From NCBI RefSeq assembly GCF_016584665.1, contig NZ_BBJB01000055.1, positions 1 to 58,933 of the forward strand: 58,933 bases of DNA, read 5' to 3'. A program made the position numbers and the translations under genes. Shown one piece after another: positions 1-58,933 of the stretch. The notes under the pieces were generated by a model. It was not told the DNA's origin and did not search any database. It was given only the letters and a program-made list of their open reading frames with translations. The DNA is from Pseudanabaena sp. lw0831. Lineage in GTDB: Bacteria; Cyanobacteriota; Cyanobacteriia; Pseudanabaenales; Pseudanabaenaceae. The first letter of the stretch is position 1; every line of letters begins with the position of its first letter.

Positions 1-3
1 TTA

Positions 4-1034
4 TACAGCCCATTGAGCGATTAAGTAGCACAGTAACAATACTTAGTAAACCAATTTTTGAAGAAATCCTTTTCTAACAAAAAAGGGAAAATGTTGATTA
101 AATGCTGGAGTAGTTTTTGAGACTGAGGTCTGAGCAATCTAATAAAATATTTGAGAACCGACCACATCATCTCAATTGGATTAAAATCAGGAGAATAGGT
201 GGGTAAATACAAAATCTTAGCTCCTGTATCTGTAATTGCTTGTGCTACACCCTCAACTTTATGGCAGTTAAGGTTATCCATGATTACTCTATTCTCAGGA
301 CGTAATTTAGGTACTAGGTCATCTTTGATAAAGGTGAGAAAATCTTCTCCTTTCATTGAACCCTGAATCGTTTTCAGCCAGACAATACCATCGACCGAAA
401 TAGCCCCAATGACTGTGTATTTCTGACCTTTGTAAAAGGGGCGATGGCTGAATACTCTTTTGCCACGCTCACTTCTTGCCACAGAGCGTTCCATCCCTTG
501 CCATACTCCCGTTTCATCAATACAAATAAGATCTTCAGCTTTCACATCCTGCAATGCTTCCCAAAATTCACATCTTTGCTGCTGTACTGCGTCACTTTTT
601 ACCTTTTCACTGCGATATGTCTTTTTTTTTACGTGCTGTTATGCCTCTGGAAAAATCGGCACATACTGCCCGTGGTCACTGATACTCCTGTTTGTTCAGC
701 TACTTCCTCACAGTACTGCCATAGTGTCCAATCTGGATGTTCTGAAACAATTTCGAGGATTTTCTCCCGATGGGCTTCGAGGGGACTTTCGATTTGACTC
801 CCTAATGGTTTGTGGTTTAGCTCTCCTGTCTCTCGGTATTGATTCAGCAGTGTTTGCACTGTTTTCGTAGCCACTTGAAATTGTTTAGCTACTTTCCTAA
901 TGGATGTATTTCCTGCTTCATAGGTTGCTACGATCTTTTGTCTGAGATCTAGTGAGTAAGGTGGCATTTTTACCCTCTTTTTTTATCATCTATCCTATTT
1001 TATCTTGTACTACTCTTTCACTCAATAGGCTGTA
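4..1034 (-). mobile_element. IS630-family insertion sequence, frameshifted copy
   Basis: Imperfect terminal inverted repeats are visible: TACAGCCCATTGAGCGA at 4-20 and the reverse complement of TACAGCCTATTGAGTGA at 1018-1034, matching at 15 of 17 positions. They bracket two transposase fragments on the minus strand. The length of about 1.03 kb is normal for the IS630/Tc1-mariner group. The exact outer ends and the TA target duplication could not be fixed, because the left end lies at the window edge. Confidence 0.8.
21..967 (-). pseudogene. IS630-family transposase, split by a frameshift
   Basis: The N-terminal part (967-629, 112 aa) is a helix-turn-helix segment that starts with a typical IS630 opening and contains GNTSIRKVAKQF. 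The C-terminal part (about 622-21) is the DDE catalytic domain, with ICIDETG, the VIMDNLNCH region and SPDFNPIEMMW carrying the expected acidic residues. The two parts are in different frames and meet at a run of nine A residues on the coding strand (plus-strand T run 622-630). The first frame stops at a TAA that overlaps the start of the run, so slippage within the run cannot bypass it. The overlap of the two open frames is only a few bases and holds no classical slippery heptamer. A disabling mutation therefore seems likelier than programmed frameshifting. Confidence 0.8.
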
Positions 1035-1061
1035 GTTAGGTATTGAGTTAGAGAGCTAAGT

Positions 1062-2769
1062 AGGGCTTCCTGAAAAAGAGGCTAAGCGGAAAGTAGTGGG
1101 TAAAGAGGAAGAGGATGGTACTTTGACAGTCTACTAGGAAATTGCCAAGCAAGAGAATTAAAGGTAAGGATTGATTTTACTGAAGGAAGAACCAAGAGTT
1201 GGGCGCAAACCGTAATCAAAGAAAAACCGAAAAAAACAAGCCGCCTGAGCAGCGATTCCAAATTCATCACCAAGAAAGTGATAGCGATCGCCGTTTCCGA
1301 CGTATTTGCCAACTTGGTCATAACGCGATTTAAGCTGAACCGTCGTTTAGCCTGTCCAAACTTACCTTCAATTTGATTACGAACCTTAGCATCTTCGAGA
1401 GTTTGCTTGCGAATAGCCGCCACATCATCGGTTACAGGTCTGCCCAAAGGCGGAGCCGTAATCCGAATACCCAGATTTCGACAATAGGCGCGATTGCTGC
1501 GAGTGCGGTAAATCTGGTCAAAGTAAACCGCTTCAGGGTAATGTCCAAAGCGAGATTTAAACAATTCTACTTGATGCTGTAAATCCCCCGATTCATTGAA
1601 GTTATCCCAACTGAGATGGTCGAGAAACGCATGACCATCCACACAACTAACTGAGAGTTTAGCGCCAAACTCCACAGGTGTGCCTGACTTACCTCTGACG
1701 ATTGGACGCACATGAGGTTGAGTAATACTGACGATGCGGTCGTCTATGCGATGACAACCTTGCTCGTACATCAATTGTTGTTGCCGATATACTTCACTGA
1801 CGACCAGTAAGTTCCGATAGAGATTCTTCTTCAATTCTGATAGCTTTGCTCCTGCGCCAATTAGGGTGTCAATATGGGCAAGATTGCGACGGACATATCC
1901 CAACTGTTGGCGTAATGCTTTGCGAATCTTTTTAGAATTGGGTTTGCGTTGTTTGGCAATTTGTAGATAAGCTGTCCTTGCTTCACGGCGATAGGTGCGT
2001 GGTTTCTTCGGTAATTGTTCTTTCACTTGTTTGTAAAGAGCATCAATCACAATTTCCGTTTGTTCTCTTGCTTCGTTCAACAGCTTGATGTCAGTGGGAT
2101 AACGGATGTCAGCTGGCGCGACTGTTGCATCTAGCAGCAATTTTCCTTGGTTTGCTGGTTCTGTTTCTTTCTGTTCCTTTTCTACTTTCTTCTCTTCTTT
2201 TTCTGCCTTTTTGTCCTGCTTTTCTTCTTTCTCTTTTTGTCCCGATTCTTTGGGAGGCTTCACAATCCGTTCGTTGATTCTCCCCACGATCTCTAGGTTC
2301 AATCGTTTGCGGAAGTGTACCATCATACTTGCTTCAAATGGTGCTTTGTCGCTGTACTCTGATATGCCTAGGAAGTATTGTAAATATGGGTTCTCGCGGA
2401 TCTGTTCCACTGTCTCTTCGTCGCTTGTTCCTAATTTTTCTTTGATTATCAGCGCCCCAAGTGCCATCCGAAATGACTTTGCTGGCGCTCCTTGTTCTTT
2501 GCTAAATTGTTCGGCATATTCACTCTCAAATTGTTCCCATGGTACTAGTTCCGCTAATCTTACCCATCGATTTTCTCCTGACAGTTTCCCGCCAAATGGT
2601 AAGTAGAAATTCTCGAATGATAGCTGTCCCGTGGGAGATTGTCGGCACATGAAATTTTATTTGTGCAAGGGTTTTCCTTGCTTTTCCTGCTTTTTCTTGC
2701 ATTTTATCAGTTTTCGATCTCCTTGGAAACCTTTGCTTGTATGCTTTTCTTGCTTTTTCAGCAAGCCCT
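1062..2769 (-). mobile_element. IS5-type insertion sequence, apparently intact
   Basis: The element is bounded by inverted repeats agggcttcctgaaaaag (1062-1078) and ctttttcagcaagccct (2753-2769), matching at 16 of 17 positions, and encloses one long transposase gene. It sits 27 bp from the IS630-type element. A truncated relative of the transposase-5' end lies at 57560-57793. No clear target duplication was found. Confidence 0.82.
1082..2650 (-). CDS. IS5-family transposase (DUF772 N-terminal domain)
   Basis: This 522-aa transposase has the opening typical of a cyanobacterial IS5 group (LSFENFYLPFGGKLSGENRW) and a DUF772-type N-terminal domain up to about residue 125. A very charged Lys/Glu linker follows (about 130-165). 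The DDE catalytic core shows LLLDATV, AVYFDQIY and NQIEGKFGQAKRR, consistent with the D, D and E residues of the family. The reading frame is uninterrupted, so the enzyme may be active. The ATG at 2650 agrees with the family N-terminus and with the homologous start preserved in the remnant at 57679. Confidence 0.9.
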   Translation of the reverse strand: MCRQSPTGQLSFENFYLPFGGKLSGENRWVRLAELVPWEQFESEYAEQFSKEQGAPAKSFRMALGALIIKEKLGTSDEETVEQIRENPYLQYFLGISEYSDKAPFEASMMVHFRKRLNLEIVGRINERIVKPPKESGQKEKEEKQDKKAEKEEKKVEKEQKETEPANQGKLLLDATVAPADIRYPTDIKLLNEAREQTEIVIDALYKQVKEQLPKKPRTYRREARTAYLQIAKQRKPNSKKIRKALRQQLGYVRRNLAHIDTLIGAGAKLSELKKNLYRNLLVVSEVYRQQQLMYEQGCHRIDDRIVSITQPHVRPIVRGKSGTPVEFGAKLSVSCVDGHAFLDHLSWDNFNESGDLQHQVELFKSRFGHYPEAVYFDQIYRTRSNRAYCRNLGIRITAPPLGRPVTDDVAAIRKQTLEDAKVRNQIEGKFGQAKRRFSLNRVMTKLANTSETAIAITFLVMNLESLLRRLVFFGFSLITVCAQLLVLPSVKSILTFNSLAWQFPSRLSKYHPLPLYPLLSA

Positions 2770-2884
2770 AAATATCCTGAGCTAGAAAATTATCTGAAGT
2801 AAATTAGGGGAATGATGCGAAGAGTGTGATCGCCTAGGGTCTCTAAATCTCCAGCAAAAAACAAGAATTTGAAAACACTCTCTT

Positions 2885-3008
2885 AACGCGATGTGCAACT
2901 AAAAGGCTGGAAACCCTGATTTCTCGTAATGCGCTGCTAAGCAATTTGGATTTTAGGTAGCTCAAACAACCTCAGGTCAATAGCTCAAAAATAGTTGCAC
3001 ATCGCGTT
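2885..3008. mobile_element. MITE-like element with 17-bp perfect terminal repeats
   Basis: A 124-bp stretch begins with AACGCGATGTGCAACTA (2885-2901) and ends with its exact reverse complement (2992-3008). Both sides are flanked by the direct repeat CTCTT (2880-2884 and 3009-3013), which looks like a 5-bp target duplication. No coding capacity is present. It lies between the IS5-type element and the metallo-beta-lactamase gene. The partner transposase is not identifiable here. Confidence 0.7.
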
Positions 3009-3024
3009 CTCTTAGTCTAGGAGT

Positions 3025-3909
3025 TCAAACTTTGACTAGAGGCTTTGCATCAGCGCGAATAGGAATAGAAATATACATTCCTTCTCTTGCCATTACTGCC
3101 CCCGCAAACTTCTCTTGAGCCAGCCGACCAACCTCATCCAAGTAATCATCACTATGCAAAGGATCATGGTGAAAAATTACTAAAGTCTTAACATTTGCAG
3201 CCTCGGCAACTTTGATCGCCTCTTGCCAAGTCGAATGCCCCCAACCAACTTTTGGACTTGCACTTGACCAATATTCTTCATCAGAATAAGTAGCATCCAT
3301 AATCAACACATCCGCATCGCGAGCTAGATACACAAGATTTTCATCAACGCGATCGCCAAAGTGTTCAGTATCAGTAGCGTAAACCGCTACGCGATCGCCA
3401 CAACTAACTCGATAGCCTGTTGCTTCCCCTGGATGATTGAGTATTCCTGCCTCGACCTTTACCCCATTACCAATCTCGATCACATTGGGAACTTCAATAT
3501 CAAAAAACTCTAAACATGATGCCATTACTCGTAATGGCACTGGGAAGTTAGGATGATGCATCTGTTCCTCCAGTCGATCCTGCATCGTTTGCCCTGTCGG
3601 GGCAATTTTTCCGTAGATTTTAAATACATTCCCTTTGATAAAAGCAGGCGTAAAAAAGGGAAATCCTTGAACATGATCCCAATGACTATGAGTAAAGAAA
3701 ATACTTGCATCGACGGGCATCTGCTTTAACAGATGCTGACCTAAAACCCGAATCCCTGTTCCCCCGTCAAAAATAATGCGTTGACCTTGGCAGCGCATTT
3801 CTACACAAGGAGTATTTCCTCCATAGCGCACTGTGGTCGGGCCTGGAGTGGCTATACTGCCACGTACACCCCAAAAATGAATAGAGAACTCGCTGTCAGA
3901 AATGGACAT
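3025..3909 (-). CDS. MBL-fold metallo-hydrolase
   Basis: This 294-aa protein is of the metallo-beta-lactamase fold. The metal-binding motif HSHWDH lies near residue 75, followed by GFPFF, with further ligands in the ILNHPGEATGY region, the VLIMDATYSDEEY aspartate and a late HHDP histidine pair. The opening IHFWGVRGSIATPGP is typical of a cyanobacterial group related to RNase Z/PhnP-like phosphodiesterases. The substrate is unknown; a cyclic-nucleotide or RNA phosphodiester is plausible. It stands alone downstream of the MITE. A true RNase Z is encoded separately at 50117-51049, so this is a paralogous branch. Confidence 0.85.
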   Translation of the reverse strand: MSISDSEFSIHFWGVRGSIATPGPTTVRYGGNTPCVEMRCQGQRIIFDGGTGIRVLGQHLLKQMPVDASIFFTHSHWDHVQGFPFFTPAFIKGNVFKIYGKIAPTGQTMQDRLEEQMHHPNFPVPLRVMASCLEFFDIEVPNVIEIGNGVKVEAGILNHPGEATGYRVSCGDRVAVYATDTEHFGDRVDENLVYLARDADVLIMDATYSDEEYWSSASPKVGWGHSTWQEAIKVAEAANVKTLVIFHHDPLHSDDYLDEVGRLAQEKFAGAVMAREGMYISIPIRADAKPLVKV

Positions 3910-4424
3910 TAGCTAACTCATTGTCAGAGAATTTTTAAACCATTGGGGCAAGTCTGAAAACCTAGAAAATTTTAGTAAATTTCTATTTTTAAATTGTTAA
4001 TCTCAACACTAAGCGTGAATATTAAACGATATTACAAACCTAGCTAATCTTGGTGAGTTTACTACGCTGATCGTTGATTGTGTCAATTTATTATCTAGTA
4101 TGAATAGTATCTAGTACCAATCGCCAGAACTTTAAATCTAAACATCTCTAATTTTAGCAGTCACATAGAAAGAGCAAGGTAAGTAGGCAACGATTTAAAT
4201 ATCAGAATGCTGTATCGGAATAATTACCCAATCAATCAAATTAGATTAGGGTATATGCTAACCCTATGTATTGCTTTGTGGCTATCAGCTTTTAGTACTA
4301 GCTATTGACTAATAGACACCGTAAGACTAAGTCTGCTAGTAAAACCCTAAGTCGTCAGGTTGTGCCCTGCAGGGGCACAACCTGACGACTTAGGACGATT
4401 TTTATAAATTTTGGATACAAGTTT
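3910..4424. other. Non-coding interval
   Basis: About 515 bp of AT-rich sequence lies between the divergent metallo-hydrolase and Cu-ATPase genes. I see no supported ORF or RNA gene. The only clear structure is the long palindrome at 4346-4394. Promoters for both flanking genes must lie here but could not be assigned with confidence. Confidence 0.6.
4346..4394. repeat. 22-bp perfect palindrome upstream of the Cu-ATPase
   Basis: Arms CCTAAGTCGTCAGGTTGTG... (4346-4367) and their exact complement (4373-4394) are separated by 5 nt. It ends 30 bp before the GTG start of the ATPase, so it lies in a 5' region and not at a gene end. It could be an attenuator, an operator or just one of the dispersed palindromes of this genome. 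Confidence 0.7.
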
Positions 4425-6812
4425 GTGACAGTGCCTCAATCAACAGCAACACCTATCTCGCAATCTAGTTTGCAATCTGGCTCCTTAGCCCTAGCGATCG
4501 CTGGCATGAAATGCGCGGGTTGTGTGGCAACAGTGGAAAAACGTTTGCTTACCTGTGTAGGGGTAAAGGCGGCAAGTGTGAATTTGCTAACCGAAAAAGC
4601 AACCGTAATTTATAGCGCTGAAAATTCAGCACAGGAACTAGCACCGCAATTGATTGAGGCGATCGCCAAGGCAGGTTTTTCGGCTGAGTTTATTGATAAA
4701 GGCGATCGCAAAGCTGTTCACAATTCCGTATCCCAAAACTCTACTAAAAATTCTTGGTTCGGTGTTAGTCAAGAAATTGCCATCCCTGCATCATTGGTAA
4801 TTTTAGCGATCGTCGGACATTTAGGCTTGATCGGTGTTGCTGATTTGCCCATAATTGGGAATATGTATGCTCATTGGGCAGTCTCCACCATCGCGCTAGG
4901 CTGGATTGGGCGACCGATCTGGTGGGACGGGCTGAAATCGCTGTGGTATCGTGCTCCAAATATGAACTCATTGGTGGGTTTAGGGACAGTTTCGGCATAT
5001 TTAGCGAGCACGATCGCCTTATTTGTACCGCAGTTAAATTGGCAATGCTTTTTTGAAGAGCCTGTGATGCTGTTAGGATTTGTATTGCTAGGTCAAGCTT
5101 TGTTAGAGCGCGCCAAGGGTAAAGCGTCCAATGCAATTCGAGCTTTGATGGAGTTACAACCCCCTAGCGCCAGATTGTTAGTAAGCAGTGCTGATGGCGA
5201 TCTGCAAGTGCCGATGCCTGTGGAAGATCTGCAAGTAGGCGATCGCATCGTAGTTTGGGCTGGGGAAAAAATTCCTGTTGATGGTGAAATTATTGCTGGT
5301 AGCTCTAGCGTCGATGAGTCAATGCTGACGGGAGAATCGATGCCTATTGCTAAGCAAATAGGAGCGCAGGTTACGGGAGCAACCCTAAATCTGACAGGAG
5401 CAATCACAGTTCAAGTGTTGCAAACTGGCTCCGAAACGACTTTGGCACGGATTGTCTCGCTTGTGGAATCAGCACAGGCCAGCAAAGCGCCTATTCAGTA
5501 CTTAGCCGATCGCGTGGCGGGATATTTTGCCTATTCAGTAATGGCGATCGCCGCTTTGACATTTCTGATTTGGTTCGGATTGCTCCATGCTGAAATTGTG
5601 TTTAGTTTGCGATTAGCGATCGCGGTTTTAGTGGTGGCTTGTCCTTGTGCCTTGGGATTAGCAACACCGACCGCAATCATGGTCGGTACGGGAATCGGTG
5701 CCGAAAAAGGCATCTTAATCAAAGGGGGCGCTAGTCTCGAAAAGATCGATCAATTATCCGCAGTGATTTTTGATAAAACTGGCACTTTGACTACGGGCAA
5801 GCCTGAAGTTACCGATGTTGTCACCAATGATTTAATAGTTTTTGGACGCAAAATCATCGATCAAACTACTTTCAAAAGTATGGTTGAAGTGCGCGAAGTA
5901 CCGACATCAGCATTACGGATTTTGCAATTAGCTGCCAGTGCGGAAGTGGGCGCAAATCATATTCTCGGTGCAGCCACGATCGCTAAAGCTGAAGAATTAA
6001 ATATCGAGCTATTACCCACTCAATCTTCGCAGATTGTGACAGGCTGCGGTGTCGAGGCAATGCTTACCACTGGCGAAACAATTTTGGTGGGCAATGGTGC
6101 ATGGCTGCAAGAGCGACAAGTAGAAATTTCCAGCGAAATGTTAGAGCGATCGCATCAACTTGCCGAATTTGGCAAAACTCCTATTTTTGTCGCAATCCAA
6201 TGTAGTAAAGCCATGGGGGCAAGTACATTCGATTTAGTTGGCATGATTGCCATACGCGATCGCCTCAAGCCAGAAGCCTATGATGTAGTCCGCCAAATCG
6301 AAGCGATGGGTTTGCAAGTCTGGATGCTCACAGGCGATCGCCAAGAAACCGCCAATGCGATCGCTAACCAGTTGGGCATTCCCCCTGAAAGGGCGATCGC
6401 GGAAGTCAAACCCGAAGGCAAGGCCGCCGCCGTAATGAAATTACTTGCGGAAGGTCAGCGTGTTGCCATGATTGGCGATGGTGTTAATGATGCACCTGCC
6501 TTAGCCAGTGCCACCGTAGGCATTGCCCTCAGTTCAGGTACTGATGTTGCCATGGAGACTGCCGATATTGTGTTAATGCGTCATGACATTAGCGATATCG
6601 TCCCCGCGATCCAACTCAGTCGCGCTACTTTTAGCAAAATTCGCCAAAATCTATTCTGGGCATTTGCCTACAACACTTTAGCGATCCCCGTTGCCGCAGG
6701 GATTCTCTACCCCAGTTTTGGCATTTCTCTCAATCCGACGATCGCAGGTTTAGCGATGGCTTTTAGTTCTGTCAGCGTAGTTTTAAGTTCGCTATCATTA
6801 CGAAAAAGATAG
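4425..6812 (+). CDS. ctaA: Heavy-metal (Cu+) transporting P1B-type ATPase
   Basis: This 795-aa membrane pump exports or compartmentalises monovalent copper. An HMA metal-binding domain opens the protein (GMKCAGC, Cys30 and Cys33). Further on are the actuator motif TGES, the transmembrane CPC metal site (about 406-408), the phosphorylation motif DKTGT (about 450) and the hinge GDGVNDAP (about 684). The last two membrane helices carry YN and [12 protein letters not shown], the signature of the copper class. In cyanobacteria such pumps (CtaA at the plasma membrane, PacS at the thylakoid) deliver copper to plastocyanin; which of the two this is remains uncertain. The usual His-Pro dipeptide of the nucleotide-binding domain reads His-Ile (NHILG, about 511). 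The start is GTG. A long palindrome overlaps the stop codon. Confidence 0.88.
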
Positions 6813-6850
6813 GTTGTGCAGCGCGAAGCGCTGCACAACCTATCTTTTTC
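6802..6850 (+). terminator. 23-bp perfect hairpin overlapping the Cu-ATPase stop codon
   Basis: The left arm (6802-6824) contains the last codons and the TAG of the ATPase gene. The right arm (6828-6850) is its exact complement, and the loop is GAA. The stem has A-rich and T-rich outer ends, so it can act as a terminator in either direction. It lies only 21 bp before the SMR gene. Confidence 0.72.
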
Positions 6851-6871
6851 TGATAACACAATGGATTAACA

Positions 6872-7192
6872 ATGGATTGGATTAATTTAATTATTGCGGG
6901 ACTATTGGAAGTTGTTTGGGCAAGCAGCCTGAAATTTACCGAAGGTTTCACAAAACCTTTACCCAGTCTGCTCACGCTCTCAACGATTACAGCCAGTTTT
7001 ATCCTACTAGCCCAAGCCTTAAAAACCCTTCCTGTTGGCACAGGCTACGCAGTTTGGACAGGGATCGGCGTGGTAGGAACTGCGATCGTGGGTTCAGTAT
7101 TTCTCGGTGAATCGAGGGATTTACCGAGATTTATCTGCATCAGCCTGATTGTGCTCGGTATTGTCGGTTTGCGATTTACAAGCTCAAAATGA
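6872..7192 (+). CDS. gdx: SMR-family exporter of the Gdx/SugE type
   Basis: This 106-aa protein has four predicted membrane helices. It matches the SugE/Gdx branch of small multidrug resistance proteins: IIAGLLEVVWA with the essential Glu13, then LPVGTGYAVWTGIG and a final LIVLGIVGL helix. Gdx proteins are guanidinium/H+ antiporters that work as antiparallel homodimers. The gene follows the Cu-ATPase with only a hairpin between them. No ykkC-type guanidine riboswitch is visible in the short leader, which is unlike many bacterial gdx genes. Confidence 0.87.
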   Translation: MDWINLIIAGLLEVVWASSLKFTEGFTKPLPSLLTLSTITASFILLAQALKTLPVGTGYAVWTGIGVVGTAIVGSVFLGESRDLPRFICISLIVLGIVGLRFTSSK

Positions 7193-7238
7193 TAGGATAA
7201 TCGCTGCTTTGCACTGCCCTCTCGCCTGAACTACAAGA

Positions 7239-8831
7239 ATGGATTCTAAGTCTTTGAATAACAAATCTTTAAATGCTAAGTCATTGCTGCTAAGTATTCT
7301 CAGCTTATTGTCTATTTTATTTATTCTCTTTACTTTGCAGGCAAGTTGGAATAATCCGCAGGAGCAGACAAAATTAGACTTGCTCCAAACTGATTTGATT
7401 TTGCAAGCCACTCAAATACAAGGGAAAGCTCAAGATAGTCCCAAAGATGACATATTCCAAGTTTTCATCGGCGAAAGCAAACCTCAAGAACTCTATGCAC
7501 AGGCGCTCAATAGTTATCAAGAAGTACTTAAAGCCAGTAAATCTAATCTCACCAGTCTAGAGCAACTCCTACAATCTCCAGAGTCAAGAGACTATGAACC
7601 AAAGACTCTCTCTAAACAAAAGCAAAAGAAACAAACCAACGTTAGTGAAATCAGCATTCGGACAGGGCTGCTGCAAATTCAAACTGGCGATACTCAAGGT
7701 GCGATCGCTACATGGGAAGCCGTTGCAGGATTAGAAGGGCAATCCATGACTAGCTATGGATTAACGGCGCAGATTCTCAAAGGTCTGTGGTCAGAGCCAA
7801 CAATGTTATTCCCCAATGCTGAAACTCAGATTCAGCGAACACTTGATGGTTGGTATCGCAAAGTTGCCCTAACCAAACTCTATCAATCACAACAAAGAAG
7901 CGAAAAAATACCTGAACTTGAACAACAAGCTCAAATAGAAGTTAACGCGGCAATTAATCGTTTAGTCATCATCAATTCCATACCACTAATCGGCGGTAGT
8001 GTAGGGATTTTAGTTTGGATAGGCTTACTAGTTCAATGGATTTTCTTCCGCAAATCTTCTCCATTCCATCGGCCTCCCCAAGGCGACCTAGATCAAAATC
8101 TCAATCAAGACAATTTGCAAGTACCTTGGGGGTTTGAAACAATTTGGGAAGTCATGGTTCTATGGTTTACCGCATTTTGTCTAATGACCCAATTCGTATT
8201 GCCATTAATTTTTGAATTTTTAGGGATCCAAACAAGAGCTAGCGAAGATTACACAATCCAAGCTTTATTAGTTTTGATTCCCTATACGCTCTCAGTTATT
8301 CCAATGTTGCCAATTTTGCAAGCTAGTCTTGCCGTCTATCAGCCTTTACCCGAAGGATGGTTTCGCATCAAAATCAAGCCGTCACAATGGCTATTATGGG
8401 GAGTTGGTGGATATTTTGCCTCCGTTCCCTTAGTTTTAGTAATTTCTATAATTAGCCAAAAATTTCTCCAAGGCCAAGGCGGAGGCAATCCCCTATTACC
8501 AATCTTGACTGATAGCCAAAATAATTTACCTAAGTTCCTACTCTGGACAACTCTTGCGATCGCAGCGCCATTTTTCGAGGAATATTTATTTCGTGGGTTT
8601 CTACTACCTTCGCTGGCTAAGTTTTTACCAGTCTGGGGTGCGATCGCCCTCAGTGCCTTTTTCTTCGCCCTAGCCCATTTAAATCTTGCCGATATTATTC
8701 CTCTCACCACTTTAGGAATAGTAATGGGTTTTGTCTATTGGCGATCAAAAAATTTGCTCTCTTCGATGCTTCTACATTGTCTCTGGAATAGCGGTAGTTT
8801 CTTTGCGCTGATTGCCCTCGGAGGCAAATAG
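7239..8831 (+). CDS. CPBP-family intramembrane metalloprotease
   Basis: This 530-aa protein has an N-terminal membrane anchor (about 10-30). A long soluble region with an alpha-helical, TPR-like character runs to about residue 245. Several membrane helices follow, holding the CPBP (Abi/CAAX protease-like) signature: EEYLFRG at about 447-453, a histidine in FALAHLN and HCLWN near the C-terminus. These residues make the metal-dependent active site of the family. The long N-terminal extension is common in cyanobacterial and plant CPBP proteins. The substrate is unknown. It starts 46 bp after the SMR gene and converges on tilS. Confidence 0.85.
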   Translation: MDSKSLNNKSLNAKSLLLSILSLLSILFILFTLQASWNNPQEQTKLDLLQTDLILQATQIQGKAQDSPKDDIFQVFIGESKPQELYAQALNSYQEVLKASKSNLTSLEQLLQSPESRDYEPKTLSKQKQKKQTNVSEISIRTGLLQIQTGDTQGAIATWEAVAGLEGQSMTSYGLTAQILKGLWSEPTMLFPNAETQIQRTLDGWYRKVALTKLYQSQQRSEKIPELEQQAQIEVNAAINRLVIINSIPLIGGSVGILVWIGLLVQWIFFRKSSPFHRPPQGDLDQNLNQDNLQVPWGFETIWEVMVLWFTAFCLMTQFVLPLIFEFLGIQTRASEDYTIQALLVLIPYTLSVIPMLPILQASLAVYQPLPEGWFRIKIKPSQWLLWGVGGYFASVPLVLVISIISQKFLQGQGGGNPLLPILTDSQNNLPKFLLWTTLAIAAPFFEEYLFRGFLLPSLAKFLPVWGAIALSAFFFALAHLNLADIIPLTTLGIVMGFVYWRSKNLLSSMLLHCLWNSGSFFALIALGGK

Positions 8832-8864
8832 CTAGAAGGTTCGCTTTGCGAACCTTCTAGCTAT
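8828..8864. terminator. 17-bp perfect hairpin between convergent genes
   Basis: Arms 8828-8844 and 8848-8864 are exact complements with a TTT loop. The hairpin includes the TAG stop of the CPBP gene and reaches into the 3' end of tilS, so it could serve as a bidirectional terminator. Confidence 0.68.
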
Positions 8865-9870
8865 TATGAAGAACAATCCAAGGATGTGCCACAAATGCGG
8901 AAATATTGCCTTTAAATGGTGCGCTCTGCGATCGATTCTGAGCAGTCAATAAATTCAAAAATCTCTCAATATCTTCAAAATTTACCTGATGCATCAAATA
9001 TCGTGATAAAAACTGCCTAACGATTCTTCTTTGTAAAGCTAAAGGTTGCTCTTGCAAAAGTTGGCGATGCAAGCGCGGTAAGCGCTCATCCCAAACTACC
9101 GAAATATTATCTTCAAAAAAGTAACTAGCTTGCTTCTCCAAATAGATTACATCGTCATGCAAAAGCTCTGATGTCTGCGCGATCGCAATTTCTAGCTGGG
9201 GATTAAAATGCTCTTGCAAATAAGGAATCGTTTCCAAACGTAAGCGATTACGGCGATAGTCTAGATTTTGATTAGTGCTATCTTCCCAAATAGGAATTTG
9301 ATTCTCGCGACAAAATGCTGCGGTCTCATTACGACTGACATTTAACAAAGGACGTACCAACTTAATTTCTGGCTTAATTTCTGGCGTAAGCGATCGCACC
9401 CAAGTCAAAGAAGCTAAGCCATCGGCTCCGCACCCGCGCATCAAGTTATGTAGCAATGTCTCAACGCGATCGCTGCGAGTATGTCCTGTCACCACATAAG
9501 CACATTTATGAATATTCGCCATCTCCACTAGCATCGTATAGCGCCATTTCCGAGCATCAGCTTCACTTGTAAGTATGCTTTCGGCTGTTCTCAAACAAAA
9601 ATTAATTCCCCATTCCTTCGCAATATTTTCAACATGATTAGCATTAGCACTTGAGTCACTCCGCCACTGATGATCGCAATGGGCGATCGTTAAATTCCAG
9701 TTAAGCTTCGCGCTTTGCATCTGTAAAAGCTTCGCTAAACATAGGGAATCCTGTCCTCCAGAAACTGCCACCAAAAGACTTGCATCTCTTGGTAGTATTT
9801 CGGGCTGCGATCGTAAAACTGCGTTTAAATTAGCCCGTAATAGTTTTGTAAACCGATTGTGAGAGTTCAA
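8857..9870 (-). CDS. tilS: tRNA(Ile)-lysidine synthase
   Basis: TilS converts the wobble cytidine of tRNA(Ile)CAU to lysidine, so that AUA codons are read as Ile. The 337-aa protein has the PP-loop ATP-pyrophosphatase motif SGGQDS (Ser37-Ser42), the GHTRSDRVETLLHNLMRG segment and the conserved NRLR (N...RNRLRLETIPYL) motif. The length fits the shorter cyanobacterial form without an extended C-terminal domain. It is monocistronic and convergent with the CPBP gene. Confidence 0.93.
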   Translation of the reverse strand: MNSHNRFTKLLRANLNAVLRSQPEILPRDASLLVAVSGGQDSLCLAKLLQMQSAKLNWNLTIAHCDHQWRSDSSANANHVENIAKEWGINFCLRTAESILTSEADARKWRYTMLVEMANIHKCAYVVTGHTRSDRVETLLHNLMRGCGADGLASLTWVRSLTPEIKPEIKLVRPLLNVSRNETAAFCRENQIPIWEDSTNQNLDYRRNRLRLETIPYLQEHFNPQLEIAIAQTSELLHDDVIYLEKQASYFFEDNISVVWDERLPRLHRQLLQEQPLALQRRIVRQFLSRYLMHQVNFEDIERFLNLLTAQNRSQSAPFKGNISAFVAHPWIVLHNS

Positions 9871-10107
9871 AGGTTATTGTTTGCTAAAAATTGTATAAAA
9901 AATGATTATCAATGGCATAATCATGTATAATTTGAAGGCTTCAGCATAAGAGAAATCGTGCGAAGATCTTAAAAGAGTATTGCATTTTTGTGTTGTTTGA
10001 ATGAGAAGCGATTCGCTTTTCTACTGTTCCGAATTTATTGAGCCAAAGATTGCACGATTTCTGCTAATACAACAGCGAAGTTTGCTTGAGGGTGAGGAAT
10101 ATACAAA

Positions 10108-11292
10108 ATGCAAAAGGGAAGCTCTATGATGAATAAATTAATGCTGGTGTCCGTAGGGGCAGTTTGGGGATTTATGGTGATTACACCAATCAACGCCCTA
10201 TCTGCGCAGACAAAAGTTGCTAAGAACGCTAAGGTAACCAATTCACAAGTTGCTAAAGACAAAGTAAGCAATACCACAACTTCTAAGAATGGCACAAAAA
10301 ACTCTACAACAGCTAAGAAAACCCCTAAAATGGGAGTAGCGAAAGCGCCAATTCCACAAAACAAGCTACCTTACACCGCTAAGGATTTAAAACAGCCTCG
10401 GACGGATGTTGTGGCGATGCCATTATCATTTAAGCGTGGTTCTTCTATCTCAATTTCTACCAATCCTGATTTAGATCTTGTCGAAATCGCTCAATCTAGT
10501 ACAACAAACATTGCCCAGACAGGTAACGCAACTTCTAATTCTCCAGATATTATCCGTCAACAGCTACTCATTCGTCCAATTACACCCCAAACTCAGAACG
10601 TATTCAAACAAATCTACACACCATCATTGAATGCTGGCACTCCTGTAGCTTTTGGTTTGCAAACAGGTGATGCTTTTATCAGTGTTGTCGGCTCAACTGC
10701 TGGAAGACTAAGAGATACCGTTGACGGCAGCATCTCAGTCGGTGCTGGTTTGGGAGATGCTAGCCAGTATGCGGCAGTCGAAGGTGTTTTCAATATCAAT
10801 AGTATTCGTAACTTTGGTTCTAACGGCTCATTTGATCTCAAGGTTCATCGTCTCATCTATCAAGATGATTCTAGGCAAGCTGCGATCGCTGTGGGCTGGA
10901 CAAACTTTGCGAACTATGGATCAAACGCAGGAGGTACACCTTCCTCGGTTTATGGTGCTGCAACTATTTCGCAATTGACCAATCCAGAAAATGCTGAGAA
11001 TCCTCAACCAATAGTCGCGACTATTGGTGTTGGTGGTGGTACATATCGTAAATCTACCAGCAGTGATGGGGTCGGCATTTTTGCGAATGTTGGCTACCAA
11101 TTTGACCCGCAGTGGGGTGTAAGTACAGCATGGTCTGGACAAGGACTAAACTTTGGTTTGGGCTTTTTACCAGATGTTACTTTCCCCTTAAACCTCACTC
11201 TGACTTATTCTGATGTCACGAACAATAGTAATGCAGGCACTCAGGTTATCTTTGGTGTTAGCTATGGGTTTAATTACTCTGGACGTAAGTAG
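10108..11292 (+). CDS. Secreted protein of unknown function
   Basis: This 394-aa protein has a signal peptide (MMNKLMLVSVGAVWGF... ending near NALSAQ). A Lys/Thr/Ala-rich low-complexity segment follows (about 35-85). The rest is Gly/Ser/Asn-rich with alternating hydrophobic residues, suggestive of beta-strands, ending in FGVSYGFNYSGRK, which resembles an outer-membrane or surface beta-structure. I do not recognise a named family. The ATG at 10108 is preceded by GAGG at good spacing; ATGs at 10126 and 10129 are also possible. The neighbour at 11402 is another secreted protein in the same direction, so the two may work together. Confidence 0.7.
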   Translation: MQKGSSMMNKLMLVSVGAVWGFMVITPINALSAQTKVAKNAKVTNSQVAKDKVSNTTTSKNGTKNSTTAKKTPKMGVAKAPIPQNKLPYTAKDLKQPRTDVVAMPLSFKRGSSISISTNPDLDLVEIAQSSTTNIAQTGNATSNSPDIIRQQLLIRPITPQTQNVFKQIYTPSLNAGTPVAFGLQTGDAFISVVGSTAGRLRDTVDGSISVGAGLGDASQYAAVEGVFNINSIRNFGSNGSFDLKVHRLIYQDDSRQAAIAVGWTNFANYGSNAGGTPSSVYGAATISQLTNPENAENPQPIVATIGVGGGTYRKSTSSDGVGIFANVGYQFDPQWGVSTAWSGQGLNFGLGFLPDVTFPLNLTLTYSDVTNNSNAGTQVIFGVSYGFNYSGRK

Positions 11293-11297
11293 CTCAG

Positions 11298-11338
11298 CAT
11301 AGCTTGTGCAGTCCGCGTAGCGAACTGCACAAGCTATG
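11298..11338 (+). terminator. Hairpin after the secreted-protein gene
   Basis: 15-bp perfect arms (11298-11312 and 11324-11338) flank an 11-nt centre, followed by a T-rich stretch. It lies 6 bp after the TAG of the gene at 10108. Confidence 0.6.
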
Positions 11339-11401
11339 GTTTTGGCTTTTAACCTCGGATAAGTCGCGATCGCTCTGAAATAACCTAGCTGCCAAATTTC
11401 T

Positions 11402-12004
11402 ATGAAAAAAATATTTTTGTCAATTCTCGCTTCTACTATCTCTTTTGCAGGTATAGCACCTGTTTTTGCTGGTACAGCCCCGATTCAACCAGGATGTCAG
11501 ACTTCCAGTATCGCAATTTTGCGGAATACACCGCCTGTTCGTCAAAGCAATTTGCTTAGCATCGATATCAGCCAAGCGATCGCAGTTTTGTTAGGCGCAG
11601 CTGGAAGCAATGCTAACATCAGCAACATAGTTGTACTGTTGAGCAATGGTAACGGCAATAGCGCTAGTGTTACCGCAGCCCAAATTGCTTTGAGCGGTCA
11701 ATTTGCGAGTTTAGGAATTAATATTGCAGCGGGCTCACCTGCGGCAAGTTTGATCGATGCACTAACTGGACTTATTCCTGCTAATTTTAGTGCTGGTTCG
11801 GGACAGCTTCAGTCTATTGATCTGAGTAAGCTATCTCTAGCAATTCTGTCTTTTAATCAGATCGTTAATGAACTTGCTGACATCGCAAAAGGTTCAGATG
11901 CGAATGCTGCTCAGGCTCAAGCCATTCTAGCAGCCCTATCCACAGATCCGACGTTCACAACGCTTTCGACAACTTTAGCTTCTATATCAAAGGATCTAAA
12001 ATAA
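11402..12004 (+). CDS. Small secreted Ala/Ser/Leu-rich protein of unknown function
   Basis: This 200-aa protein has a clear signal peptide (MKKIFLSILASTISFAGIAPVFAG) with a likely AFA-type cleavage site near residue 23. The mature part is rich in Ala, Ser, Asn, Leu and Ile with no obvious domain or Cys motif apart from one early Cys. It follows another secreted-protein gene and ends at a long hairpin. I do not recognise it; a periplasmic or surface role is inferred only from the signal peptide. Confidence 0.68.
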   Translation: MKKIFLSILASTISFAGIAPVFAGTAPIQPGCQTSSIAILRNTPPVRQSNLLSIDISQAIAVLLGAAGSNANISNIVVLLSNGNGNSASVTAAQIALSGQFASLGINIAAGSPAASLIDALTGLIPANFSAGSGQLQSIDLSKLSLAILSFNQIVNELADIAKGSDANAAQAQAILAALSTDPTFTTLSTTLASISKDLK

Positions 12005-12010
12005 GCAAAC

Positions 12011-12057
12011 CCAAAAAGACAAATGGCGGCGCGAAGCGCCGCCATTTGTCTTTTTGG
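12011..12057. terminator. 22-bp perfect hairpin between convergent genes
   Basis: Arms 12011-12032 and 12036-12057 are exact complements with a GAA loop closed by GGCGGCGC/GCGCCGCC. It is 6 bp after the stop of the small secreted protein and 15 bp before the 3' end of tyrS. Confidence 0.72.
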
Positions 12058-12072
12058 GGTTAATGATCGCAA

Positions 12073-13287
12073 TTAAACCAAACGCAAAAACTTTTTCTTA
12101 CCAACTTGCAAGACCTTACCAGATAATTCCTCAACATTGGCGAACGTTCGATCTCTCAATTTTTCACCATCGAGCTTGACTGCACCGTTTTTGATTTGGC
12201 TTTGGGCTTCGCTGTTACTCTTGCAAAGTCCTGAAGCTTTAACTAAATAATGTAATGGTGCAGGAAAATTAATCTGACTAAGATCAAATTCAGGAATATC
12301 ACCAAGATCGGTTGTATTTCCTGCTAGAACAATCTGCTCAGCGTCTTGTTGGGCTTGTCGCGCGACTTCGGGACTATGGTATTGCCCAACGATCGCTAGG
12401 GCAAGTTGTTTTTGCTTCTCGCGAGGATTCTCTGGGAGCGTTGCAAGATCAGTATCAGTGAGCAATTCGAAATATTTATCGACAAGAGCATCAGGTACTT
12501 TTTCCAATTTGGAATACATACTCAATGGCTCGTCAGTGAGTCCGACATAGTTACCAAGAGACTTAGACATTTTCTGCACCCCATCTAAGCCCACTAGCAA
12601 GGGGAGCAATAGTCCAAACTGCGCTGGCTTACCTTGACGATTTTTGTCTTTGAGTTGCAGGTCACGACCGACGAGAATGTTAAATTTTTGATCAGTGCCA
12701 CCTAGCTCCACATCAGAGTCGATCGCTACCGAGTCATAGCCTTGTAATAAAGGATAGAGAAATTCATGCAAATAAATCGGATTGCCTTTTTCATAGCGAT
12801 CGCTAAATCCCTCTTTGGCTAACATTTGCCCGACAGTCATGCTAGCTTGCAAATTAATAATTTGCTGTAAATCAAGTTTATTTAGCCATTCCCCATTACG
12901 ACGCAACTCGAAGCGATCGCTAGAAAAGTCAAGAATTTTCTTGGCTTGCTCTAAATAAGTCTCAGCATTATAAGTAACTTCTTCAGCCGTAAGTCTTGGA
13001 CGAGCTTCAGAGCGCCCTGTGGGATCGCCGATCTGGGCTGTGAAGTCACCAATAATTAAGACAGCCTTATGTCCTGCATCTTGGAATTGACGTAGTTTCC
13101 GCAGCGCAACAGTATGCCCTAGGTGCAAGTCAGGACGAGTGGGATCGATGCCTAGTTTAATGCGAAGGGGGAGATCGGTCTTTTGGATGCGATCGCGCAA
13201 GTTGTCAGTTTCGCTATCTGGAAATATTTCGACAACACCACGTTCCAGTAGGGGGGTGAGATTTGATTGAGTTAGGCTTTGAGACAT
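12073..13287 (-). CDS. tyrS: Tyrosyl-tRNA synthetase
   Basis: A class I aminoacyl-tRNA synthetase of 404 aa that charges tRNA(Tyr). The HIGH-type motif is HLGH (55-58), the KMSKS motif is intact near residue 240, and [10 protein letters not shown] and GGTDQK are tyrosine-site motifs. The C-terminal about 60 residues form an S4-like RNA-binding domain ([16 protein letters not shown]). The length fits the TyrZ-like form. It is monocistronic on the minus strand. Confidence 0.95.
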
Positions 13288-13353
13288 TCTAAAAAGTTAC
13301 TTAAAATTTTTGTTAACGATAAGGCGAAATCACGAGGTCTTAATCATACTACG

Positions 13354-14214
13354 CTAAAGGTTTGAGGCTTTTAGAGCTTCTAGCTCATTAATCGATAAAC
13401 CTGTGATTTGAGAAATTGTGCGATCGTCCAAGAGATTCAACATTTTTCTAGCTATTTCAATTTTGCTTTGCTGGACAGCCTGTTGTATGGCTGTAGCAAT
13501 AGTGAGACGCTGATCTTGAATAGAAATCTCTTTTTTCTGTTGATCTTCCAACTCACTCAGGGTGAAGTTTGCCTGATTAGCAATGTCAAAAGCTTTTTTG
13601 ATTTCAGGGACTACGCCCATTATTTCAGGTATTTCTAGCAGAGAGGGAGCTTCATTTAAAAAGAACAGCCACTTATCAATTATGGTTTTTAGCTCTGATA
13701 AATGCTTTTTAAATTTAGGAAGCTCCACAAATATCAGTTCAATGTCATAAATTAAATAATCGATCAGAAAATCTCTCTCTTTTAAAATAAATCTTGATAT
13801 GACCGTGTTAAGTTCTAAAAACATTACAAAATCGGTAATTGTTAGAGCAATCACAGGATTGAGTGGATTATAGGCTTGAGCAGATATTCGTTGAGTGGAA
13901 TAAGAATGGGCAGCTTTGTATAAAATTCGCTTCTCAAATCCTTCCATGTTCAAGACTTGGATCTTGATGATCACATCATGATTACTATTATCCTCGCCTT
14001 TAATTTTGGCTTTGATATCTAGATAGGTATCTTGAACGCCGCGAATTTTTGGTACAACATAAGGATTAATGATTTCTATATCTTGAATGACAGGCTGTTC
14101 TTCATAAATCAAAGCATTTAGGAAGCAAATCAATATATCTTTGCTATCTTCCGAACCGAAGATCTTTTTGAAGGCAAAGTCGATTTTGGGATTGATGAAA
14201 ATCATATTGGTCAC
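13354..14214 (-). CDS. Rpn-family PD-(D/E)XK nuclease-like protein
   Basis: This 286-aa protein has the opening of the Rpn/PDDEXK 'putative transposase' family (INPKIDFAFKKIFG) and a C-terminal helical tail. Rpn proteins are DNA endonucleases that promote RecA-independent recombination. The first acidic residue is present (YLDIKAK, Asp66). The second motif, usually E-x-Q, reads IIKIQ, with Lys84 in place of Glu and Gln86 retained, so catalysis may be lost. The start is GTG overlapping the TAG of the upstream pilin-like gene by one base; an ATG three codons in is possible. A second Rpn protein lies at 51185. Confidence 0.82.
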   Translation of the reverse strand: MTNMIFINPKIDFAFKKIFGSEDSKDILICFLNALIYEEQPVIQDIEIINPYVVPKIRGVQDTYLDIKAKIKGEDNSNHDVIIKIQVLNMEGFEKRILYKAAHSYSTQRISAQAYNPLNPVIALTITDFVMFLELNTVISRFILKERDFLIDYLIYDIELIFVELPKFKKHLSELKTIIDKWLFFLNEAPSLLEIPEIMGVVPEIKKAFDIANQANFTLSELEDQQKKEISIQDQRLTIATAIQQAVQQSKIEIARKMLNLLDDRTISQITGLSINELEALKASNL

Positions 14215-14954
14215 TACTTGCTTATGTTAGCGTAACCGTCAGGACATTGCATTTCTTTGCCATCAAATTTGGGTAATCCAGCCTCCTTTGTAGTTGGCTC
14301 GGTTGATTCGCAAAGTATCGCAAAGGTAGAAATGTCACCGCCCGCAACAGTTAATAGATAAACAACTCCAATATAGCTTTTGAGTCCTTCTTTTGTTGCT
14401 AGCCCAGTTTGTACAGTAATTCCAGAGGAATCCTTAGTATTTGTGGTTTTGATAGAATTTATAGTCTGAGTGTTATAGCGATAATTGTCAGTTTCAGATT
14501 TAATGCCTATACCCAAAACATCAATATTTTGACCCCATTTATTTTTCTCAATGAAATAGGCTTGCTGCGCTCTATTTAGCGAACCAACATAGGTTTTCGC
14601 TTCAGATTGCCTTGCTCTTTCTCCTTGGCTAGATATATCTTTCAATTTTACGTCATTAGGTAGAGTTACTACATCAGATACTCTTGTAATTTTGCCAACT
14701 TTGATAGCTTCCTTTTCATGTTGAGGATCAATGGCAATTATTTTGCCTTCGGAAGAGATCACAATCGTGACTTGGGGAGTTCGAGATGAGGGTAAATCAT
14801 TAGCATCGACAGTCCAAGTTCCCGCAATCTGTGATTGTGCAGATTTATTTAAGTTCAATAGAATAAAAGCAATTGAGCCAAGCAACAGCATAGTGCCTGA
14901 GCCAAACGCAAAGTACAACCAATTTTTATTATTGCTTGGAGGTTGATTAGACAT
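14214..14954 (-). CDS. Type IV pilin-like protein with G/H domain
   Basis: This protein of about 246 aa has one membrane helix (WLYFAFGSGTMLLLGSIAFILLN) after a short cytoplasmic tail. The C-terminal domain holds SEAKTYVGSLNRAQQAYF, the hallmark of the cyanobacterial pilin-like G/H domain, then GIGIKSETDNYRY. Such proteins are minor-pilin-like and membrane anchored; the role is not established. A canonical prepilin cleavage site is not evident. I chose the ATG at 14954 over the upstream TTG at 14987 because a GAGAG element precedes it. It overlaps the Rpn gene by one base, so the two are probably cotranscribed. Confidence 0.78.
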   Translation of the reverse strand: MSNQPPSNNKNWLYFAFGSGTMLLLGSIAFILLNLNKSAQSQIAGTWTVDANDLPSSRTPQVTIVISSEGKIIAIDPQHEKEAIKVGKITRVSDVVTLPNDVKLKDISSQGERARQSEAKTYVGSLNRAQQAYFIEKNKWGQNIDVLGIGIKSETDNYRYNTQTINSIKTTNTKDSSGITVQTGLATKEGLKSYIGVVYLLTVAGGDISTFAILCESTEPTTKEAGLPKFDGKEMQCPDGYANISK

Positions 14955-15060
14955 ATCAGAATATGCTCTCTCAAGAGAATTACCCAAGTATAATCCTATT
15001 CAATTGCATCACAGGTCTTATTTAGAAAAATTTATGTTTTATAGAATAGGTGTTGCAAAG

Positions 15061-15107
15061 TGAATAATTAGTGGTGCATGGCGAAGCCATGCACCACTAA
15101 TTATTCA
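15061..15107. terminator. 22-bp perfect hairpin at the end of the ABC exporter gene
   Basis: Arms 15061-15082 and 15086-15107 are exact complements with a GAA loop. The arm nearest the gene includes the stop codon of the ABC exporter at 15101-15103. It can serve as terminator for the minus-strand gene. Confidence 0.7.
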
Positions 15108-16876
15108 CTAGGTAGGGAGTATCCAATAGTATCGAATTGGCGAGAATGTAGCTGAGCATAACGTCCTACTTTTTGGAGAAGTTCGTCATGAGTTCCCGAT
15201 TCGACAATTTGACCCTGTTCCAAAACGATGATGCGATCGCTATTTCTAATAGTCGCTAAGCGGTGAGCAATGATAAATGTCGTGCGTCCTTGCATTAGGC
15301 GTTGTAAGGCTTCTTGGACGAGGCTTTCCGATTCGGTATCAAGAGCAGAAGTTGCTTCATCAAGAATCAGGATTTTAGGATTGTGGAGAACTGCTCGCGC
15401 GATGGAAATGCGTTGACGCTGACCACCTGATAGATTAACTCCTCGCTCTCCCACCCATGTATCGTAACCTTGGGCAAGTTCCATAATAAAATCGTGGGCG
15501 TTAGCGATTCGCGCAGCATTCTCAACTGCTTGAGTATCGTAATCCTTCTGTCCAAAGGCAATATTGGAAGCAACGGTTCCCGAAAAGAGAATGTTTTCTT
15601 GCGGTACGAGAGCTAGTTGTTGGCGCAGGCTTTTGATTTGGACATCGCGAATGTCGTAGCCATCGATGAGGATTTTGCCAGACTTAACATCATGGAAGCG
15701 CATCAGCAGATTCATCAAGGTAGATTTTCCTGCACCCGACATGCCGACAAGGGCAATCGATTCGCCTTTGTGAGCGACTAGATTAATATCGGTGAGAACA
15801 GGGCGATCGCCTTGATAGTGGAAGCCAACATTTATGTATTCGACCTTGCCTGTGACTTCAGGAAGGGCGATCGCATCGTGCCTTTCGATCACAACGGGTT
15901 TAATCTCAAAAATCTCGAAAATGCGATCCACTGAAGCTTCGGCTTGTTTGATTTCGTTATAGCTTCCAGTGGTATTTGCGATCGGATCAATCAATAGCGC
16001 AACCCCTGCGCCAAAAGCAACAAACTGCTCAGGTAGCAACCATTTATTAGAAATCAGCCAACCGCCGAGTAGAAACAGAAAACAAATTCCTGCGGCTTCC
16101 AAAAAACCAATTACAGGATATTGAATTGCCTTAACGCGATCGGCGGCATATTTACGGCGGCTATTTTGTTCTGATTCTTGTTTGAAACGCTCGATTTCAT
16201 AGGATTCTGTGGCAAAGGCGCGAACTAACCGAATACCGCTAAAAATCTCGGATAGTAATGCTGCTAAGTTAGAAACTTGATCTTGGCTACGGCGACTGAG
16301 CCTCAACATGCGATCGCCAAACCATGCGATTAATATGGCAATCAAAGGCGCAACCGCTAAAGTCGTCAGCGTCAAAATCCAATTCAAATAAATCATGTAC
16401 GCCAATATAAAAAACAATTGCAGTACTGATGGAATGAATTGATGAAAGAATTTGCCGATCACTTCGCCAATGCGATCGATATCTTCAGTCAGGCGATAGG
16501 ATAAGTCGCCTGTACGAGACTCAGCAAAATAATCAAGATCAAGGGTTTGCAAATGGGAATAAACATCAACCCGCAAATCTTTTGCAGCATTCAGGGCGGC
16601 TTGCGACATCATCGAGTCCTGCCCGTACTGCGCCAATCCCCGAAACACGAACATAACTACGGTGAAAGCAGCGATCTGTAAAATGGCGGTGACATCACCC
16701 TTGCCAAGCGCTTGGGCAACCCGTCCTAGTAGTTCGGCAAGGAGAGGCATTGTGCCGATAAAGACTAAGGTACATAAAAATGCTTTGGCAATGAGAAAAC
16801 GTTGCGGATAGACGTAATCTCGCATCTGCCAGTAGGAAGAGCGCTTTGAAGATTTCCCAGAAGATTTTATTTCCAA
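15101..16876 (-). CDS. ABC exporter, fused membrane and ATPase domains
   Basis: A 591-aa half-transporter of the MsbA/lipid-A-exporter-like group. Six membrane helices fill residues 25-320. The nucleotide-binding domain has Walker A GMSGAGKST (about 376-384), signature LSGGQRQR (about 480), Walker B LILDEATSALD and the switch histidine in FIIAHRL. It should act as a homodimer in the plasma membrane, exporting a lipid, peptide or drug; the substrate cannot be told from sequence. It is monocistronic and divergent from the GT8 gene. Confidence 0.9.
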   Translation of the reverse strand: MEIKSSGKSSKRSSYWQMRDYVYPQRFLIAKAFLCTLVFIGTMPLLAELLGRVAQALGKGDVTAILQIAAFTVVMFVFRGLAQYGQDSMMSQAALNAAKDLRVDVYSHLQTLDLDYFAESRTGDLSYRLTEDIDRIGEVIGKFFHQFIPSVLQLFFILAYMIYLNWILTLTTLAVAPLIAILIAWFGDRMLRLSRRSQDQVSNLAALLSEIFSGIRLVRAFATESYEIERFKQESEQNSRRKYAADRVKAIQYPVIGFLEAAGICFLFLLGGWLISNKWLLPEQFVAFGAGVALLIDPIANTTGSYNEIKQAEASVDRIFEIFEIKPVVIERHDAIALPEVTGKVEYINVGFHYQGDRPVLTDINLVAHKGESIALVGMSGAGKSTLMNLLMRFHDVKSGKILIDGYDIRDVQIKSLRQQLALVPQENILFSGTVASNIAFGQKDYDTQAVENAARIANAHDFIMELAQGYDTWVGERGVNLSGGQRQRISIARAVLHNPKILILDEATSALDTESESLVQEALQRLMQGRTTFIIAHRLATIRNSDRIIVLEQGQIVESGTHDELLQKVGRYAQLHSRQFDTIGYSLPSE

Positions 16877-17102
16877 ACTCGTAGCTCAAATGTTTGCAAT
16901 TCACCAAAGATTAGTCTCTCACTTTATCGCGATCGCCATTAATTTTTTTTGGATACGCTGTAGGCAGTTTGCTAAAGCCCCTCAAGAAAAAAACAGCTCA
17001 GTGGTGGTATTATTCCCTTGAACATCCCCATGTCCTCCTGACAATAATTTTGCTGAGAGTATTCTCGCCGAAATCTTTACCAATATCCTTATCAATATAG
17101 CT

Positions 17103-17939
17103 ATGAAAATCGATCTAGTCTTTTCTGTGAATTTAGGATATTTACTTGGTCTATTGGCGACTGTAAATTCAATTATTCAAAATACTGCTCAGCCAGAAAG
17201 ACTAAGGTTCAACATAATTATTCCTAAAGGTGAGATGCAGCTTTTTGAAAATGAATTACCAAAATACTTTCATAATTCTGTAAGTGAATTCAGGCTTAAG
17301 GAATATGTTCCTACAGAAGCAGTGCAAGACTATATCTCTCAGAAATATAAACCATCAAGTGCTGATAGAACCAATGCATTGTATATGCTATTTGCGCGGT
17401 TGTTTTTAGGAAGTATTTTTCCTGAGATGAAGAAGGTTATCTATCTTGATACTGATATTGTGGTTGTAGATGACATAGCGCTACTCTATGACTCAATGGA
17501 CTTTTCTGGGAATCAATACTTTGCCGCTGTTCCTCACTTCTTTCCCGCTATTTTTCACTTTTCCAATCCTTTTAAAGCTCTCCATGAGCTTCGTAAAATC
17601 AAGAACACTTTTAACGGAGGAGTTCTATTTACTGATTTGTCTTTTTGGAAAAAGGAAGACTACCAGAACTTAGATTCTTATCTGGAATGGGATCGGCAAT
17701 GTGGCTATAACTTATTACAGTTAAATGATGAGACATTGCTTAACTTGATGTTTAAAGACTATGTGCAATTAGATCGTCGATGGAATTGCTGTGGTTTTGG
17801 CAATACAAAGTTAATTAGTTGGCTCCTCAAAAAAGACTTGTCCAAAATCTCAATTATCCATTGGAGTGGTGGTCATCACAAGCCATGGAAGTCTAAAAAT
17901 ATTCCCTACACAGATATTTGGGATAAATATGCGGCTTAG
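17103..17939 (+). CDS. Glycosyltransferase family 8 protein
   Basis: This 278-aa enzyme has the GT8 fold. The N-terminus DLVFSVNLGYLLGLLATVNSI is family-typical. The metal/nucleotide-sugar motif YLDTDIVVVDD lies at about residues 114-124. A NGGVLFTDLSFWK segment and a late HWSGGHHKPW histidine pair complete the active site. GT8 members transfer galactose or glucose in retaining mode, for example in surface polysaccharide synthesis. The acceptor is unknown. It stands alone and is divergent from the ABC exporter. Confidence 0.88.
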   Translation: MKIDLVFSVNLGYLLGLLATVNSIIQNTAQPERLRFNIIIPKGEMQLFENELPKYFHNSVSEFRLKEYVPTEAVQDYISQKYKPSSADRTNALYMLFARLFLGSIFPEMKKVIYLDTDIVVVDDIALLYDSMDFSGNQYFAAVPHFFPAIFHFSNPFKALHELRKIKNTFNGGVLFTDLSFWKKEDYQNLDSYLEWDRQCGYNLLQLNDETLLNLMFKDYVQLDRRWNCCGFGNTKLISWLLKKDLSKISIIHWSGGHHKPWKSKNIPYTDIWDKYAA

Positions 17940-17957
17940 GATCGTCTATACACAAGT

Positions 17958-18036
17958 AGCCAAGAACTCAAGTTCTTGGCTAAGAGCTAAAGTCGGTTGA
18001 AACCGACTGAAAAAATTGAACCCGTTTCAACGGGTT
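17958..18036. repeat. Cluster of three short hairpins
   Basis: Three successive inverted repeats are AGCCAAGAACT/AGTTCTTGGCT (17958-17981), AGTCGGTT/AACCGACT (17991-18008) and AACCCGTT/AACGGGTT (18019-18036). They lie between the convergent GT8 and lipoprotein genes. Such hairpin trains are common between cyanobacterial genes and may terminate transcription; the last is followed by GGGTTTGAG, also seen in the repeats at 20144 and 51113. Confidence 0.65.
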
Positions 18037-18091
18037 TGAGCTTCTAGTCCGTACTTGAGTGTAGGTCGTTCGTGCTGTGTAAAGAGGACTT

Positions 18092-18940
18092 TTAATTTGT
18101 GGAAATGAGGGCAAAGCTATTGGCAAATTGATCAAATGCTGATGAATTTGGGCTATTGGCAGCATTTTGAGCATCAGGTTGATAATAGCGAACTGTATAG
18201 ATAAATTTATCGGCTTCCAAGGTTAATACTTTCACTTTCCAGATTGTGGATTTATTAGCAGAATCACCAGAAGCAATCGCGGTTGTAAATTCCTCTTTAG
18301 AGCCAGACTTAGCACCTTTGACTTTGGGATCAAAAGGGATTTTGACGAGATCTTTTGCTTTGTCAGAACCATCAGGGGCGACCGCATTGGCATTAATCGG
18401 CTGTCGCGACACCACTGTATAAACTTGCTGACTTTGTTGTAGCTTTTTAAAGACATCATTTTTATCTCCTCCCACAGCAATTTCACGACTAGGTGTAAAA
18501 ATTACTGTACTCGCGCCCGAAGGTTCTAAACCGAGATCGATCGCTTTCCAGTCCGCAGGATAGCGCAGCATATAGCCCGCACCCGTATATTTGCCAGTTG
18601 TTTCAGGCTTGGCATCTTCAGAGCGACAAATCTCGATTTTGCTAGCGTCCTGATTAGTTTGTAAGGTGTAGCGCATATCTTCGGCAATCAGCGCAATCTC
18701 AAACCCTGCTTGAGTGGGAGCCGCCGTTTGACATAAATCATTAGCGTTAGCAAGCTGTGGCTTTTGTGACTCCGCCACGATCGCCACAGTTGGCTGTAGC
18801 TTAAGCTGCGATCTCAAATAACTAATTGCTTTTTCGGTAGCAAAATTATTAGTTGGCGCTGTCGGGCTATTTGATGGAGTCTGCTGACAGCTAACTAATG
18901 CGATCGAAGCAATTCCAATATAGGTGTGAAACTTTGGCAT
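18092..18940 (-). CDS. Lipoprotein with PsbP-like region
   Basis: This 282-aa protein has a short signal with a lipobox (IALVSC, Cys18), so it is probably lipid anchored. A Pro/Thr/Ser-rich linker follows. From about residue 145 the segment GYMLRYPADWKAID... followed by VIFTP and an alternating beta pattern resembles the PsbP fold found in photosystem II-associated and related proteins. The match is weak and by eye. It is monocistronic on the minus strand. Confidence 0.6.
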   Translation of the reverse strand: MPKFHTYIGIASIALVSCQQTPSNSPTAPTNNFATEKAISYLRSQLKLQPTVAIVAESQKPQLANANDLCQTAAPTQAGFEIALIAEDMRYTLQTNQDASKIEICRSEDAKPETTGKYTGAGYMLRYPADWKAIDLGLEPSGASTVIFTPSREIAVGGDKNDVFKKLQQSQQVYTVVSRQPINANAVAPDGSDKAKDLVKIPFDPKVKGAKSGSKEEFTTAIASGDSANKSTIWKVKVLTLEADKFIYTVRYYQPDAQNAANSPNSSAFDQFANSFALISTN

Positions 18941-19015
18941 AACATAAAACCAGATATAGCAATCATCATAATGCTTAGTAACAAAGGGGACGAAAAGTGA
19001 CCCTTTTGCTTATGA

Positions 19016-19043
19016 ATTACGAATTATCAATTACGAATTATCA
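19016..19043. repeat. 14-bp tandem repeat, two copies
   Basis: ATTACGAATTATCA occurs twice in succession (19016-19029 and 19030-19043), just before the MAPEG gene. It is AT-rich and gives no evident function. Confidence 0.7.
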
Positions 19044-19054
19044 ATTAATTACAA

Positions 19055-19462
19055 ATGGACATCAAAACACTCGTATTTCCTGCGATCGTCACTATCGGCG
19101 CATTGCTTGTTTACTTTGGCTTAGGTATAGGTGTTGGTGTGGCTCGCGTTAAGTACAAAGTCATGCCGCCACAAACTACAGGCAACGAAGATTTTGAGCG
19201 GGTCTATCGTGCTCATCAAAACACCCTTGAACAAATCGTGATCTTTTTGCCATGCTTATGGCTGTTCAGTATTTTTGTTAGCCCAAATGTGGGCGCGATC
19301 TTAGGCTCAGTCTGGATTGTGGGGCGCATTGCCTATGCATGGGGATATTATATCGAGGCGAGTAAACGTGCCGCAGGTAATGCGATCGCTTCTTTAGCAA
19401 CTCTTGCTCTTATGTTTGGCACACTTTTTAACTTAGTCCGTGGATTATTTTTTGCGGGTTAA
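19055..19462 (+). CDS. MAPEG-family membrane protein
   Basis: This 135-aa protein has four predicted membrane helices. It matches the MAPEG family (microsomal glutathione transferase/leukotriene synthase-like): RVYRAHQNTLEQIVIFLPCLW holds the typical R-x-x-N/Q-x-x-E core, and GRIAYAWGYY is the second family block. Cyanobacterial members may act as membrane glutathione transferases or peroxidases; the substrate is unknown. It has its own leader with a short tandem repeat. Confidence 0.88.
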   Translation: MDIKTLVFPAIVTIGALLVYFGLGIGVGVARVKYKVMPPQTTGNEDFERVYRAHQNTLEQIVIFLPCLWLFSIFVSPNVGAILGSVWIVGRIAYAWGYYIEASKRAAGNAIASLATLALMFGTLFNLVRGLFFAG

Positions 19463-19589
19463 ACTTGCGATCAAAAAAGCGATATCAAACAAGGGGTGAA
19501 AGCCCCTTCCATTGATGGATAGATGGAAAGAGAATATAAATGCCATAATCAATTGCGTATAAATACTCAGAGAAACTAGCTATATCAAT

Positions 19590-20111
19590 ATGTCAAAACT
19601 TGTCGCGATCGCCGCGAGCTTATATTTTGTTACGCTTGCTTATTTCGGATTTGTTCCCGCAGCTTCGGCTCATTCCCTCAACTATTCACTAAATTCTGCG
19701 ATCGCAACACCTATGGCACTTTTTTCTTTTTCTGGCACACGCCCCGCTAATATCGGTGTAATCAATGGCAAGCTCCTCGATTGCCCTAATTCCCCTAACT
19801 GTGTCTCTAGTCAAAGCACCGACGCAGAGCACAAAATCGCACCTTTGACCTATACAGGCGCTCCCGCAAAAGCCTTAGAAGATCTTAAAGCGGTGATTGC
19901 CAGTATGCCCCGCACCAAAATCATTACCGCTGAAGGTAACTATCTGTACGCCGAGTTTACCAGCGCACTAATGGGTTACGTCGATGACGTTGAGTTTTAT
20001 CTAATTACCGATCAGAGCCTCATTGAGGTTCGCTCGGCTTCGCGTCTAGGTCAGTCTGACCTTGGCGTTAATCGCGATCGCGTTGAAGCCATTCGCGCTC
20101 AACTTGCATAA
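19590..20111 (+). CDS. DUF1499 domain protein, exported
   Basis: This 173-aa protein has a signal peptide (about 1-28, ending near AASAHS). The DUF1499 core begins at LLDCPNSPNCVSSQ and continues through AEGNYLYAEFTSALMGYVDDVEF and IEVRSASRLGQSDLGVNRDRVE. The domain is conserved in cyanobacteria and plant chloroplasts, function unknown. Two Cys at the front of the domain are invariant in the family. A double hairpin follows the gene. Confidence 0.87.
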   Translation: MSKLVAIAASLYFVTLAYFGFVPAASAHSLNYSLNSAIATPMALFSFSGTRPANIGVINGKLLDCPNSPNCVSSQSTDAEHKIAPLTYTGAPAKALEDLKAVIASMPRTKIITAEGNYLYAEFTSALMGYVDDVEFYLITDQSLIEVRSASRLGQSDLGVNRDRVEAIRAQLA

Positions 20112-20118
20112 ATCAAGG

Positions 20119-20141
20119 ATGGCGGCGCTTTGCGCCGCCAT
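20119..20141 (+). terminator. Short GC-rich hairpin after the DUF1499 gene
   Basis: 10-bp perfect arms (20119-20128 and 20132-20141) with a TTT loop and core GGCGGCGC. It lies 7 bp after the stop codon and directly precedes a second, longer hairpin. Confidence 0.65.
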
Positions 20142-20143
20142 AA

Positions 20144-20219
20144 AACCAAGAAATCCGTTAAAAGTGTTGCAAAGCAACACTTTTAACGGATTTCTTGGTT
20201 CGGGTTTGAGTGCAAAGCG
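20144..20219. repeat. 27-bp perfect palindrome with conserved tail
   Basis: Arms 20144-20170 and 20174-20200 are exact complements with an AAA loop. The tail GGTTCGGGTTTGAG follows. The core AAAAGTGTTGC and the tail recur at 51113-51172, while the middle of the stem differs there in a paired way. Confidence 0.75.
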
Positions 20220-20360
20220 CTTTAAAACACTTTGTATTTGGTTATGACACAAATAAACGATGCGTATCAATCAATCGATACCATTGAGATTTATGATTGA
20301 GTTTGATAAAAACACAGTTATTTGATTAATTAGCTTTTTTTACAAGCTCAAGGAAACTTT

Positions 20361-20687
20361 ATGGGAATCGCAGTTGGTTTGGTTGAGGTACTGGGGCATC
20401 CTCCTGCACTGTCCGTCGCTGACACAATGGTCAAAGCTGCAAATGTAACTTTTGTGGGCTACGAAAAAGTAAGCGGTGCACGCCTAACCATTATCATCCG
20501 TGGGCCAGTTGGCGATGTCCAAAAAGCTGTCGCTGCTGGTGTCGAAGCTGCTAAACAAATTGAAGTCTTGAGTTCTAAGGACAAGGCTCTATTTCTCTCG
20601 GCAACTGTGATTCCCCGACCCCATCCCAATGTTGAAGTGATCACCAAGACTATGCAATTTAGCGAAGCTATGGAGCAATTCCGTTAA
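20361..20687 (+). CDS. ccmK: CcmK-type carboxysome shell protein (BMC domain)
   Basis: This 108-aa single-domain BMC protein forms hexameric tiles of the beta-carboxysome shell. The opening GIAVGLVEVLGHPPALSVADTMVKAA and VGYEKVSGARLTIIIRG match CcmK. SGAR lies where the central pore residues are in CcmK2. Compared with CcmK1/2 there are about seven extra residues (SSKDKAL region) before the last strand IPRPHPNVE. It stands away from any ccmKLMNO cluster, as satellite ccmK genes (ccmK3/4/5/6) often do. I cannot assign the number. aroQ follows 38 bp downstream. Confidence 0.9.
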   Translation: MGIAVGLVEVLGHPPALSVADTMVKAANVTFVGYEKVSGARLTIIIRGPVGDVQKAVAAGVEAAKQIEVLSSKDKALFLSATVIPRPHPNVEVITKTMQFSEAMEQFR

Positions 20688-20725
20688 TCAAGGAAAAAGG
20701 AAAAAGGAAACATATAATTTAAAGA

Positions 20726-21166
20726 ATGAAAATTCTGGTTTTGCATGGGCCAAACCTCAATATGCTGGGCTTGCGGGAGCCAGAGGTATATGGCAGCACT
20801 ACATTGGCGCAAATTAACGATCGCCTAGCTCAAGATGCATTGGAGTTAGGCGCAGAATTAAGCTTTTTACAATCAAATCATGAGGGCGTATTGGTTGATG
20901 CGATTCATGCTGCTTTTCAAGTACAGCAAGGAATTTTGATCAATCCCGCTGCTTTTACGCATACCAGTGTGGCACTGAGAGATGCGATCGCCTCTGTAAA
21001 TATACCTACTGTAGAAGTACATCTCAGTAATGTGTACAAACGCGAAGAATTTCGCCATCATTCGTTTATTGCACCAATTGCGATCGGGCAAATTAGCGGT
21101 TTTGGTGCTGAGAGCTATCGTTTAGGATTACGAGCGCTAATAGCTCATTTAACTGCCTCAAGATAA
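20726..21166 (+). CDS. aroQ: 3-dehydroquinate dehydratase, type II
   Basis: AroQ converts 3-dehydroquinate to 3-dehydroshikimate in the shikimate pathway. The 146-aa protein has the full type II pattern: [17 protein letters not shown] with the catalytic Tyr, [29 protein letters not shown] and [18 protein letters not shown] with the catalytic His. It should form a dodecamer in the cytosol. It follows ccmK closely and may share its transcript. Confidence 0.95.
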
Positions 21167-21207
21167 AAATAAAATGTAATAAAGTCGGGGATCTGGTGAC
21201 ACTTAGT

Positions 21208-22194
21208 TCAGCGATCGAGAGGACTAATCACGCCTTTTCCACCCCGATTCAGCACATGGGTATAAACCATCGTTGTCTGGACATCACGATGACCTAGCAA
21301 TTCCTGTACTGTGCGAATATCGTAGCCGCACTCCAGTAAATGCGTAGCAAAACTATGACGTAAAATATGTGGACTAGCATTTTTATTAATCTCTGTCTGC
21401 CTCAAAGCCCGTTTCATTGACCTCTGAATCCGATCTTCTGAAAGATGGTGTCGTCCCTTCCTACCTGTACGCGAATCAACAGATCGAGTCGGCGATGGAA
21501 AAACATATTGCCACTTCCATGATCTTGCTGCGTTGGTATATTTATTCGCCAAAGCAAAGGGCAACTCGACTTCGCCTAATCCCATCGATAGGTCGAGATT
21601 GTGCAAAGCGTGAGCATAAACCAGTTGCTGACGCAAAGGCTCAACTAACTTCTCAGGCATCATGGTCATCCGATCCTGTGCGCCTTTGCCATCATGAATA
21701 GTAATTTCCTTTTTTTCAAAATCTAAATCTTTCACCCGCAATCGCAATCCTTCCGTTAGTCGCATTCCTGTCCCATAGAGCAACTGCAAAAACAAGCCTT
21801 CTACTCCGTCAACTACTGCCAATACTCTCTGTATTTCATGACGAGTTAATACTACTGGCAAGCGCTTCGGACGTTTTGCCCTCTCAATATTGTCAATATC
21901 AGGGATATCACTCTTTAACACTTGGCGATAAACAAATAAAAGCGCTGATAGAGCAATATTTTGAGTGGATGCAGCCACGTTTTTATTCACGGCAAGGTGT
22001 GACAAATATTGGCGAATTTCATCAACTCCCATTTCGTGAGGATGTCGCTTGTTATGGAAATAGATATAGTCCAAAATGTAGTGTAAATAACTTTTTTCTG
22101 TACTACGACTCATGTGTTTCAAGCGCATTACTTGCCGCACCTGAGTGAGAAACGGGGAATCCGATGGCTTGTAAAAAGTTGTAACGTCGGACAT
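21208..22194 (-). CDS. intI: Integron-type integrase (IntI-like tyrosine recombinase)
   Basis: This 328-aa tyrosine recombinase has all catalytic residues: Arg145 (GTGMRLTEGL), Lys170, His276-x-x-Arg279 (HILRHSFATH), His302 (LGHRDVQTT) and Tyr311 (VYTHVL). The segment about 201-250 (FALANKYTNAARSWKWQY, then SVDSRTGRKGRHH) is the extra domain found only in integron integrases, which lets IntI bind folded attC sites. The C-terminus GGKGVISPLD is also IntI-like. I found no convincing attC sites or gene cassettes on either side. Flanking genes are aroQ and the cobalamin-regulated hupE. The 5' side (22195-22635) is where an attI site would be expected. Confidence 0.9.
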   Translation of the reverse strand: MSDVTTFYKPSDSPFLTQVRQVMRLKHMSRSTEKSYLHYILDYIYFHNKRHPHEMGVDEIRQYLSHLAVNKNVAASTQNIALSALLFVYRQVLKSDIPDIDNIERAKRPKRLPVVLTRHEIQRVLAVVDGVEGLFLQLLYGTGMRLTEGLRLRVKDLDFEKKEITIHDGKGAQDRMTMMPEKLVEPLRQQLVYAHALHNLDLSMGLGEVELPFALANKYTNAARSWKWQYVFPSPTRSVDSRTGRKGRHHLSEDRIQRSMKRALRQTEINKNASPHILRHSFATHLLECGYDIRTVQELLGHRDVQTTMVYTHVLNRGGKGVISPLDR

Positions 22195-22207
22195 ACAAGC
22201 AAAAATT

Positions 22208-22635
22208 TAGATATAAAATTAACAAGAATAGATACAGATATTTAGATTTGTAAACTTGATAGACAAACTTTTCGGATATGCGGTAGTTTGCATTATATTC
22301 TAATAGTTATACCGCAACTGCGATAGAATTATAAGTTATTCTCAACCGTCAATTTCATTGCAGTGACTGGTTTCTAGCCAAGATTGAGCAAGCAAATATC
22401 TTCGGCTTCGATGTTCAGTTCCGAGAGATTATTAGCGATCGCAAAGACAAATAATTATTAAGCGATCGCTTAATTTAATTTTTGATAGAGAACTAGGCGA
22501 TCGCTTTATTTTTCAATGATTAGGCGATCAGTACGATAAAACTCAAATCGCACATATTGCTTATAAACTGCTTTGTAAATCTATAAGTATTTGTTAACAA
22601 AGCACTGCGAATTATTGTAGAGTCAGAAAGCTATT
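22208..22635. other. Non-coding region between intI and the cobalamin riboswitch
   Basis: AT-rich, with several GCGATCGC octamers and no ORF. An inverted repeat GCGGTA...TACCGC lies at about 22281-22317, close to the 5' end of intI, which makes it a weak candidate for an attI or operator site. Promoters for intI (minus) and the riboswitch transcript (plus) must be here. Confidence 0.45.
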
Positions 22636-22802
22636 CTAGTTTTAACGGGGATCAGCCGTTAAAAAAGTGAAATTAAGTAGATCATTTGTATTTGCTTAGT
22701 TTTAAAAATGGGGAAAGTTTGGTGAAAGTCCAACGCTGTACCGCAACTGTAAAAGCAGTCAAATCCTAAGCTGCTTAAAGTCAGGATGCCCGCTAGAACT
22801 AG
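22636..22802 (+). promoter_or_regulatory. Cobalamin riboswitch
   Basis: The aptamer shows the conserved elements in order: GGTGAAAGTCC (about 22721), GCTGTACCGCAACTGTAA (about 22735) and the B12 box AAAGTCAGGATGCCCGC (about 22777-22793). The closing P1 stem is CTAGTT (22636-22641) with AACTAG (22797-22802). It ends 31 nt before the hupE start codon. No clear intrinsic terminator follows, so control of ribosome access is likely. Adenosyl- or methyl-cobalamin binding should repress the hupE-cobW-cobG unit. Confidence 0.93.
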
Positions 22803-22833
22803 TTTCATTGTCTATATCTGCGAGTTACAGAAT

Positions 22834-23508
22834 ATGAATTTATCGAAGCTTTTTGCGTCAATCCAGTCTAAGGCGCTTGCGATCGCGATCGGTTTTAGTC
22901 TCTTGGTTGTGGCTAGTCCCGCCGCAGCACATCACCCCATGGGGGGAAACATGCCCAGCACATTTTTTGAAGGTTTTCTATCTGGCTTAGCTCACCCTGT
23001 AATTGGGGTCGATCACCTCGCGTTTATTGTTGCAGTTGGTTTATTTGCAGCCCTTAAGCCCCAAGGCATCTTGATTCCGATTTCCTTTGTTTTATCGGCG
23101 ATGCTCGGTACAGGAGTTCATTTATTGGGTGTAACTTTACCAGTCGTGGAATTGGTCGTATCTGCATCAATTTTGTTGTTTGGAATTTTGATGGCACTCA
23201 AGAATAGCCCTAACGTTTTGATGATGGTTGGGTTATCCATAGTCGCAGGTTTATTTCACGGCTACGCATACGGCGAAGCGATTTTTGGCGCACAAACCAC
23301 AGCTTTAGTAGCTTATCTGTGTGGATTTACTGTAATTCAGTTAGTAATTTCAGGCGCTGCATTTTTTGTTGGTCAAAAAGTCCTGAAGGGCGATTTTGCT
23401 CAGACTGCTCCTAACTTGCGATCGGCTGGCTTGGTAATTTGTGGAATTGGTGCAGCATTCCTAGCTTCCAATATTTCATCTCTTATTCTGCCAGCACCTA
23501 AGGGTTAG
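22834..23508 (+). CDS. hupE: HupE/UreJ-family transporter, probably cobalt
   Basis: This protein of about 224 aa has a signal-like N-terminus and about six membrane helices. The family motif HPVIGVDHLAFIVAVGL (HPxxGxDH, metal binding) follows the first segment, and GLFHGYAYGEA is the second conserved block. HupE/UreJ proteins move nickel or cobalt. Control by a cobalamin riboswitch and the cobW-cobG neighbours favour cobalt supply for vitamin B12 synthesis. I placed the start at ATG 22834 because an upstream in-frame ATG at 22786 falls inside the riboswitch B12 box. Confidence 0.88.
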   Translation: MNLSKLFASIQSKALAIAIGFSLLVVASPAAAHHPMGGNMPSTFFEGFLSGLAHPVIGVDHLAFIVAVGLFAALKPQGILIPISFVLSAMLGTGVHLLGVTLPVVELVVSASILLFGILMALKNSPNVLMMVGLSIVAGLFHGYAYGEAIFGAQTTALVAYLCGFTVIQLVISGAAFFVGQKVLKGDFAQTAPNLRSAGLVICGIGAAFLASNISSLILPAPKG

Positions 23509-23611
23509 AGAAGTTTTTCCTTGACTAAAGTAGGGGGCAATTCATAAATTGCCACTACTTTTGATTCCCCACTTACAAAAGAGGGAGCTTTTAAATTTTT
23601 TAGAGAAAATT

Positions 23612-24652
23612 ATGGCAGCGAAAATACCTGTAACTGTGATTACTGGATTCTTGGGCAGTGGTAAAACTACCCTCATAAGAGAACTGTTACAAAATAATCA
23701 AGGACGGCGAATTGCTGTACTTGTAAATGAATTTGGCGAGATTGGCATTGATGGCGATTTACTTCGTTCTTGTCGTGTATGCGACGAAGATGGCAAAGAA
23801 ATCACCCCAAACATTGTGGAATTGACTAACGGCTGTCTTTGCTGCACCGTACAGGAAGAGTTTTTGCCAACCATGCAAGAATTGCTAAAAATACGCGATC
23901 GCATTGACTGCATCCTCATCGAAACCTCTGGATTGGCTTTACCAAAGCCATTAATTCAAGCCTTCCGTTGGCAAGAAATTCGCAATGGGGCGACTGTTGA
24001 CGGTGTAATTGCAGTAGTCGATTGTGAAGCGGTAGCAAGTGGGAGATTGGTGAGCGATCTTGATGCGTTAAATTCTCCGCGTCAGCAAGATCCTAATCTC
24101 GATCATGAGACTCCCATAGAAGAACTATTTGAAGATCAGTTAGCCTGTGCTGATTTGGTTTTATTAACTAAAACAGATTTGGTCGATGCTGAAGCCCAAA
24201 ATAAAGTACATTCATGGCTCAAACAAGAATTGCGTGATGGGGTTAAGGTTATTGCTTGTGATGAAGGCAAAGTTAGCTCTGAGATTCTGTTGGGTTTCAA
24301 TGCGGCTGTTGAAGATGATCTTGATGCGCGTCCTAGTCATCACGATACTGAAGAAGAGCATGAGCATGACGATGATATTAATTCGATTAATATCGTTACC
24401 GATCGCGCCTTTGAGCCAACTCAATTACTTGCATCTCTTAAACAAGCGATCGCCGATCAGGAAATCTATCGCATCAAGGGCTTTGTCAATGTGCCAAACA
24501 AACCGATGCGCATGGTGTTACAAGGCGTAGGCGATCGCCTTGAGACTTCCTACGATCGCCTATGGGCAAGTGATGAGACTCGCCAAACCCGCTTGGTATT
24601 TATCGGTCAAGCTTTAGAGCGATCTCAAATTGAAGCGGCGCTAAGTTTATAG
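23612..24652 (+). CDS. cobW: CobW-type metallochaperone GTPase
   Basis: This protein of about 346 aa belongs to the COG0523 G3E GTPases. The P-loop is GFLGSGKTT, the metal-binding CxCC motif is GCLCC, and further motifs are ETSGLALP and LLTKTDLVDA. A His/Asp/Glu-rich stretch (SHHDTEEEHEHDDD) lies before the C-terminal CobW_C domain. CobW is thought to deliver Co2+ into the corrin pathway. I chose ATG 23612, since the 21 residues upstream are not family-like. It lies between hupE and cobG in a riboswitch-controlled unit. Confidence 0.92.
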   Translation: MAAKIPVTVITGFLGSGKTTLIRELLQNNQGRRIAVLVNEFGEIGIDGDLLRSCRVCDEDGKEITPNIVELTNGCLCCTVQEEFLPTMQELLKIRDRIDCILIETSGLALPKPLIQAFRWQEIRNGATVDGVIAVVDCEAVASGRLVSDLDALNSPRQQDPNLDHETPIEELFEDQLACADLVLLTKTDLVDAEAQNKVHSWLKQELRDGVKVIACDEGKVSSEILLGFNAAVEDDLDARPSHHDTEEEHEHDDDINSINIVTDRAFEPTQLLASLKQAIADQEIYRIKGFVNVPNKPMRMVLQGVGDRLETSYDRLWASDETRQTRLVFIGQALERSQIEAALSL

Positions 24653-24653
24653 A

Positions 24654-24684
24654 CATTGAGAAGGCGCGTTGCGCCTTCTCAATG
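24654..24684 (+). repeat. 14-bp perfect hairpin at the cobW-cobG junction
   Basis: Arms 24654-24667 and 24671-24684 with a GTT loop. It starts 1 nt after the cobW stop and covers the earliest possible TTG start of cobG (24656). It could attenuate transcription into cobG or mask its start. Confidence 0.65.
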
Positions 24685-26140
24685 TGATTATTTTTTGGAA
24701 TTTTCTCAATTGCAATCTACCACAGCTATTTGTCCGAGTCTTTTTAATGCCACATCCGCCCAAGATGGCATTCTTTCACGTATGCGTTTACCTGCGGGCT
24801 TAATTACCTTTAAGCAATGTGAGGTAGTTGCCAAGCTCACTAATCAATTTGGTAATGGCGAAATCCAAATTACTAACCGCGCTAATCTGCAAATTCGCAC
24901 TAGTCAAGCTCTAAGTTTTGATACTCTTCTCGATCTACAAGATTATAGGCTGGCTTCTAGTGAGGCAAGCACTGACGGGTTACGGAATATTATGGCAAGT
25001 CCCACCGCAGGGATTGATCCTCGTGCCCTAATCAATACAATTCCTTTAGTCAAACAATGGAACTTCTATCTAGCAAATCATCCTGAATTAGAGATTCTGT
25101 CTAATAAATTTAGTGTTTGCTTTGATGGAGGTGAAACGATTAGCGTAAGCGATCGCCCTAATGATATCTGTTTTAAAGCCGTAGAAATTAATGGCGCGAT
25201 TTACTTTAGCCTGTATTTAGGAATAGGCGATCGCGGTGATTCTCCATCGGCAGTAGGTAGATTGATTTACTCTAAACAGAATTTAGAGGTTCTTGCCGCA
25301 TTAACCGAAGTTTATCGCGACTATACAGAACAGAAATTAAATCAAACTAATTCTTGTACTCGACCTCCAAGATTAAGAGAACTCATCAGGGCTTGGGGTG
25401 TAGAACATTATTTGCTGCTTGTTGAACAGAAGTTGGGTTATGCGTTAAGACGCTCATCCTTAGAACTTCTCTCGCAGGAGAGTGGAACAAGAGTCGCGTA
25501 TAAACATTTGGGTATTCATGCCCAAAGCCAATCGGGACTTGCTTATATTGGTGTAGTGATTCCATTGGGAAGATTAACTGCGCTTCAGTTCCAAGGCTTA
25601 GGGGATTTGGCGAGCCAATATGGTGGTGGCGCTCTGAGGTTAACTCCTTGGCAAAATATTCTGATTACAGATATTGTGGAGGCTCAAGTTGAACAGTTAA
25701 CGCGAGAAATCAAAGGCTTGGGCATATCTGTTTCCACGAACCATCCCTATGCTGCGATCGCAGCTTGTTCTGGCTATAAGGGATGCAAGGCAGCATTTAC
25801 TGATACACAAGCTGATGCTAAAAAAGTTGCTGCTCATTTGGAAAACTGCATCAAACTCGATCTTCCAATCAACATCCATTTTTCTGGTTGTGATAAGTCT
25901 TGCGCTCAGCATCATCCAAGTGATATTGCTTTGGTAGGAATTCAAGGGAAAGAAAAAAAGAGTCCCGAGGCCTACAGAGTTTATGTTGGTGATGGAAATA
26001 CTAATTTTGGCAAAGAACTATATACAGAATGCGCGGCACAAGATATCCCCAATCTAATCGCACAATTATTAAAGACCTATCAAAATCAGCGTCGAGATTT
26101 CACACAGACCTTTCGAGAATTTGTCAATCAACAATCATAA
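24656..26140 (+). CDS. cobG: Precorrin-3B synthase-like siroheme/Fe-S protein (CobG)
   Basis: The protein has up to 494 aa with the two ferredoxin-like halves of the nitrite/sulfite reductase superfamily. The first half includes CPSLFNATSAQDGILSRMRLPAG and ITNRANLQIR. The Fe4S4/siroheme cysteines are in CSGYKGC (Cys371, Cys377) and SGCDKSC (about 412, 416). CobG makes precorrin-3B by oxygen-dependent ring contraction in aerobic B12 synthesis. The cobW neighbour and riboswitch support this over a sulfite reductase. No ATG exists upstream of the conserved region; TTG codons at 24656, 24695 or 24713 are candidates, so the annotated start is uncertain. Confidence 0.85.
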   Translation: MRRRVAPSQCDYFLEFSQLQSTTAICPSLFNATSAQDGILSRMRLPAGLITFKQCEVVAKLTNQFGNGEIQITNRANLQIRTSQALSFDTLLDLQDYRLASSEASTDGLRNIMASPTAGIDPRALINTIPLVKQWNFYLANHPELEILSNKFSVCFDGGETISVSDRPNDICFKAVEINGAIYFSLYLGIGDRGDSPSAVGRLIYSKQNLEVLAALTEVYRDYTEQKLNQTNSCTRPPRLRELIRAWGVEHYLLLVEQKLGYALRRSSLELLSQESGTRVAYKHLGIHAQSQSGLAYIGVVIPLGRLTALQFQGLGDLASQYGGGALRLTPWQNILITDIVEAQVEQLTREIKGLGISVSTNHPYAAIAACSGYKGCKAAFTDTQADAKKVAAHLENCIKLDLPINIHFSGCDKSCAQHHPSDIALVGIQGKEKKSPEAYRVYVGDGNTNFGKELYTECAAQDIPNLIAQLLKTYQNQRRDFTQTFREFVNQQS

Positions 26141-26167
26141 AAAAGGCAGCGCAATGCGCCGCCTTTT
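26137..26167. terminator. Bidirectional terminator between cobG and gyrB
   Basis: Arms AAAAAAGGCAGCGC and GCGCCGCCTTTTTT (one mismatch) with an AAT loop, A-rich before and T-rich after. It overlaps the cobG stop codon and lies 17 bp before the gyrB 3' end. Confidence 0.8.
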
Positions 26168-26183
26168 TTGTTTGGAGATCAAA

Positions 26184-28301
<2,118 letters not shown>

Positions 28302-28343
28302 TCAGATTAAGTTTTTACATGCCCTATGCAAATACAAAAAAGC

Positions 28344-28384
28344 AAAAAAATAGAGGAACTGCAAAGCGGCTCCTCTATTTTTTT
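28344..28384 (-). terminator. Terminator of the DUF4189 gene
   Basis: An imperfect hairpin (AATAGAGGA...TCCTCTATT) with A-rich and T-rich outer sides lies 18 bp after the stop codon of the minus-strand DUF4189 gene. Confidence 0.7.
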
Positions 28385-28401
28385 GAAGTAAAGACTTTGC
28401 T

Positions 28402-28758
28402 TTAGCGATCGGTACAAGCCCAAACAGCGATCTCGCAACTGCCATTACCGCAACTTGCAAGTGCGTTGGCTTGAGCTAATTCTTTGTCAACGTTCCAAGC
28501 CCAACCCAATGAGCCACCACCTTTAGCTACAGCCCCACAAGCATTAGCAAACCAAACTTGGACAGAACAGTTACTCCCACAATAGGAAAGTGCGGTTGCT
28601 TCTGCTTCTGCTTGACTGTCAAGGTTGTAAGCATATCCGTAAGAACCATCAGAACTAGTTGCCACGGCTCCATATTTGTCTCCTGCGATCGCTGCTCCAG
28701 CACCAACGCCTTCAATTAGAAGAAAAGCTGCTGCAATAAATCCTAGATATTTTTTCAT
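28402..28758 (-). CDS. DUF4189 domain protein, exported
   Basis: This 118-aa protein has a signal peptide (MKKYLGFIAAAFLLIEGVGAGAAIAG). The mature part is a DUF4189-type domain: SYGYAYNLDSQAEAEATALSYC, then two Cys-containing repeats (CGSNCSVQVWFANACGAVA and CGNGSCEIAVWAC). Six cysteines suggest disulfides in the periplasm. Function is unknown. It is preceded by its own promoter region and followed by a terminator. Confidence 0.85.
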   Translation of the reverse strand: MKKYLGFIAAAFLLIEGVGAGAAIAGDKYGAVATSSDGSYGYAYNLDSQAEAEATALSYCGSNCSVQVWFANACGAVAKGGGSLGWAWNVDKELAQANALASCGNGSCEIAVWACTDR

Positions 28759-28968
28759 AAGTTCTCCAATTTGAAATTAGGTAAGTAGCTCAGCAAAAAT
28801 AAAGTTAAAACATAAAAGCTTGCGCCGCCTTTGCAGCGAAGATCTGGTCTTATTCTTTAACTACAATGAATCGTTATATCCCCATTTGAAATTAAATTTT
28901 AAGCTCTTTTAGAGATTTCTCGACGTATCGCCAAATTTTTTAACATGAAACCCGCTAAGATTGTCTAT

Positions 28969-29436
28969 ATGAAAATCTTAGGAATTGACCCAGGATTAGC
29001 AATAGTCGGGTTTGGTTTAATTGAGGTTGAAAAACCTGCTTCACCAAAACTATTAGAATTTGGCACAATCGTCACACCAAAGCACACACCGATCGGAGAT
29101 CGCCTGAAGACTATTTATGAAGATATGCATACGCTGATCGATCAGTTCCAGCCGCAATTGGTGGGAATGGAGAAGCTATTTTTTTATCGGATGGGAAACT
29201 TAGTTAATGTGGCTCAGGCTAGGGGCGTGATTGTATTGGCATTGAGTCAACACAATATCGAACCGATTGAGTTTTCGCCTCCACAAATTAAGCTAGCGCT
29301 GACGGGGCATGGTAATGCGGATAAATGTGATGTGCAAGAAGCGGTGAAACGGGAACTCGGTCTTGATGCGATTCCGCGTCCTGATGATGCTGCTGATGCG
29401 ATCGCGGCGGCGCTCACTTGTTGGCTCATCGCTTGA
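28969..29436 (+). CDS. ruvC: Holliday junction resolvase RuvC
   Basis: RuvC cleaves Holliday junctions together with RuvAB. With the ATG at 28969 the protein is 155 aa and the first catalytic residues fall at the canonical numbers: Asp7 (GIDPG) and Glu68 (VGMEKLFF). The last acidic pair is in [13 protein letters not shown] near residue 140. An upstream in-frame ATG at 28945 would add eight residues and is less likely. The gene is followed by a dispersed repeat. Confidence 0.95.
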
Positions 29437-29468
29437 TCAAGGAAAAGGGGAAAAGTATAGATTTAGAT

Positions 29469-29526
29469 CCCCGACTTTTTCTATGCAAGCAAAAACAATT
29501 TGTACATTCACAAAAAAAAGTTGGGG
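29469..29526 (+). repeat. 58-bp dispersed repeat, copy 1
   Basis: The repeat starts CCCCGACTTTTTCTATGCAA and ends CACAAAAAAAAGTTGGGG, so its own ends are near-inverted. A copy in inverted orientation lies at 30351-30407, with clear similarity along the whole length. The pair brackets the toxin-antitoxin remnants. Confidence 0.78.
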
Positions 29527-29686
29527 CTCTTAGCTCCTTACTACAATCTTCATTCGCAAATGTTCAATCCTCTTTGCTGCGATCGATAATTTATTCCTGC
29601 GTTTTGGGGGTGTGCTGTTTGATGAGTGACTGTCCAGAAAACAAAAAGGCTAATATTGTAGATATTTTTATTACATCAATATAATC

Positions 29687-29875
29687 ATGCAACACATAAA
29701 AATTGTGGTGGAAAAGCATCCAGATGGTTACTTGGCTTATCCTTTGGGTATTCAAGGGGTTGTGGTTGGTGAGGAAGATTCCTATGAAGAGGCTCTCAAT
29801 GATGTGCGATCGGCGATCTTGTTTCATGTGGAAACCTTTGGGCGATCGGTTTTAGAGTCGGATTTCCTTTTTTAA
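29687..29875 (+). CDS. HicB-like small protein
   Basis: This 62-aa protein resembles the short HicB-type antitoxin fold: IKIVVEKHPDGYLAYPLGIQGVVVGEEDSYEEALNDVRSAI (partially degraded RNase H-like beta-hairpin and helix). It lacks a C-terminal DNA-binding domain. No HicA toxin gene is adjacent, so it may be an orphan or may serve another role. It overlaps none of its neighbours; its stop abuts the stop of the vapC remnant on the other strand. Confidence 0.68.
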   Translation: MQHIKIVVEKHPDGYLAYPLGIQGVVVGEEDSYEEALNDVRSAILFHVETFGRSVLESDFLF

Positions 29876-30055
29876 CTACCAAATCAATTGTAAATAGCTA
29901 CATTGCCGTATTTTTTCATCTTTAGAGACTAATGGGGCTTTGTGAACTAGGCTACTTGCTACGATTAAGCGATCGCTTGGATCGCCATGAAATCCTCTAG
30001 GTAATCGAGTGGAACGTACTGCGATTTCTGGTGTAAGGGGTAATAGAGGATAATC
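29876..30055 (-). pseudogene. VapC-type PIN-domain toxin, N-terminal half missing
   Basis: Read from 30055 to the TAG at 29878-29876, the minus strand encodes about 59 residues ending ...LQLIW. They include PLTPEIAVRSTRLPRGFHG, DPSDRLIVASSL and LVSKDEKIRQC, the C-terminal half of a PIN-domain toxin with its late acidic residues. The usual N-terminal half with the first catalytic Asp is absent. It begins directly at the 3' end of the antitoxin-like gene, so a deletion probably removed the toxin start. It has no proper start codon. Confidence 0.8.
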
Positions 30056-30278
30056 ACTGTTCTGCTTCCCATAATAAATCTATTGGAGAAATGATATCGT
30101 TCTCAAATACAATGCTGCCTTTGAGTGGATTGATATTTTCTGGGAGGAGGTGATTTACTGTATTTGGAATGGGTTTGCTGAATGCCAAGATGATGCGATG
30201 CAATATTTCTAGTTGGGTGTCGTCTATGGTATCAATAGCTGTTTTTAAGGTTTCTCGACTAATCATGAGCTTAACCAA
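30054..30278 (-). CDS. Antitoxin-like small protein, partner of a broken VapC
   Basis: This 74-aa protein (70 aa if started at the fifth residue, MISRETLKTAID) is placed exactly where an antitoxin precedes a PIN toxin. The C-terminus LKGSIVFENDIISPIDLLWEAEQ is like the toxin-binding tails of the VapB/DUF2281-type antitoxins of cyanobacteria (GSWKGQVHISDDFDAPLD... type), though I assign this by eye. Its toxin is truncated, so it may be a relic. Confidence 0.62.
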   Translation of the reverse strand: MVKLMISRETLKTAIDTIDDTQLEILHRIILAFSKPIPNTVNHLLPENINPLKGSIVFENDIISPIDLLWEAEQ

Positions 30279-30350
30279 GGTAAGAATTTATTGTTGAAGA
30301 CCATTTTAGCAAAAAGCAATTTTATTCAAGGAAAAAGTAGAGATTCTGAT

Positions 30351-30407
30351 CCCCGACTTTTTTTGTGAATTCACAAATTGTCTTAGCTTGCATAGAAAAA
30401 GTCGGAG
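30351..30407 (-). repeat. 57-bp dispersed repeat, copy 2 (inverted)
   Basis: This is the reverse-oriented partner of 29469-29526. Its complement starts CTCCGACTTTTTCTATGCAA and ends CACAAAAAAAGTCGGGG. The A/G-rich phrase TCAAGGAAAA lies beside both copies (29432 and 30327) and again, inverted, near 30455. Confidence 0.78.
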
Positions 30408-30562
30408 ATCTTGGCTTCCTGCCATTAACCAATAACATCAGAAAAATTTTTCCTTTTTCCCTTTTCCTTGATCTGACAGGTAACAAAAGTGCTGGAAGCC
30501 TGATTATGCCATAGAAATGAGCTTGTAACAAAGGCTTAACATTGACTTGTAATGCTTATCCG

Positions 30563-30973
30563 TTAAAGCCTACAAGTCTCGATGCGAGAAAAGACATGAT
30601 TAAAATTCTGTCTCTTTGTTGGGTAGCTCACATATCCATCCTTTTTCCATGCTGTGCGATCACAGAATTTATCCCAGGTCATATGACTAGGATAACTAAA
30701 ATCCAGCTTACCACCACACTCGACATAAATATCCCTCTGAACGCTAAAGCCATAGAGACCATTGCTGTAATACACCCATAACTGGTCAATCGTCCACAAA
30801 TCTTTACAAGGAAAAATCTTGATTGAATCCACATCTAGATAACCTTGACTTTCTCGATTCGCAACCTTCAGCATATGTTTAGCCATCAGTTCATCTGCCT
30901 TCCGCCACTCCTTCGCCTTCAGTAACTTCTCAAGTTCACTGTAGTCAATTCCCTTCGTACTAAGCAATTCCAC
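30563..30973 (-). CDS. GUN4-domain protein, stand-alone and short
   Basis: This 136-aa protein is almost only a GUN4 domain: GIDYSELEKLLKAKEWRKAD, then GYLDVDSIKIFPCKDLWTID, QLWVYYSNGLYGFSVQRDIY and W..F.DR.AWKKDG. Classical GUN4 binds porphyrins and activates Mg-chelatase; in cyanobacteria GUN4 domains also sit on signalling proteins such as kinases and caspases. The typical C-terminal porphyrin-loop region after the last block appears replaced or cut short. It begins with GTG and overlaps the caspase-DnaJ gene by 14 bp in another frame, so translation is probably coupled, or an original fusion was split. Confidence 0.85.
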   Translation of the reverse strand: MELLSTKGIDYSELEKLLKAKEWRKADELMAKHMLKVANRESQGYLDVDSIKIFPCKDLWTIDQLWVYYSNGLYGFSVQRDIYVECGGKLDFSYPSHMTWDKFCDRTAWKKDGYVSYPTKRQNFNHVFSRIETCRL

Positions 30974-32657
30974 AGTTTTTTTCGACTTGTTCGGTTGGTA
31001 TGGAAACAGGTGTTACCGACTGAATGTTAACAGTAACTAAATGATCGCCTCGTTCTATTGGATTGTCTAGCTTCGGAACTCCGCGCCCTCTTAAACGCAG
31101 AACTACACCACTCTTAGTTTTGGGTGAAATGGTTAGTAAAACAGAACCATCTATAGTATCTATATTTAGTTGACAACCTGAAAATGCCTGTGCTTGGTTT
31201 ATTTCAATTGTTGACCTGATATTAATACCATCTCTCTTAAACTTATTATCACTTTCAACAAATAAATAGACATACAAATCACCGACTGTACCACAATAAG
31301 CTCCAGTATCGCCTTCATTCTGAACTCGCAAACGAGTTCCAGTATCTACTCCTGCTGGAATAGTAACCATTAATTTTTTAGTAACTTGAACGAGACTTAA
31401 CCCATCACAAGTTGTGCAAAAATTTCTGTTCAACAAAATGTTCTTAATACCGCTTCCTCCACAATCACAGCACTTTTCTATATGGGAAATTTTAATTGTT
31501 TTTTGCCCGCCGAATAAGGCTTCTCGAAAACTCAAACGTAAATCAAACCTTAAGTCTTCTCCTCTTTGAGGACTTCTCTCGATTTCAGGCGCAGGTGATG
31601 CTGCTACCGTCGGTACTGACGGTGTTTTACCGATAGACTCTCTCTTGAATTCGCTAGGAACAGAAGGTGGAGAAACTGGCAACGCTGAAGGTGTTTTACT
31701 ACCCTGATTCTGATGGTTAACTTGATTATTCGGTTGTGACTTAGGTGAGGACTGCTTATTAGCCAAACGCTGAAAAGCATTAATTGCTTGCATATCCGTC
31801 CCACCCGCAGCCACATTCACCCGCATCCATAACTGAAAAGCCAACCTAAAATCGCCTTCTGCTTCCGCATGGAGCGCGTCAACCTTGAGCAATGTAATAT
31901 CCGTCAGATTGGCAAACTTCGGCAACAAAATATAATGTAATTTCGTGGCAGGTTCGATGACAGCGTAAGGCGTTTGCCGATAGCCATTTTTATAATGTTG
32001 AGTCAGACTCGGTACGCGATTGCGCAGATATTGATAAAATCGCTCCACCGTCGCACAGTTTCCCTCACCCTGAATCCGCAACGCCTCTAGCAACACATTC
32101 GTAAAAGCCCCCTGCTGAAGAGTCTCGATCTCATAGGAAACCTGTGACGGACTGCAAGAAAAGAACGTAATTACACCCTGCTGCTTCTCTTCCCCCACAC
32201 CCATACCCGCATTTTTTGCGCCATCATTACGACAAGCATCAATCAACATCACCACATTATCCGCACCACTCCGCCGCAATCTCTCTGTTACATAGCTAAT
32301 TGGAATTGCAGTTTTAGTAGTGCGCGGATTGCCATCACTCGGCAACAGATAATCCTTCCCTTCGCAATGCATTCCATGCCCACTAAAGTAAAACCATAAC
32401 GTGTCACCTGCTTCTAAAAATGACGATTCAAAGCGATCAGTCAAGAAAGAATCGAGCGTGCCATAGGTCGGTTGTGTTTTACGGTTCTGAGCATTGCGTT
32501 GTGAATCATCGGTAAAGAAGTAGAGATCGTTGGCATTTATAGCCAAATCTTGCCTGAAATAATCACGCATTCTTTCAGCATCACCCTTGGCAAAATTCAA
32601 AGGCGAAATTTCATCGTAATCATTAATCCCGACAATTACCGCGCAATTTCTCGCCAT
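30960..32657 (-). CDS. Caspase-like protease fused to DnaJ zinc-finger/C-terminal domains
   Basis: This 565-aa protein starts with a caspase (C14, orthocaspase-like) domain of about 245 residues: VIVGINDYD, the catalytic His94 in FYFSGHGM and Cys142 in LIDACRND. A helical stretch and a Pro/Ser/Gln-rich linker (about 300-365) follow. From about 368 the sequence DLRFDLRLSFREALFGGQKT is the start of the DnaJ substrate-binding region. It has a reduced zinc finger (Cys396/399 and Cys414/417, one zinc site, not the eight Cys of DnaJ) and then DnaJ C-terminal domains (PAGVDTGTRLRVQNEGD, LRLRGRGVPKL). No J domain is present. Its neighbours are a Trypco1-type gene 4 bp upstream and a GUN4 gene overlapping downstream. 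A role as a protease triggered through client-protein binding is inferred. Confidence 0.9.
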   Translation of the reverse strand: MARNCAVIVGINDYDEISPLNFAKGDAERMRDYFRQDLAINANDLYFFTDDSQRNAQNRKTQPTYGTLDSFLTDRFESSFLEAGDTLWFYFSGHGMHCEGKDYLLPSDGNPRTTKTAIPISYVTERLRRSGADNVVMLIDACRNDGAKNAGMGVGEEKQQGVITFFSCSPSQVSYEIETLQQGAFTNVLLEALRIQGEGNCATVERFYQYLRNRVPSLTQHYKNGYRQTPYAVIEPATKLHYILLPKFANLTDITLLKVDALHAEAEGDFRLAFQLWMRVNVAAGGTDMQAINAFQRLANKQSSPKSQPNNQVNHQNQGSKTPSALPVSPPSVPSEFKRESIGKTPSVPTVAASPAPEIERSPQRGEDLRFDLRLSFREALFGGQKTIKISHIEKCCDCGGSGIKNILLNRNFCTTCDGLSLVQVTKKLMVTIPAGVDTGTRLRVQNEGDTGAYCGTVGDLYVYLFVESDNKFKRDGINIRSTIEINQAQAFSGCQLNIDTIDGSVLLTISPKTKSGVVLRLRGRGVPKLDNPIERGDHLVTVNIQSVTPVSIPTEQVEKNCGIA

Positions 32658-32661
32658 ACCT

Positions 32662-33084
32662 TTAAACTGTCTCCGAAGCCTTAGAAACCTTGGGCAACTC
32701 TGCCCGTTTAAATTTTAACTCGATCGCCCCTTTTCCAGATGTCTCGATACCAGTACCTAGCAGCTTAATTTCACCCTTACCCGAAATCTCCACCGCCAAC
32801 TTAATCTCATCCAGTTGCAACCCTGCTAGCGGATCGATTTGTTTTTGAGCATCAGCAAAGACTCGACCGATGATCCTCACAAACTGCGACATTTGCGTTG
32901 CAAGTGTCACGGCTTTAACGCGACTCTCTTTAAGTTCTTCTCCTGAAACTGATGCTGTAGATGAACCGTAAGGATTATTACCTTTACCGCCAGCTTTCTG
33001 ACCTGTTTCCGTAGATTGTGAGCGATCTTTGGGTTCACTCGTGACGATCCACAATTCCTCATCACCCCAATTTGATTCCTGCAT
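32662..33084 (-). CDS. Trypco1-type (trypsin-co-occurring domain 1) protein
   Basis: This 140-aa protein has a hydrophilic N-terminal half. Its C-terminal segment LDEIKLAVEISGKGEIKLLG (91-110) followed by a Gly-rich bend and GAIELKFKR matches the pattern of the CU044_2847/Trypco1 family. Members accompany trypsin- or caspase-type proteases in predicted bacterial conflict systems and may sense or tether. It is the first gene of the three-gene operon, 4 bp upstream of the caspase-DnaJ gene. The family call is by pattern and needs a profile search. Confidence 0.72.
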   Translation of the reverse strand: MQESNWGDEELWIVTSEPKDRSQSTETGQKAGGKGNNPYGSSTASVSGEELKESRVKAVTLATQMSQFVRIIGRVFADAQKQIDPLAGLQLDEIKLAVEISGKGEIKLLGTGIETSGKGAIELKFKRAELPKVSKASETV

Positions 33085-33445
33085 TTTTGCCTCTAGACAT
33101 CATATTTCTAGCAATTATGTATTATTTTCTCACATTTGATAAGTAATCCAAGCAGGCGATCGGATTGAAAAACAGCAGCCCACATAAATCTAAATTCTCA
33201 AGATAGGAGCTGCATCTCCCAGCCAGCTCAGCCGCTCTAGCAGTAGAATTGATATCTTTACTCTGCGTAACATGAGTTAATCAATTGCTCTCTAAATGCT
33301 GAAAATCCTAAAATTAGTTTCATAATGAGAGTTGTTGAGTAAAGCAACTTTATGCACTCAAAATACTTCTAACATTGTGTGAGTTTGATTTTGCAGAATT
33401 TGCTCCACTTAAACTAAATGATCGATCGCGACTGAGGATGGTTTT
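33085..33445. other. Divergent promoter region
   Basis: 361 bp without a gene lie between the Trypco1-caspase-GUN4 operon (minus) and the HtrA-like protease gene (plus). A small inverted repeat GTTG...CAAC is near 33335. No riboswitch or strong hairpin is seen. Promoters for both units must be here. Confidence 0.55.
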
Positions 33446-34855
33446 GTGAAACAAGGATTAATTAAATTTTTGGCAGTTAGCCTAATATTATGCGGTGGTA
33501 TAAGCACGATCGCTACTTTTCCTTTGGTCGCGCCACCCCCTGTAAATGCCCAAGATGAAGATACAAATATCCGTGTCTACAAACAAGCTAGCCCCGCAGT
33601 CGTATCGATCCAGTCCCGCATTGGCAATGGCAGTGGATCAATTATTGATCCCAAGGGCTTGGTTTTGACTAATGCCCATGTGGTGCGTGGATCAACCACA
33701 GTAAATGTGATCCTGAGCGATAAGCGTCAATTTCGCGGGGTGGTCATTGCTAGCAGTCGCAATCCCGATCTTGCCATGATCAGACTAGAGGGCGTAACCA
33801 CAAACCTACCGACAATTCAAATTGCATCTTCTAGTGGAATCCAAGTGGGGCAAAGAGCTTTTGCGATCGGTAATCCATTCGGACGGTTTGCAGGAACATT
33901 GACCACAGGGATCATTAGTCGCATTGATAGCGATCGCAAATTATTACAAACCGATGCGGCTCTAAACCCTGGGAATTCAGGTGGTCCATTGCTGAATAGT
34001 CGTGCCGAACTGGTGGGCGTAAATACTGCCATTTTTACAACTAGCTCTGTCAATAGTGGCATTGGTTTGGCGATCGAGGCTGATACCGTTAAGCAATTTA
34101 TTGCCGCAGCTCGGCAAGGGACGATCGCGAATAATCCTACTCCTGCTATTGCCAGCCCAAATGTTCTTAATCTTGACGGCAATGCGATCGCCTCAGTCTT
34201 GACTGCTTCAGACAATACTTTGCCCGATGGCAGCTATTACAAAACCTATCAATTCCAAGGTAAAGCAGGACAATCATTAGTGATTGAGATGCGTGGTAAT
34301 GGCATTGATCCCTATCTAGTTTTATTTGATGCTACTGGACGTAAAATTGCTGAGGATGATGATGGCGGTGGCGGTAAAAATGCTCGGATTGCGGTTACTT
34401 TACCCAGTACTGGTAAATATACGCTCTATGCAAACTCCTATGAAGTAGGGCAAACAGGCTCTTTCACGATCGCAGGTCGGCTGAGTAATAACTTCACTTC
34501 TCAATCACCAATCGAATCAACAGATGATCGCCGCATCATTTTGCAGAAAAATGGAATCCTAGGAACTCAGAGTCGAGTCTTTGCCAGAGATGGTAGTCTA
34601 TTTGATGCTTTTAGTTTTAATGGTCGAGCAGGTCAAGTAGTTCAAATTGAACTTGTCAGTTCTGATTTTCATCCCTATTTAGTTTTATTTGCACCAGATA
34701 GCAGAGTATTGCAAGAAAATAATGGGTTACCTAGTCGGAAGAATGCATCAATGACGCTCGAATTACCCTTCACAGGAACTTATCGAACAATCGTTAATGC
34801 TTTTGATCCCAATGGCAAGGGCGCATACAAACTGATTGTCAAGCAGGTTAGATAA
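33446..34855 (+). CDS. Secreted HtrA-like serine protease with two PPC domains
   Basis: This 469-aa protein has a signal peptide (about 1-35). The trypsin-like domain has a complete triad: His78 (LTNAHVV), Asp108 (RNPDLAMIRL) and Ser178 (NPGNSGGPL). In place of the PDZ domains of HtrA there are two bacterial pre-peptidase C-terminal (PPC) domains, about 240-345 and 365-468 (DPYLVLFDATGRKIAEDDD; HPYLVLFAPDSRVL). It should work in the periplasm or outside. The start is GTG. It is divergent from the Trypco1 gene, which may be coincidence because that operon lacks export signals. Confidence 0.9.
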   Translation: MKQGLIKFLAVSLILCGGISTIATFPLVAPPPVNAQDEDTNIRVYKQASPAVVSIQSRIGNGSGSIIDPKGLVLTNAHVVRGSTTVNVILSDKRQFRGVVIASSRNPDLAMIRLEGVTTNLPTIQIASSSGIQVGQRAFAIGNPFGRFAGTLTTGIISRIDSDRKLLQTDAALNPGNSGGPLLNSRAELVGVNTAIFTTSSVNSGIGLAIEADTVKQFIAAARQGTIANNPTPAIASPNVLNLDGNAIASVLTASDNTLPDGSYYKTYQFQGKAGQSLVIEMRGNGIDPYLVLFDATGRKIAEDDDGGGGKNARIAVTLPSTGKYTLYANSYEVGQTGSFTIAGRLSNNFTSQSPIESTDDRRIILQKNGILGTQSRVFARDGSLFDAFSFNGRAGQVVQIELVSSDFHPYLVLFAPDSRVLQENNGLPSRKNASMTLELPFTGTYRTIVNAFDPNGKGAYKLIVKQVR

Positions 34856-34893
34856 AAAATGAGAGGCGGCGCTTTGCGCCGCCTCTCATTTTT
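34855..34893 (+). terminator. 18-bp perfect hairpin after the protease gene
   Basis: Arms 34855-34872 and 34876-34893 with a TTT loop, core GGCGGCGC and a T run. It begins right at the stop codon. Confidence 0.75.
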
Positions 34894-34980
34894 GGGATTT
34901 TATTTTGATACTTGCTTGCGAACCACCGAGTAAATCTGCCAAGATGTAACAAATGTCGTTTTCTTTAAGGGAAAATTTGC

Positions 34981-37647
34981 GTGACTGTTGCTGCTTCTGT
35001 TTCTTCGCCTGATGTTCATATTCCGACCGCTTCGGGAATATATGTTACGATTCACGGTCACTTTTATCAGCCTCCGCGTGAAAACCCTTACCTGAACGCG
35101 ATCGAGCGGCAAGAAAGCGCGGCTCCTTTTCATGACTGGAATGCGCGGATTCACCATGAATGCTATCGCCCCAACGCATTCTCTCGGATCGAGCGCCATG
35201 ACGGCAAGATTGTTAAGATCGTAAACAACTATGAGTACATGAGTTTCAACATGGGGCCAACACTGCTCTCATGGATGGAATTTCACGATCGCCATACTTA
35301 TCAAGCAATTTTAGATGCCGATAAACGCAGCGCCGATCGCCTTAACGGTCATGGCAATGCGATCGCACAGGTGTATAACCACATCATCATGCCCTTGGCG
35401 AATTGGCGGGACAAATTGACGCAAATTCGTTGGGGCAAAGAAGATTTTAAGGCAAGATTTGGTCGCGAGACTGAAGGGATGTGGTTGGCTGAGACTGCCG
35501 TAGACTATGAAACCCTTGAAGCTTTGGTCTTAGAGGGGATCAAGTTTATTATTCTTGCGCCATCACAGGCCCAGCGCTGTCGCCCCAAACCTACTGAAAA
35601 CAACCCTAACCCTGCATGGCAAGAAGTCGGCGGAGCACAGATTGATCCCAATCGTCCTTATCGTTGCTATTTGCGCCGTCATAATACCAATAACAGCAAT
35701 GTATCGGAACTTGGTCAGTATCATTTGCCTGCGGATACTGATGCTTTTATCGATGTGTTTTTCTATGATGGACCGATCTCTCGTGATATGGGTTTTGGGG
35801 ATCTCTTAGGTAGTTCTCATAATTTTGCTAAGCGTCTCAGTCAAGCAGTACGAGGAGATCATCGTCCGCATCAGATAGTTTCAGTGGCAACCGATGGTGA
35901 AACCTTTGGACATCATAAGCACTTTACCGAGAAAACCCTTTCCTATGCCTTTGTAGAAGAATTTCCTAAGCGCGGCTGGAATGTCACCAATTATGCTCAT
36001 TATTTAAGTCTTTTCCCACCACAATGGGAAGCAGAGCTAAAATCTGTAACTGCTTGGAGTTGCGCACATGGGGTCGATCGCTGGCAAGGTGGCTGTACAT
36101 GTGGTGAAGGATCTGGCTATCAACAACTTTGGCGACGACCACTGCGCGATAGTCTCAACTGGCTACGCGATCGCCTAGCTGCTGTTTATGTAGATATCGG
36201 GCGCAAATATTTTAACGACCCTTGGGAAGCACGCGATCGCTATATTGACGTACTACAATATTCTCTGCGCGATGACATTTCTGAGCATTCTCCAGTTTTA
36301 GAGGAATTTTTTGAGCAGCAATCTGGGAACAAAGTATCAACATCGGCTCAGAGAGTTGATGCTCTCAGGTTGTTGGAAATGCAACGCCATGCCTTGCTCA
36401 TGTTTACCAGTTGCGGTTGGTTTTTTGAAGAATTATCACGACCTGAAACCGTGCAGATTTTGCGCTATGCAGCCAGAGCGATCGAACTAGCGGCCGATGT
36501 TGCAGGTGTATTGCTAGAGGATGAGTTTATTCATCGCATGGCAAAAGCATCCAGCAATCTCGTTGAATTTAAAGATGGTGAAGGGGTCTTTCGACATCAA
36601 GTGGTGACTAATCGCATTACCCTCGCTCAAGTTGCGGCCCAATATGCCCTGAGTTCAACTCTGGGTAACTATGCGCGATCGCAACAAATCTATTGCTACC
36701 AAATCCAACAACAGGATTATCAACTGCAACGGATTGGCTCAATGTCCTTAGCGATCGGGCAAATTCAATTAGTTTCTGGGATCACACAAGAATCTGTAAA
36801 TTATATTTTTGCAGTACTGCACCTTGGCGGTGATGACTTCCATTGCTGTATCCAACCCTTCACAGGAAGACGTGAATACGAGGAGATCAAAGCAACTTTA
36901 TTTAAGGTTCTCAAACAAGCGAATACGGCGGCTGTAATTCTGGCGATGGCTAGCAATTTTAGTGGCGAACAGTTCAATCTGCATCATCTCTTTGCCGAAG
37001 AGCGCCATCGGATTTTGCGAATGCTCGCCGATGAGACATTGACCAGACTCGATCAGTTGTACGAACAAGTTTATCGTGATAATTATGGAATCCTGATCTC
37101 ATTCCGTCGGGACGATCTGCAAGTACCGCGTGAACTGCAAGTCGCGGCGGAGATTGTGCTAAACAATCGCCTCACCGAGGAACTCAAGCGCTTAGAAACT
37201 GGCGAATCACTCCCGAATGTGGGATTAGATGCTGTAGCGATCGAGGCGCTTAATTTGGGCTGTAAGTTTACCCATGAAGAAGATGCCGAAATTCTCGAAA
37301 ATTATATTTTGAGTCAAATCCAGCAACTTTCGCAGCCGCAAGATATTGACGAGAAATCACTATTTAGCTATCTCAATCAAATTGAGCAATCATTAATCAT
37401 TAGCGATCGCCTAGATCTGGAGTTAGACCTTGATCTTTCTCAAGAGGCTTTCCTCAACTATCTATCGTCACGGATTGCCCCTAAGTGTGTACTTGCTAGA
37501 CAGATTCTCGATTTGGAATCTGTACAAAAGCAACCAATTCATATAGAGGTCAATCTTTGCGAAAGTATTTCTAATTTGGAGCTACATCAGTTAATTGATA
37601 CAGCTAGTAAATTAGGTATTGCCACCGAAGCTTGGCTTCGGGCTTAG
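34981..37647 (+). CDS. DUF3536 protein of the glycoside hydrolase 57 superfamily
   Basis: This 888-aa cytosolic protein begins VTIHGHFYQPPRENPYL, the GH57-like N-terminal strand with its HGHFYQPP motif. EGMWLAETAVDYETLEAL and SVATDGETFGHHKHF carry acidic residues expected in the (beta/alpha)7 barrel. The C-terminal half is the DUF3536 region. Such proteins are conserved in cyanobacteria and may act on alpha-glucans; the activity is not proven. The start is GTG. It is followed by a C/G-rich inverted repeat and nadC. Confidence 0.88.
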   Translation: MTVAASVSSPDVHIPTASGIYVTIHGHFYQPPRENPYLNAIERQESAAPFHDWNARIHHECYRPNAFSRIERHDGKIVKIVNNYEYMSFNMGPTLLSWMEFHDRHTYQAILDADKRSADRLNGHGNAIAQVYNHIIMPLANWRDKLTQIRWGKEDFKARFGRETEGMWLAETAVDYETLEALVLEGIKFIILAPSQAQRCRPKPTENNPNPAWQEVGGAQIDPNRPYRCYLRRHNTNNSNVSELGQYHLPADTDAFIDVFFYDGPISRDMGFGDLLGSSHNFAKRLSQAVRGDHRPHQIVSVATDGETFGHHKHFTEKTLSYAFVEEFPKRGWNVTNYAHYLSLFPPQWEAELKSVTAWSCAHGVDRWQGGCTCGEGSGYQQLWRRPLRDSLNWLRDRLAAVYVDIGRKYFNDPWEARDRYIDVLQYSLRDDISEHSPVLEEFFEQQSGNKVSTSAQRVDALRLLEMQRHALLMFTSCGWFFEELSRPETVQILRYAARAIELAADVAGVLLEDEFIHRMAKASSNLVEFKDGEGVFRHQVVTNRITLAQVAAQYALSSTLGNYARSQQIYCYQIQQQDYQLQRIGSMSLAIGQIQLVSGITQESVNYIFAVLHLGGDDFHCCIQPFTGRREYEEIKATLFKVLKQANTAAVILAMASNFSGEQFNLHHLFAEERHRILRMLADETLTRLDQLYEQVYRDNYGILISFRRDDLQVPRELQVAAEIVLNNRLTEELKRLETGESLPNVGLDAVAIEALNLGCKFTHEEDAEILENYILSQIQQLSQPQDIDEKSLFSYLNQIEQSLIISDRLDLELDLDLSQEAFLNYLSSRIAPKCVLARQILDLESVQKQPIHIEVNLCESISNLELHQLIDTASKLGIATEAWLRA

Positions 37648-37659
37648 ATTGCTTGAGAT

Positions 37660-37742
37660 CCCCCCCAGCCCCCCTTGTAAAGGGGGGAGAATTAAATATT
37701 ATATTCTTCCCCCTTTACAAGGGGGATTGAGGGAGATCTCTT
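37660..37742. repeat. Long imperfect inverted repeat with C-run/G-run core
   Basis: GAGATCCCCCCCAGCC... pairs with ...GGGAGATCTC, and the inner halves contain CCCCCCTTGTAAAGGGGGG-like motifs. This type of repeat is widespread in cyanobacterial intergenic DNA. It lies between the DUF3536 gene and nadC. Confidence 0.72.
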
Positions 37743-37784
37743 AGAACTTTCAATCTATTTCAATCATTTAAAAATATCTAAATA

Positions 37785-38639
37785 ATGCTTCCTCCTTTTA
37801 TTGTTTTAGATCCAATTATTGAAGACTGGTTACGCGAAGATATCGGGCGTGGCGATCGCAGCACTAGTGGTTTATTCCCAGATGGTAATTCTCCTATCGG
37901 CAAAGCTGTATGGATTGCCAAAGCTGATGGTGCGATCGCAGGATTAGCGATCGCGGCAAGAGTATTTTATTTGCTAGATCAATCAGTAAATTTCGTAGCG
38001 ATCGCGCAGGATGGTAAACCTGTGAAATCAGGTGAACTCATCGCCGAAATTACTGGCAGTCTCGCCACATTACTGATGGGTGAGAGGGTTGCGCTCAATT
38101 TGGTGATGCGATTATCGGGAATTGCTAGCTCTACGGCGGAATATGTCAAGGCGATCGGTAGCACGAAGGCGCATCTAGTTGACACCCGCAAAACTATTCC
38201 AGGAATGCGAATCTTAGAAAAATATGCCACATTTATCAGTGGTGCGATCAATCATCGCTATGGCTTGGATGATGCGGTGATGCTTAAGGATAATCACATT
38301 GCGGCGGCTGGCGGTATTACAGAAGCAGTACTGCGAGTACGCGAAAATATTCCATTTACCACATCGATTGAAGTAGAAACTGAGTCAATCTCTCAAGTAA
38401 AGGAAGCAGTGCAACTAGATCTTGATGTGATCATGCTCGATAATATGCCATTAGAAATGATGCGTGAGGCGATCGCCATCATCCGCCAAAATAGCCCACA
38501 CACAAAAATTGAAGCTTCTGGCAATATTACGCTCAATACCATAGCTCAAGTTGCAAATCTAGGTGTAGATTATATTTCTACTTCGGCAATGGTGACGCGA
38601 TCGCATTGGCTAGATATCAGTATGCGAATTAGATCCTAG
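37785..38639 (+). CDS. nadC: Nicotinate-nucleotide pyrophosphorylase (carboxylating)
   Basis: NadC converts quinolinate and PRPP to nicotinate mononucleotide in NAD synthesis. The 284-aa protein has EDIGRGDRST near the N-terminus, ERVALNLVMRLSGIAS, DTRKTIPGMRILEKYA, HRYGLDDAVMLKDNHI and IEVETESI, then IEASGNITLNTI. These are the phosphoribosyl- and quinolinate-binding motifs. It appears monocistronic and is followed by a 26-bp perfect hairpin. Confidence 0.95.
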   Translation: MLPPFIVLDPIIEDWLREDIGRGDRSTSGLFPDGNSPIGKAVWIAKADGAIAGLAIAARVFYLLDQSVNFVAIAQDGKPVKSGELIAEITGSLATLLMGERVALNLVMRLSGIASSTAEYVKAIGSTKAHLVDTRKTIPGMRILEKYATFISGAINHRYGLDDAVMLKDNHIAAAGGITEAVLRVRENIPFTTSIEVETESISQVKEAVQLDLDVIMLDNMPLEMMREAIAIIRQNSPHTKIEASGNITLNTIAQVANLGVDYISTSAMVTRSHWLDISMRIRS

Positions 38640-38682
38640 CCAATCCTTCAACTATACTAAGTAGGTAGGCACAATTAAATAT

Positions 38683-38737
38683 AAAACCCAAAAAGCTGAT
38701 TTGCCCGCTTCGCGGGCAAATCAGCTTTTTGGGTTTT
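38683..38737 (+). terminator. 26-bp perfect hairpin between nadC and the DUF29 gene
   Basis: Arms 38683-38708 and 38712-38737 are exact complements with a TTC loop and a T-rich downstream side. Confidence 0.75.
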
Positions 38738-38790
38738 GATTTTTATTAAGCCAAGGTACTTAGACATAAGTAAACACAGGAGCGCCAGCC

Positions 38791-39270
38791 ATGAGCCTTA
38801 CATTCGCCGATGCAGTCTTACAAACATTACCCACAGAAAATAGTGATATCTATAATCGTGACTATTGTTTGTGGGTTGAGTTGATGATGCAGCTTTTGCG
38901 AGAAGGTAGATTGCATGAAATTGATATTCCTAATCTATTAGAAGAACTTGATGATATGAGTGGGAGTCAAAGAGATGCGCTTGAAAGTAATTTAGAAATA
39001 ATTTTGATGCATTTATTAAAATATTGCTATCAGCCACAGTTGCGATCGCGCAGTTGGCTATCAACCATATTTGAACATCGCAACCGTTTAAAAAAAGCTT
39101 TTAAACGCAGTCCTAGTCTGCAACGATACTATCAAGAAGTATTTCTAGAGTGCTATCAAACTGCTAGAAAAATGGCATCTATCGAGACGGGATTACCCAT
39201 ATCGGATTTTCCTGAAATTAGCCAATTTACATCAGAACAAGTTTTAGATATAGATTATTTGCCAGATTAA
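38791..39270 (+). CDS. DUF29 domain protein
   Basis: This 159-aa, helix-rich protein matches DUF29: YCLWVELMMQLLREGRLHEIDIPNLLEELDDM, then LMHLLKYCYQPQLRSRSWLSTI. DUF29 proteins are abundant in cyanobacteria, function unknown. It ends 12 bp before an Hsp70-type gene, so the two are probably cotranscribed. Confidence 0.88.
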   Translation: MSLTFADAVLQTLPTENSDIYNRDYCLWVELMMQLLREGRLHEIDIPNLLEELDDMSGSQRDALESNLEIILMHLLKYCYQPQLRSRSWLSTIFEHRNRLKKAFKRSPSLQRYYQEVFLECYQTARKMASIETGLPISDFPEISQFTSEQVLDIDYLPD

Positions 39271-39282
39271 AATAAAAAGATA

Positions 39283-40884
39283 ATGGAGTATGCGATCGAT
39301 TTCGGGACTAGTAATACTGTTGTTGCGAGAATTAGTGAAAATGGGGAACCTGAGACCGTCAACATATCTGACTATAGCAGCCTCATTGCTGACAATCCGC
39401 CATTGATTCCTAGCTTTGTATACGTACAAGATGCTGCCAAAGAGCAGGTGCTAATTGGTCAAGAGGTATGCGATCGCGGTTTAGACAACAAAAATAATAG
39501 AGGTGAGCAGCGATTTTTTAAAGCTTTTAAAAGGGCGATCGGTTCCAATGTGTCTATGTTTGTGCCAGAAGTGGATGGGCGCGAAATAGAATTTGAACTA
39601 GTGGGAGAATGGTTCTTAAAAAGAATTATTGATCGCTTACCCGATGTTGACTCACTGATTTTTACAGTTCCTGTTGATAGCTTTGAGTCCTATCGTAATT
39701 GGCTCGGCGAAGTTTGCGAGAATCTAGCCGTAAATCAGGTGCGAATCCTAGATGAGCCTACTGCGGCTGCTTTGGGCTATGGACTTAAGGTTGGTGATGA
39801 AACCATTTTAGTGGTAGATTTTGGCGGTGGCACGTTAGATTTATCTTTAGTGAAATTATCTTTTGCACAACTACAAACGGAATCTACCCAACCCAAAACA
39901 CCTTTAGGTTTCTTATTAAAATGGGGCGATCGCACAGTTAAGAATAAACCTTTAACTAATAATCAAAGTTCACAAACCGCTAAAGTCCTCGCTAAAACTG
40001 GACAAAATCTTGGTGGTATTGATATTGATAATTGGATCATTGATTACTTCCATTCCTCTTTAGGCTTGCCAAAGAACTCACTAGTAAATCGCTTGGCGGA
40101 ACGAATTAAGATCGCCCTTTCTAACGCTGAATCATCAACTGAGGTTTATTTTAATGACCAAACCTTTGAATCCTATGAATTAACTTTGACGCGATCGCAG
40201 CTAAATCAAATCCTCGAACAGCATAAATTTTTTGTTAATCTCGATAGTGCTCTCGATCGCATTCGCCAACAAGCAACTCGCCAAAATATTGACTTAGATC
40301 AAATAGATGCAATTCTCTTGGTAGGCGGTACATCGCAGATTCCTGCTGTCAAGGAATGGGCTTTGCGACATTTTCCTGCCGAGAAAGTAAAAGCAAATAA
40401 ACCCTTTGAGGCGATCTCCCATGGAGCAGTTTCACAGGGATGGGAATTAAAGGACTTTCTCTATCACAGCTATGGTGTGCGCTTTTGGGACAAGCGTTAC
40501 AAAAAACATAACTGGCATACAATTATTAAATCGGGTGAGACCTATCCATTACTCAAACCAGTAGAACTCACACTCGGTGCATCTGTTGCCGATCAGCCTA
40601 GCATTGAGTTAGTTATTGGCGAGTTGGGTGAAACCAACGTAGAAGTTTATTTTGAAGATGACAGACTCGTCACCCGTGTTTTAGATGGGAAACAAGTAGC
40701 AGCACAGATTCTCAATGAGAATAGCAAGGCGATCGCGAAGCTTGAACCACTAGGTCAAACAGGCAGCGATCGCATCAAGGTTTTCTTCCAAGTTGACGAA
40801 AAGCGCACATTACGGATTACAGTTCTAGATCTGTTAACCAAGCAGAATTTATTAGTAGATATCCCTGTGGTGCAACTTGTATAG
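39283..40884 (+). CDS. Hsp70-family ATPase protein (non-DnaK)
   Basis: This 533-aa protein has the Hsp70/actin-fold ATPase: DFGTSNTVVARI (phosphate 1), LDEPTAAALGYGL, VDFGGGTLDLSLV (phosphate 2) and ILLVGGTSQIPAVKEW (adenosine). An insertion (QPKTPLGFLLKWGDRTVKNK...) occurs after phosphate 2. The C-terminal substrate part is short and ends at VVQLV with no lid or EEVD tail. It is a divergent Hsp70, perhaps dedicated to one client. It pairs with the DUF29 gene. Confidence 0.88.
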   Translation: MEYAIDFGTSNTVVARISENGEPETVNISDYSSLIADNPPLIPSFVYVQDAAKEQVLIGQEVCDRGLDNKNNRGEQRFFKAFKRAIGSNVSMFVPEVDGREIEFELVGEWFLKRIIDRLPDVDSLIFTVPVDSFESYRNWLGEVCENLAVNQVRILDEPTAAALGYGLKVGDETILVVDFGGGTLDLSLVKLSFAQLQTESTQPKTPLGFLLKWGDRTVKNKPLTNNQSSQTAKVLAKTGQNLGGIDIDNWIIDYFHSSLGLPKNSLVNRLAERIKIALSNAESSTEVYFNDQTFESYELTLTRSQLNQILEQHKFFVNLDSALDRIRQQATRQNIDLDQIDAILLVGGTSQIPAVKEWALRHFPAEKVKANKPFEAISHGAVSQGWELKDFLYHSYGVRFWDKRYKKHNWHTIIKSGETYPLLKPVELTLGASVADQPSIELVIGELGETNVEVYFEDDRLVTRVLDGKQVAAQILNENSKAIAKLEPLGQTGSDRIKVFFQVDEKRTLRITVLDLLTKQNLLVDIPVVQLV

Positions 40885-40910
40885 TTACAGCAATTTTCGA
40901 GCAAATGAAC

Positions 40911-40961
40911 CACAATAAATTTTTTAAAATTGCTGAAAAGCAGCCATTTTAAAAAATTTAT
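40911..40961 (+). terminator. AT-rich hairpin after the Hsp70-like gene
   Basis: AATAAATTTTTTAAAA and TTTTAAAAAATTTATT flank a central GCTGAAAAGCAGC-type small hairpin. It is strongly AT-rich and placed 26 bp after the stop codon. Confidence 0.6.
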
Positions 40962-41051
40962 TACTTTGGGTTTAAGCGTAGAGCCCTGCATGATTGCAAA
41001 TTAAGTTAAGATCGTTATAGAAAATCTTGGTCGTCTGATTTAAAGGAATCT

Positions 41052-41717
41052 ATGCAGCCTAAAGCCCTACAAACTATTGCTAAAGATGAATACAAGGACA
41101 ATTTAGTTGATCGCATGTTTATCTGGCTATTTTCCTACAAGATGACGCAGGCTCTGGGCAAGGGAACTGAAATCGGCGGCTATGATGGCTTTGTCGATTT
41201 GTCAAAACAAATTATGCAGGGGCGTAATGCTAGAGAACAGCAAGTAATTGTGGCAAAAGTACTGCAATCTTTAGTGCCATCACCAGCGCTCTGGGCAATT
41301 CGGACATTTACCTCTCCTACAAGGCTAGTATGCGTTCTTAATGCATGGTTTGCAGCCAAACTGTTTGGGTGGTTAGTAGGACCTTGTGAGGTCGAGGAAG
41401 CTGAGATAAATCTGGAAGATGGCACAGTGCGATCGCAGCCTTCTGCTGTGTATATTAAAAAATGTCGTTATCTGGTCGATAGTGGCTGTGTTGGCATGTG
41501 TGTCAATATGTGTAAAGTTCCTACTCAAGAATTTTTTACTGAGAAGTTTGGGATTCCACTCACCATGACCCCAAACTTTGAAGATCTCAGTTGCAAAATG
41601 ATTTTTGGTCAAATTCCTCTCGCTCCAGAAGCCGATCCTGACCATAACCAGCCATGTTTAAAGCAACAATGTCCCACCGCAAGTTTTGCTGCCGCCAGTT
41701 GTCCTAAGCTAAATTAA
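41052..41717 (+). CDS. DUF4033 protein, D27-like carotenoid isomerase family
   Basis: This 221-aa protein resembles plant DWARF27 and its cyanobacterial relatives, iron-containing all-trans/9-cis beta-carotene isomerases. The DUF4033 part is at the C-terminus: KKCRYLVDSGCVGMCVNMCKVPTQEFF, FGIPLTMTPNFEDLSCKMIFGQIP and CPTASFA. The Cys-rich block is conserved. The activity of cyanobacterial members is not settled. A 22-bp hairpin follows. Confidence 0.86.
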   Translation: MQPKALQTIAKDEYKDNLVDRMFIWLFSYKMTQALGKGTEIGGYDGFVDLSKQIMQGRNAREQQVIVAKVLQSLVPSPALWAIRTFTSPTRLVCVLNAWFAAKLFGWLVGPCEVEEAEINLEDGTVRSQPSAVYIKKCRYLVDSGCVGMCVNMCKVPTQEFFTEKFGIPLTMTPNFEDLSCKMIFGQIPLAPEADPDHNQPCLKQQCPTASFAAASCPKLN

Positions 41718-41719
41718 CG

Positions 41720-41766
41720 CAAACAATCGTAGATACAACGCTTTGCGTTGTATCTACGATTGTTTG
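41720..41766. terminator. 22-bp perfect hairpin between convergent genes
   Basis: Arms 41720-41741 and 41745-41766 with a TTT loop. It overlaps the 3' end (stop codon 41754-41756) of the minus-strand GTPase gene. Confidence 0.72.
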
Positions 41767-43289
41767 ATTAAAACCATCACTCGATTAACAGCATCTTGGA
41801 CAAAAACTTTGAGAAACTCATCACGGCGATTTAGTTGAAACTGACGCTGTACGACCTCGGCAATACCACCATCTCCCCAATCGCGATCGCGACTAAAATA
41901 TTCGATAAAACTCTTGCCTGCAATGCGCGTGAGATAGGCGGCTGTAACTGATTGAACTGTTGCTTTGAGAACTAGCCCGACTACAGTTACGGAAATTAAT
42001 GTGGTGATGATTTGGACTATGCCTTTGACTATGCCGAGACTAACTAAAGTACGGGTAAGCGAATTGGCTAATTCTTTACCACGATCAATATTGATTTCGC
42101 AGCCATAGACCTTACCAATTTCTATAACCATTTGGGCATTAATTGCGGCTGTAGCCAGAAGATCCACTACAGGTAAAGGCGTAGCGAAAACTACACCAAC
42201 CACTAACCATTGGAACTTCTCAACTACTTTTTCGGCTTCTGTTTGTTGTTGTTGCGAGAGTGCTTCGCGAGTTGCTTCCGTGAGGCGTTGCGATCGCAAT
42301 AACACATTATCCGCCACCAGTTCATCGCCTTCATAACTGAGAATATCGAGAGTTCTTACTAAAAGTGGTTGAACTTTGGGTTTGGGAGTGACAAATTCAC
42401 CAGTTTCGAGGGTAATTGCCGCAGGACTTGCAGCGATCGCAACTACATCTTCGGGGGCGATAAAATCTAGTACTCGCGATCGCAAACTAGTTTGAATAAT
42501 TTCGCGATCGCTTTTAGTTAGGCGATCAATTTTATTGAAAGCAAGAATTGTGCGCTTGCCGATGTCAGTCAAGGCTTTGAGAACTTCAAATTCCGAACTC
42601 CGTAAATCATCATCCACAACAAACACAATCAAATCTGCTTCTGTCGCAATTTTTCGCGCCTCCTTTTCGCGATCGCTACCCAATGCACTAGCTTCTAATA
42701 TCCCTGGGCAATCAGTAAATTGAATCGGCACTTCTAGACCCTGAAATCTCACAGGTGTATAGACTTTGCCCAGTTGCGTAGTTCCCATGGTCGCGCCGAC
42801 TTCGCCTTTGCCGGTGACATCTTGAAGCGATAGATCAAGCAATCCATTTACTAATGAAGTTTTACCTGCGGAACCAACTCCAAAAACGACCACGCGCAAT
42901 TCTTGACGGATGAAGTTCTTTTTGAGTTGTTCGGTTTGCTCAGATAGCGATCGGCGCGTTACCTCATCTTGGATTTGCTCGACCTGTCGCTCTAAGGCTT
43001 CGAGGCTGTCTTGAGCCGCTTCGATCTTGTCGGTAGGTGCTTCAGGAATGGGACGAGGTTTAGATGGTTCGGATTGAAATAGGCGCAAATATCGCCAGAT
43101 GACAAAGAATAATCCTGCTAATAATCCCATCACTAAGAAGACGACAAAGCCACCTAAAATCGGCGAAGAGGCTGCCACGAGTTGATATATTTGAATAATC
43201 CGATCGAGTAAGGGAATGACAAACGAAATTACTAGGCCAAAGCAGCCTAAGACAAGTAGCGATCGCAACCAAGGAAATTTTCTTTTCAT
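41754..43289 (-). CDS. Membrane GTP-binding protein with DUF697-like domain
   Basis: This 511-aa protein has two N-terminal membrane helices. A coiled-coil-like stretch (about 85-125) is followed by an Era/YcjF-type G domain: G1 GVGSAGKTSL (about 137), G3 DCPG and G4 FNKIDR. The C-terminal DUF697-type part has hydrophobic segments (VVGVVFATPLPVVDLLATAAINAQMV). Family members are inner-envelope or plasma-membrane GTPases of unknown role. It lies 4 bp downstream of the P2A ATPase gene, so the two form an operon. Confidence 0.85.
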   Translation of the reverse strand: MKRKFPWLRSLLVLGCFGLVISFVIPLLDRIIQIYQLVAASSPILGGFVVFLVMGLLAGLFFVIWRYLRLFQSEPSKPRPIPEAPTDKIEAAQDSLEALERQVEQIQDEVTRRSLSEQTEQLKKNFIRQELRVVVFGVGSAGKTSLVNGLLDLSLQDVTGKGEVGATMGTTQLGKVYTPVRFQGLEVPIQFTDCPGILEASALGSDREKEARKIATEADLIVFVVDDDLRSSEFEVLKALTDIGKRTILAFNKIDRLTKSDREIIQTSLRSRVLDFIAPEDVVAIAASPAAITLETGEFVTPKPKVQPLLVRTLDILSYEGDELVADNVLLRSQRLTEATREALSQQQQTEAEKVVEKFQWLVVGVVFATPLPVVDLLATAAINAQMVIEIGKVYGCEINIDRGKELANSLTRTLVSLGIVKGIVQIITTLISVTVVGLVLKATVQSVTAAYLTRIAGKSFIEYFSRDRDWGDGGIAEVVQRQFQLNRRDEFLKVFVQDAVNRVMVLIKQS

Positions 43290-43293
43290 TGGC

Positions 43294-46215
43294 TTAGGGC
43301 TGAGGTTTTACAGGGGATTTTGAAGGATGAGATTTGCTCCACCACCTTGAGAAAATCTTCTCTAATTCTACCCACAAAACTAATAGCATACTGAATCCAA
43401 AGCATAAGCCTAGCTCTGAAGCAGAAAGAGCATCAGTGCCAAAAAATTGTCGTAGGGATGGCACATAGAGCAAAGCAAGTTGTAAAACCGTGGTAAAAAT
43501 TACGGAAACCAATAGATAAGGATTAGAGATCGGACTTAACTCAATGATTAGTTTGGAATCAGAACGACAGGCTAGTGCATGACCCATTTGAGCAATGCAG
43601 AGTGTCGTAAATGTAATCGTCTTCCAATGTTCGTGCCATGAGGGATTACCAGAATTATAGACGAGTTCCATTAAGGCGATTGTTTGTACACCGAAGATAA
43701 CACCGATTCGCAGAATATACCAACCTAGACCCCTTGCAAAAATATTCTCTTGGGGATGAAAAGGAGGGCGTTCCATGACATCGGCTTCAGCAGGTTCTAC
43801 TGCAAGCGCTAGGGCCGGCACGCCATCGGTAACTAGATTCATCCACAAAATCTGTAAAGGTGTAAGCGGAACTGCGCCAAAGCCCAGAAATGGAGTGGAG
43901 GCGATCGCAATTACTTCACCGACATTACTACCAAGAATATATTTAATAAAGCGGCGAATATTTGCGTAAACCGTCCGTCCTTCCTCGGTTGCTGCCACAA
44001 TCGTCGCGTAGTTATCATCCAGCAAGATCATGTCGCTTGCCTCTTTAGAAACATCTGTTCCCGTAATTCCCATGGCAATGCCAATGTTTGCTTGTTTTAG
44101 GGCAGGCGCATCATTCACCCCATCGCCTGTCATAGCAACTATTTCACCGCTTCGTTGCAGTGCTTGCACGATCCGCAGTTTATGCTCAGGTGAAACTCTT
44201 GCATAGACAGCAGTTTGTTGCGCGATCGCTGTTAGTTCATTGTCATCCATTAGTTCAATTTCTTGCCCAGTTAATACGCGATCGCTGTCTGGATAAAAAA
44301 TATTTAGGTCGCGAGCGATCGCTTGAGCTGTCAGTTGATGATCGCCTGTAATCATCGTCGTATGAATTCCTGCCCGACGACTGATTTGCACGGCCGCCGC
44401 CGCTTCCATTCTTAGAGCATCACGAATGCCCGCTAGTCCCAGCCAAACGAGATTCTTCTCTATATCTGCAAGTTCATCTTCTGTTGGTAATTTTTCTAGG
44501 GGCAGATAGGCAAATCCTAATACACGCATTCCTTTAGAGGCTAGCAAAGTATTTTGGATATTAACAGATGTTTTATAGGACGTTGTAATTAAACCGATTT
44601 GTTTATCTATTTGAATGCGATCGCATTGGCTCAAAACCAACTCAGGTGAACCTTTGCAAAATAGAAAGTAAGGTTTGTTGGGCAATAAAGCGGCAATCAT
44701 TCGTATAGTTTCAGGTGTATCTTCAGCATCAATATCTTTGATGGCTGCGATCGCACTCATCAGTTTCCGCTCAGGCGTAAAGGGAATCTCGGCAACTCTA
44801 GAGAAATATTGCGTAAAGTGTGTCTGCCAAAAATTCGCTTTCCCAGCCAAAGTTAAGAGCGCTCCTTCGGTAGGATCACCAATGATTTTCCATAGTGATT
44901 CTGGTGAGCGAATAGGTAAGGGGCTTAAGTCTTTTTTGCCTCGTGGTGATGGGCGATCGCTTATTTGTTCAACGGTTCTTTTTTGTAAATAGGAATCATT
45001 ACAAATTACGCTTGCTGCTAGTAAAATCTGTAATTCTGCACATTGATAAATATTGAGATCGCTAGCTAGCATATCTCCTGCTAGTCGAGAGAGGGCAAAT
45101 TCGCCAATTGGTTCATAGCCAGTTCCACTGATTTGAGCTGCATAATTTGTGGTGAAAATATTTTCCGCCACCATTTTGTTCTGGGTCAATGTTCCTGTCT
45201 TATCGGAACAAATCATTGTCACCGAACCCAGTGTTTCCACCGCAGGCAATTTGCGAATCAGAGCCTTACGGCGTACCATTCTTTGCGTGCCAAGGGCAAG
45301 TGTCACTGTAATCACCGCAGGCAATCCCTCTGGTACAGCAGCAACCGCCATGCTTAAGGATGTATTTAGCAACTTTACAAAGTCACCATTGCGCCATAGT
45401 CCTACGGCAATCACAATCGCCACTAGCACCAAAGAAGAAATCACCAATGCTTGGGAAAGTTCGCCCATCCGTTTTTGTAATGGAGTTTCTTCTTGTTCCA
45501 CATCTTGCAGTAGATTGGCAATCTTTCCCAATTCTGTCTGCATTCCGATTGCCGTGACTAACATCATCCCCCGACCCCGTAATACTTCAGTGCCCTGAAA
45601 CAGCATATTGCAGCGATCGCCTAAAGATTCATCTTCATCAAATATCTGATCAGCAAACTTATTCACTCCCTGAGATTCACCTGTAAGGGCCCCTTCTCTC
45701 ACTTTCAGCTTTACTGATTCTATTAACCGCCCATCTGCTGCAATCTGCATCCCCGCATCAACAAACACAATATCCCCAACGACCAGTTCCGCCGATCGGA
45801 TTTCAGCAACTTTACCCGCACGCAATACCCGCACATTCGGAGTCGCCATGCGTTTTAGGGCTGCTAAGGCTTCCTCCGCACGACTCTCCTGTACATAACC
45901 CAAAATGCCATTAAGAATAACGATCGCCGCGATCGCGATCGCATCTTTTGGAAAGCTTCCCACCCGCAAATCTAAACCTGCCGAAACAACTGCCACCCCA
46001 ATCAGCATCAACAGCATGACGTTAGTAAACTGATCGACAAAAATGCTCAGCTTTGAACGCCCCAACTTGCCATTTAATTCATTGCGTCCATAAGCAGCTT
46101 GGCGATCGCTGATCTGCCACGACTCTAAACCCGACTCTGGGTTTGTATCCAAAGCGGCGATCGCTTGATCGATCGTCAGCATGTGCCAAATTTGCTTTGT
46201 CGGTAAATTATTCAT
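43294..46215 (-). CDS. Cation-transporting P-type ATPase, P2A (Ca2+) type
   Basis: A 973-aa pump of the PacL/SERCA-like group. The N-terminal cation-ATPase domain ([18 protein letters not shown]) is followed by the actuator with [20 protein letters not shown] in M4, [23 protein letters not shown] and [22 protein letters not shown]. Ten membrane helices are expected. The M4 PEGL motif favours Ca2+ (or Mn2+) transport. It precedes the GTPase gene by 4 bp and is divergent from hisB, with a palindrome in the shared promoter region. Confidence 0.93.
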
Positions 46216-46274
46216 TGTGTGTTTGCCAACAATTAGGATGCTTGAGCTTTAGTTTAAGCCTATCAGAGTCTGTG

Positions 46275-46316
46275 ATACAGTTGATTTTAAGGTTTACACC
46301 TTAAAATCAACTGTAT
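46275..46316. repeat. 19-bp perfect palindrome between divergent genes
   Basis: Arms 46275-46293 and 46298-46316 with a 4-nt loop. It lies in the 116-bp region between the 5' ends of the P-ATPase and hisB genes, ending 16 bp before the hisB ATG, so it is unlikely to be a simple gene-end terminator. Confidence 0.72.
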
Positions 46317-46331
46317 TAATCCTGCTCTGCT

Positions 46332-46934
46332 ATGTCCTACGATACTCCTCGCATTGCCAAAGTCCACCGCAAAACTGGCGAAACCGAAGTCACTGTGACG
46401 CTGAATCTTGATGGCACGGGTAAAGGAAATATCAACACTGGTATTCCCTTTCTCGATCACATGCTGCATCAAATTTGCTCTCATGGATTAATCGAGCTCG
46501 ATGTTCAAGCTACGGGTGACCTGCATATTGATGATCATCACACCAATGAAGATGTGGGGATTGTTTTAGGGCAAGCTCTCGGACAAGCATTAGGCGATCG
46601 CAAAGGAATTGCTAGATTTGGGCACTTTGTTGCGCCTCTGGATGAAGCTCTCGTGCAAGTTGCCCTTGATTTTTCGGGTCGTCCCTATTTGGTTTATGGC
46701 TTAGTGATTCCCAATCAGCGTGTGGGAACCTATGACACTGAATTAGTTCGCGAATTTTACCAAGCCGTAGTCAATCATGCTCAGATGACACTGCATGTCA
46801 GACTGTTAGAAAAAGGTAATTCTCATCATATTATCGAGGCTTCTTTTAAAGCTTTTGCTCGTGCTTTAAGGATGGCAGTAGAAGTCGATCCACGCCGCGT
46901 CAGTACAATTCCTAGTTCTAAAGGTGTTTTATAA
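46332..46934 (+). CDS. hisB: Imidazoleglycerol-phosphate dehydratase
   Basis: HisB removes water from imidazoleglycerol phosphate in histidine synthesis. The 200-aa protein shows [38 protein letters not shown], the later [17 protein letters not shown] and DPR. The two HHxxE-type manganese-site motifs are intact. It is the monofunctional form usual in cyanobacteria. Confidence 0.96.
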
Positions 46935-46987
46935 TTACATAAAAGCAACTTTTGGGTACTTTTGTTTAATTCAGCGAAAGGTGTGTT

Positions 46988-47761
46988 ATGTCTGAGACAA
47001 TTGCTTTGGGCGATCGCATTGAATTTGGCTTTTGGGAAGCAGGCTGTATGATTTGGGTTGGGGCAAAGGATTTTGTCAGCCAAGATTATGACGGCTTTTG
47101 TAACTTACTTTGGAATAACGACCAAGAGAAATTAAAAGAAGCCATCCTTGAACAGAAAGCTGTTCTTGCGATGGATCTCTATCAAGATGATGGCTACAAT
47201 GTCCGAGTCGTTATGGGAGAACTAAACGATCAAGAACGCGAAGAATGGGTAGCGCGAGTTCGATGGCGACTTGATTTATCCTGCGGGCAAATGATCGTTT
47301 CAGGAGTCCTTGGGGATACTGATTGTGATGAAATACCAGAAGCAAAGGCGATCGCGGATAGTGATGATTGTTTAGAATGCTACGTGGAAGTACCGCCAAA
47401 TGAATATCAAGTCGAAGTATATTCCTATGCACCTGGAGATCTTTCGACAGGATGGGGACAAATTGTTAATCCCTCTTTGTTTAAACCAACTGAAGGGATT
47501 GAATCAGAAACATTGAAAGCATATTTTGAGCGAACTCGACCTGATACACCCATCCCTGCATGGATTGGATGCGAAATTGAAGAAGATTCAATGCGCAGAA
47601 AAAGATATTGTGATGAAGCCTATGCTTCGTCTGATTTCATAGATTTTGTGATTCGACTCTCACCAGTTATTGAAGATTTACCATCACCACAATTAGATAC
47701 GAGTGGCTGCATAAAATGGGAGTTTCGCAAACCCGAGCGCTGTCCACTCGGCTTAATTTAG
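46988..47761 (+). CDS. Acidic protein of unknown function
   Basis: This 257-aa soluble protein is rich in Asp and Glu, with a WEAGCMIWVGAKDF opening and a RVRWRLDLSCGQMIVSG strand pattern. The C-terminal third contains scattered cysteines. No signal peptide, membrane segment or known motif is visible. It follows hisB by 53 bp with an ATG and has typical codon use for the window. I do not recognise the family. Confidence 0.7.
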   Translation: MSETIALGDRIEFGFWEAGCMIWVGAKDFVSQDYDGFCNLLWNNDQEKLKEAILEQKAVLAMDLYQDDGYNVRVVMGELNDQEREEWVARVRWRLDLSCGQMIVSGVLGDTDCDEIPEAKAIADSDDCLECYVEVPPNEYQVEVYSYAPGDLSTGWGQIVNPSLFKPTEGIESETLKAYFERTRPDTPIPAWIGCEIEEDSMRRKRYCDEAYASSDFIDFVIRLSPVIEDLPSPQLDTSGCIKWEFRKPERCPLGLI

Positions 47762-47933
47762 TTAGCCTATGGCAGTTGCCATAAAGTATGGAAAATCATT
47801 CGATTTTCATTATCACGACTATACAAAGGAAATTGTAATTACCAATCGTTGAAATTCGGAAGCTTCGATCTCTACATTATTTGATTTTATTGGTATAATA
47901 CCAATTTTCAAAACGGCAATGCCATTTTGAAAA

Positions 47934-47964
47934 TTAAAAACCCTTACTGGGTTTATTTTTTAAT
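47934..47964 (+). terminator. Terminator-like hairpin after the acidic-protein gene
   Basis: AAACCC-TTACT-GGGTTT is followed by a T run. A further inverted repeat (CAATTTTCAAAA...TTTTGAAAATT) precedes it. They occupy the 296-bp gap before the J-domain gene, which otherwise shows no gene. Confidence 0.6.
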
Positions 47965-48057
47965 TGTCGAAAATGTAGTCATACTTTCGAGAATTAGTAT
48001 AAGTACTTAGATAAATTCAATCGCCACCATCATTATATATGGGCAAAGCGAGCTAAC

Positions 48058-49185
48058 ATGAACCAGCCCAAGGAGCCAAAACTCCAGTTTATCCGCGTTG
48101 ATCGAGGTATTAGTCAGTTCAATCATGACTACTACGCAGCCTTGGGCTTGCCAATCACCAGCAGTCCCTTTTACATTCGCCATGTTTATTTGAGCATTGC
48201 TCGTATATTGCACCCTGATGTGTATGGATTTTCAGATGAAGAAAAAGAAATCGCCACACAATATCTAGCAAAACTGGTTAACCCAGCCTATAACGTCCTA
48301 ATGAAAGAGGAAGAGCGTAGAGCTTATCAAGGGATATTTAAGCTGCTTGCAAAGCGTTTAATGCAAAAATCGCGCAATGTGCCAATTCATTCCAAGATCG
48401 CCTGTGAACTGATGATGACTCCTAATGATGGTCTGTACGAGCGATCAGTTGCCGCGATCGCGAATGTGCAGTATCAATCGATCAAAACTATTCTGGAATA
48501 TACAGCCCAAATTAGTGAACTAAATCTGGTTTACATTCTCTATAAAGAAGGTTACCAATACGGTGCAGACAACATGCCGCCAGTACTTTCGCCCATGTCA
48601 CCCATCAAAAGTCCACAACCTTATTCAGCAAACTATCCCACTCCACCCCAAAAAACTAGTTACGCATCCCCACCCCCTCAATACTCAATTTACCAGCCTT
48701 CTAGTAGTCGTAAACCCGACTCCGATGAAACTATAATTCAAACCAGAATTGAGGAGCGTGATACTAATGCGATCGGCGATCGCCTCAAAATCTGTGAAAT
48801 CTATATAAGTCAGGGCGATTGGAAATCAGCTCTTAAGGATTTGCGCGAAATCCTCCAACTGGATAAGAACAATAGTAAATGTCATGCCATGCTCGGTGTG
48901 GTTTATAAAAATATCAATCAGCAGCAAATGGCAAAAGTTAGCTTCCAGCGATCGCTTCAGATTAATCCCAAGGAGCCATTGGCACTAAAGCATATCAATG
49001 ATCTTAGTAAACCAATTCTTAGCCAGACTAACACTAATACCACTAAGAACAATATTAAAAGTGAACCTAAGCCAAATCCTGCAACTACTAAAAAGGCACC
49101 TCTTCCACCACCACAAAAACGTGGTTGGCTATCCAATCTGCTTGGATGGGCTTCACCTGATAATCAAGATGACTCGAAGCGCTAA
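48058..49185 (+). CDS. J-domain and TPR protein
   Basis: This 375-aa protein has an N-terminal J domain (DYYAALGLPITSSPFYIRH, then the essential HPD at 52-54 in ILHPDVYGF). A Pro/Ser/Gln-rich linker (about 180-225) follows, then a TPR-like region (about 240-315: YISQGDWKSALKDLREIL, MLGVVYKNINQQQMAKVS). The tail is Asn/Lys/Pro-rich. It should recruit an Hsp70 to particular clients; one Hsp70-like protein is encoded at 39283. A 25-bp hairpin follows. Confidence 0.85.
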   Translation: MNQPKEPKLQFIRVDRGISQFNHDYYAALGLPITSSPFYIRHVYLSIARILHPDVYGFSDEEKEIATQYLAKLVNPAYNVLMKEEERRAYQGIFKLLAKRLMQKSRNVPIHSKIACELMMTPNDGLYERSVAAIANVQYQSIKTILEYTAQISELNLVYILYKEGYQYGADNMPPVLSPMSPIKSPQPYSANYPTPPQKTSYASPPPQYSIYQPSSSRKPDSDETIIQTRIEERDTNAIGDRLKICEIYISQGDWKSALKDLREILQLDKNNSKCHAMLGVVYKNINQQQMAKVSFQRSLQINPKEPLALKHINDLSKPILSQTNTNTTKNNIKSEPKPNPATTKKAPLPPPQKRGWLSNLLGWASPDNQDDSKR

Positions 49186-49191
49186 TGCTAA

Positions 49192-49244
49192 AAAAAACAA
49201 AGATGAAAGGCGGCGCAGAGCGCCGCCTTTCATCTTTGTTTTTT
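49192..49244 (+). terminator. 25-bp perfect hairpin after the J-domain gene
   Basis: Arms 49192-49216 and 49220-49244 with an AGA loop, core GGCGGCGC and A-rich/T-rich outer ends. Confidence 0.78.
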
Positions 49245-49341
49245 ATGATAAAAATTTGAGTGGCGGGCGAAATACTCAGAGAGACAGCAAAAGATATAGA
49301 ATGAACCTAGTTAAACGCATAGTAAGGAGTTTTGAGAGAAT

Positions 49342-49551
49342 ATGCAGCCAATCATTTTTCCGGGTTCTGCGGTGCGGGTTATCAATGAAGGTGATACCTA
49401 TTACGGATTTCAAGGACAAGTACAACGGGTGACCGATGAGCGCGTTGCCGTAATTTTTGGTGGCGGTAACTGGGAAAAGATTGTGTCGTTTCGAGCAACG
49501 GAGTTAGAACTGATCGATACGACTGTTAGTTCTAAAGCAAAGAAGAAATAA
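49342..49551 (+). CDS. ndhS: NAD(P)H dehydrogenase-like complex subunit S
   Basis: This 69-aa protein has an SH3-like fold: IIFPGSAVRVINEGDTYYGF and GQVQRVTDERVAVIFGGGNWEK. NdhS is the ferredoxin-docking subunit of photosynthetic NDH-1 in thylakoids, which feeds electrons from ferredoxin into plastoquinone. The length and C-terminal Lys-rich tail fit. A GGAG element precedes the ATG. It lies 2 bp before the OmpA-domain gene. Confidence 0.9.
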   Translation: MQPIIFPGSAVRVINEGDTYYGFQGQVQRVTDERVAVIFGGGNWEKIVSFRATELELIDTTVSSKAKKK

Positions 49552-49553
49552 CT

Positions 49554-50114
49554 GTGGAAAATTTACCGACTCCAGATAAGTCAATAGGTAAATCTTCGGG
49601 TAAGCCGTCTGGCGATTTGAGACAAACGGGCAGTCCTGCTGTCACCTTTTTGATTCGTAGTGCGGTTTTGGGCGTGAGTGCGATCGCGGGACTAAGTATT
49701 GGTTTAGCGATCGCCTTTGTGCGTCCAGATTTAGTATGGCAACCTTCATTTAACTTTTTAAATTACAAAAAGCAGCAATTTACCCTCTCTGCTGATGCTT
49801 TGTTTGAGGCAAATAAAGCCAGCATTCGTCCAGAAAGTTTTCGCTTACTAGATGAAGTTGCGGCACAATTGCCATTAGCAAAGGGCAAGAGGGTACGGAT
49901 TAACGGGCATATGGATGTAAGCAATGTAGGAGATGCGCTAACTCTATCCTATTTACGAGCCTCAGCAGTTAGAGAATATTTAGCAAGACTGCGCGGCGAA
50001 CAAACCTATTATTGGATGGTAGTTGGCTATGGTGCTAGTCGTCCTTTCGCTAGCAGTGCTGGCGAAAGTAATAGTAAAGGTAATCGCCGCATCGAGATTT
50101 TTGTAGATGACTAG
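49554..50114 (+). CDS. OmpA-domain membrane protein
   Basis: This 186-aa protein has one N-terminal membrane helix (ITFLIRSAVLGVSAIAGLS region, about 33-58). The C-terminal OmpA/MotB-like peptidoglycan-binding domain shows LSADALFEANKASIRPES, INGHMD and LSYLRASAVREYL, ending NRRIEIFV. The usual NRRVEI ending is kept. It probably links the plasma membrane to the wall. The start is GTG, and the gene is tightly packed between ndhS and rnz. Confidence 0.87.
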   Translation: MENLPTPDKSIGKSSGKPSGDLRQTGSPAVTFLIRSAVLGVSAIAGLSIGLAIAFVRPDLVWQPSFNFLNYKKQQFTLSADALFEANKASIRPESFRLLDEVAAQLPLAKGKRVRINGHMDVSNVGDALTLSYLRASAVREYLARLRGEQTYYWMVVGYGASRPFASSAGESNSKGNRRIEIFVDD

Positions 50115-50116
50115 AT

Positions 50117-51049
50117 ATGCAAATCACCTTTCTCGGTACTAGTTCGGGCGTGCCTACACGCGGGCGCAATGTCTCCAGTGTGGCGGTACGGTTACCTCAA
50201 CGTGCCGAAGTTTGGCTGCTCGATTGTGGCGAGGCAACCCAGCACCAGTTGTTGCGAAGTGATGTCAAAATTAGCCAAATCACGAAAATTTTCGTCACGC
50301 ATATGCATGGCGATCACATTTTTGGGTTGCCAGGATTGTTGGCAAGTTGCGGCATGGCGGGGAATGTTAGCCATATTGATATTTATGGTCCATCAGGTTT
50401 GGGGGACTATCTCGATGCTTGTCTGCGCTATAGCGAGACGCGCCTCTCCTATTCGATCAAGGTGCATAAGGTCAAAGCAGGGCTAGTTTGTGAAGATTCA
50501 GAATTCTATATGATGGCGGCTCCGCTCAAACATAAGGTGACGGCACATGGTTATCGTTTAGTAGAACGCGATCGCGCTGGTAAGTTTGATGTTGATAAAG
50601 CGATCTCCATGAATATTCCTCCCGGCCCCATTTTTGGCGAACTGAAACAGGGTAAAACCGTTACGCTTCCCGATGGGCGCAAAATTAATGGAAAAGAATT
50701 TTGTGGTGTTCCTCAAATTGGCCGAAAGATTGCCTATTGCACGGATACAATTTTTTGCGATAGTTCAGTAGAACTTGCTCAGAATGCTGATGTACTCATC
50801 CATGAGTCCACCTTTGCTCATCAAGATTCTGATATGGCTTTTCAGCGTTTGCATTCCACTAGCACGATGGCAGCACAGGTGGCACTATTGGCTAATGTGA
50901 AGCAGCTGATCATGACCCATTTTAGTCCTCGCTATTCCCCTGGCAATCCAATTCTATTGGAAGATTTAGTTAATGAAGCGAGAATGATTTTTGCGAATAC
51001 CATTCCTGCTTACGACTTCATGACCTATGAGATACCTGTCGCTAATTGA
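50117..51049 (+). CDS. rnz: Ribonuclease Z
   Basis: RNase Z trims tRNA 3' trailers. The 310-aa protein has the full motif set: FLGTSSGVPTRGRNVSS, LLDCGEATQHQL, the metal motif THMHGDHIFGLPGLL (about 60-75), PLKHKVTAHGYRL, YCTDT and HSTSTMAAQVA with TH(F)SPRY at the end. It begins 2 bp after the OmpA-domain gene. The adjacency to ndhS suggests a three-gene unit. Confidence 0.95.
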   Translation: MQITFLGTSSGVPTRGRNVSSVAVRLPQRAEVWLLDCGEATQHQLLRSDVKISQITKIFVTHMHGDHIFGLPGLLASCGMAGNVSHIDIYGPSGLGDYLDACLRYSETRLSYSIKVHKVKAGLVCEDSEFYMMAAPLKHKVTAHGYRLVERDRAGKFDVDKAISMNIPPGPIFGELKQGKTVTLPDGRKINGKEFCGVPQIGRKIAYCTDTIFCDSSVELAQNADVLIHESTFAHQDSDMAFQRLHSTSTMAAQVALLANVKQLIMTHFSPRYSPGNPILLEDLVNEARMIFANTIPAYDFMTYEIPVAN

Positions 51050-51112
51050 TGTGAGTTCAAGATACTTTATCGTTAGTGCCCTATGAGATTGGTCACTCGC
51101 TCTTGATTCCTA

Positions 51113-51172
51113 AAGAAACCTCTAAAAGTGTTGCTTTGCAACACTTTTAGAGGTTTCTTGGTTCGGGTTTGA
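51113..51172. repeat. 22-bp perfect palindrome with conserved tail
   Basis: Arms 51113-51134 and 51138-51159 with a TTT loop, followed by GGTTCGGGTTTGAG. The core AAAAGTGTTGC, the outer AAGAAA and the tail are shared with 20144-20219, while the intervening stem bases differ but still pair. It lies between rnz and the convergent Rpn gene. Confidence 0.75.
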
Positions 51173-51184
51173 GCACTGTATCAA

Positions 51185-52078
51185 TCAAGGTTTTTCTAAT
51201 CGCTTTATTTTTGATGACTTCGGAATCTTTGATGGTTTCGCGGAAAGCTTTTGTAGCTTTTGGACTTGTTTTAGGGTTAGTCCTGTAAATTGGACGACTA
51301 AGTCTATAGCAATGTTGGAACGCAGCATATTTAGGGCAATTTGATTGGATGCTTTAGCTAAACCCTTAGCCTCACCTTCAGCGATACCTTCAGCTTTGCC
51401 TTCAGCCTTGCCTTCTAACAGTATTTCTTGATAAATCACTGATTCTTTCATGATTTCGCTCCTTAGCAATCTTTGGATGATTTCTTTATTCAGCGCTATA
51501 CCTGATATTATAGCGGTCGATGCAGCAACGTTACTTTGTACCTGCTTATCTTCGATATTTTCAATTTGATTAGCAACTTGTCTTAAGGTTTCTGCGGGAT
51601 CATTAGTTTGAGATAGGGTTGCGAAGGGGAAGAGCCCTTGATATTGCTGAAATATTTCTGTTGGTTGTTCCCATAGTCTGATGACGTTGAATTCATGATT
51701 GAGTGTACCAATATTAAATTTGGTTTCATGAACTAAGGGTGATTGGCTGGGGGTGAGGTAGATGACGACTTGATGGATTTGTTTATCGGGGAATTTGCGA
51801 TATAGCCGCAGTCGATAATCTGCCATGCGGAATGGGATGTTTTTATTTGGCTCGGTCTGAAATTCAATGTGAAGGATAATTTCAGTTGATTCGAGAAATA
51901 TCACGGAGTCGGCACGAATTGGCTCGACTGAGAGTTCAGAGGCTTCGAGTTTGGTTAGGGTAATGGCTTCGCCTAGTAACCAACTGGCAAAGTCTGCGGA
52001 AAAACTCTCTGCTAAAAACTTACAGATGTTATCGATACATTGCGGAATTTTACCATCACAACGGCAAGCGATCGCCAA
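51185..52078 (-). CDS. Rpn-family PD-(D/E)XK nuclease-like protein
   Basis: This 297-aa protein is of the cyanobacterial Rpn/DUF4351-like group: ICKFLAESFSADFASWLLGE near the start, then IRADSVIFL and the catalytic-type LHIEFQ motif with Glu and Gln intact, unlike the paralogue at 13354. A GKAEGKAEGIAEGEAKGLA repeat region (five-fold Gly-Glu/Ala pattern) precedes the C-terminal helical tail. It probably acts as a DNA nuclease; the biological role is unclear. The start is a TTG at 52078, since no ATG precedes the conserved region. Confidence 0.82.
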   Translation of the reverse strand: MAIACRCDGKIPQCIDNICKFLAESFSADFASWLLGEAITLTKLEASELSVEPIRADSVIFLESTEIILHIEFQTEPNKNIPFRMADYRLRLYRKFPDKQIHQVVIYLTPSQSPLVHETKFNIGTLNHEFNVIRLWEQPTEIFQQYQGLFPFATLSQTNDPAETLRQVANQIENIEDKQVQSNVAASTAIISGIALNKEIIQRLLRSEIMKESVIYQEILLEGKAEGKAEGIAEGEAKGLAKASNQIALNMLRSNIAIDLVVQFTGLTLKQVQKLQKLSAKPSKIPKSSKIKRLEKP

Positions 52079-52115
52079 TAATAACCTGCAAACTTAAGCG
52101 ATCGCACTGAATGAA

Positions 52116-52153
52116 AGAAGAACAATGGACTTAATTAAGTCCATTGTTCTTCT
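52116..52153. terminator. 38-bp perfect palindrome without loop
   Basis: 19-bp arms 52116-52134 and 52135-52153 meet at TTAATTAA. It covers the last bases of the stop codon of the minus-strand beta-helix/SPOR gene (52152-52154) and lies about 38 bp from the 5' end of the Rpn gene downstream of it. Confidence 0.7.
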
Positions 52154-53621
52154 ACCGAAAAGGAATGATTTCCGCTTTCAAACCTGATTGGGCAAGTTTT
52201 TGCACTAGTTGATTCGCCGTGGTGTTCTCGCTATAGGCTCCCACTTGCATCACAGTTCTACCACTACGGGATAAGCGAAATGCATCGGGAACAACCGTTT
52301 TTATCCGTTGGGTTACGGCAGTGGAAGTAACTGGCACAACCACCCGATATTGGAAAGGCTTACCTGTAGTAGGATCGAGGGTAGCTGGTGGTAAAGCCGC
52401 AACTCTAGGAGGATTCGTTGGAGCGCTATAGTCACGCTCAATGATGATTGTTGTTGGTGAGTTATTAGCGCTAGGATTAGTGGAAACTACAGGACTGGGT
52501 AATACTTGCCCATTGCTAGGAGGCTTGGCTGGCACGAATACAGTAGTCGGTGTGGGACGAGGATTAGATTGAATCGGAACAGTAGTTCCTGTATTGCTCG
52601 GTGTTGATGGAATCGATGGCAGTGGTACTGGAGTGATAGAAGTAGCGATCGCATTGGTGATTGGAGAACTTGATGCTTGCAAATCCAGTAATCCTTTTAC
52701 CCGCGATTGATTGATTTGATTGCCCACTGCCACTAAAGGAATAGTCGTAGCATTATTAATATCGAATTCACGATTGTTTCTGAAAGTATTATTTCCTAAC
52801 GAAACCGTCGTACCAAGGTCAGGGCGAGGAGAGCCATTGGAACTACTGAGAACGACTAGCCCATTGCGCTGATTATCAGAGATCGCATTGCCGCGCAAGG
52901 TAGGTTGAGCCGTATTAGAAATAATAATTCCATCCACATTCCGAGAGATATTATTATTCGCTAAAAGAACTTGAGATTGTTGTCCAATCGACAGTCCAAA
53001 GCCTGTATTCTCAAATTTGTTATCGCGAATTTCCCCTGTGCTTGTTCCAAGTGCCGAAATACCACTACCTTTATTATTCGAAAATAGATTATTGCCAATG
53101 TAAGCATTAGCACTGCCTGTGAGGAAGATGCCATCGTGGGTACTACTCACAAAACTATTGTTAGCAATAATGACATTACGGCTGGATTCTAACCACAGTC
53201 CATAGCCGCGTGGATTGCTATTAGTGACTGTAATGCCTTCAATGCGAGAATTAGTTGCTGCTGCGATCGCAATATTTTGGCTCGCAAAAGTGGGACTGAC
53301 AAAGCGACCACCACCGCTAATCACCACACCATTTCCATTAGCGCTAGGATTACCGCGTAAGATCGCACCTTTAGGAAGACGAATCGGAAAACTCTCACCA
53401 GTGGCTTGGCCATATGTGCCATTACTTAATTGAAAAATCGTCCCTTCTTGGGGATTGGCGGCGATCGCAGCCGTGATTGTGCGATAGGTCTGTGTATCGT
53501 TACCTTGTGGGGATACATAAACAATCTTTTGTTGAGCAGCCTGCGCCCAAGCAGCAGAGGGCACAGTGAGGGACAAGAGAAAAGCTACATTAATAAGACT
53601 AGGACAGGGAAACTTATTCAT
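52152..53621 (-). CDS. Secreted right-handed beta-helix protein with C-terminal SPOR-like domain
   Basis: This 489-aa protein has a signal peptide (about 1-26, ending AAWAQA). The DUF1565-type start KIVYVSPQGNDTQTYRTITAAIA leads into a parallel beta-helix of Asn/Gly-rich coils (about 30-300: NVIIANNSFVSSTHDGIFL and similar). A Pro/Thr/Ser-rich linker follows (about 315-410). The last about 40 residues (VMQVGAYSENTTANQLVQKL) look like a SPOR domain, which binds denuded peptidoglycan. It should act at the cell wall or outside; the ligand of the helix is unknown. Confidence 0.87.
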   Translation of the reverse strand: MNKFPCPSLINVAFLLSLTVPSAAWAQAAQQKIVYVSPQGNDTQTYRTITAAIAANPQEGTIFQLSNGTYGQATGESFPIRLPKGAILRGNPSANGNGVVISGGGRFVSPTFASQNIAIAAATNSRIEGITVTNSNPRGYGLWLESSRNVIIANNSFVSSTHDGIFLTGSANAYIGNNLFSNNKGSGISALGTSTGEIRDNKFENTGFGLSIGQQSQVLLANNNISRNVDGIIISNTAQPTLRGNAISDNQRNGLVVLSSSNGSPRPDLGTTVSLGNNTFRNNREFDINNATTIPLVAVGNQINQSRVKGLLDLQASSSPITNAIATSITPVPLPSIPSTPSNTGTTVPIQSNPRPTPTTVFVPAKPPSNGQVLPSPVVSTNPSANNSPTTIIIERDYSAPTNPPRVAALPPATLDPTTGKPFQYRVVVPVTSTAVTQRIKTVVPDAFRLSRSGRTVMQVGAYSENTTANQLVQKLAQSGLKAEIIPFR

Positions 53622-53688
53622 ATTGAGACACCAACAAGATATCTAGCAAACATGTCTAACTAGACTAGCAGTAAGTTGCTTTTGTTTC

Positions 53689-53729
53689 ATACAAAAAAAG
53701 GAGGTGCGATGAACCTCCTTTTTTTGTAT
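53689..53729 (-). terminator. 17-bp hairpin after thiC
   Basis: Arms 53689-53705 and 53713-53729 with a 7-nt loop and A/T-rich outer ends. It is 21 bp after the thiC stop, between thiC and the upstream end of the beta-helix gene. Confidence 0.78.
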
Positions 53730-53749
53730 GTTTTTGATTAAGCTTTTGA

Positions 53750-55240
<1,491 letters not shown>

Positions 55241-55340
55241 GATCATAGCATTGTAAAGCTAGTCCTTATAGCTAGAGATAAGCTGGACTATAAAAATCAA
55301 CTATTTAGGATCGTATAGCAATGCAAATTTTTTTAGGACA

Positions 55341-55397
55341 CAAAACCCCAAAGATAAGTGGCGGCGCTTAGCGCCGCCACTTATCTTTGGGGTTTTG
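55341..55397 (-). terminator. 27-bp perfect hairpin before the thiC leader
   Basis: Arms 55341-55367 and 55371-55397 with a TTA loop and GGCGGCGC core. It lies 3 bp after the stop codon of the minus-strand Uma2 gene at 55400. Confidence 0.78.
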
Positions 55398-55399
55398 AA

Positions 55400-55975
55400 T
55401 TAAATAAACTCAATATTGTCGTAAAGATCGGCTATTTGGATTGGCAAATCCAAGAATTGCAAAGAAATCGTAACGTTTGGATCATCGTATTCTGAGAATA
55501 ACCATTGATTGACGGCGGTTTTAACATGATGCTCAACATGGATATGGTATTGATCGATTAAGAGATATTCCTGAAAAGTATCAATGGTGCGATAATTGGC
55601 AAATTTTTCACTGCGATCATAGTTTTGGGTGGATCTAGATAACACCTCCGCGATAAAGCAAGGATTAGTAATCGTATCTTTGCGTCCAGTTTGCATTTCC
55701 AGAGGCTTAGGCGCAACCATCACATCAGGATATGCGTATTGTTTTAAAGATGGAATCCAGAGACGTTGATCAACATGAAACACACGATATTCTTTTGTTT
55801 TTAAAAGTGCCTTCAATAATATGTAGGCATTCCCAGAAATATCATTATGGTTTGGGGTTCCACCAGTCATCGGAATAATTTCTCCATTACGATATTCACT
55901 GCGAGTTTCCGAAGCTAGCTCTAGTTCTAGGTATTCTTCAACGGTGTAGGTCTTTTTGGCAAGTTGAGTAACCAT
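55400..55975 (-). CDS. Uma2-family (DUF820) endonuclease-like protein
   Basis: This 191-aa protein has the family opening YTVEEYLELELASETRSEYRNGEIIPMTGGTPNHN and YAYPDVMVAPKPLE, NPCFIAEVLSRSTQNYDRSEKFANYRTI. The PD-(D/E)XK residues (PDV, E-x-LS, and the following Lys region) look present. Uma2 proteins are very numerous in cyanobacteria; the role is unknown. It neighbours another Uma2 gene in the same direction, 78 bp apart. Confidence 0.9.
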   Translation of the reverse strand: MVTQLAKKTYTVEEYLELELASETRSEYRNGEIIPMTGGTPNHNDISGNAYILLKALLKTKEYRVFHVDQRLWIPSLKQYAYPDVMVAPKPLEMQTGRKDTITNPCFIAEVLSRSTQNYDRSEKFANYRTIDTFQEYLLIDQYHIHVEHHVKTAVNQWLFSEYDDPNVTISLQFLDLPIQIADLYDNIEFI

Positions 55976-56053
55976 GGTGGTTTAACGCCGATCGCGTCCT
56001 GATGAAATTTGTTTAAGGTAAGGCTCGGTCTTGGTAGAGTTGAGGCGTTAGCA

Positions 56054-56680
56054 CTACTCAAAAATCTGTGCTATTGAACAAGAAAACTCTGGTAACAAAG
56101 GTGAAGTAAGCGTATCGCTAGCAAATAGAGTCATCGCTAGCCTAAGAACGCCATTTTCGCGGCGATAAACTTGAATTTGCTTGGCTCGCCAATCCGCAAT
56201 CCAATATTCTAATACGCCCTGATTTGAATAGAGCTTTAACTTAACTTCGCGATCTCGCTTTTCATTGTCAGTCCCCGCCGATAACACTTCAATTACAAGA
56301 TCAGGCGCACCATGAAAATGTCCTGTATCATCGATTAAAGCAACATATTTCTCTTTACTCATCCAGATCACGTCTGGAATAAAATCATCATTTTCCCCAA
56401 AGATTAGTCCTGCACCAATTACTGTATATCCTAATCCCGATATTTTTGACCAACATTTAAGCTCATAATGAAAATTGCCACAAGTATCTTGGTGCTTATT
56501 GTGAGGCGCTCTAGTCACGTAAAGTTCTCCATTAATAATTTCATACCGATTGCCGTTGTCGGGCAGTAGTTCTAGGTCAGCACTAGTCCACAAAAGTTGC
56601 GCTTCTGGCTTAGAGCGTAACACTTCAGTGACAATGAGATTATTAGAGGTTTCAGGTGTACCAACGATCGCTTGAGTCAT
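56054..56680 (-). CDS. Uma2-family (DUF820) endonuclease-like protein
   Basis: This 208-aa protein has WTSADLELLPDNGNRYEIINGELYVTRAPHNKHQ, FIPDVIWMSKEKY and LVIEVLSAGTDNEKRDREVKLKLYSNQGVLEYWI. The catalytic pattern PDV...EVLS...D..K is intact. It belongs to a different Uma2 subgroup from its downstream neighbour, so the pair is not a simple tandem duplication. It is divergent from cobU. Confidence 0.9.
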   Translation of the reverse strand: MTQAIVGTPETSNNLIVTEVLRSKPEAQLLWTSADLELLPDNGNRYEIINGELYVTRAPHNKHQDTCGNFHYELKCWSKISGLGYTVIGAGLIFGENDDFIPDVIWMSKEKYVALIDDTGHFHGAPDLVIEVLSAGTDNEKRDREVKLKLYSNQGVLEYWIADWRAKQIQVYRRENGVLRLAMTLFASDTLTSPLLPEFSCSIAQIFE

Positions 56681-56743
56681 GATGGATTCCTACGATGAGC
56701 GATATCGTAATAGTATAGCAACGGGCTGTTGATGGTAGCAATT

Positions 56744-57274
56744 ATGATTAGTTTAGTAACGGGCGCAACTCGCTCAGGCAAAAGTGAATGGGCCGAACAT
56801 TTAGCCATGCGATCGCAAAAGAATGTAATTTATATCGCCACCGCAACTCGTTATCCTGATGACGCGGAATGGGAATCTCGACTACAAAAACATTGCGATC
56901 GCCGTCCTGAGAATTGGCAAACATTAGAAGTTCCAATTACCTTAGCAAAAAGCATTTTAGAGATTAAAGGTAATTATTATATTCTTGTAGATTCTCTTGG
57001 TACTTGGTTATCGAATCTTTTGAAAGAGGATGAACTAGCTTGGAGCAAAATAGAAATAGAACTCTTGCAAGCAATTCAATCCTGTGCAGTCGATATAACT
57101 TTTGTCGCGGAAGAAGTGGGTTGGGGACTTGTGCCTGAGTATAAATTGGGAAGAATATTTCGCGATCGCCTTGGTGGGCTGAGTCGTAAGATTGGTGCGA
57201 TCGCTGATGCCGTCTATCTGGTTACAGGTGGATATGCAGTTAATCTCACACAAATTGGCGAAAGACTACCCTAA
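56744..57274 (+). CDS. cobU: Adenosylcobinamide kinase/guanylyltransferase
   Basis: CobU phosphorylates adenosylcobinamide and then transfers GMP, a late step of cobalamin synthesis. The protein of about 176 aa has the P-loop GATRSGKSEWAEHLA, YIATATRYPDD, W.TLEVP and EEVGWGLVPEYKLGRIFRDRLGGLSRKIGAIAD. I chose ATG 56744 (MISLVTGATRSG); ATG 56732 is possible. A decayed copy of its 3' end follows at 57356. The other cobalamin genes of the window are at 22636-26140. Confidence 0.93.
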   Translation: MISLVTGATRSGKSEWAEHLAMRSQKNVIYIATATRYPDDAEWESRLQKHCDRRPENWQTLEVPITLAKSILEIKGNYYILVDSLGTWLSNLLKEDELAWSKIEIELLQAIQSCAVDITFVAEEVGWGLVPEYKLGRIFRDRLGGLSRKIGAIADAVYLVTGGYAVNLTQIGERLP

Positions 57275-57355
57275 CTTTGATCTAATAGCTTTTGCACAAC
57301 CATCATCACTTGGCGAACCTAAAGCGATCGTTATTACTATGAGTTGAGAATTCTT

Positions 57356-57469
57356 GACGATCTCCTCAGTAATCTCAGTGGCAAAATTAGCGCGATCGCT
57401 GATGTGGTTTACTTAGTTACAGGTGGATAAGCGGTCAACCTCACCCAAATAGGTGAAAAACTTACCTAG
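57356..57469 (+). pseudogene. Decayed duplicate of the cobU 3' end
   Basis: Translation in frame from 57356 gives DDLLSNLSGKISAIADVVYL, VTGG, an in-frame TAA and then AVNLTQIGEKLT before TAG. This matches the cobU C-terminus (LGGLSRKIGAIADAVYLVTGGYAVNLTQIGERLP) with a Tyr codon changed to stop. Only about 37 codons remain. It is probably a remnant of a tandem duplication or of a second cobU allele. Confidence 0.82.
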
Positions 57470-57559
57470 AGATCGCAATGAAAGCCTAAAAGCCTTTACC
57501 AGCAAGTCATTTATCTATTTTCCTGTATTCCTTAGACAGCCTGACAATCACATATAAGT

Positions 57560-57793
57560 AGGGCTTGCTAAAAAAGCAAGAAACAGTTTAATTTATGGAT
57601 ATTCAAGGATCGCAAAAACTGATAAAGTGCAAGAAAAAAACAACAGAAACAAGTAAAACCCTTGCCCCAATAAAGTTTTATGTGCCGACGTTCCCCACTA
57701 GGACAACTATGATTCGAGAACTTCTATTTCCCATTTAGTGGAAAACTGTCAGGAGAGAATCGATGGGTAAGATTCGCGTAACTAATACCATGG
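57560..57793 (+). mobile_element. Truncated IS5-type element, transposase-5' end only
   Basis: The inverted-repeat end AGGGCTTGCTAAAAAAG (57560-57576) is followed by a leader and ATGTGCCGAC... (57679) that match the transposase-5' end of the element at 1062-2769. Translated, it reads MCRRSPLGQL, stop, FENFYFPFSGKLSGENRW with further stops, so it is dead. Similarity ends near ACCATGGG (about 57793), where the ISKra4-type sequence starts. Confidence 0.85.
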
Positions 57794-57821
57794 GGGTGTG
57801 ACCAGAATTTGATGTACTAAT

Positions 57822-58933
57822 TTAGAGAGAGAAGCCATAGCGATTGATTTTATCCCAGAATTGCTGCCATCGACTGTTGGTATAGCTCAAAGATCTAAGA
57901 CTCAAAACGATAGAAGCGCCCTTGTCTTTCCATTTCATACCAGAGCAGCACAATCGAGCTTTGATAATTACTTTACAGGCTGCCTCGGTGATCCCCGAAC
58001 CAATGGGTAAGTTAGCAGCCATAGCTTCAACATAATGCATTTGGTGATGATGATTGCGAAAATAAGTAATAGCATCTTGGAATCCTTCGAGAACAGATTT
58101 AGAAACTCGTTTCGGTTGGATAATTTCCATCTCGGCAAGTAAAACTTTAGCAAATCCTGCATCATGCTTAAGTTTGTGGCAGTGCGTATCCATCCAAGCT
58201 TTTTGGCTCTCGACGCTACGGGGATGAATTGCTTTAGCGAATTTGTCTAAATATTGCGTTGCATGGTAAAAGTCCAATATCTGCGTTGCGGTTACGCTAT
58301 TGAGAAATGTCCAGTTTTCTGGAGCACCATCCGCTAAACCTTGATAATGAGCATTTGGATATAATCGCTTGCTCTGCTCAACTTCTCGTCTTAGTCTTGC
58401 GAGAAATATTTCTCGTCCATATTCTGGGGACGCAGCTATATAAGTCGTATGCTGCCGTTCTCCTTCGCGATCATACAAGCTGATCGTCCCCACCATTGCT
58501 TGCCGAAATCCTTCACCACACATCAACATACAAGTACCATCTAATCCGATGCTCACTGTCGGAATTTCGACCTCTAGTCTTGGGGTTTGATAAGTCCAGT
58601 CTTCCTCTTTGATGCTCGCGATGTTACCAACTGCTTCGGCAAGTATTTGCACAAACGCGCGATTTACTTCCCGTCCATGATTTTCTCGTAAGTCTTCGAG
58701 TAATCTTACGCTACTCATTTCCGCATATTTGTGACTTATCTGCTTAGCAAATCTTGGGGTCGAGGTGATGATGATCCTTGAATCTACTTCTAATGGGCAG
58801 TATGTTTCTCCTCCTGTACTGGTTTGATAAATATGGCGATTAATTTCTATGCTGCCATAGGGCGTTTGATAGGTCTTGGGCTGTTGTCCTTTACTTGTCC
58901 ATCTTTTGCCGCTTTTCTCAATGGCTAATCCTT
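57822..58933 (-). CDS. ISKra4-family transposase, 5' end beyond the window
   Basis: The open frame runs from the stop at 57822 to the window edge without interruption, about 370 codons. Upstream of an internal ATG at 58718 the frame continues with YGSIEINRHIYQTSTGGETY, CPLEVDSRIIITSTPRFAKQ and ISHKYAEM, typical ISKra4 N-terminal sequence. Downstream are VSIGLDGTCMLMCGEG (first Asp), LADGAPENW (second Asp) and the late SGITEAACKVIIKARL with the Glu. The protein is thus 5'-partial here, not a 298-aa protein. Its element abuts the IS5-type remnant. Confidence 0.88.
   Translation of the reverse strand, partial: GLAIEKSGKRWTSKGQQPKTYQTPYGSIEINRHIYQTSTGGETYCPLEVDSRIIITSTPRFAKQISHKYAEMSSVRLLEDLRENHGREVNRAFVQILAEAVGNIASIKEEDWTYQTPRLEVEIPTVSIGLDGTCMLMCGEGFRQAMVGTISLYDREGERQHTTYIAASPEYGREIFLARLRREVEQSKRLYPNAHYQGLADGAPENWTFLNSVTATQILDFYHATQYLDKFAKAIHPRSVESQKAWMDTHCHKLKHDAGFAKVLLAEMEIIQPKRVSKSVLEGFQDAITYFRNHHHQMHYVEAMAANLPIGSGITEAACKVIIKARLCCSGMKWKDKGASIVLSLRSLSYTNSRWQQFWDKINRYGFSL

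Follow-up and report, generated by a model that had tools for sequence, protein, structure and literature searches.

The sequence of the Pepco-associated caspase of Pseudanabaena sp. lw0831 contains a DnaJ C-terminal region (DnaJ_C) with one zinc site and no J domain, lying between the caspase domain and a GUN4 domain and in frame with the caspase. This anatomy is well supported. What it means is a more tentative matter: the protein may be a Pepco-orthocaspase in which a client-binding chaperone domain occupies an exchangeable sensor slot and answers misfolded or foreign protein, a reading that is plausible although its probability is somewhat below even.

Layout of the locus

Coordinates are those of contig NZ_BBJB01000055.1 of strain lw0831, whose full 58,933 nt make up the window. 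The locus consists of three ORFs, all on the minus strand: a Pepco protein of 140 aa (33084-32662), an orthocaspase of 565 aa fused to DnaJ_C (32657-30960), and a GUN4 protein of 136 aa with a GTG start at 30973 (30973-30563). The first two are separated by a 4-bp gap and the last two overlap by 14 bp, so that the genes and positions originally predicted hold. The Pepco, caspase, DnaJ_C, and GUN4 assignments have E-values of 1e-23 or better, which rules out chance matches. The scanned neighbors encode GyrB, RuvC, DUF4189, a trypsin-like protein (Trypsin_2-PPC), and GH57, while two further ORFs are short and fall into no family. These flanks do not look like a defense island, which counts against the sensor reading.

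The caspase domain (residues 4-234, 31956-32648) matches Peptidase_C14 (PF00656) with 85.5 bits. Its His94/Cys142 dyad (32376-32378 and 32232-32234) was predicted to be complete, and both residues are indeed present in 58/58 aligned caspase rows, lw0831 included, the rows having been selected for a long caspase match. A model of the caspase half, built from an alignment of 77 of 79 prepared rows, has pLDDT values of at least 90 in 28 of its first 31 ten-residue blocks, and its Foldseek matches are a paracaspase (MALT1) and metacaspases. Score, dyad, and structural matches thus agree on a Peptidase C14 orthocaspase. Against the relatives at loci L006 and L008, dN/dS for the caspase part is 0.11 and 0.14.

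The Pepco-caspase pair

The first gene had been taken for Trypco1, but no Trypco family matches it in Pfam-A at E<=1. It matches Pepco instead (PF24393, 94.7 bits against a cut-off of 27), over model positions 1-112 of 112. Pepco was found in 135 of 388 Cyanobacteriia genomes, and 45 of 60 fetched cyanobacterial Pepco loci have a caspase ORF on the same strand within 1 kb. The other 15 have no caspase within that distance, which counts against the proposed working of the pair. At their C-termini the 45 caspases carry FGE or C-lectin domains (20), GUN4 (11), or other or no domains (8), or are fragments (6); none has DnaJ_C. Further C-terminal domains of Pepco-caspases are WD40 (L101) and nSTAND5 (L136 and L146). 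Among the 12 best-matching loci (L006-L017, with L006 read as L052), GUN4 is fused to the caspase in 11 and FGE in one; in sister species the sensor domain is mostly GUN4. Pepco beside a caspase thus recurs as the base module, with the C-terminal domain swapped between lineages, and the survey shows this pair of genes to be common and its sensors to be interchangeable. Other Pepco-caspase copies in the genus Pseudanabaena (L018, L049) are broken.

In this respect the proposed link to recurrent conflict systems stands, since the caspase and its neighbor form a recurrent pair such as has been described in predicted systems of this type. As far as the available text of PMC7159879 and PMC8195603 goes, the predicted peptidase-centered conflict systems of Kaur et al. 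likewise pair an effector, either caspase or trypsin, with a small partner that is conserved, and their variable C-terminal domains include GUN4 and FGE. The lw0831 locus differs in having Pepco as the partner, a name not found for the partner gene in the accessible portions of those two papers, and in having no MoxR, vWA, VMAP, or alpha/beta-hydrolase genes among its scanned neighbors. Its caspase also falls below the cut-off of the NCBIfam EACC1-associated caspase family (NF047832; 73.7 against 140 bits).

Orthocaspases of cyanobacteria that carry GUN4, FGE-sulfatase, or WD40 domains (PMC8283722, PMC3501461, and PMC2853523) similarly combine an N-terminal His/Cys caspase with a C-terminal accessory domain. 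Unlike the case in lw0831, the 35 accessory Pfam domains that the available section of PMC8283722 gives for 473 orthocaspases do not include DnaJ_C. A diversity-generating retroelement was considered for the lw0831 genome and rejected, its sole RVT_1 locus scoring best as PADLOC RT type VI. Among the retroelement targets described in the available sections of PMC10907252 and PMC7517822 are some with an orthocaspase before C-lectin-type domains, an arrangement also present in the FGE-bearing Pepco-caspases.

The DnaJ_C insertion

In a blastn comparison with the syntenic locus L008, the alignment breaks off at 31615 in the window and resumes at 30983, corresponding to 1535 and 1513 in L008, so that lw0831 has about 630 bp extra (30984-31614). 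The insertion falls at what is the caspase/GUN4 boundary in its relatives and shares its reading frame with the caspase. DnaJ homology starts near residue 360 and extends to about residue 555 (30993-31580), comprising CTD I, a single zinc site, and CTD II; the Pfam match (PF01556) covers residues 370-546 with 129.5 bits. In the alignments, Cys396, 399, 414, and 417 (31407-31472) fall on the first and fourth CxxC repeats of DnaJ, which we take to form zinc center I. Repeats 2 and 3 are missing from the protein, leaving one of the two zinc sites. At E<=1, Pfam finds only Peptidase_C14 and DnaJ_C in the fusion protein and no J domain. The predicted fusion of a caspase to the substrate-binding region of DnaJ, with a reduced zinc finger and without a J domain, is therefore confirmed by Pfam and the alignments.

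The DnaJ half was folded alone with AlphaFold (mean pLDDT 82.8); the best PDB match of the model is DnaJ 6jzb (TMq 0.74), and the predicted fold is that of the DnaJ C-terminal domains. DnaJ carries a C-terminal dimerization helix, which is missing here because the insertion stops soon after CTD II. Compared with a Type I DnaJ (Hsp40), the protein thus has the client-binding CTD I and CTD II and zinc repeats 1 and 4, but lacks the J domain, zinc repeats 2 and 3 (and with them the set of four CxxCxGxG repeats and two zinc sites), and the dimerization helix. According to Linke 2003, as reported in the available part of PMC4428491, zinc center I serves substrate binding and zinc center II the interaction with DnaK. 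The retained parts would be consistent with client binding.

Identity to the genome's own DnaJ is 75% in CTD I (59/79) and 49% in CTD II (38/78). Differences from that gene at the three codon positions are 0.42/0.26/0.62, with dN at 0.42 and dS saturated, a bias that points to coding constraint on DnaJ_C; the constraint could be older than the fusion.

Possible function of the fusion

To our knowledge, what activates cyanobacterial caspases is a largely open question. The natural exchange of a sensor for a chaperone client-binding domain offers a concrete candidate trigger, unfolded protein, and the gain of DnaJ_C suggests that the caspase may have been tuned toward misfolded protein. This carries on, in altered form, the original proposal that the DnaJ part presents misfolded proteins. 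In such a mechanism DnaJ_C would bind the exposed segments of non-native polypeptides unaided by Hsp70, and client binding would either bring caspase units together or free them, activating cleavage of target proteins. Pepco would hold or license the caspase, and the outcome might be arrest or death, or else selective proteolysis. Sister proteins in which that caspase is joined to GUN4 provide a built-in control.

The DnaJ_C part might alternatively be an adaptor that hands misfolded clients to the caspase for daily proteostasis, with no trigger and no cell death. The anatomy fits such a quality-control protease equally well, but caspases usually cleave at few sites, and the swappable C-termini (FGE, GUN4, WD40, STAND) resemble sensors more than degradation adaptors; we consider this unlikely. 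BSD2 and ZnJ2 of plastids keep the zinc finger of DnaJ and lack the CTDs, whereas the lw0831 protein keeps the CTDs with the finger halved. In favor of a quality-control protease, ZnJ2, which resembles BSD2 and is DnaJ-like with a partial make-up, is a chaperone, so that these plastid proteins too are DnaJ pieces serving as chaperones of their own (accessible text of PMC5818400), and a caspase-prefoldin architecture has been reported from cyanobacteria (accessible text of PMC3501461).

GUN4 and the frame change

The third ORF (30563-30973) was described as a bare GUN4 gene. The GUN4 domain is there (PF05419, 109.4 bits against a cut-off of 29.2), but the ORF is really the split-off, shortened end of the caspase-GUN4 fusion of its relatives. 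By a codon comparison with nine relatives, a frame change at 30971-30983, beside a run of seven A residues (30976-30982), separates it from the caspase, and alignment indicates that it is homologous to the caspase C-terminus in those relatives. We infer that caspase, DnaJ_C, and GUN4 were once a single chain. The match covers model positions 2-109 of 141, compared with 2-135 in the fused relative L052, and the alignment to solved Gun4 (1y6i) stops at residue 194 of that structure. These comparisons do not support the original idea of GUN4 sensing a porphyrin as an independent component that evolved together with the others. Over the first 94-95 codons of GUN4, dN/dS is 0.18 and 0.15 against L006 and L008; these values, like those of the caspase, are averages that give no time since the split. 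PADLOC gave no whole-model match to PD-T4-6, the GUN4 protein matching only model positions 305-413 of 450.

That GUN4 might still be the sensor, reading tetrapyrrole state with DnaJ_C as a mere spacer or dimerization piece, is very unlikely for a separate ORF that has lost the last part of its domain, next to an insertion without the DnaJ dimerization helix. Such a role would suit the low GUN4 dN/dS, the frequency of GUN4 fusions among Pepco-caspases, and the tetrapyrrole control of fused enzymes proposed in the available part of PMC7159879.

The frame change adjoins the seven-A run, as might be expected if the insertion or the frame change were an assembly or sequencing artefact absent from the organism. 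This is extremely unlikely, as the insertion lies about 30 kb inside the 58.9-kb contig with L008-syntenic sequence on both sides, and it is close to no DnaJ in the trees (highest overall identities 56% and 60%), which leaves a chimera without an evident donor; the frame change might nonetheless be a single-base error.

Recurrence and origin of the insertion

The caspase-DnaJ_C fusion occurs in one of 26 Pseudanabaena genomes, that of lw0831 itself, with no other case among the matches listed in wider searches, and DnaJ_C is present at none of the 60 fetched cyanobacterial Pepco loci. The three genes are therefore not a conserved operon, and the proposed three-gene system does not recur as far as searched, an outcome named beforehand as one that would refute the proposal.

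Occurrence in a single genome would also be expected of a chimera in which a DnaJ-derived fragment, inserted by chance, severed GUN4 and has no selected function. The split and shortened GUN4 suggests that the locus may be decaying, as do the broken Pepco-caspase copies in the genus, and third-position GC drops to 0.25 in the insertion, whereas 15 long ORFs of the window average 0.39 (0 of 295 sliding windows at or below 0.26). Even so, some 200 codons have stayed open despite more than 40% protein divergence, with codon-position bias; all four zinc cysteines are kept and the caspase dyad is intact; and dN/dS is low in both caspase and GUN4, although such averages cannot date the split. On balance a neutral or decaying chimera seems improbable.

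Spread of the insertion by phages or plasmids is unsupported: the best 20 of 372 records from plasmids and the best 20 of 31 from phages reach identities of only about 25-35%, and those that carry an annotation are called DnaJ. Nine pattern matches in viral contigs included no relatives. Searches with a four-row profile returned, at E<=1e-70, only members already in the profile (1/192, 1/63, 1/36), and weaker kin may be hidden.

At least three further cyanobacteria have DnaJ_C proteins that are likewise J-less and one-zinc but differently built (G123, G453, where it is joined to TPR, and G540). Beyond the chaperone-sensor reading itself, one could suppose that unfolded protein gates the caspase directly, that loss of the J domain and second zinc site freed the DnaJ domain from Hsp70, and that the insertion is one of several scattered cyanobacterial modules of this kind fused to effectors or scaffolds; this fuller version is doubtful. 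In a tree of 17 DnaJs and the four J-less modules, the 17 DnaJs and the G123 module form a group with weak support (83/79) that excludes the lw0831 module; by path length, the latter is closest to DnaJs from its own genus and family. The G453 and G540 modules group together (98/97), with a long-branch warning. A single clade of the four was neither rejected nor shown (p-AU 0.477), and an earlier tree (21 of 31 DnaJ ORFs plus lw0831) placed the G123 module among DnaJs of its family (98/98). All four J-less modules have Ser at a position where 17/17 DnaJs carry Leu, a possible hint of kinship only.

Gene arrangement and domain assignments

Three closely packed genes lie on the minus strand: a Pepco ORF (33084-32662) separated by 4 bp from a caspase-DnaJ_C ORF (32657-30960), which in turn overlaps a GUN4 ORF (30973-30563) by 14 bp. 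This packing agrees with the original prediction, as does the fusion of a caspase to the DnaJ substrate-binding region without a J domain (Pfam Peptidase_C14, 85.5 bits; DnaJ_C, 129.5 bits). The first gene had been read as Trypco1; Pfam instead assigns it to Pepco (94.7 bits, cut-off 27), and no Trypco model matches at E ≤ 1. GUN4 (Pfam, 109.4 bits), predicted to be a bare single-domain gene, is indeed a separate ORF here, but forms the caspase's own C-terminus in 11 of the 12 best-matching relative loci (L006-L017, 68-85% identity).

The PADLOC generic caspase model also matches the caspase, which scores 73.7 bits with the NCBIfam EACC1-caspase model, under its cut-off of 140. The PADLOC PD-T4-6 model matches the window GUN4 protein over part of the length only. 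Because the C-terminal part of this model matched both GUN4 proteins tried (from the window and from the syntenic relative L008), PADLOC may falsely call GUN4 proteins as a PD-T4-6 defence system.

Related loci and the position of the insert

The caspase half (approximately residues 1-360) has strong matches in relatives, which the DnaJ half does not follow (58 genomes). Pepco is upstream of the caspase in the best-matching of these loci, with a small ORF intervening in some. Among the 12 best loci, one caspase has GUN4 twice (L014) and the single exception has FGE (L015). By reading, the final GUN4 stretch of these caspase-GUN4 proteins varies strongly among species, with the remainder conserved. 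At a locus in another Pseudanabaena genome (G024, L018:1501-3543), the caspase is broken and GUN4 is in a separate downstream ORF.

Synteny with L008 (84.6% identity) takes in the gene upstream of Pepco, Pepco itself and the caspase, and reaches window position 31615. Homology restarts at 30983, while L008 advances merely from 1535 to 1513, so that some 630 bp, the DnaJ_C domain, sit at the window's caspase/GUN4 boundary. On the left, the caspase linker runs into DnaJ_C in one uninterrupted reading frame; on the right, DnaJ_C continues into the segment that precedes GUN4 in relatives (Lys-Lys-Asn-Pro/Ser-Val-Glu-Leu in six of nine compared). Here the window is two bases shorter than the relatives, next to a run of seven A residues, and as a result the caspase-DnaJ_C frame meets a stop four codons further on and GUN4 stands in a different open frame, with a GTG start. 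We infer that the ancestor was a single caspase-DnaJ_C-GUN4 chain. The window GUN4 covers model positions 2-109 of 141 (2-135 in L052, the L006 locus re-read) and is without much of the relatives' tail. Its first 94-95 codons have dN/dS values of 0.15-0.18 (versus L008 and L006), which speaks against simple decay.

Character of the DnaJ_C insert

Alignments to DnaJ place Cys396/399 on zinc repeat 1 and Cys414/417 on repeat 4, bearing out the one-site zinc finger proposed earlier; the J domain and repeats 2 and 3 are missing. Compared with the genome's own DnaJ, CTD I is identical at 59 of 79 positions (75%) and CTD II at 38 of 78 (49%). Differences from dnaJ by codon position are 0.42, 0.26, and 0.62, a pattern that shows the insert to be under coding constraint. 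At third codon positions its GC content is 0.25. The 15 long window ORFs that we chose for comparison average 0.39 (sd 0.04), and none of their 295 sliding windows was at or below 0.26; by this measure the insert and its neighbours have different histories.

An AlphaFold model of the DnaJ_C part alone, built from 20 sequences, has a mean pLDDT of 82.8, and its nearest solved structure is Streptococcus pneumoniae DnaJ (6jzb, TMq 0.74). In the full-length model, the caspase half spans the first 31 ten-residue blocks, of which 28 have a pLDDT of at least 90, and the top structural matches are a paracaspase and metacaspases.

J-less, one-zinc DnaJ_C proteins are also found in G123 (L045:4345-5580; 411 aa, its N-terminal region unnamed and helical on visual inspection), G453 (L180:2244-3869; 541 aa, with TPR repeats), and G540 (L181:3916-5253; 425 to 445 aa, with an unnamed C-terminus). 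A 329-aa DnaJ_C protein in G040 (L046:618-1607) has a Cys-rich N-terminal part and zero zinc repeats. Two Pseudanabaena genomes have 143-aa DnaJ pieces adjoining dnaJ, with repeats 1 and 4 only (L047:2265-2696, L048:2137-2568). The larger J-less modules may share a common origin, which a tree test neither rejected nor demonstrated.

Possible mechanism

DnaJ zinc repeats 1 and 4 form Zn centre I. According to passages of PMC4428491, Zn centre I serves substrate binding and Zn centre II the interaction with DnaK (Linke 2003), and the last CxxC pair contributes to substrate binding. DnaJ deleted for the cysteine-rich domain is described there as acting as a co-chaperone without dramatic change, which means that the zinc site may be dispensable. 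Given these roles and the parts kept and lost, the insert retains the client-binding parts of DnaJ and has lost those coupling it to Hsp70. It occupies the site where sister caspases carry a sensor. The likeliest mechanism is client-driven activation, in which binding of a client by DnaJ_C would activate the caspase with Pepco as partner; we infer every step from binding to activation.

Distribution and precedents

GUN4, FGE, and WD40 behind orthocaspases are already known. Excerpts of a study of 473 cyanobacterial orthocaspases give 35 accessory domains, with DnaJ_C absent from the list (PMC8283722), and a caspase-prefoldin architecture is on record in a portion of PMC3501461. The word DnaJ is absent from the main texts of PMC3501461 and PMC2853523, and no caspase-DnaJ_C protein is reported in titles or abstract openings among the full-text matches listed. 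Pepco as a domain name was found neither among the literature matches listed nor in excerpts of PMC7159879 and PMC8195603.

Pepco occurs in 135 of 388 Cyanobacteriia genomes. Sixty loci (L099-L158, 54 genomes) from the upper part of the match list were surveyed, leaving out the window's genus, two contig-end loci, and G046. By local profiles, a caspase ORF lies on the same strand no more than 1 kb from Pepco in 45 of them, and none does in the other 15. Pepco is upstream in 38 of the 45, with gaps of at most 17 bp (overlaps included) in 32 of these, and downstream in seven. The caspase C-termini are FGE (20), GUN4 (11), other or none (8), and fragments (6). A Pfam scan of six of the eight "other or none" loci (leaving out L137 and L147) found WD40 in L101, nSTAND NTPase 5 in L136 and L146, and caspase as the sole domain in L118, L119, and L134.

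Recurrence of the trio, expected in the original prediction, was not seen: among the 26 genomes of the genus, caspase-DnaJ_C is found in that of the window alone, and DnaJ_C is behind none of the 45 Pepco-linked caspases. There is no second caspase-DnaJ_C among the matches listed, the stronger ones, for 386 genomes of the phylum and 388 of the class.

Three other loci were noted in the window's genome. On contig C21 (L049:3524-4595), a Pepco gene stands before a truncated caspase ORF, behind which an FGE fragment lies in a different frame; these look like the remains of a Pepco-caspase-FGE copy. Contig C56 (L053:2057-2647) encodes a 196-aa protein with a partial Pepco (38.1 bits) fused to GUN4; weakly scoring Pepco matches elsewhere in Pseudanabaena may be orthologues of it. 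On contig C3 (L163:3592-4780), an HTH gene precedes a reverse transcriptase whose best PADLOC score is for RT type VI, a retron-like locus.
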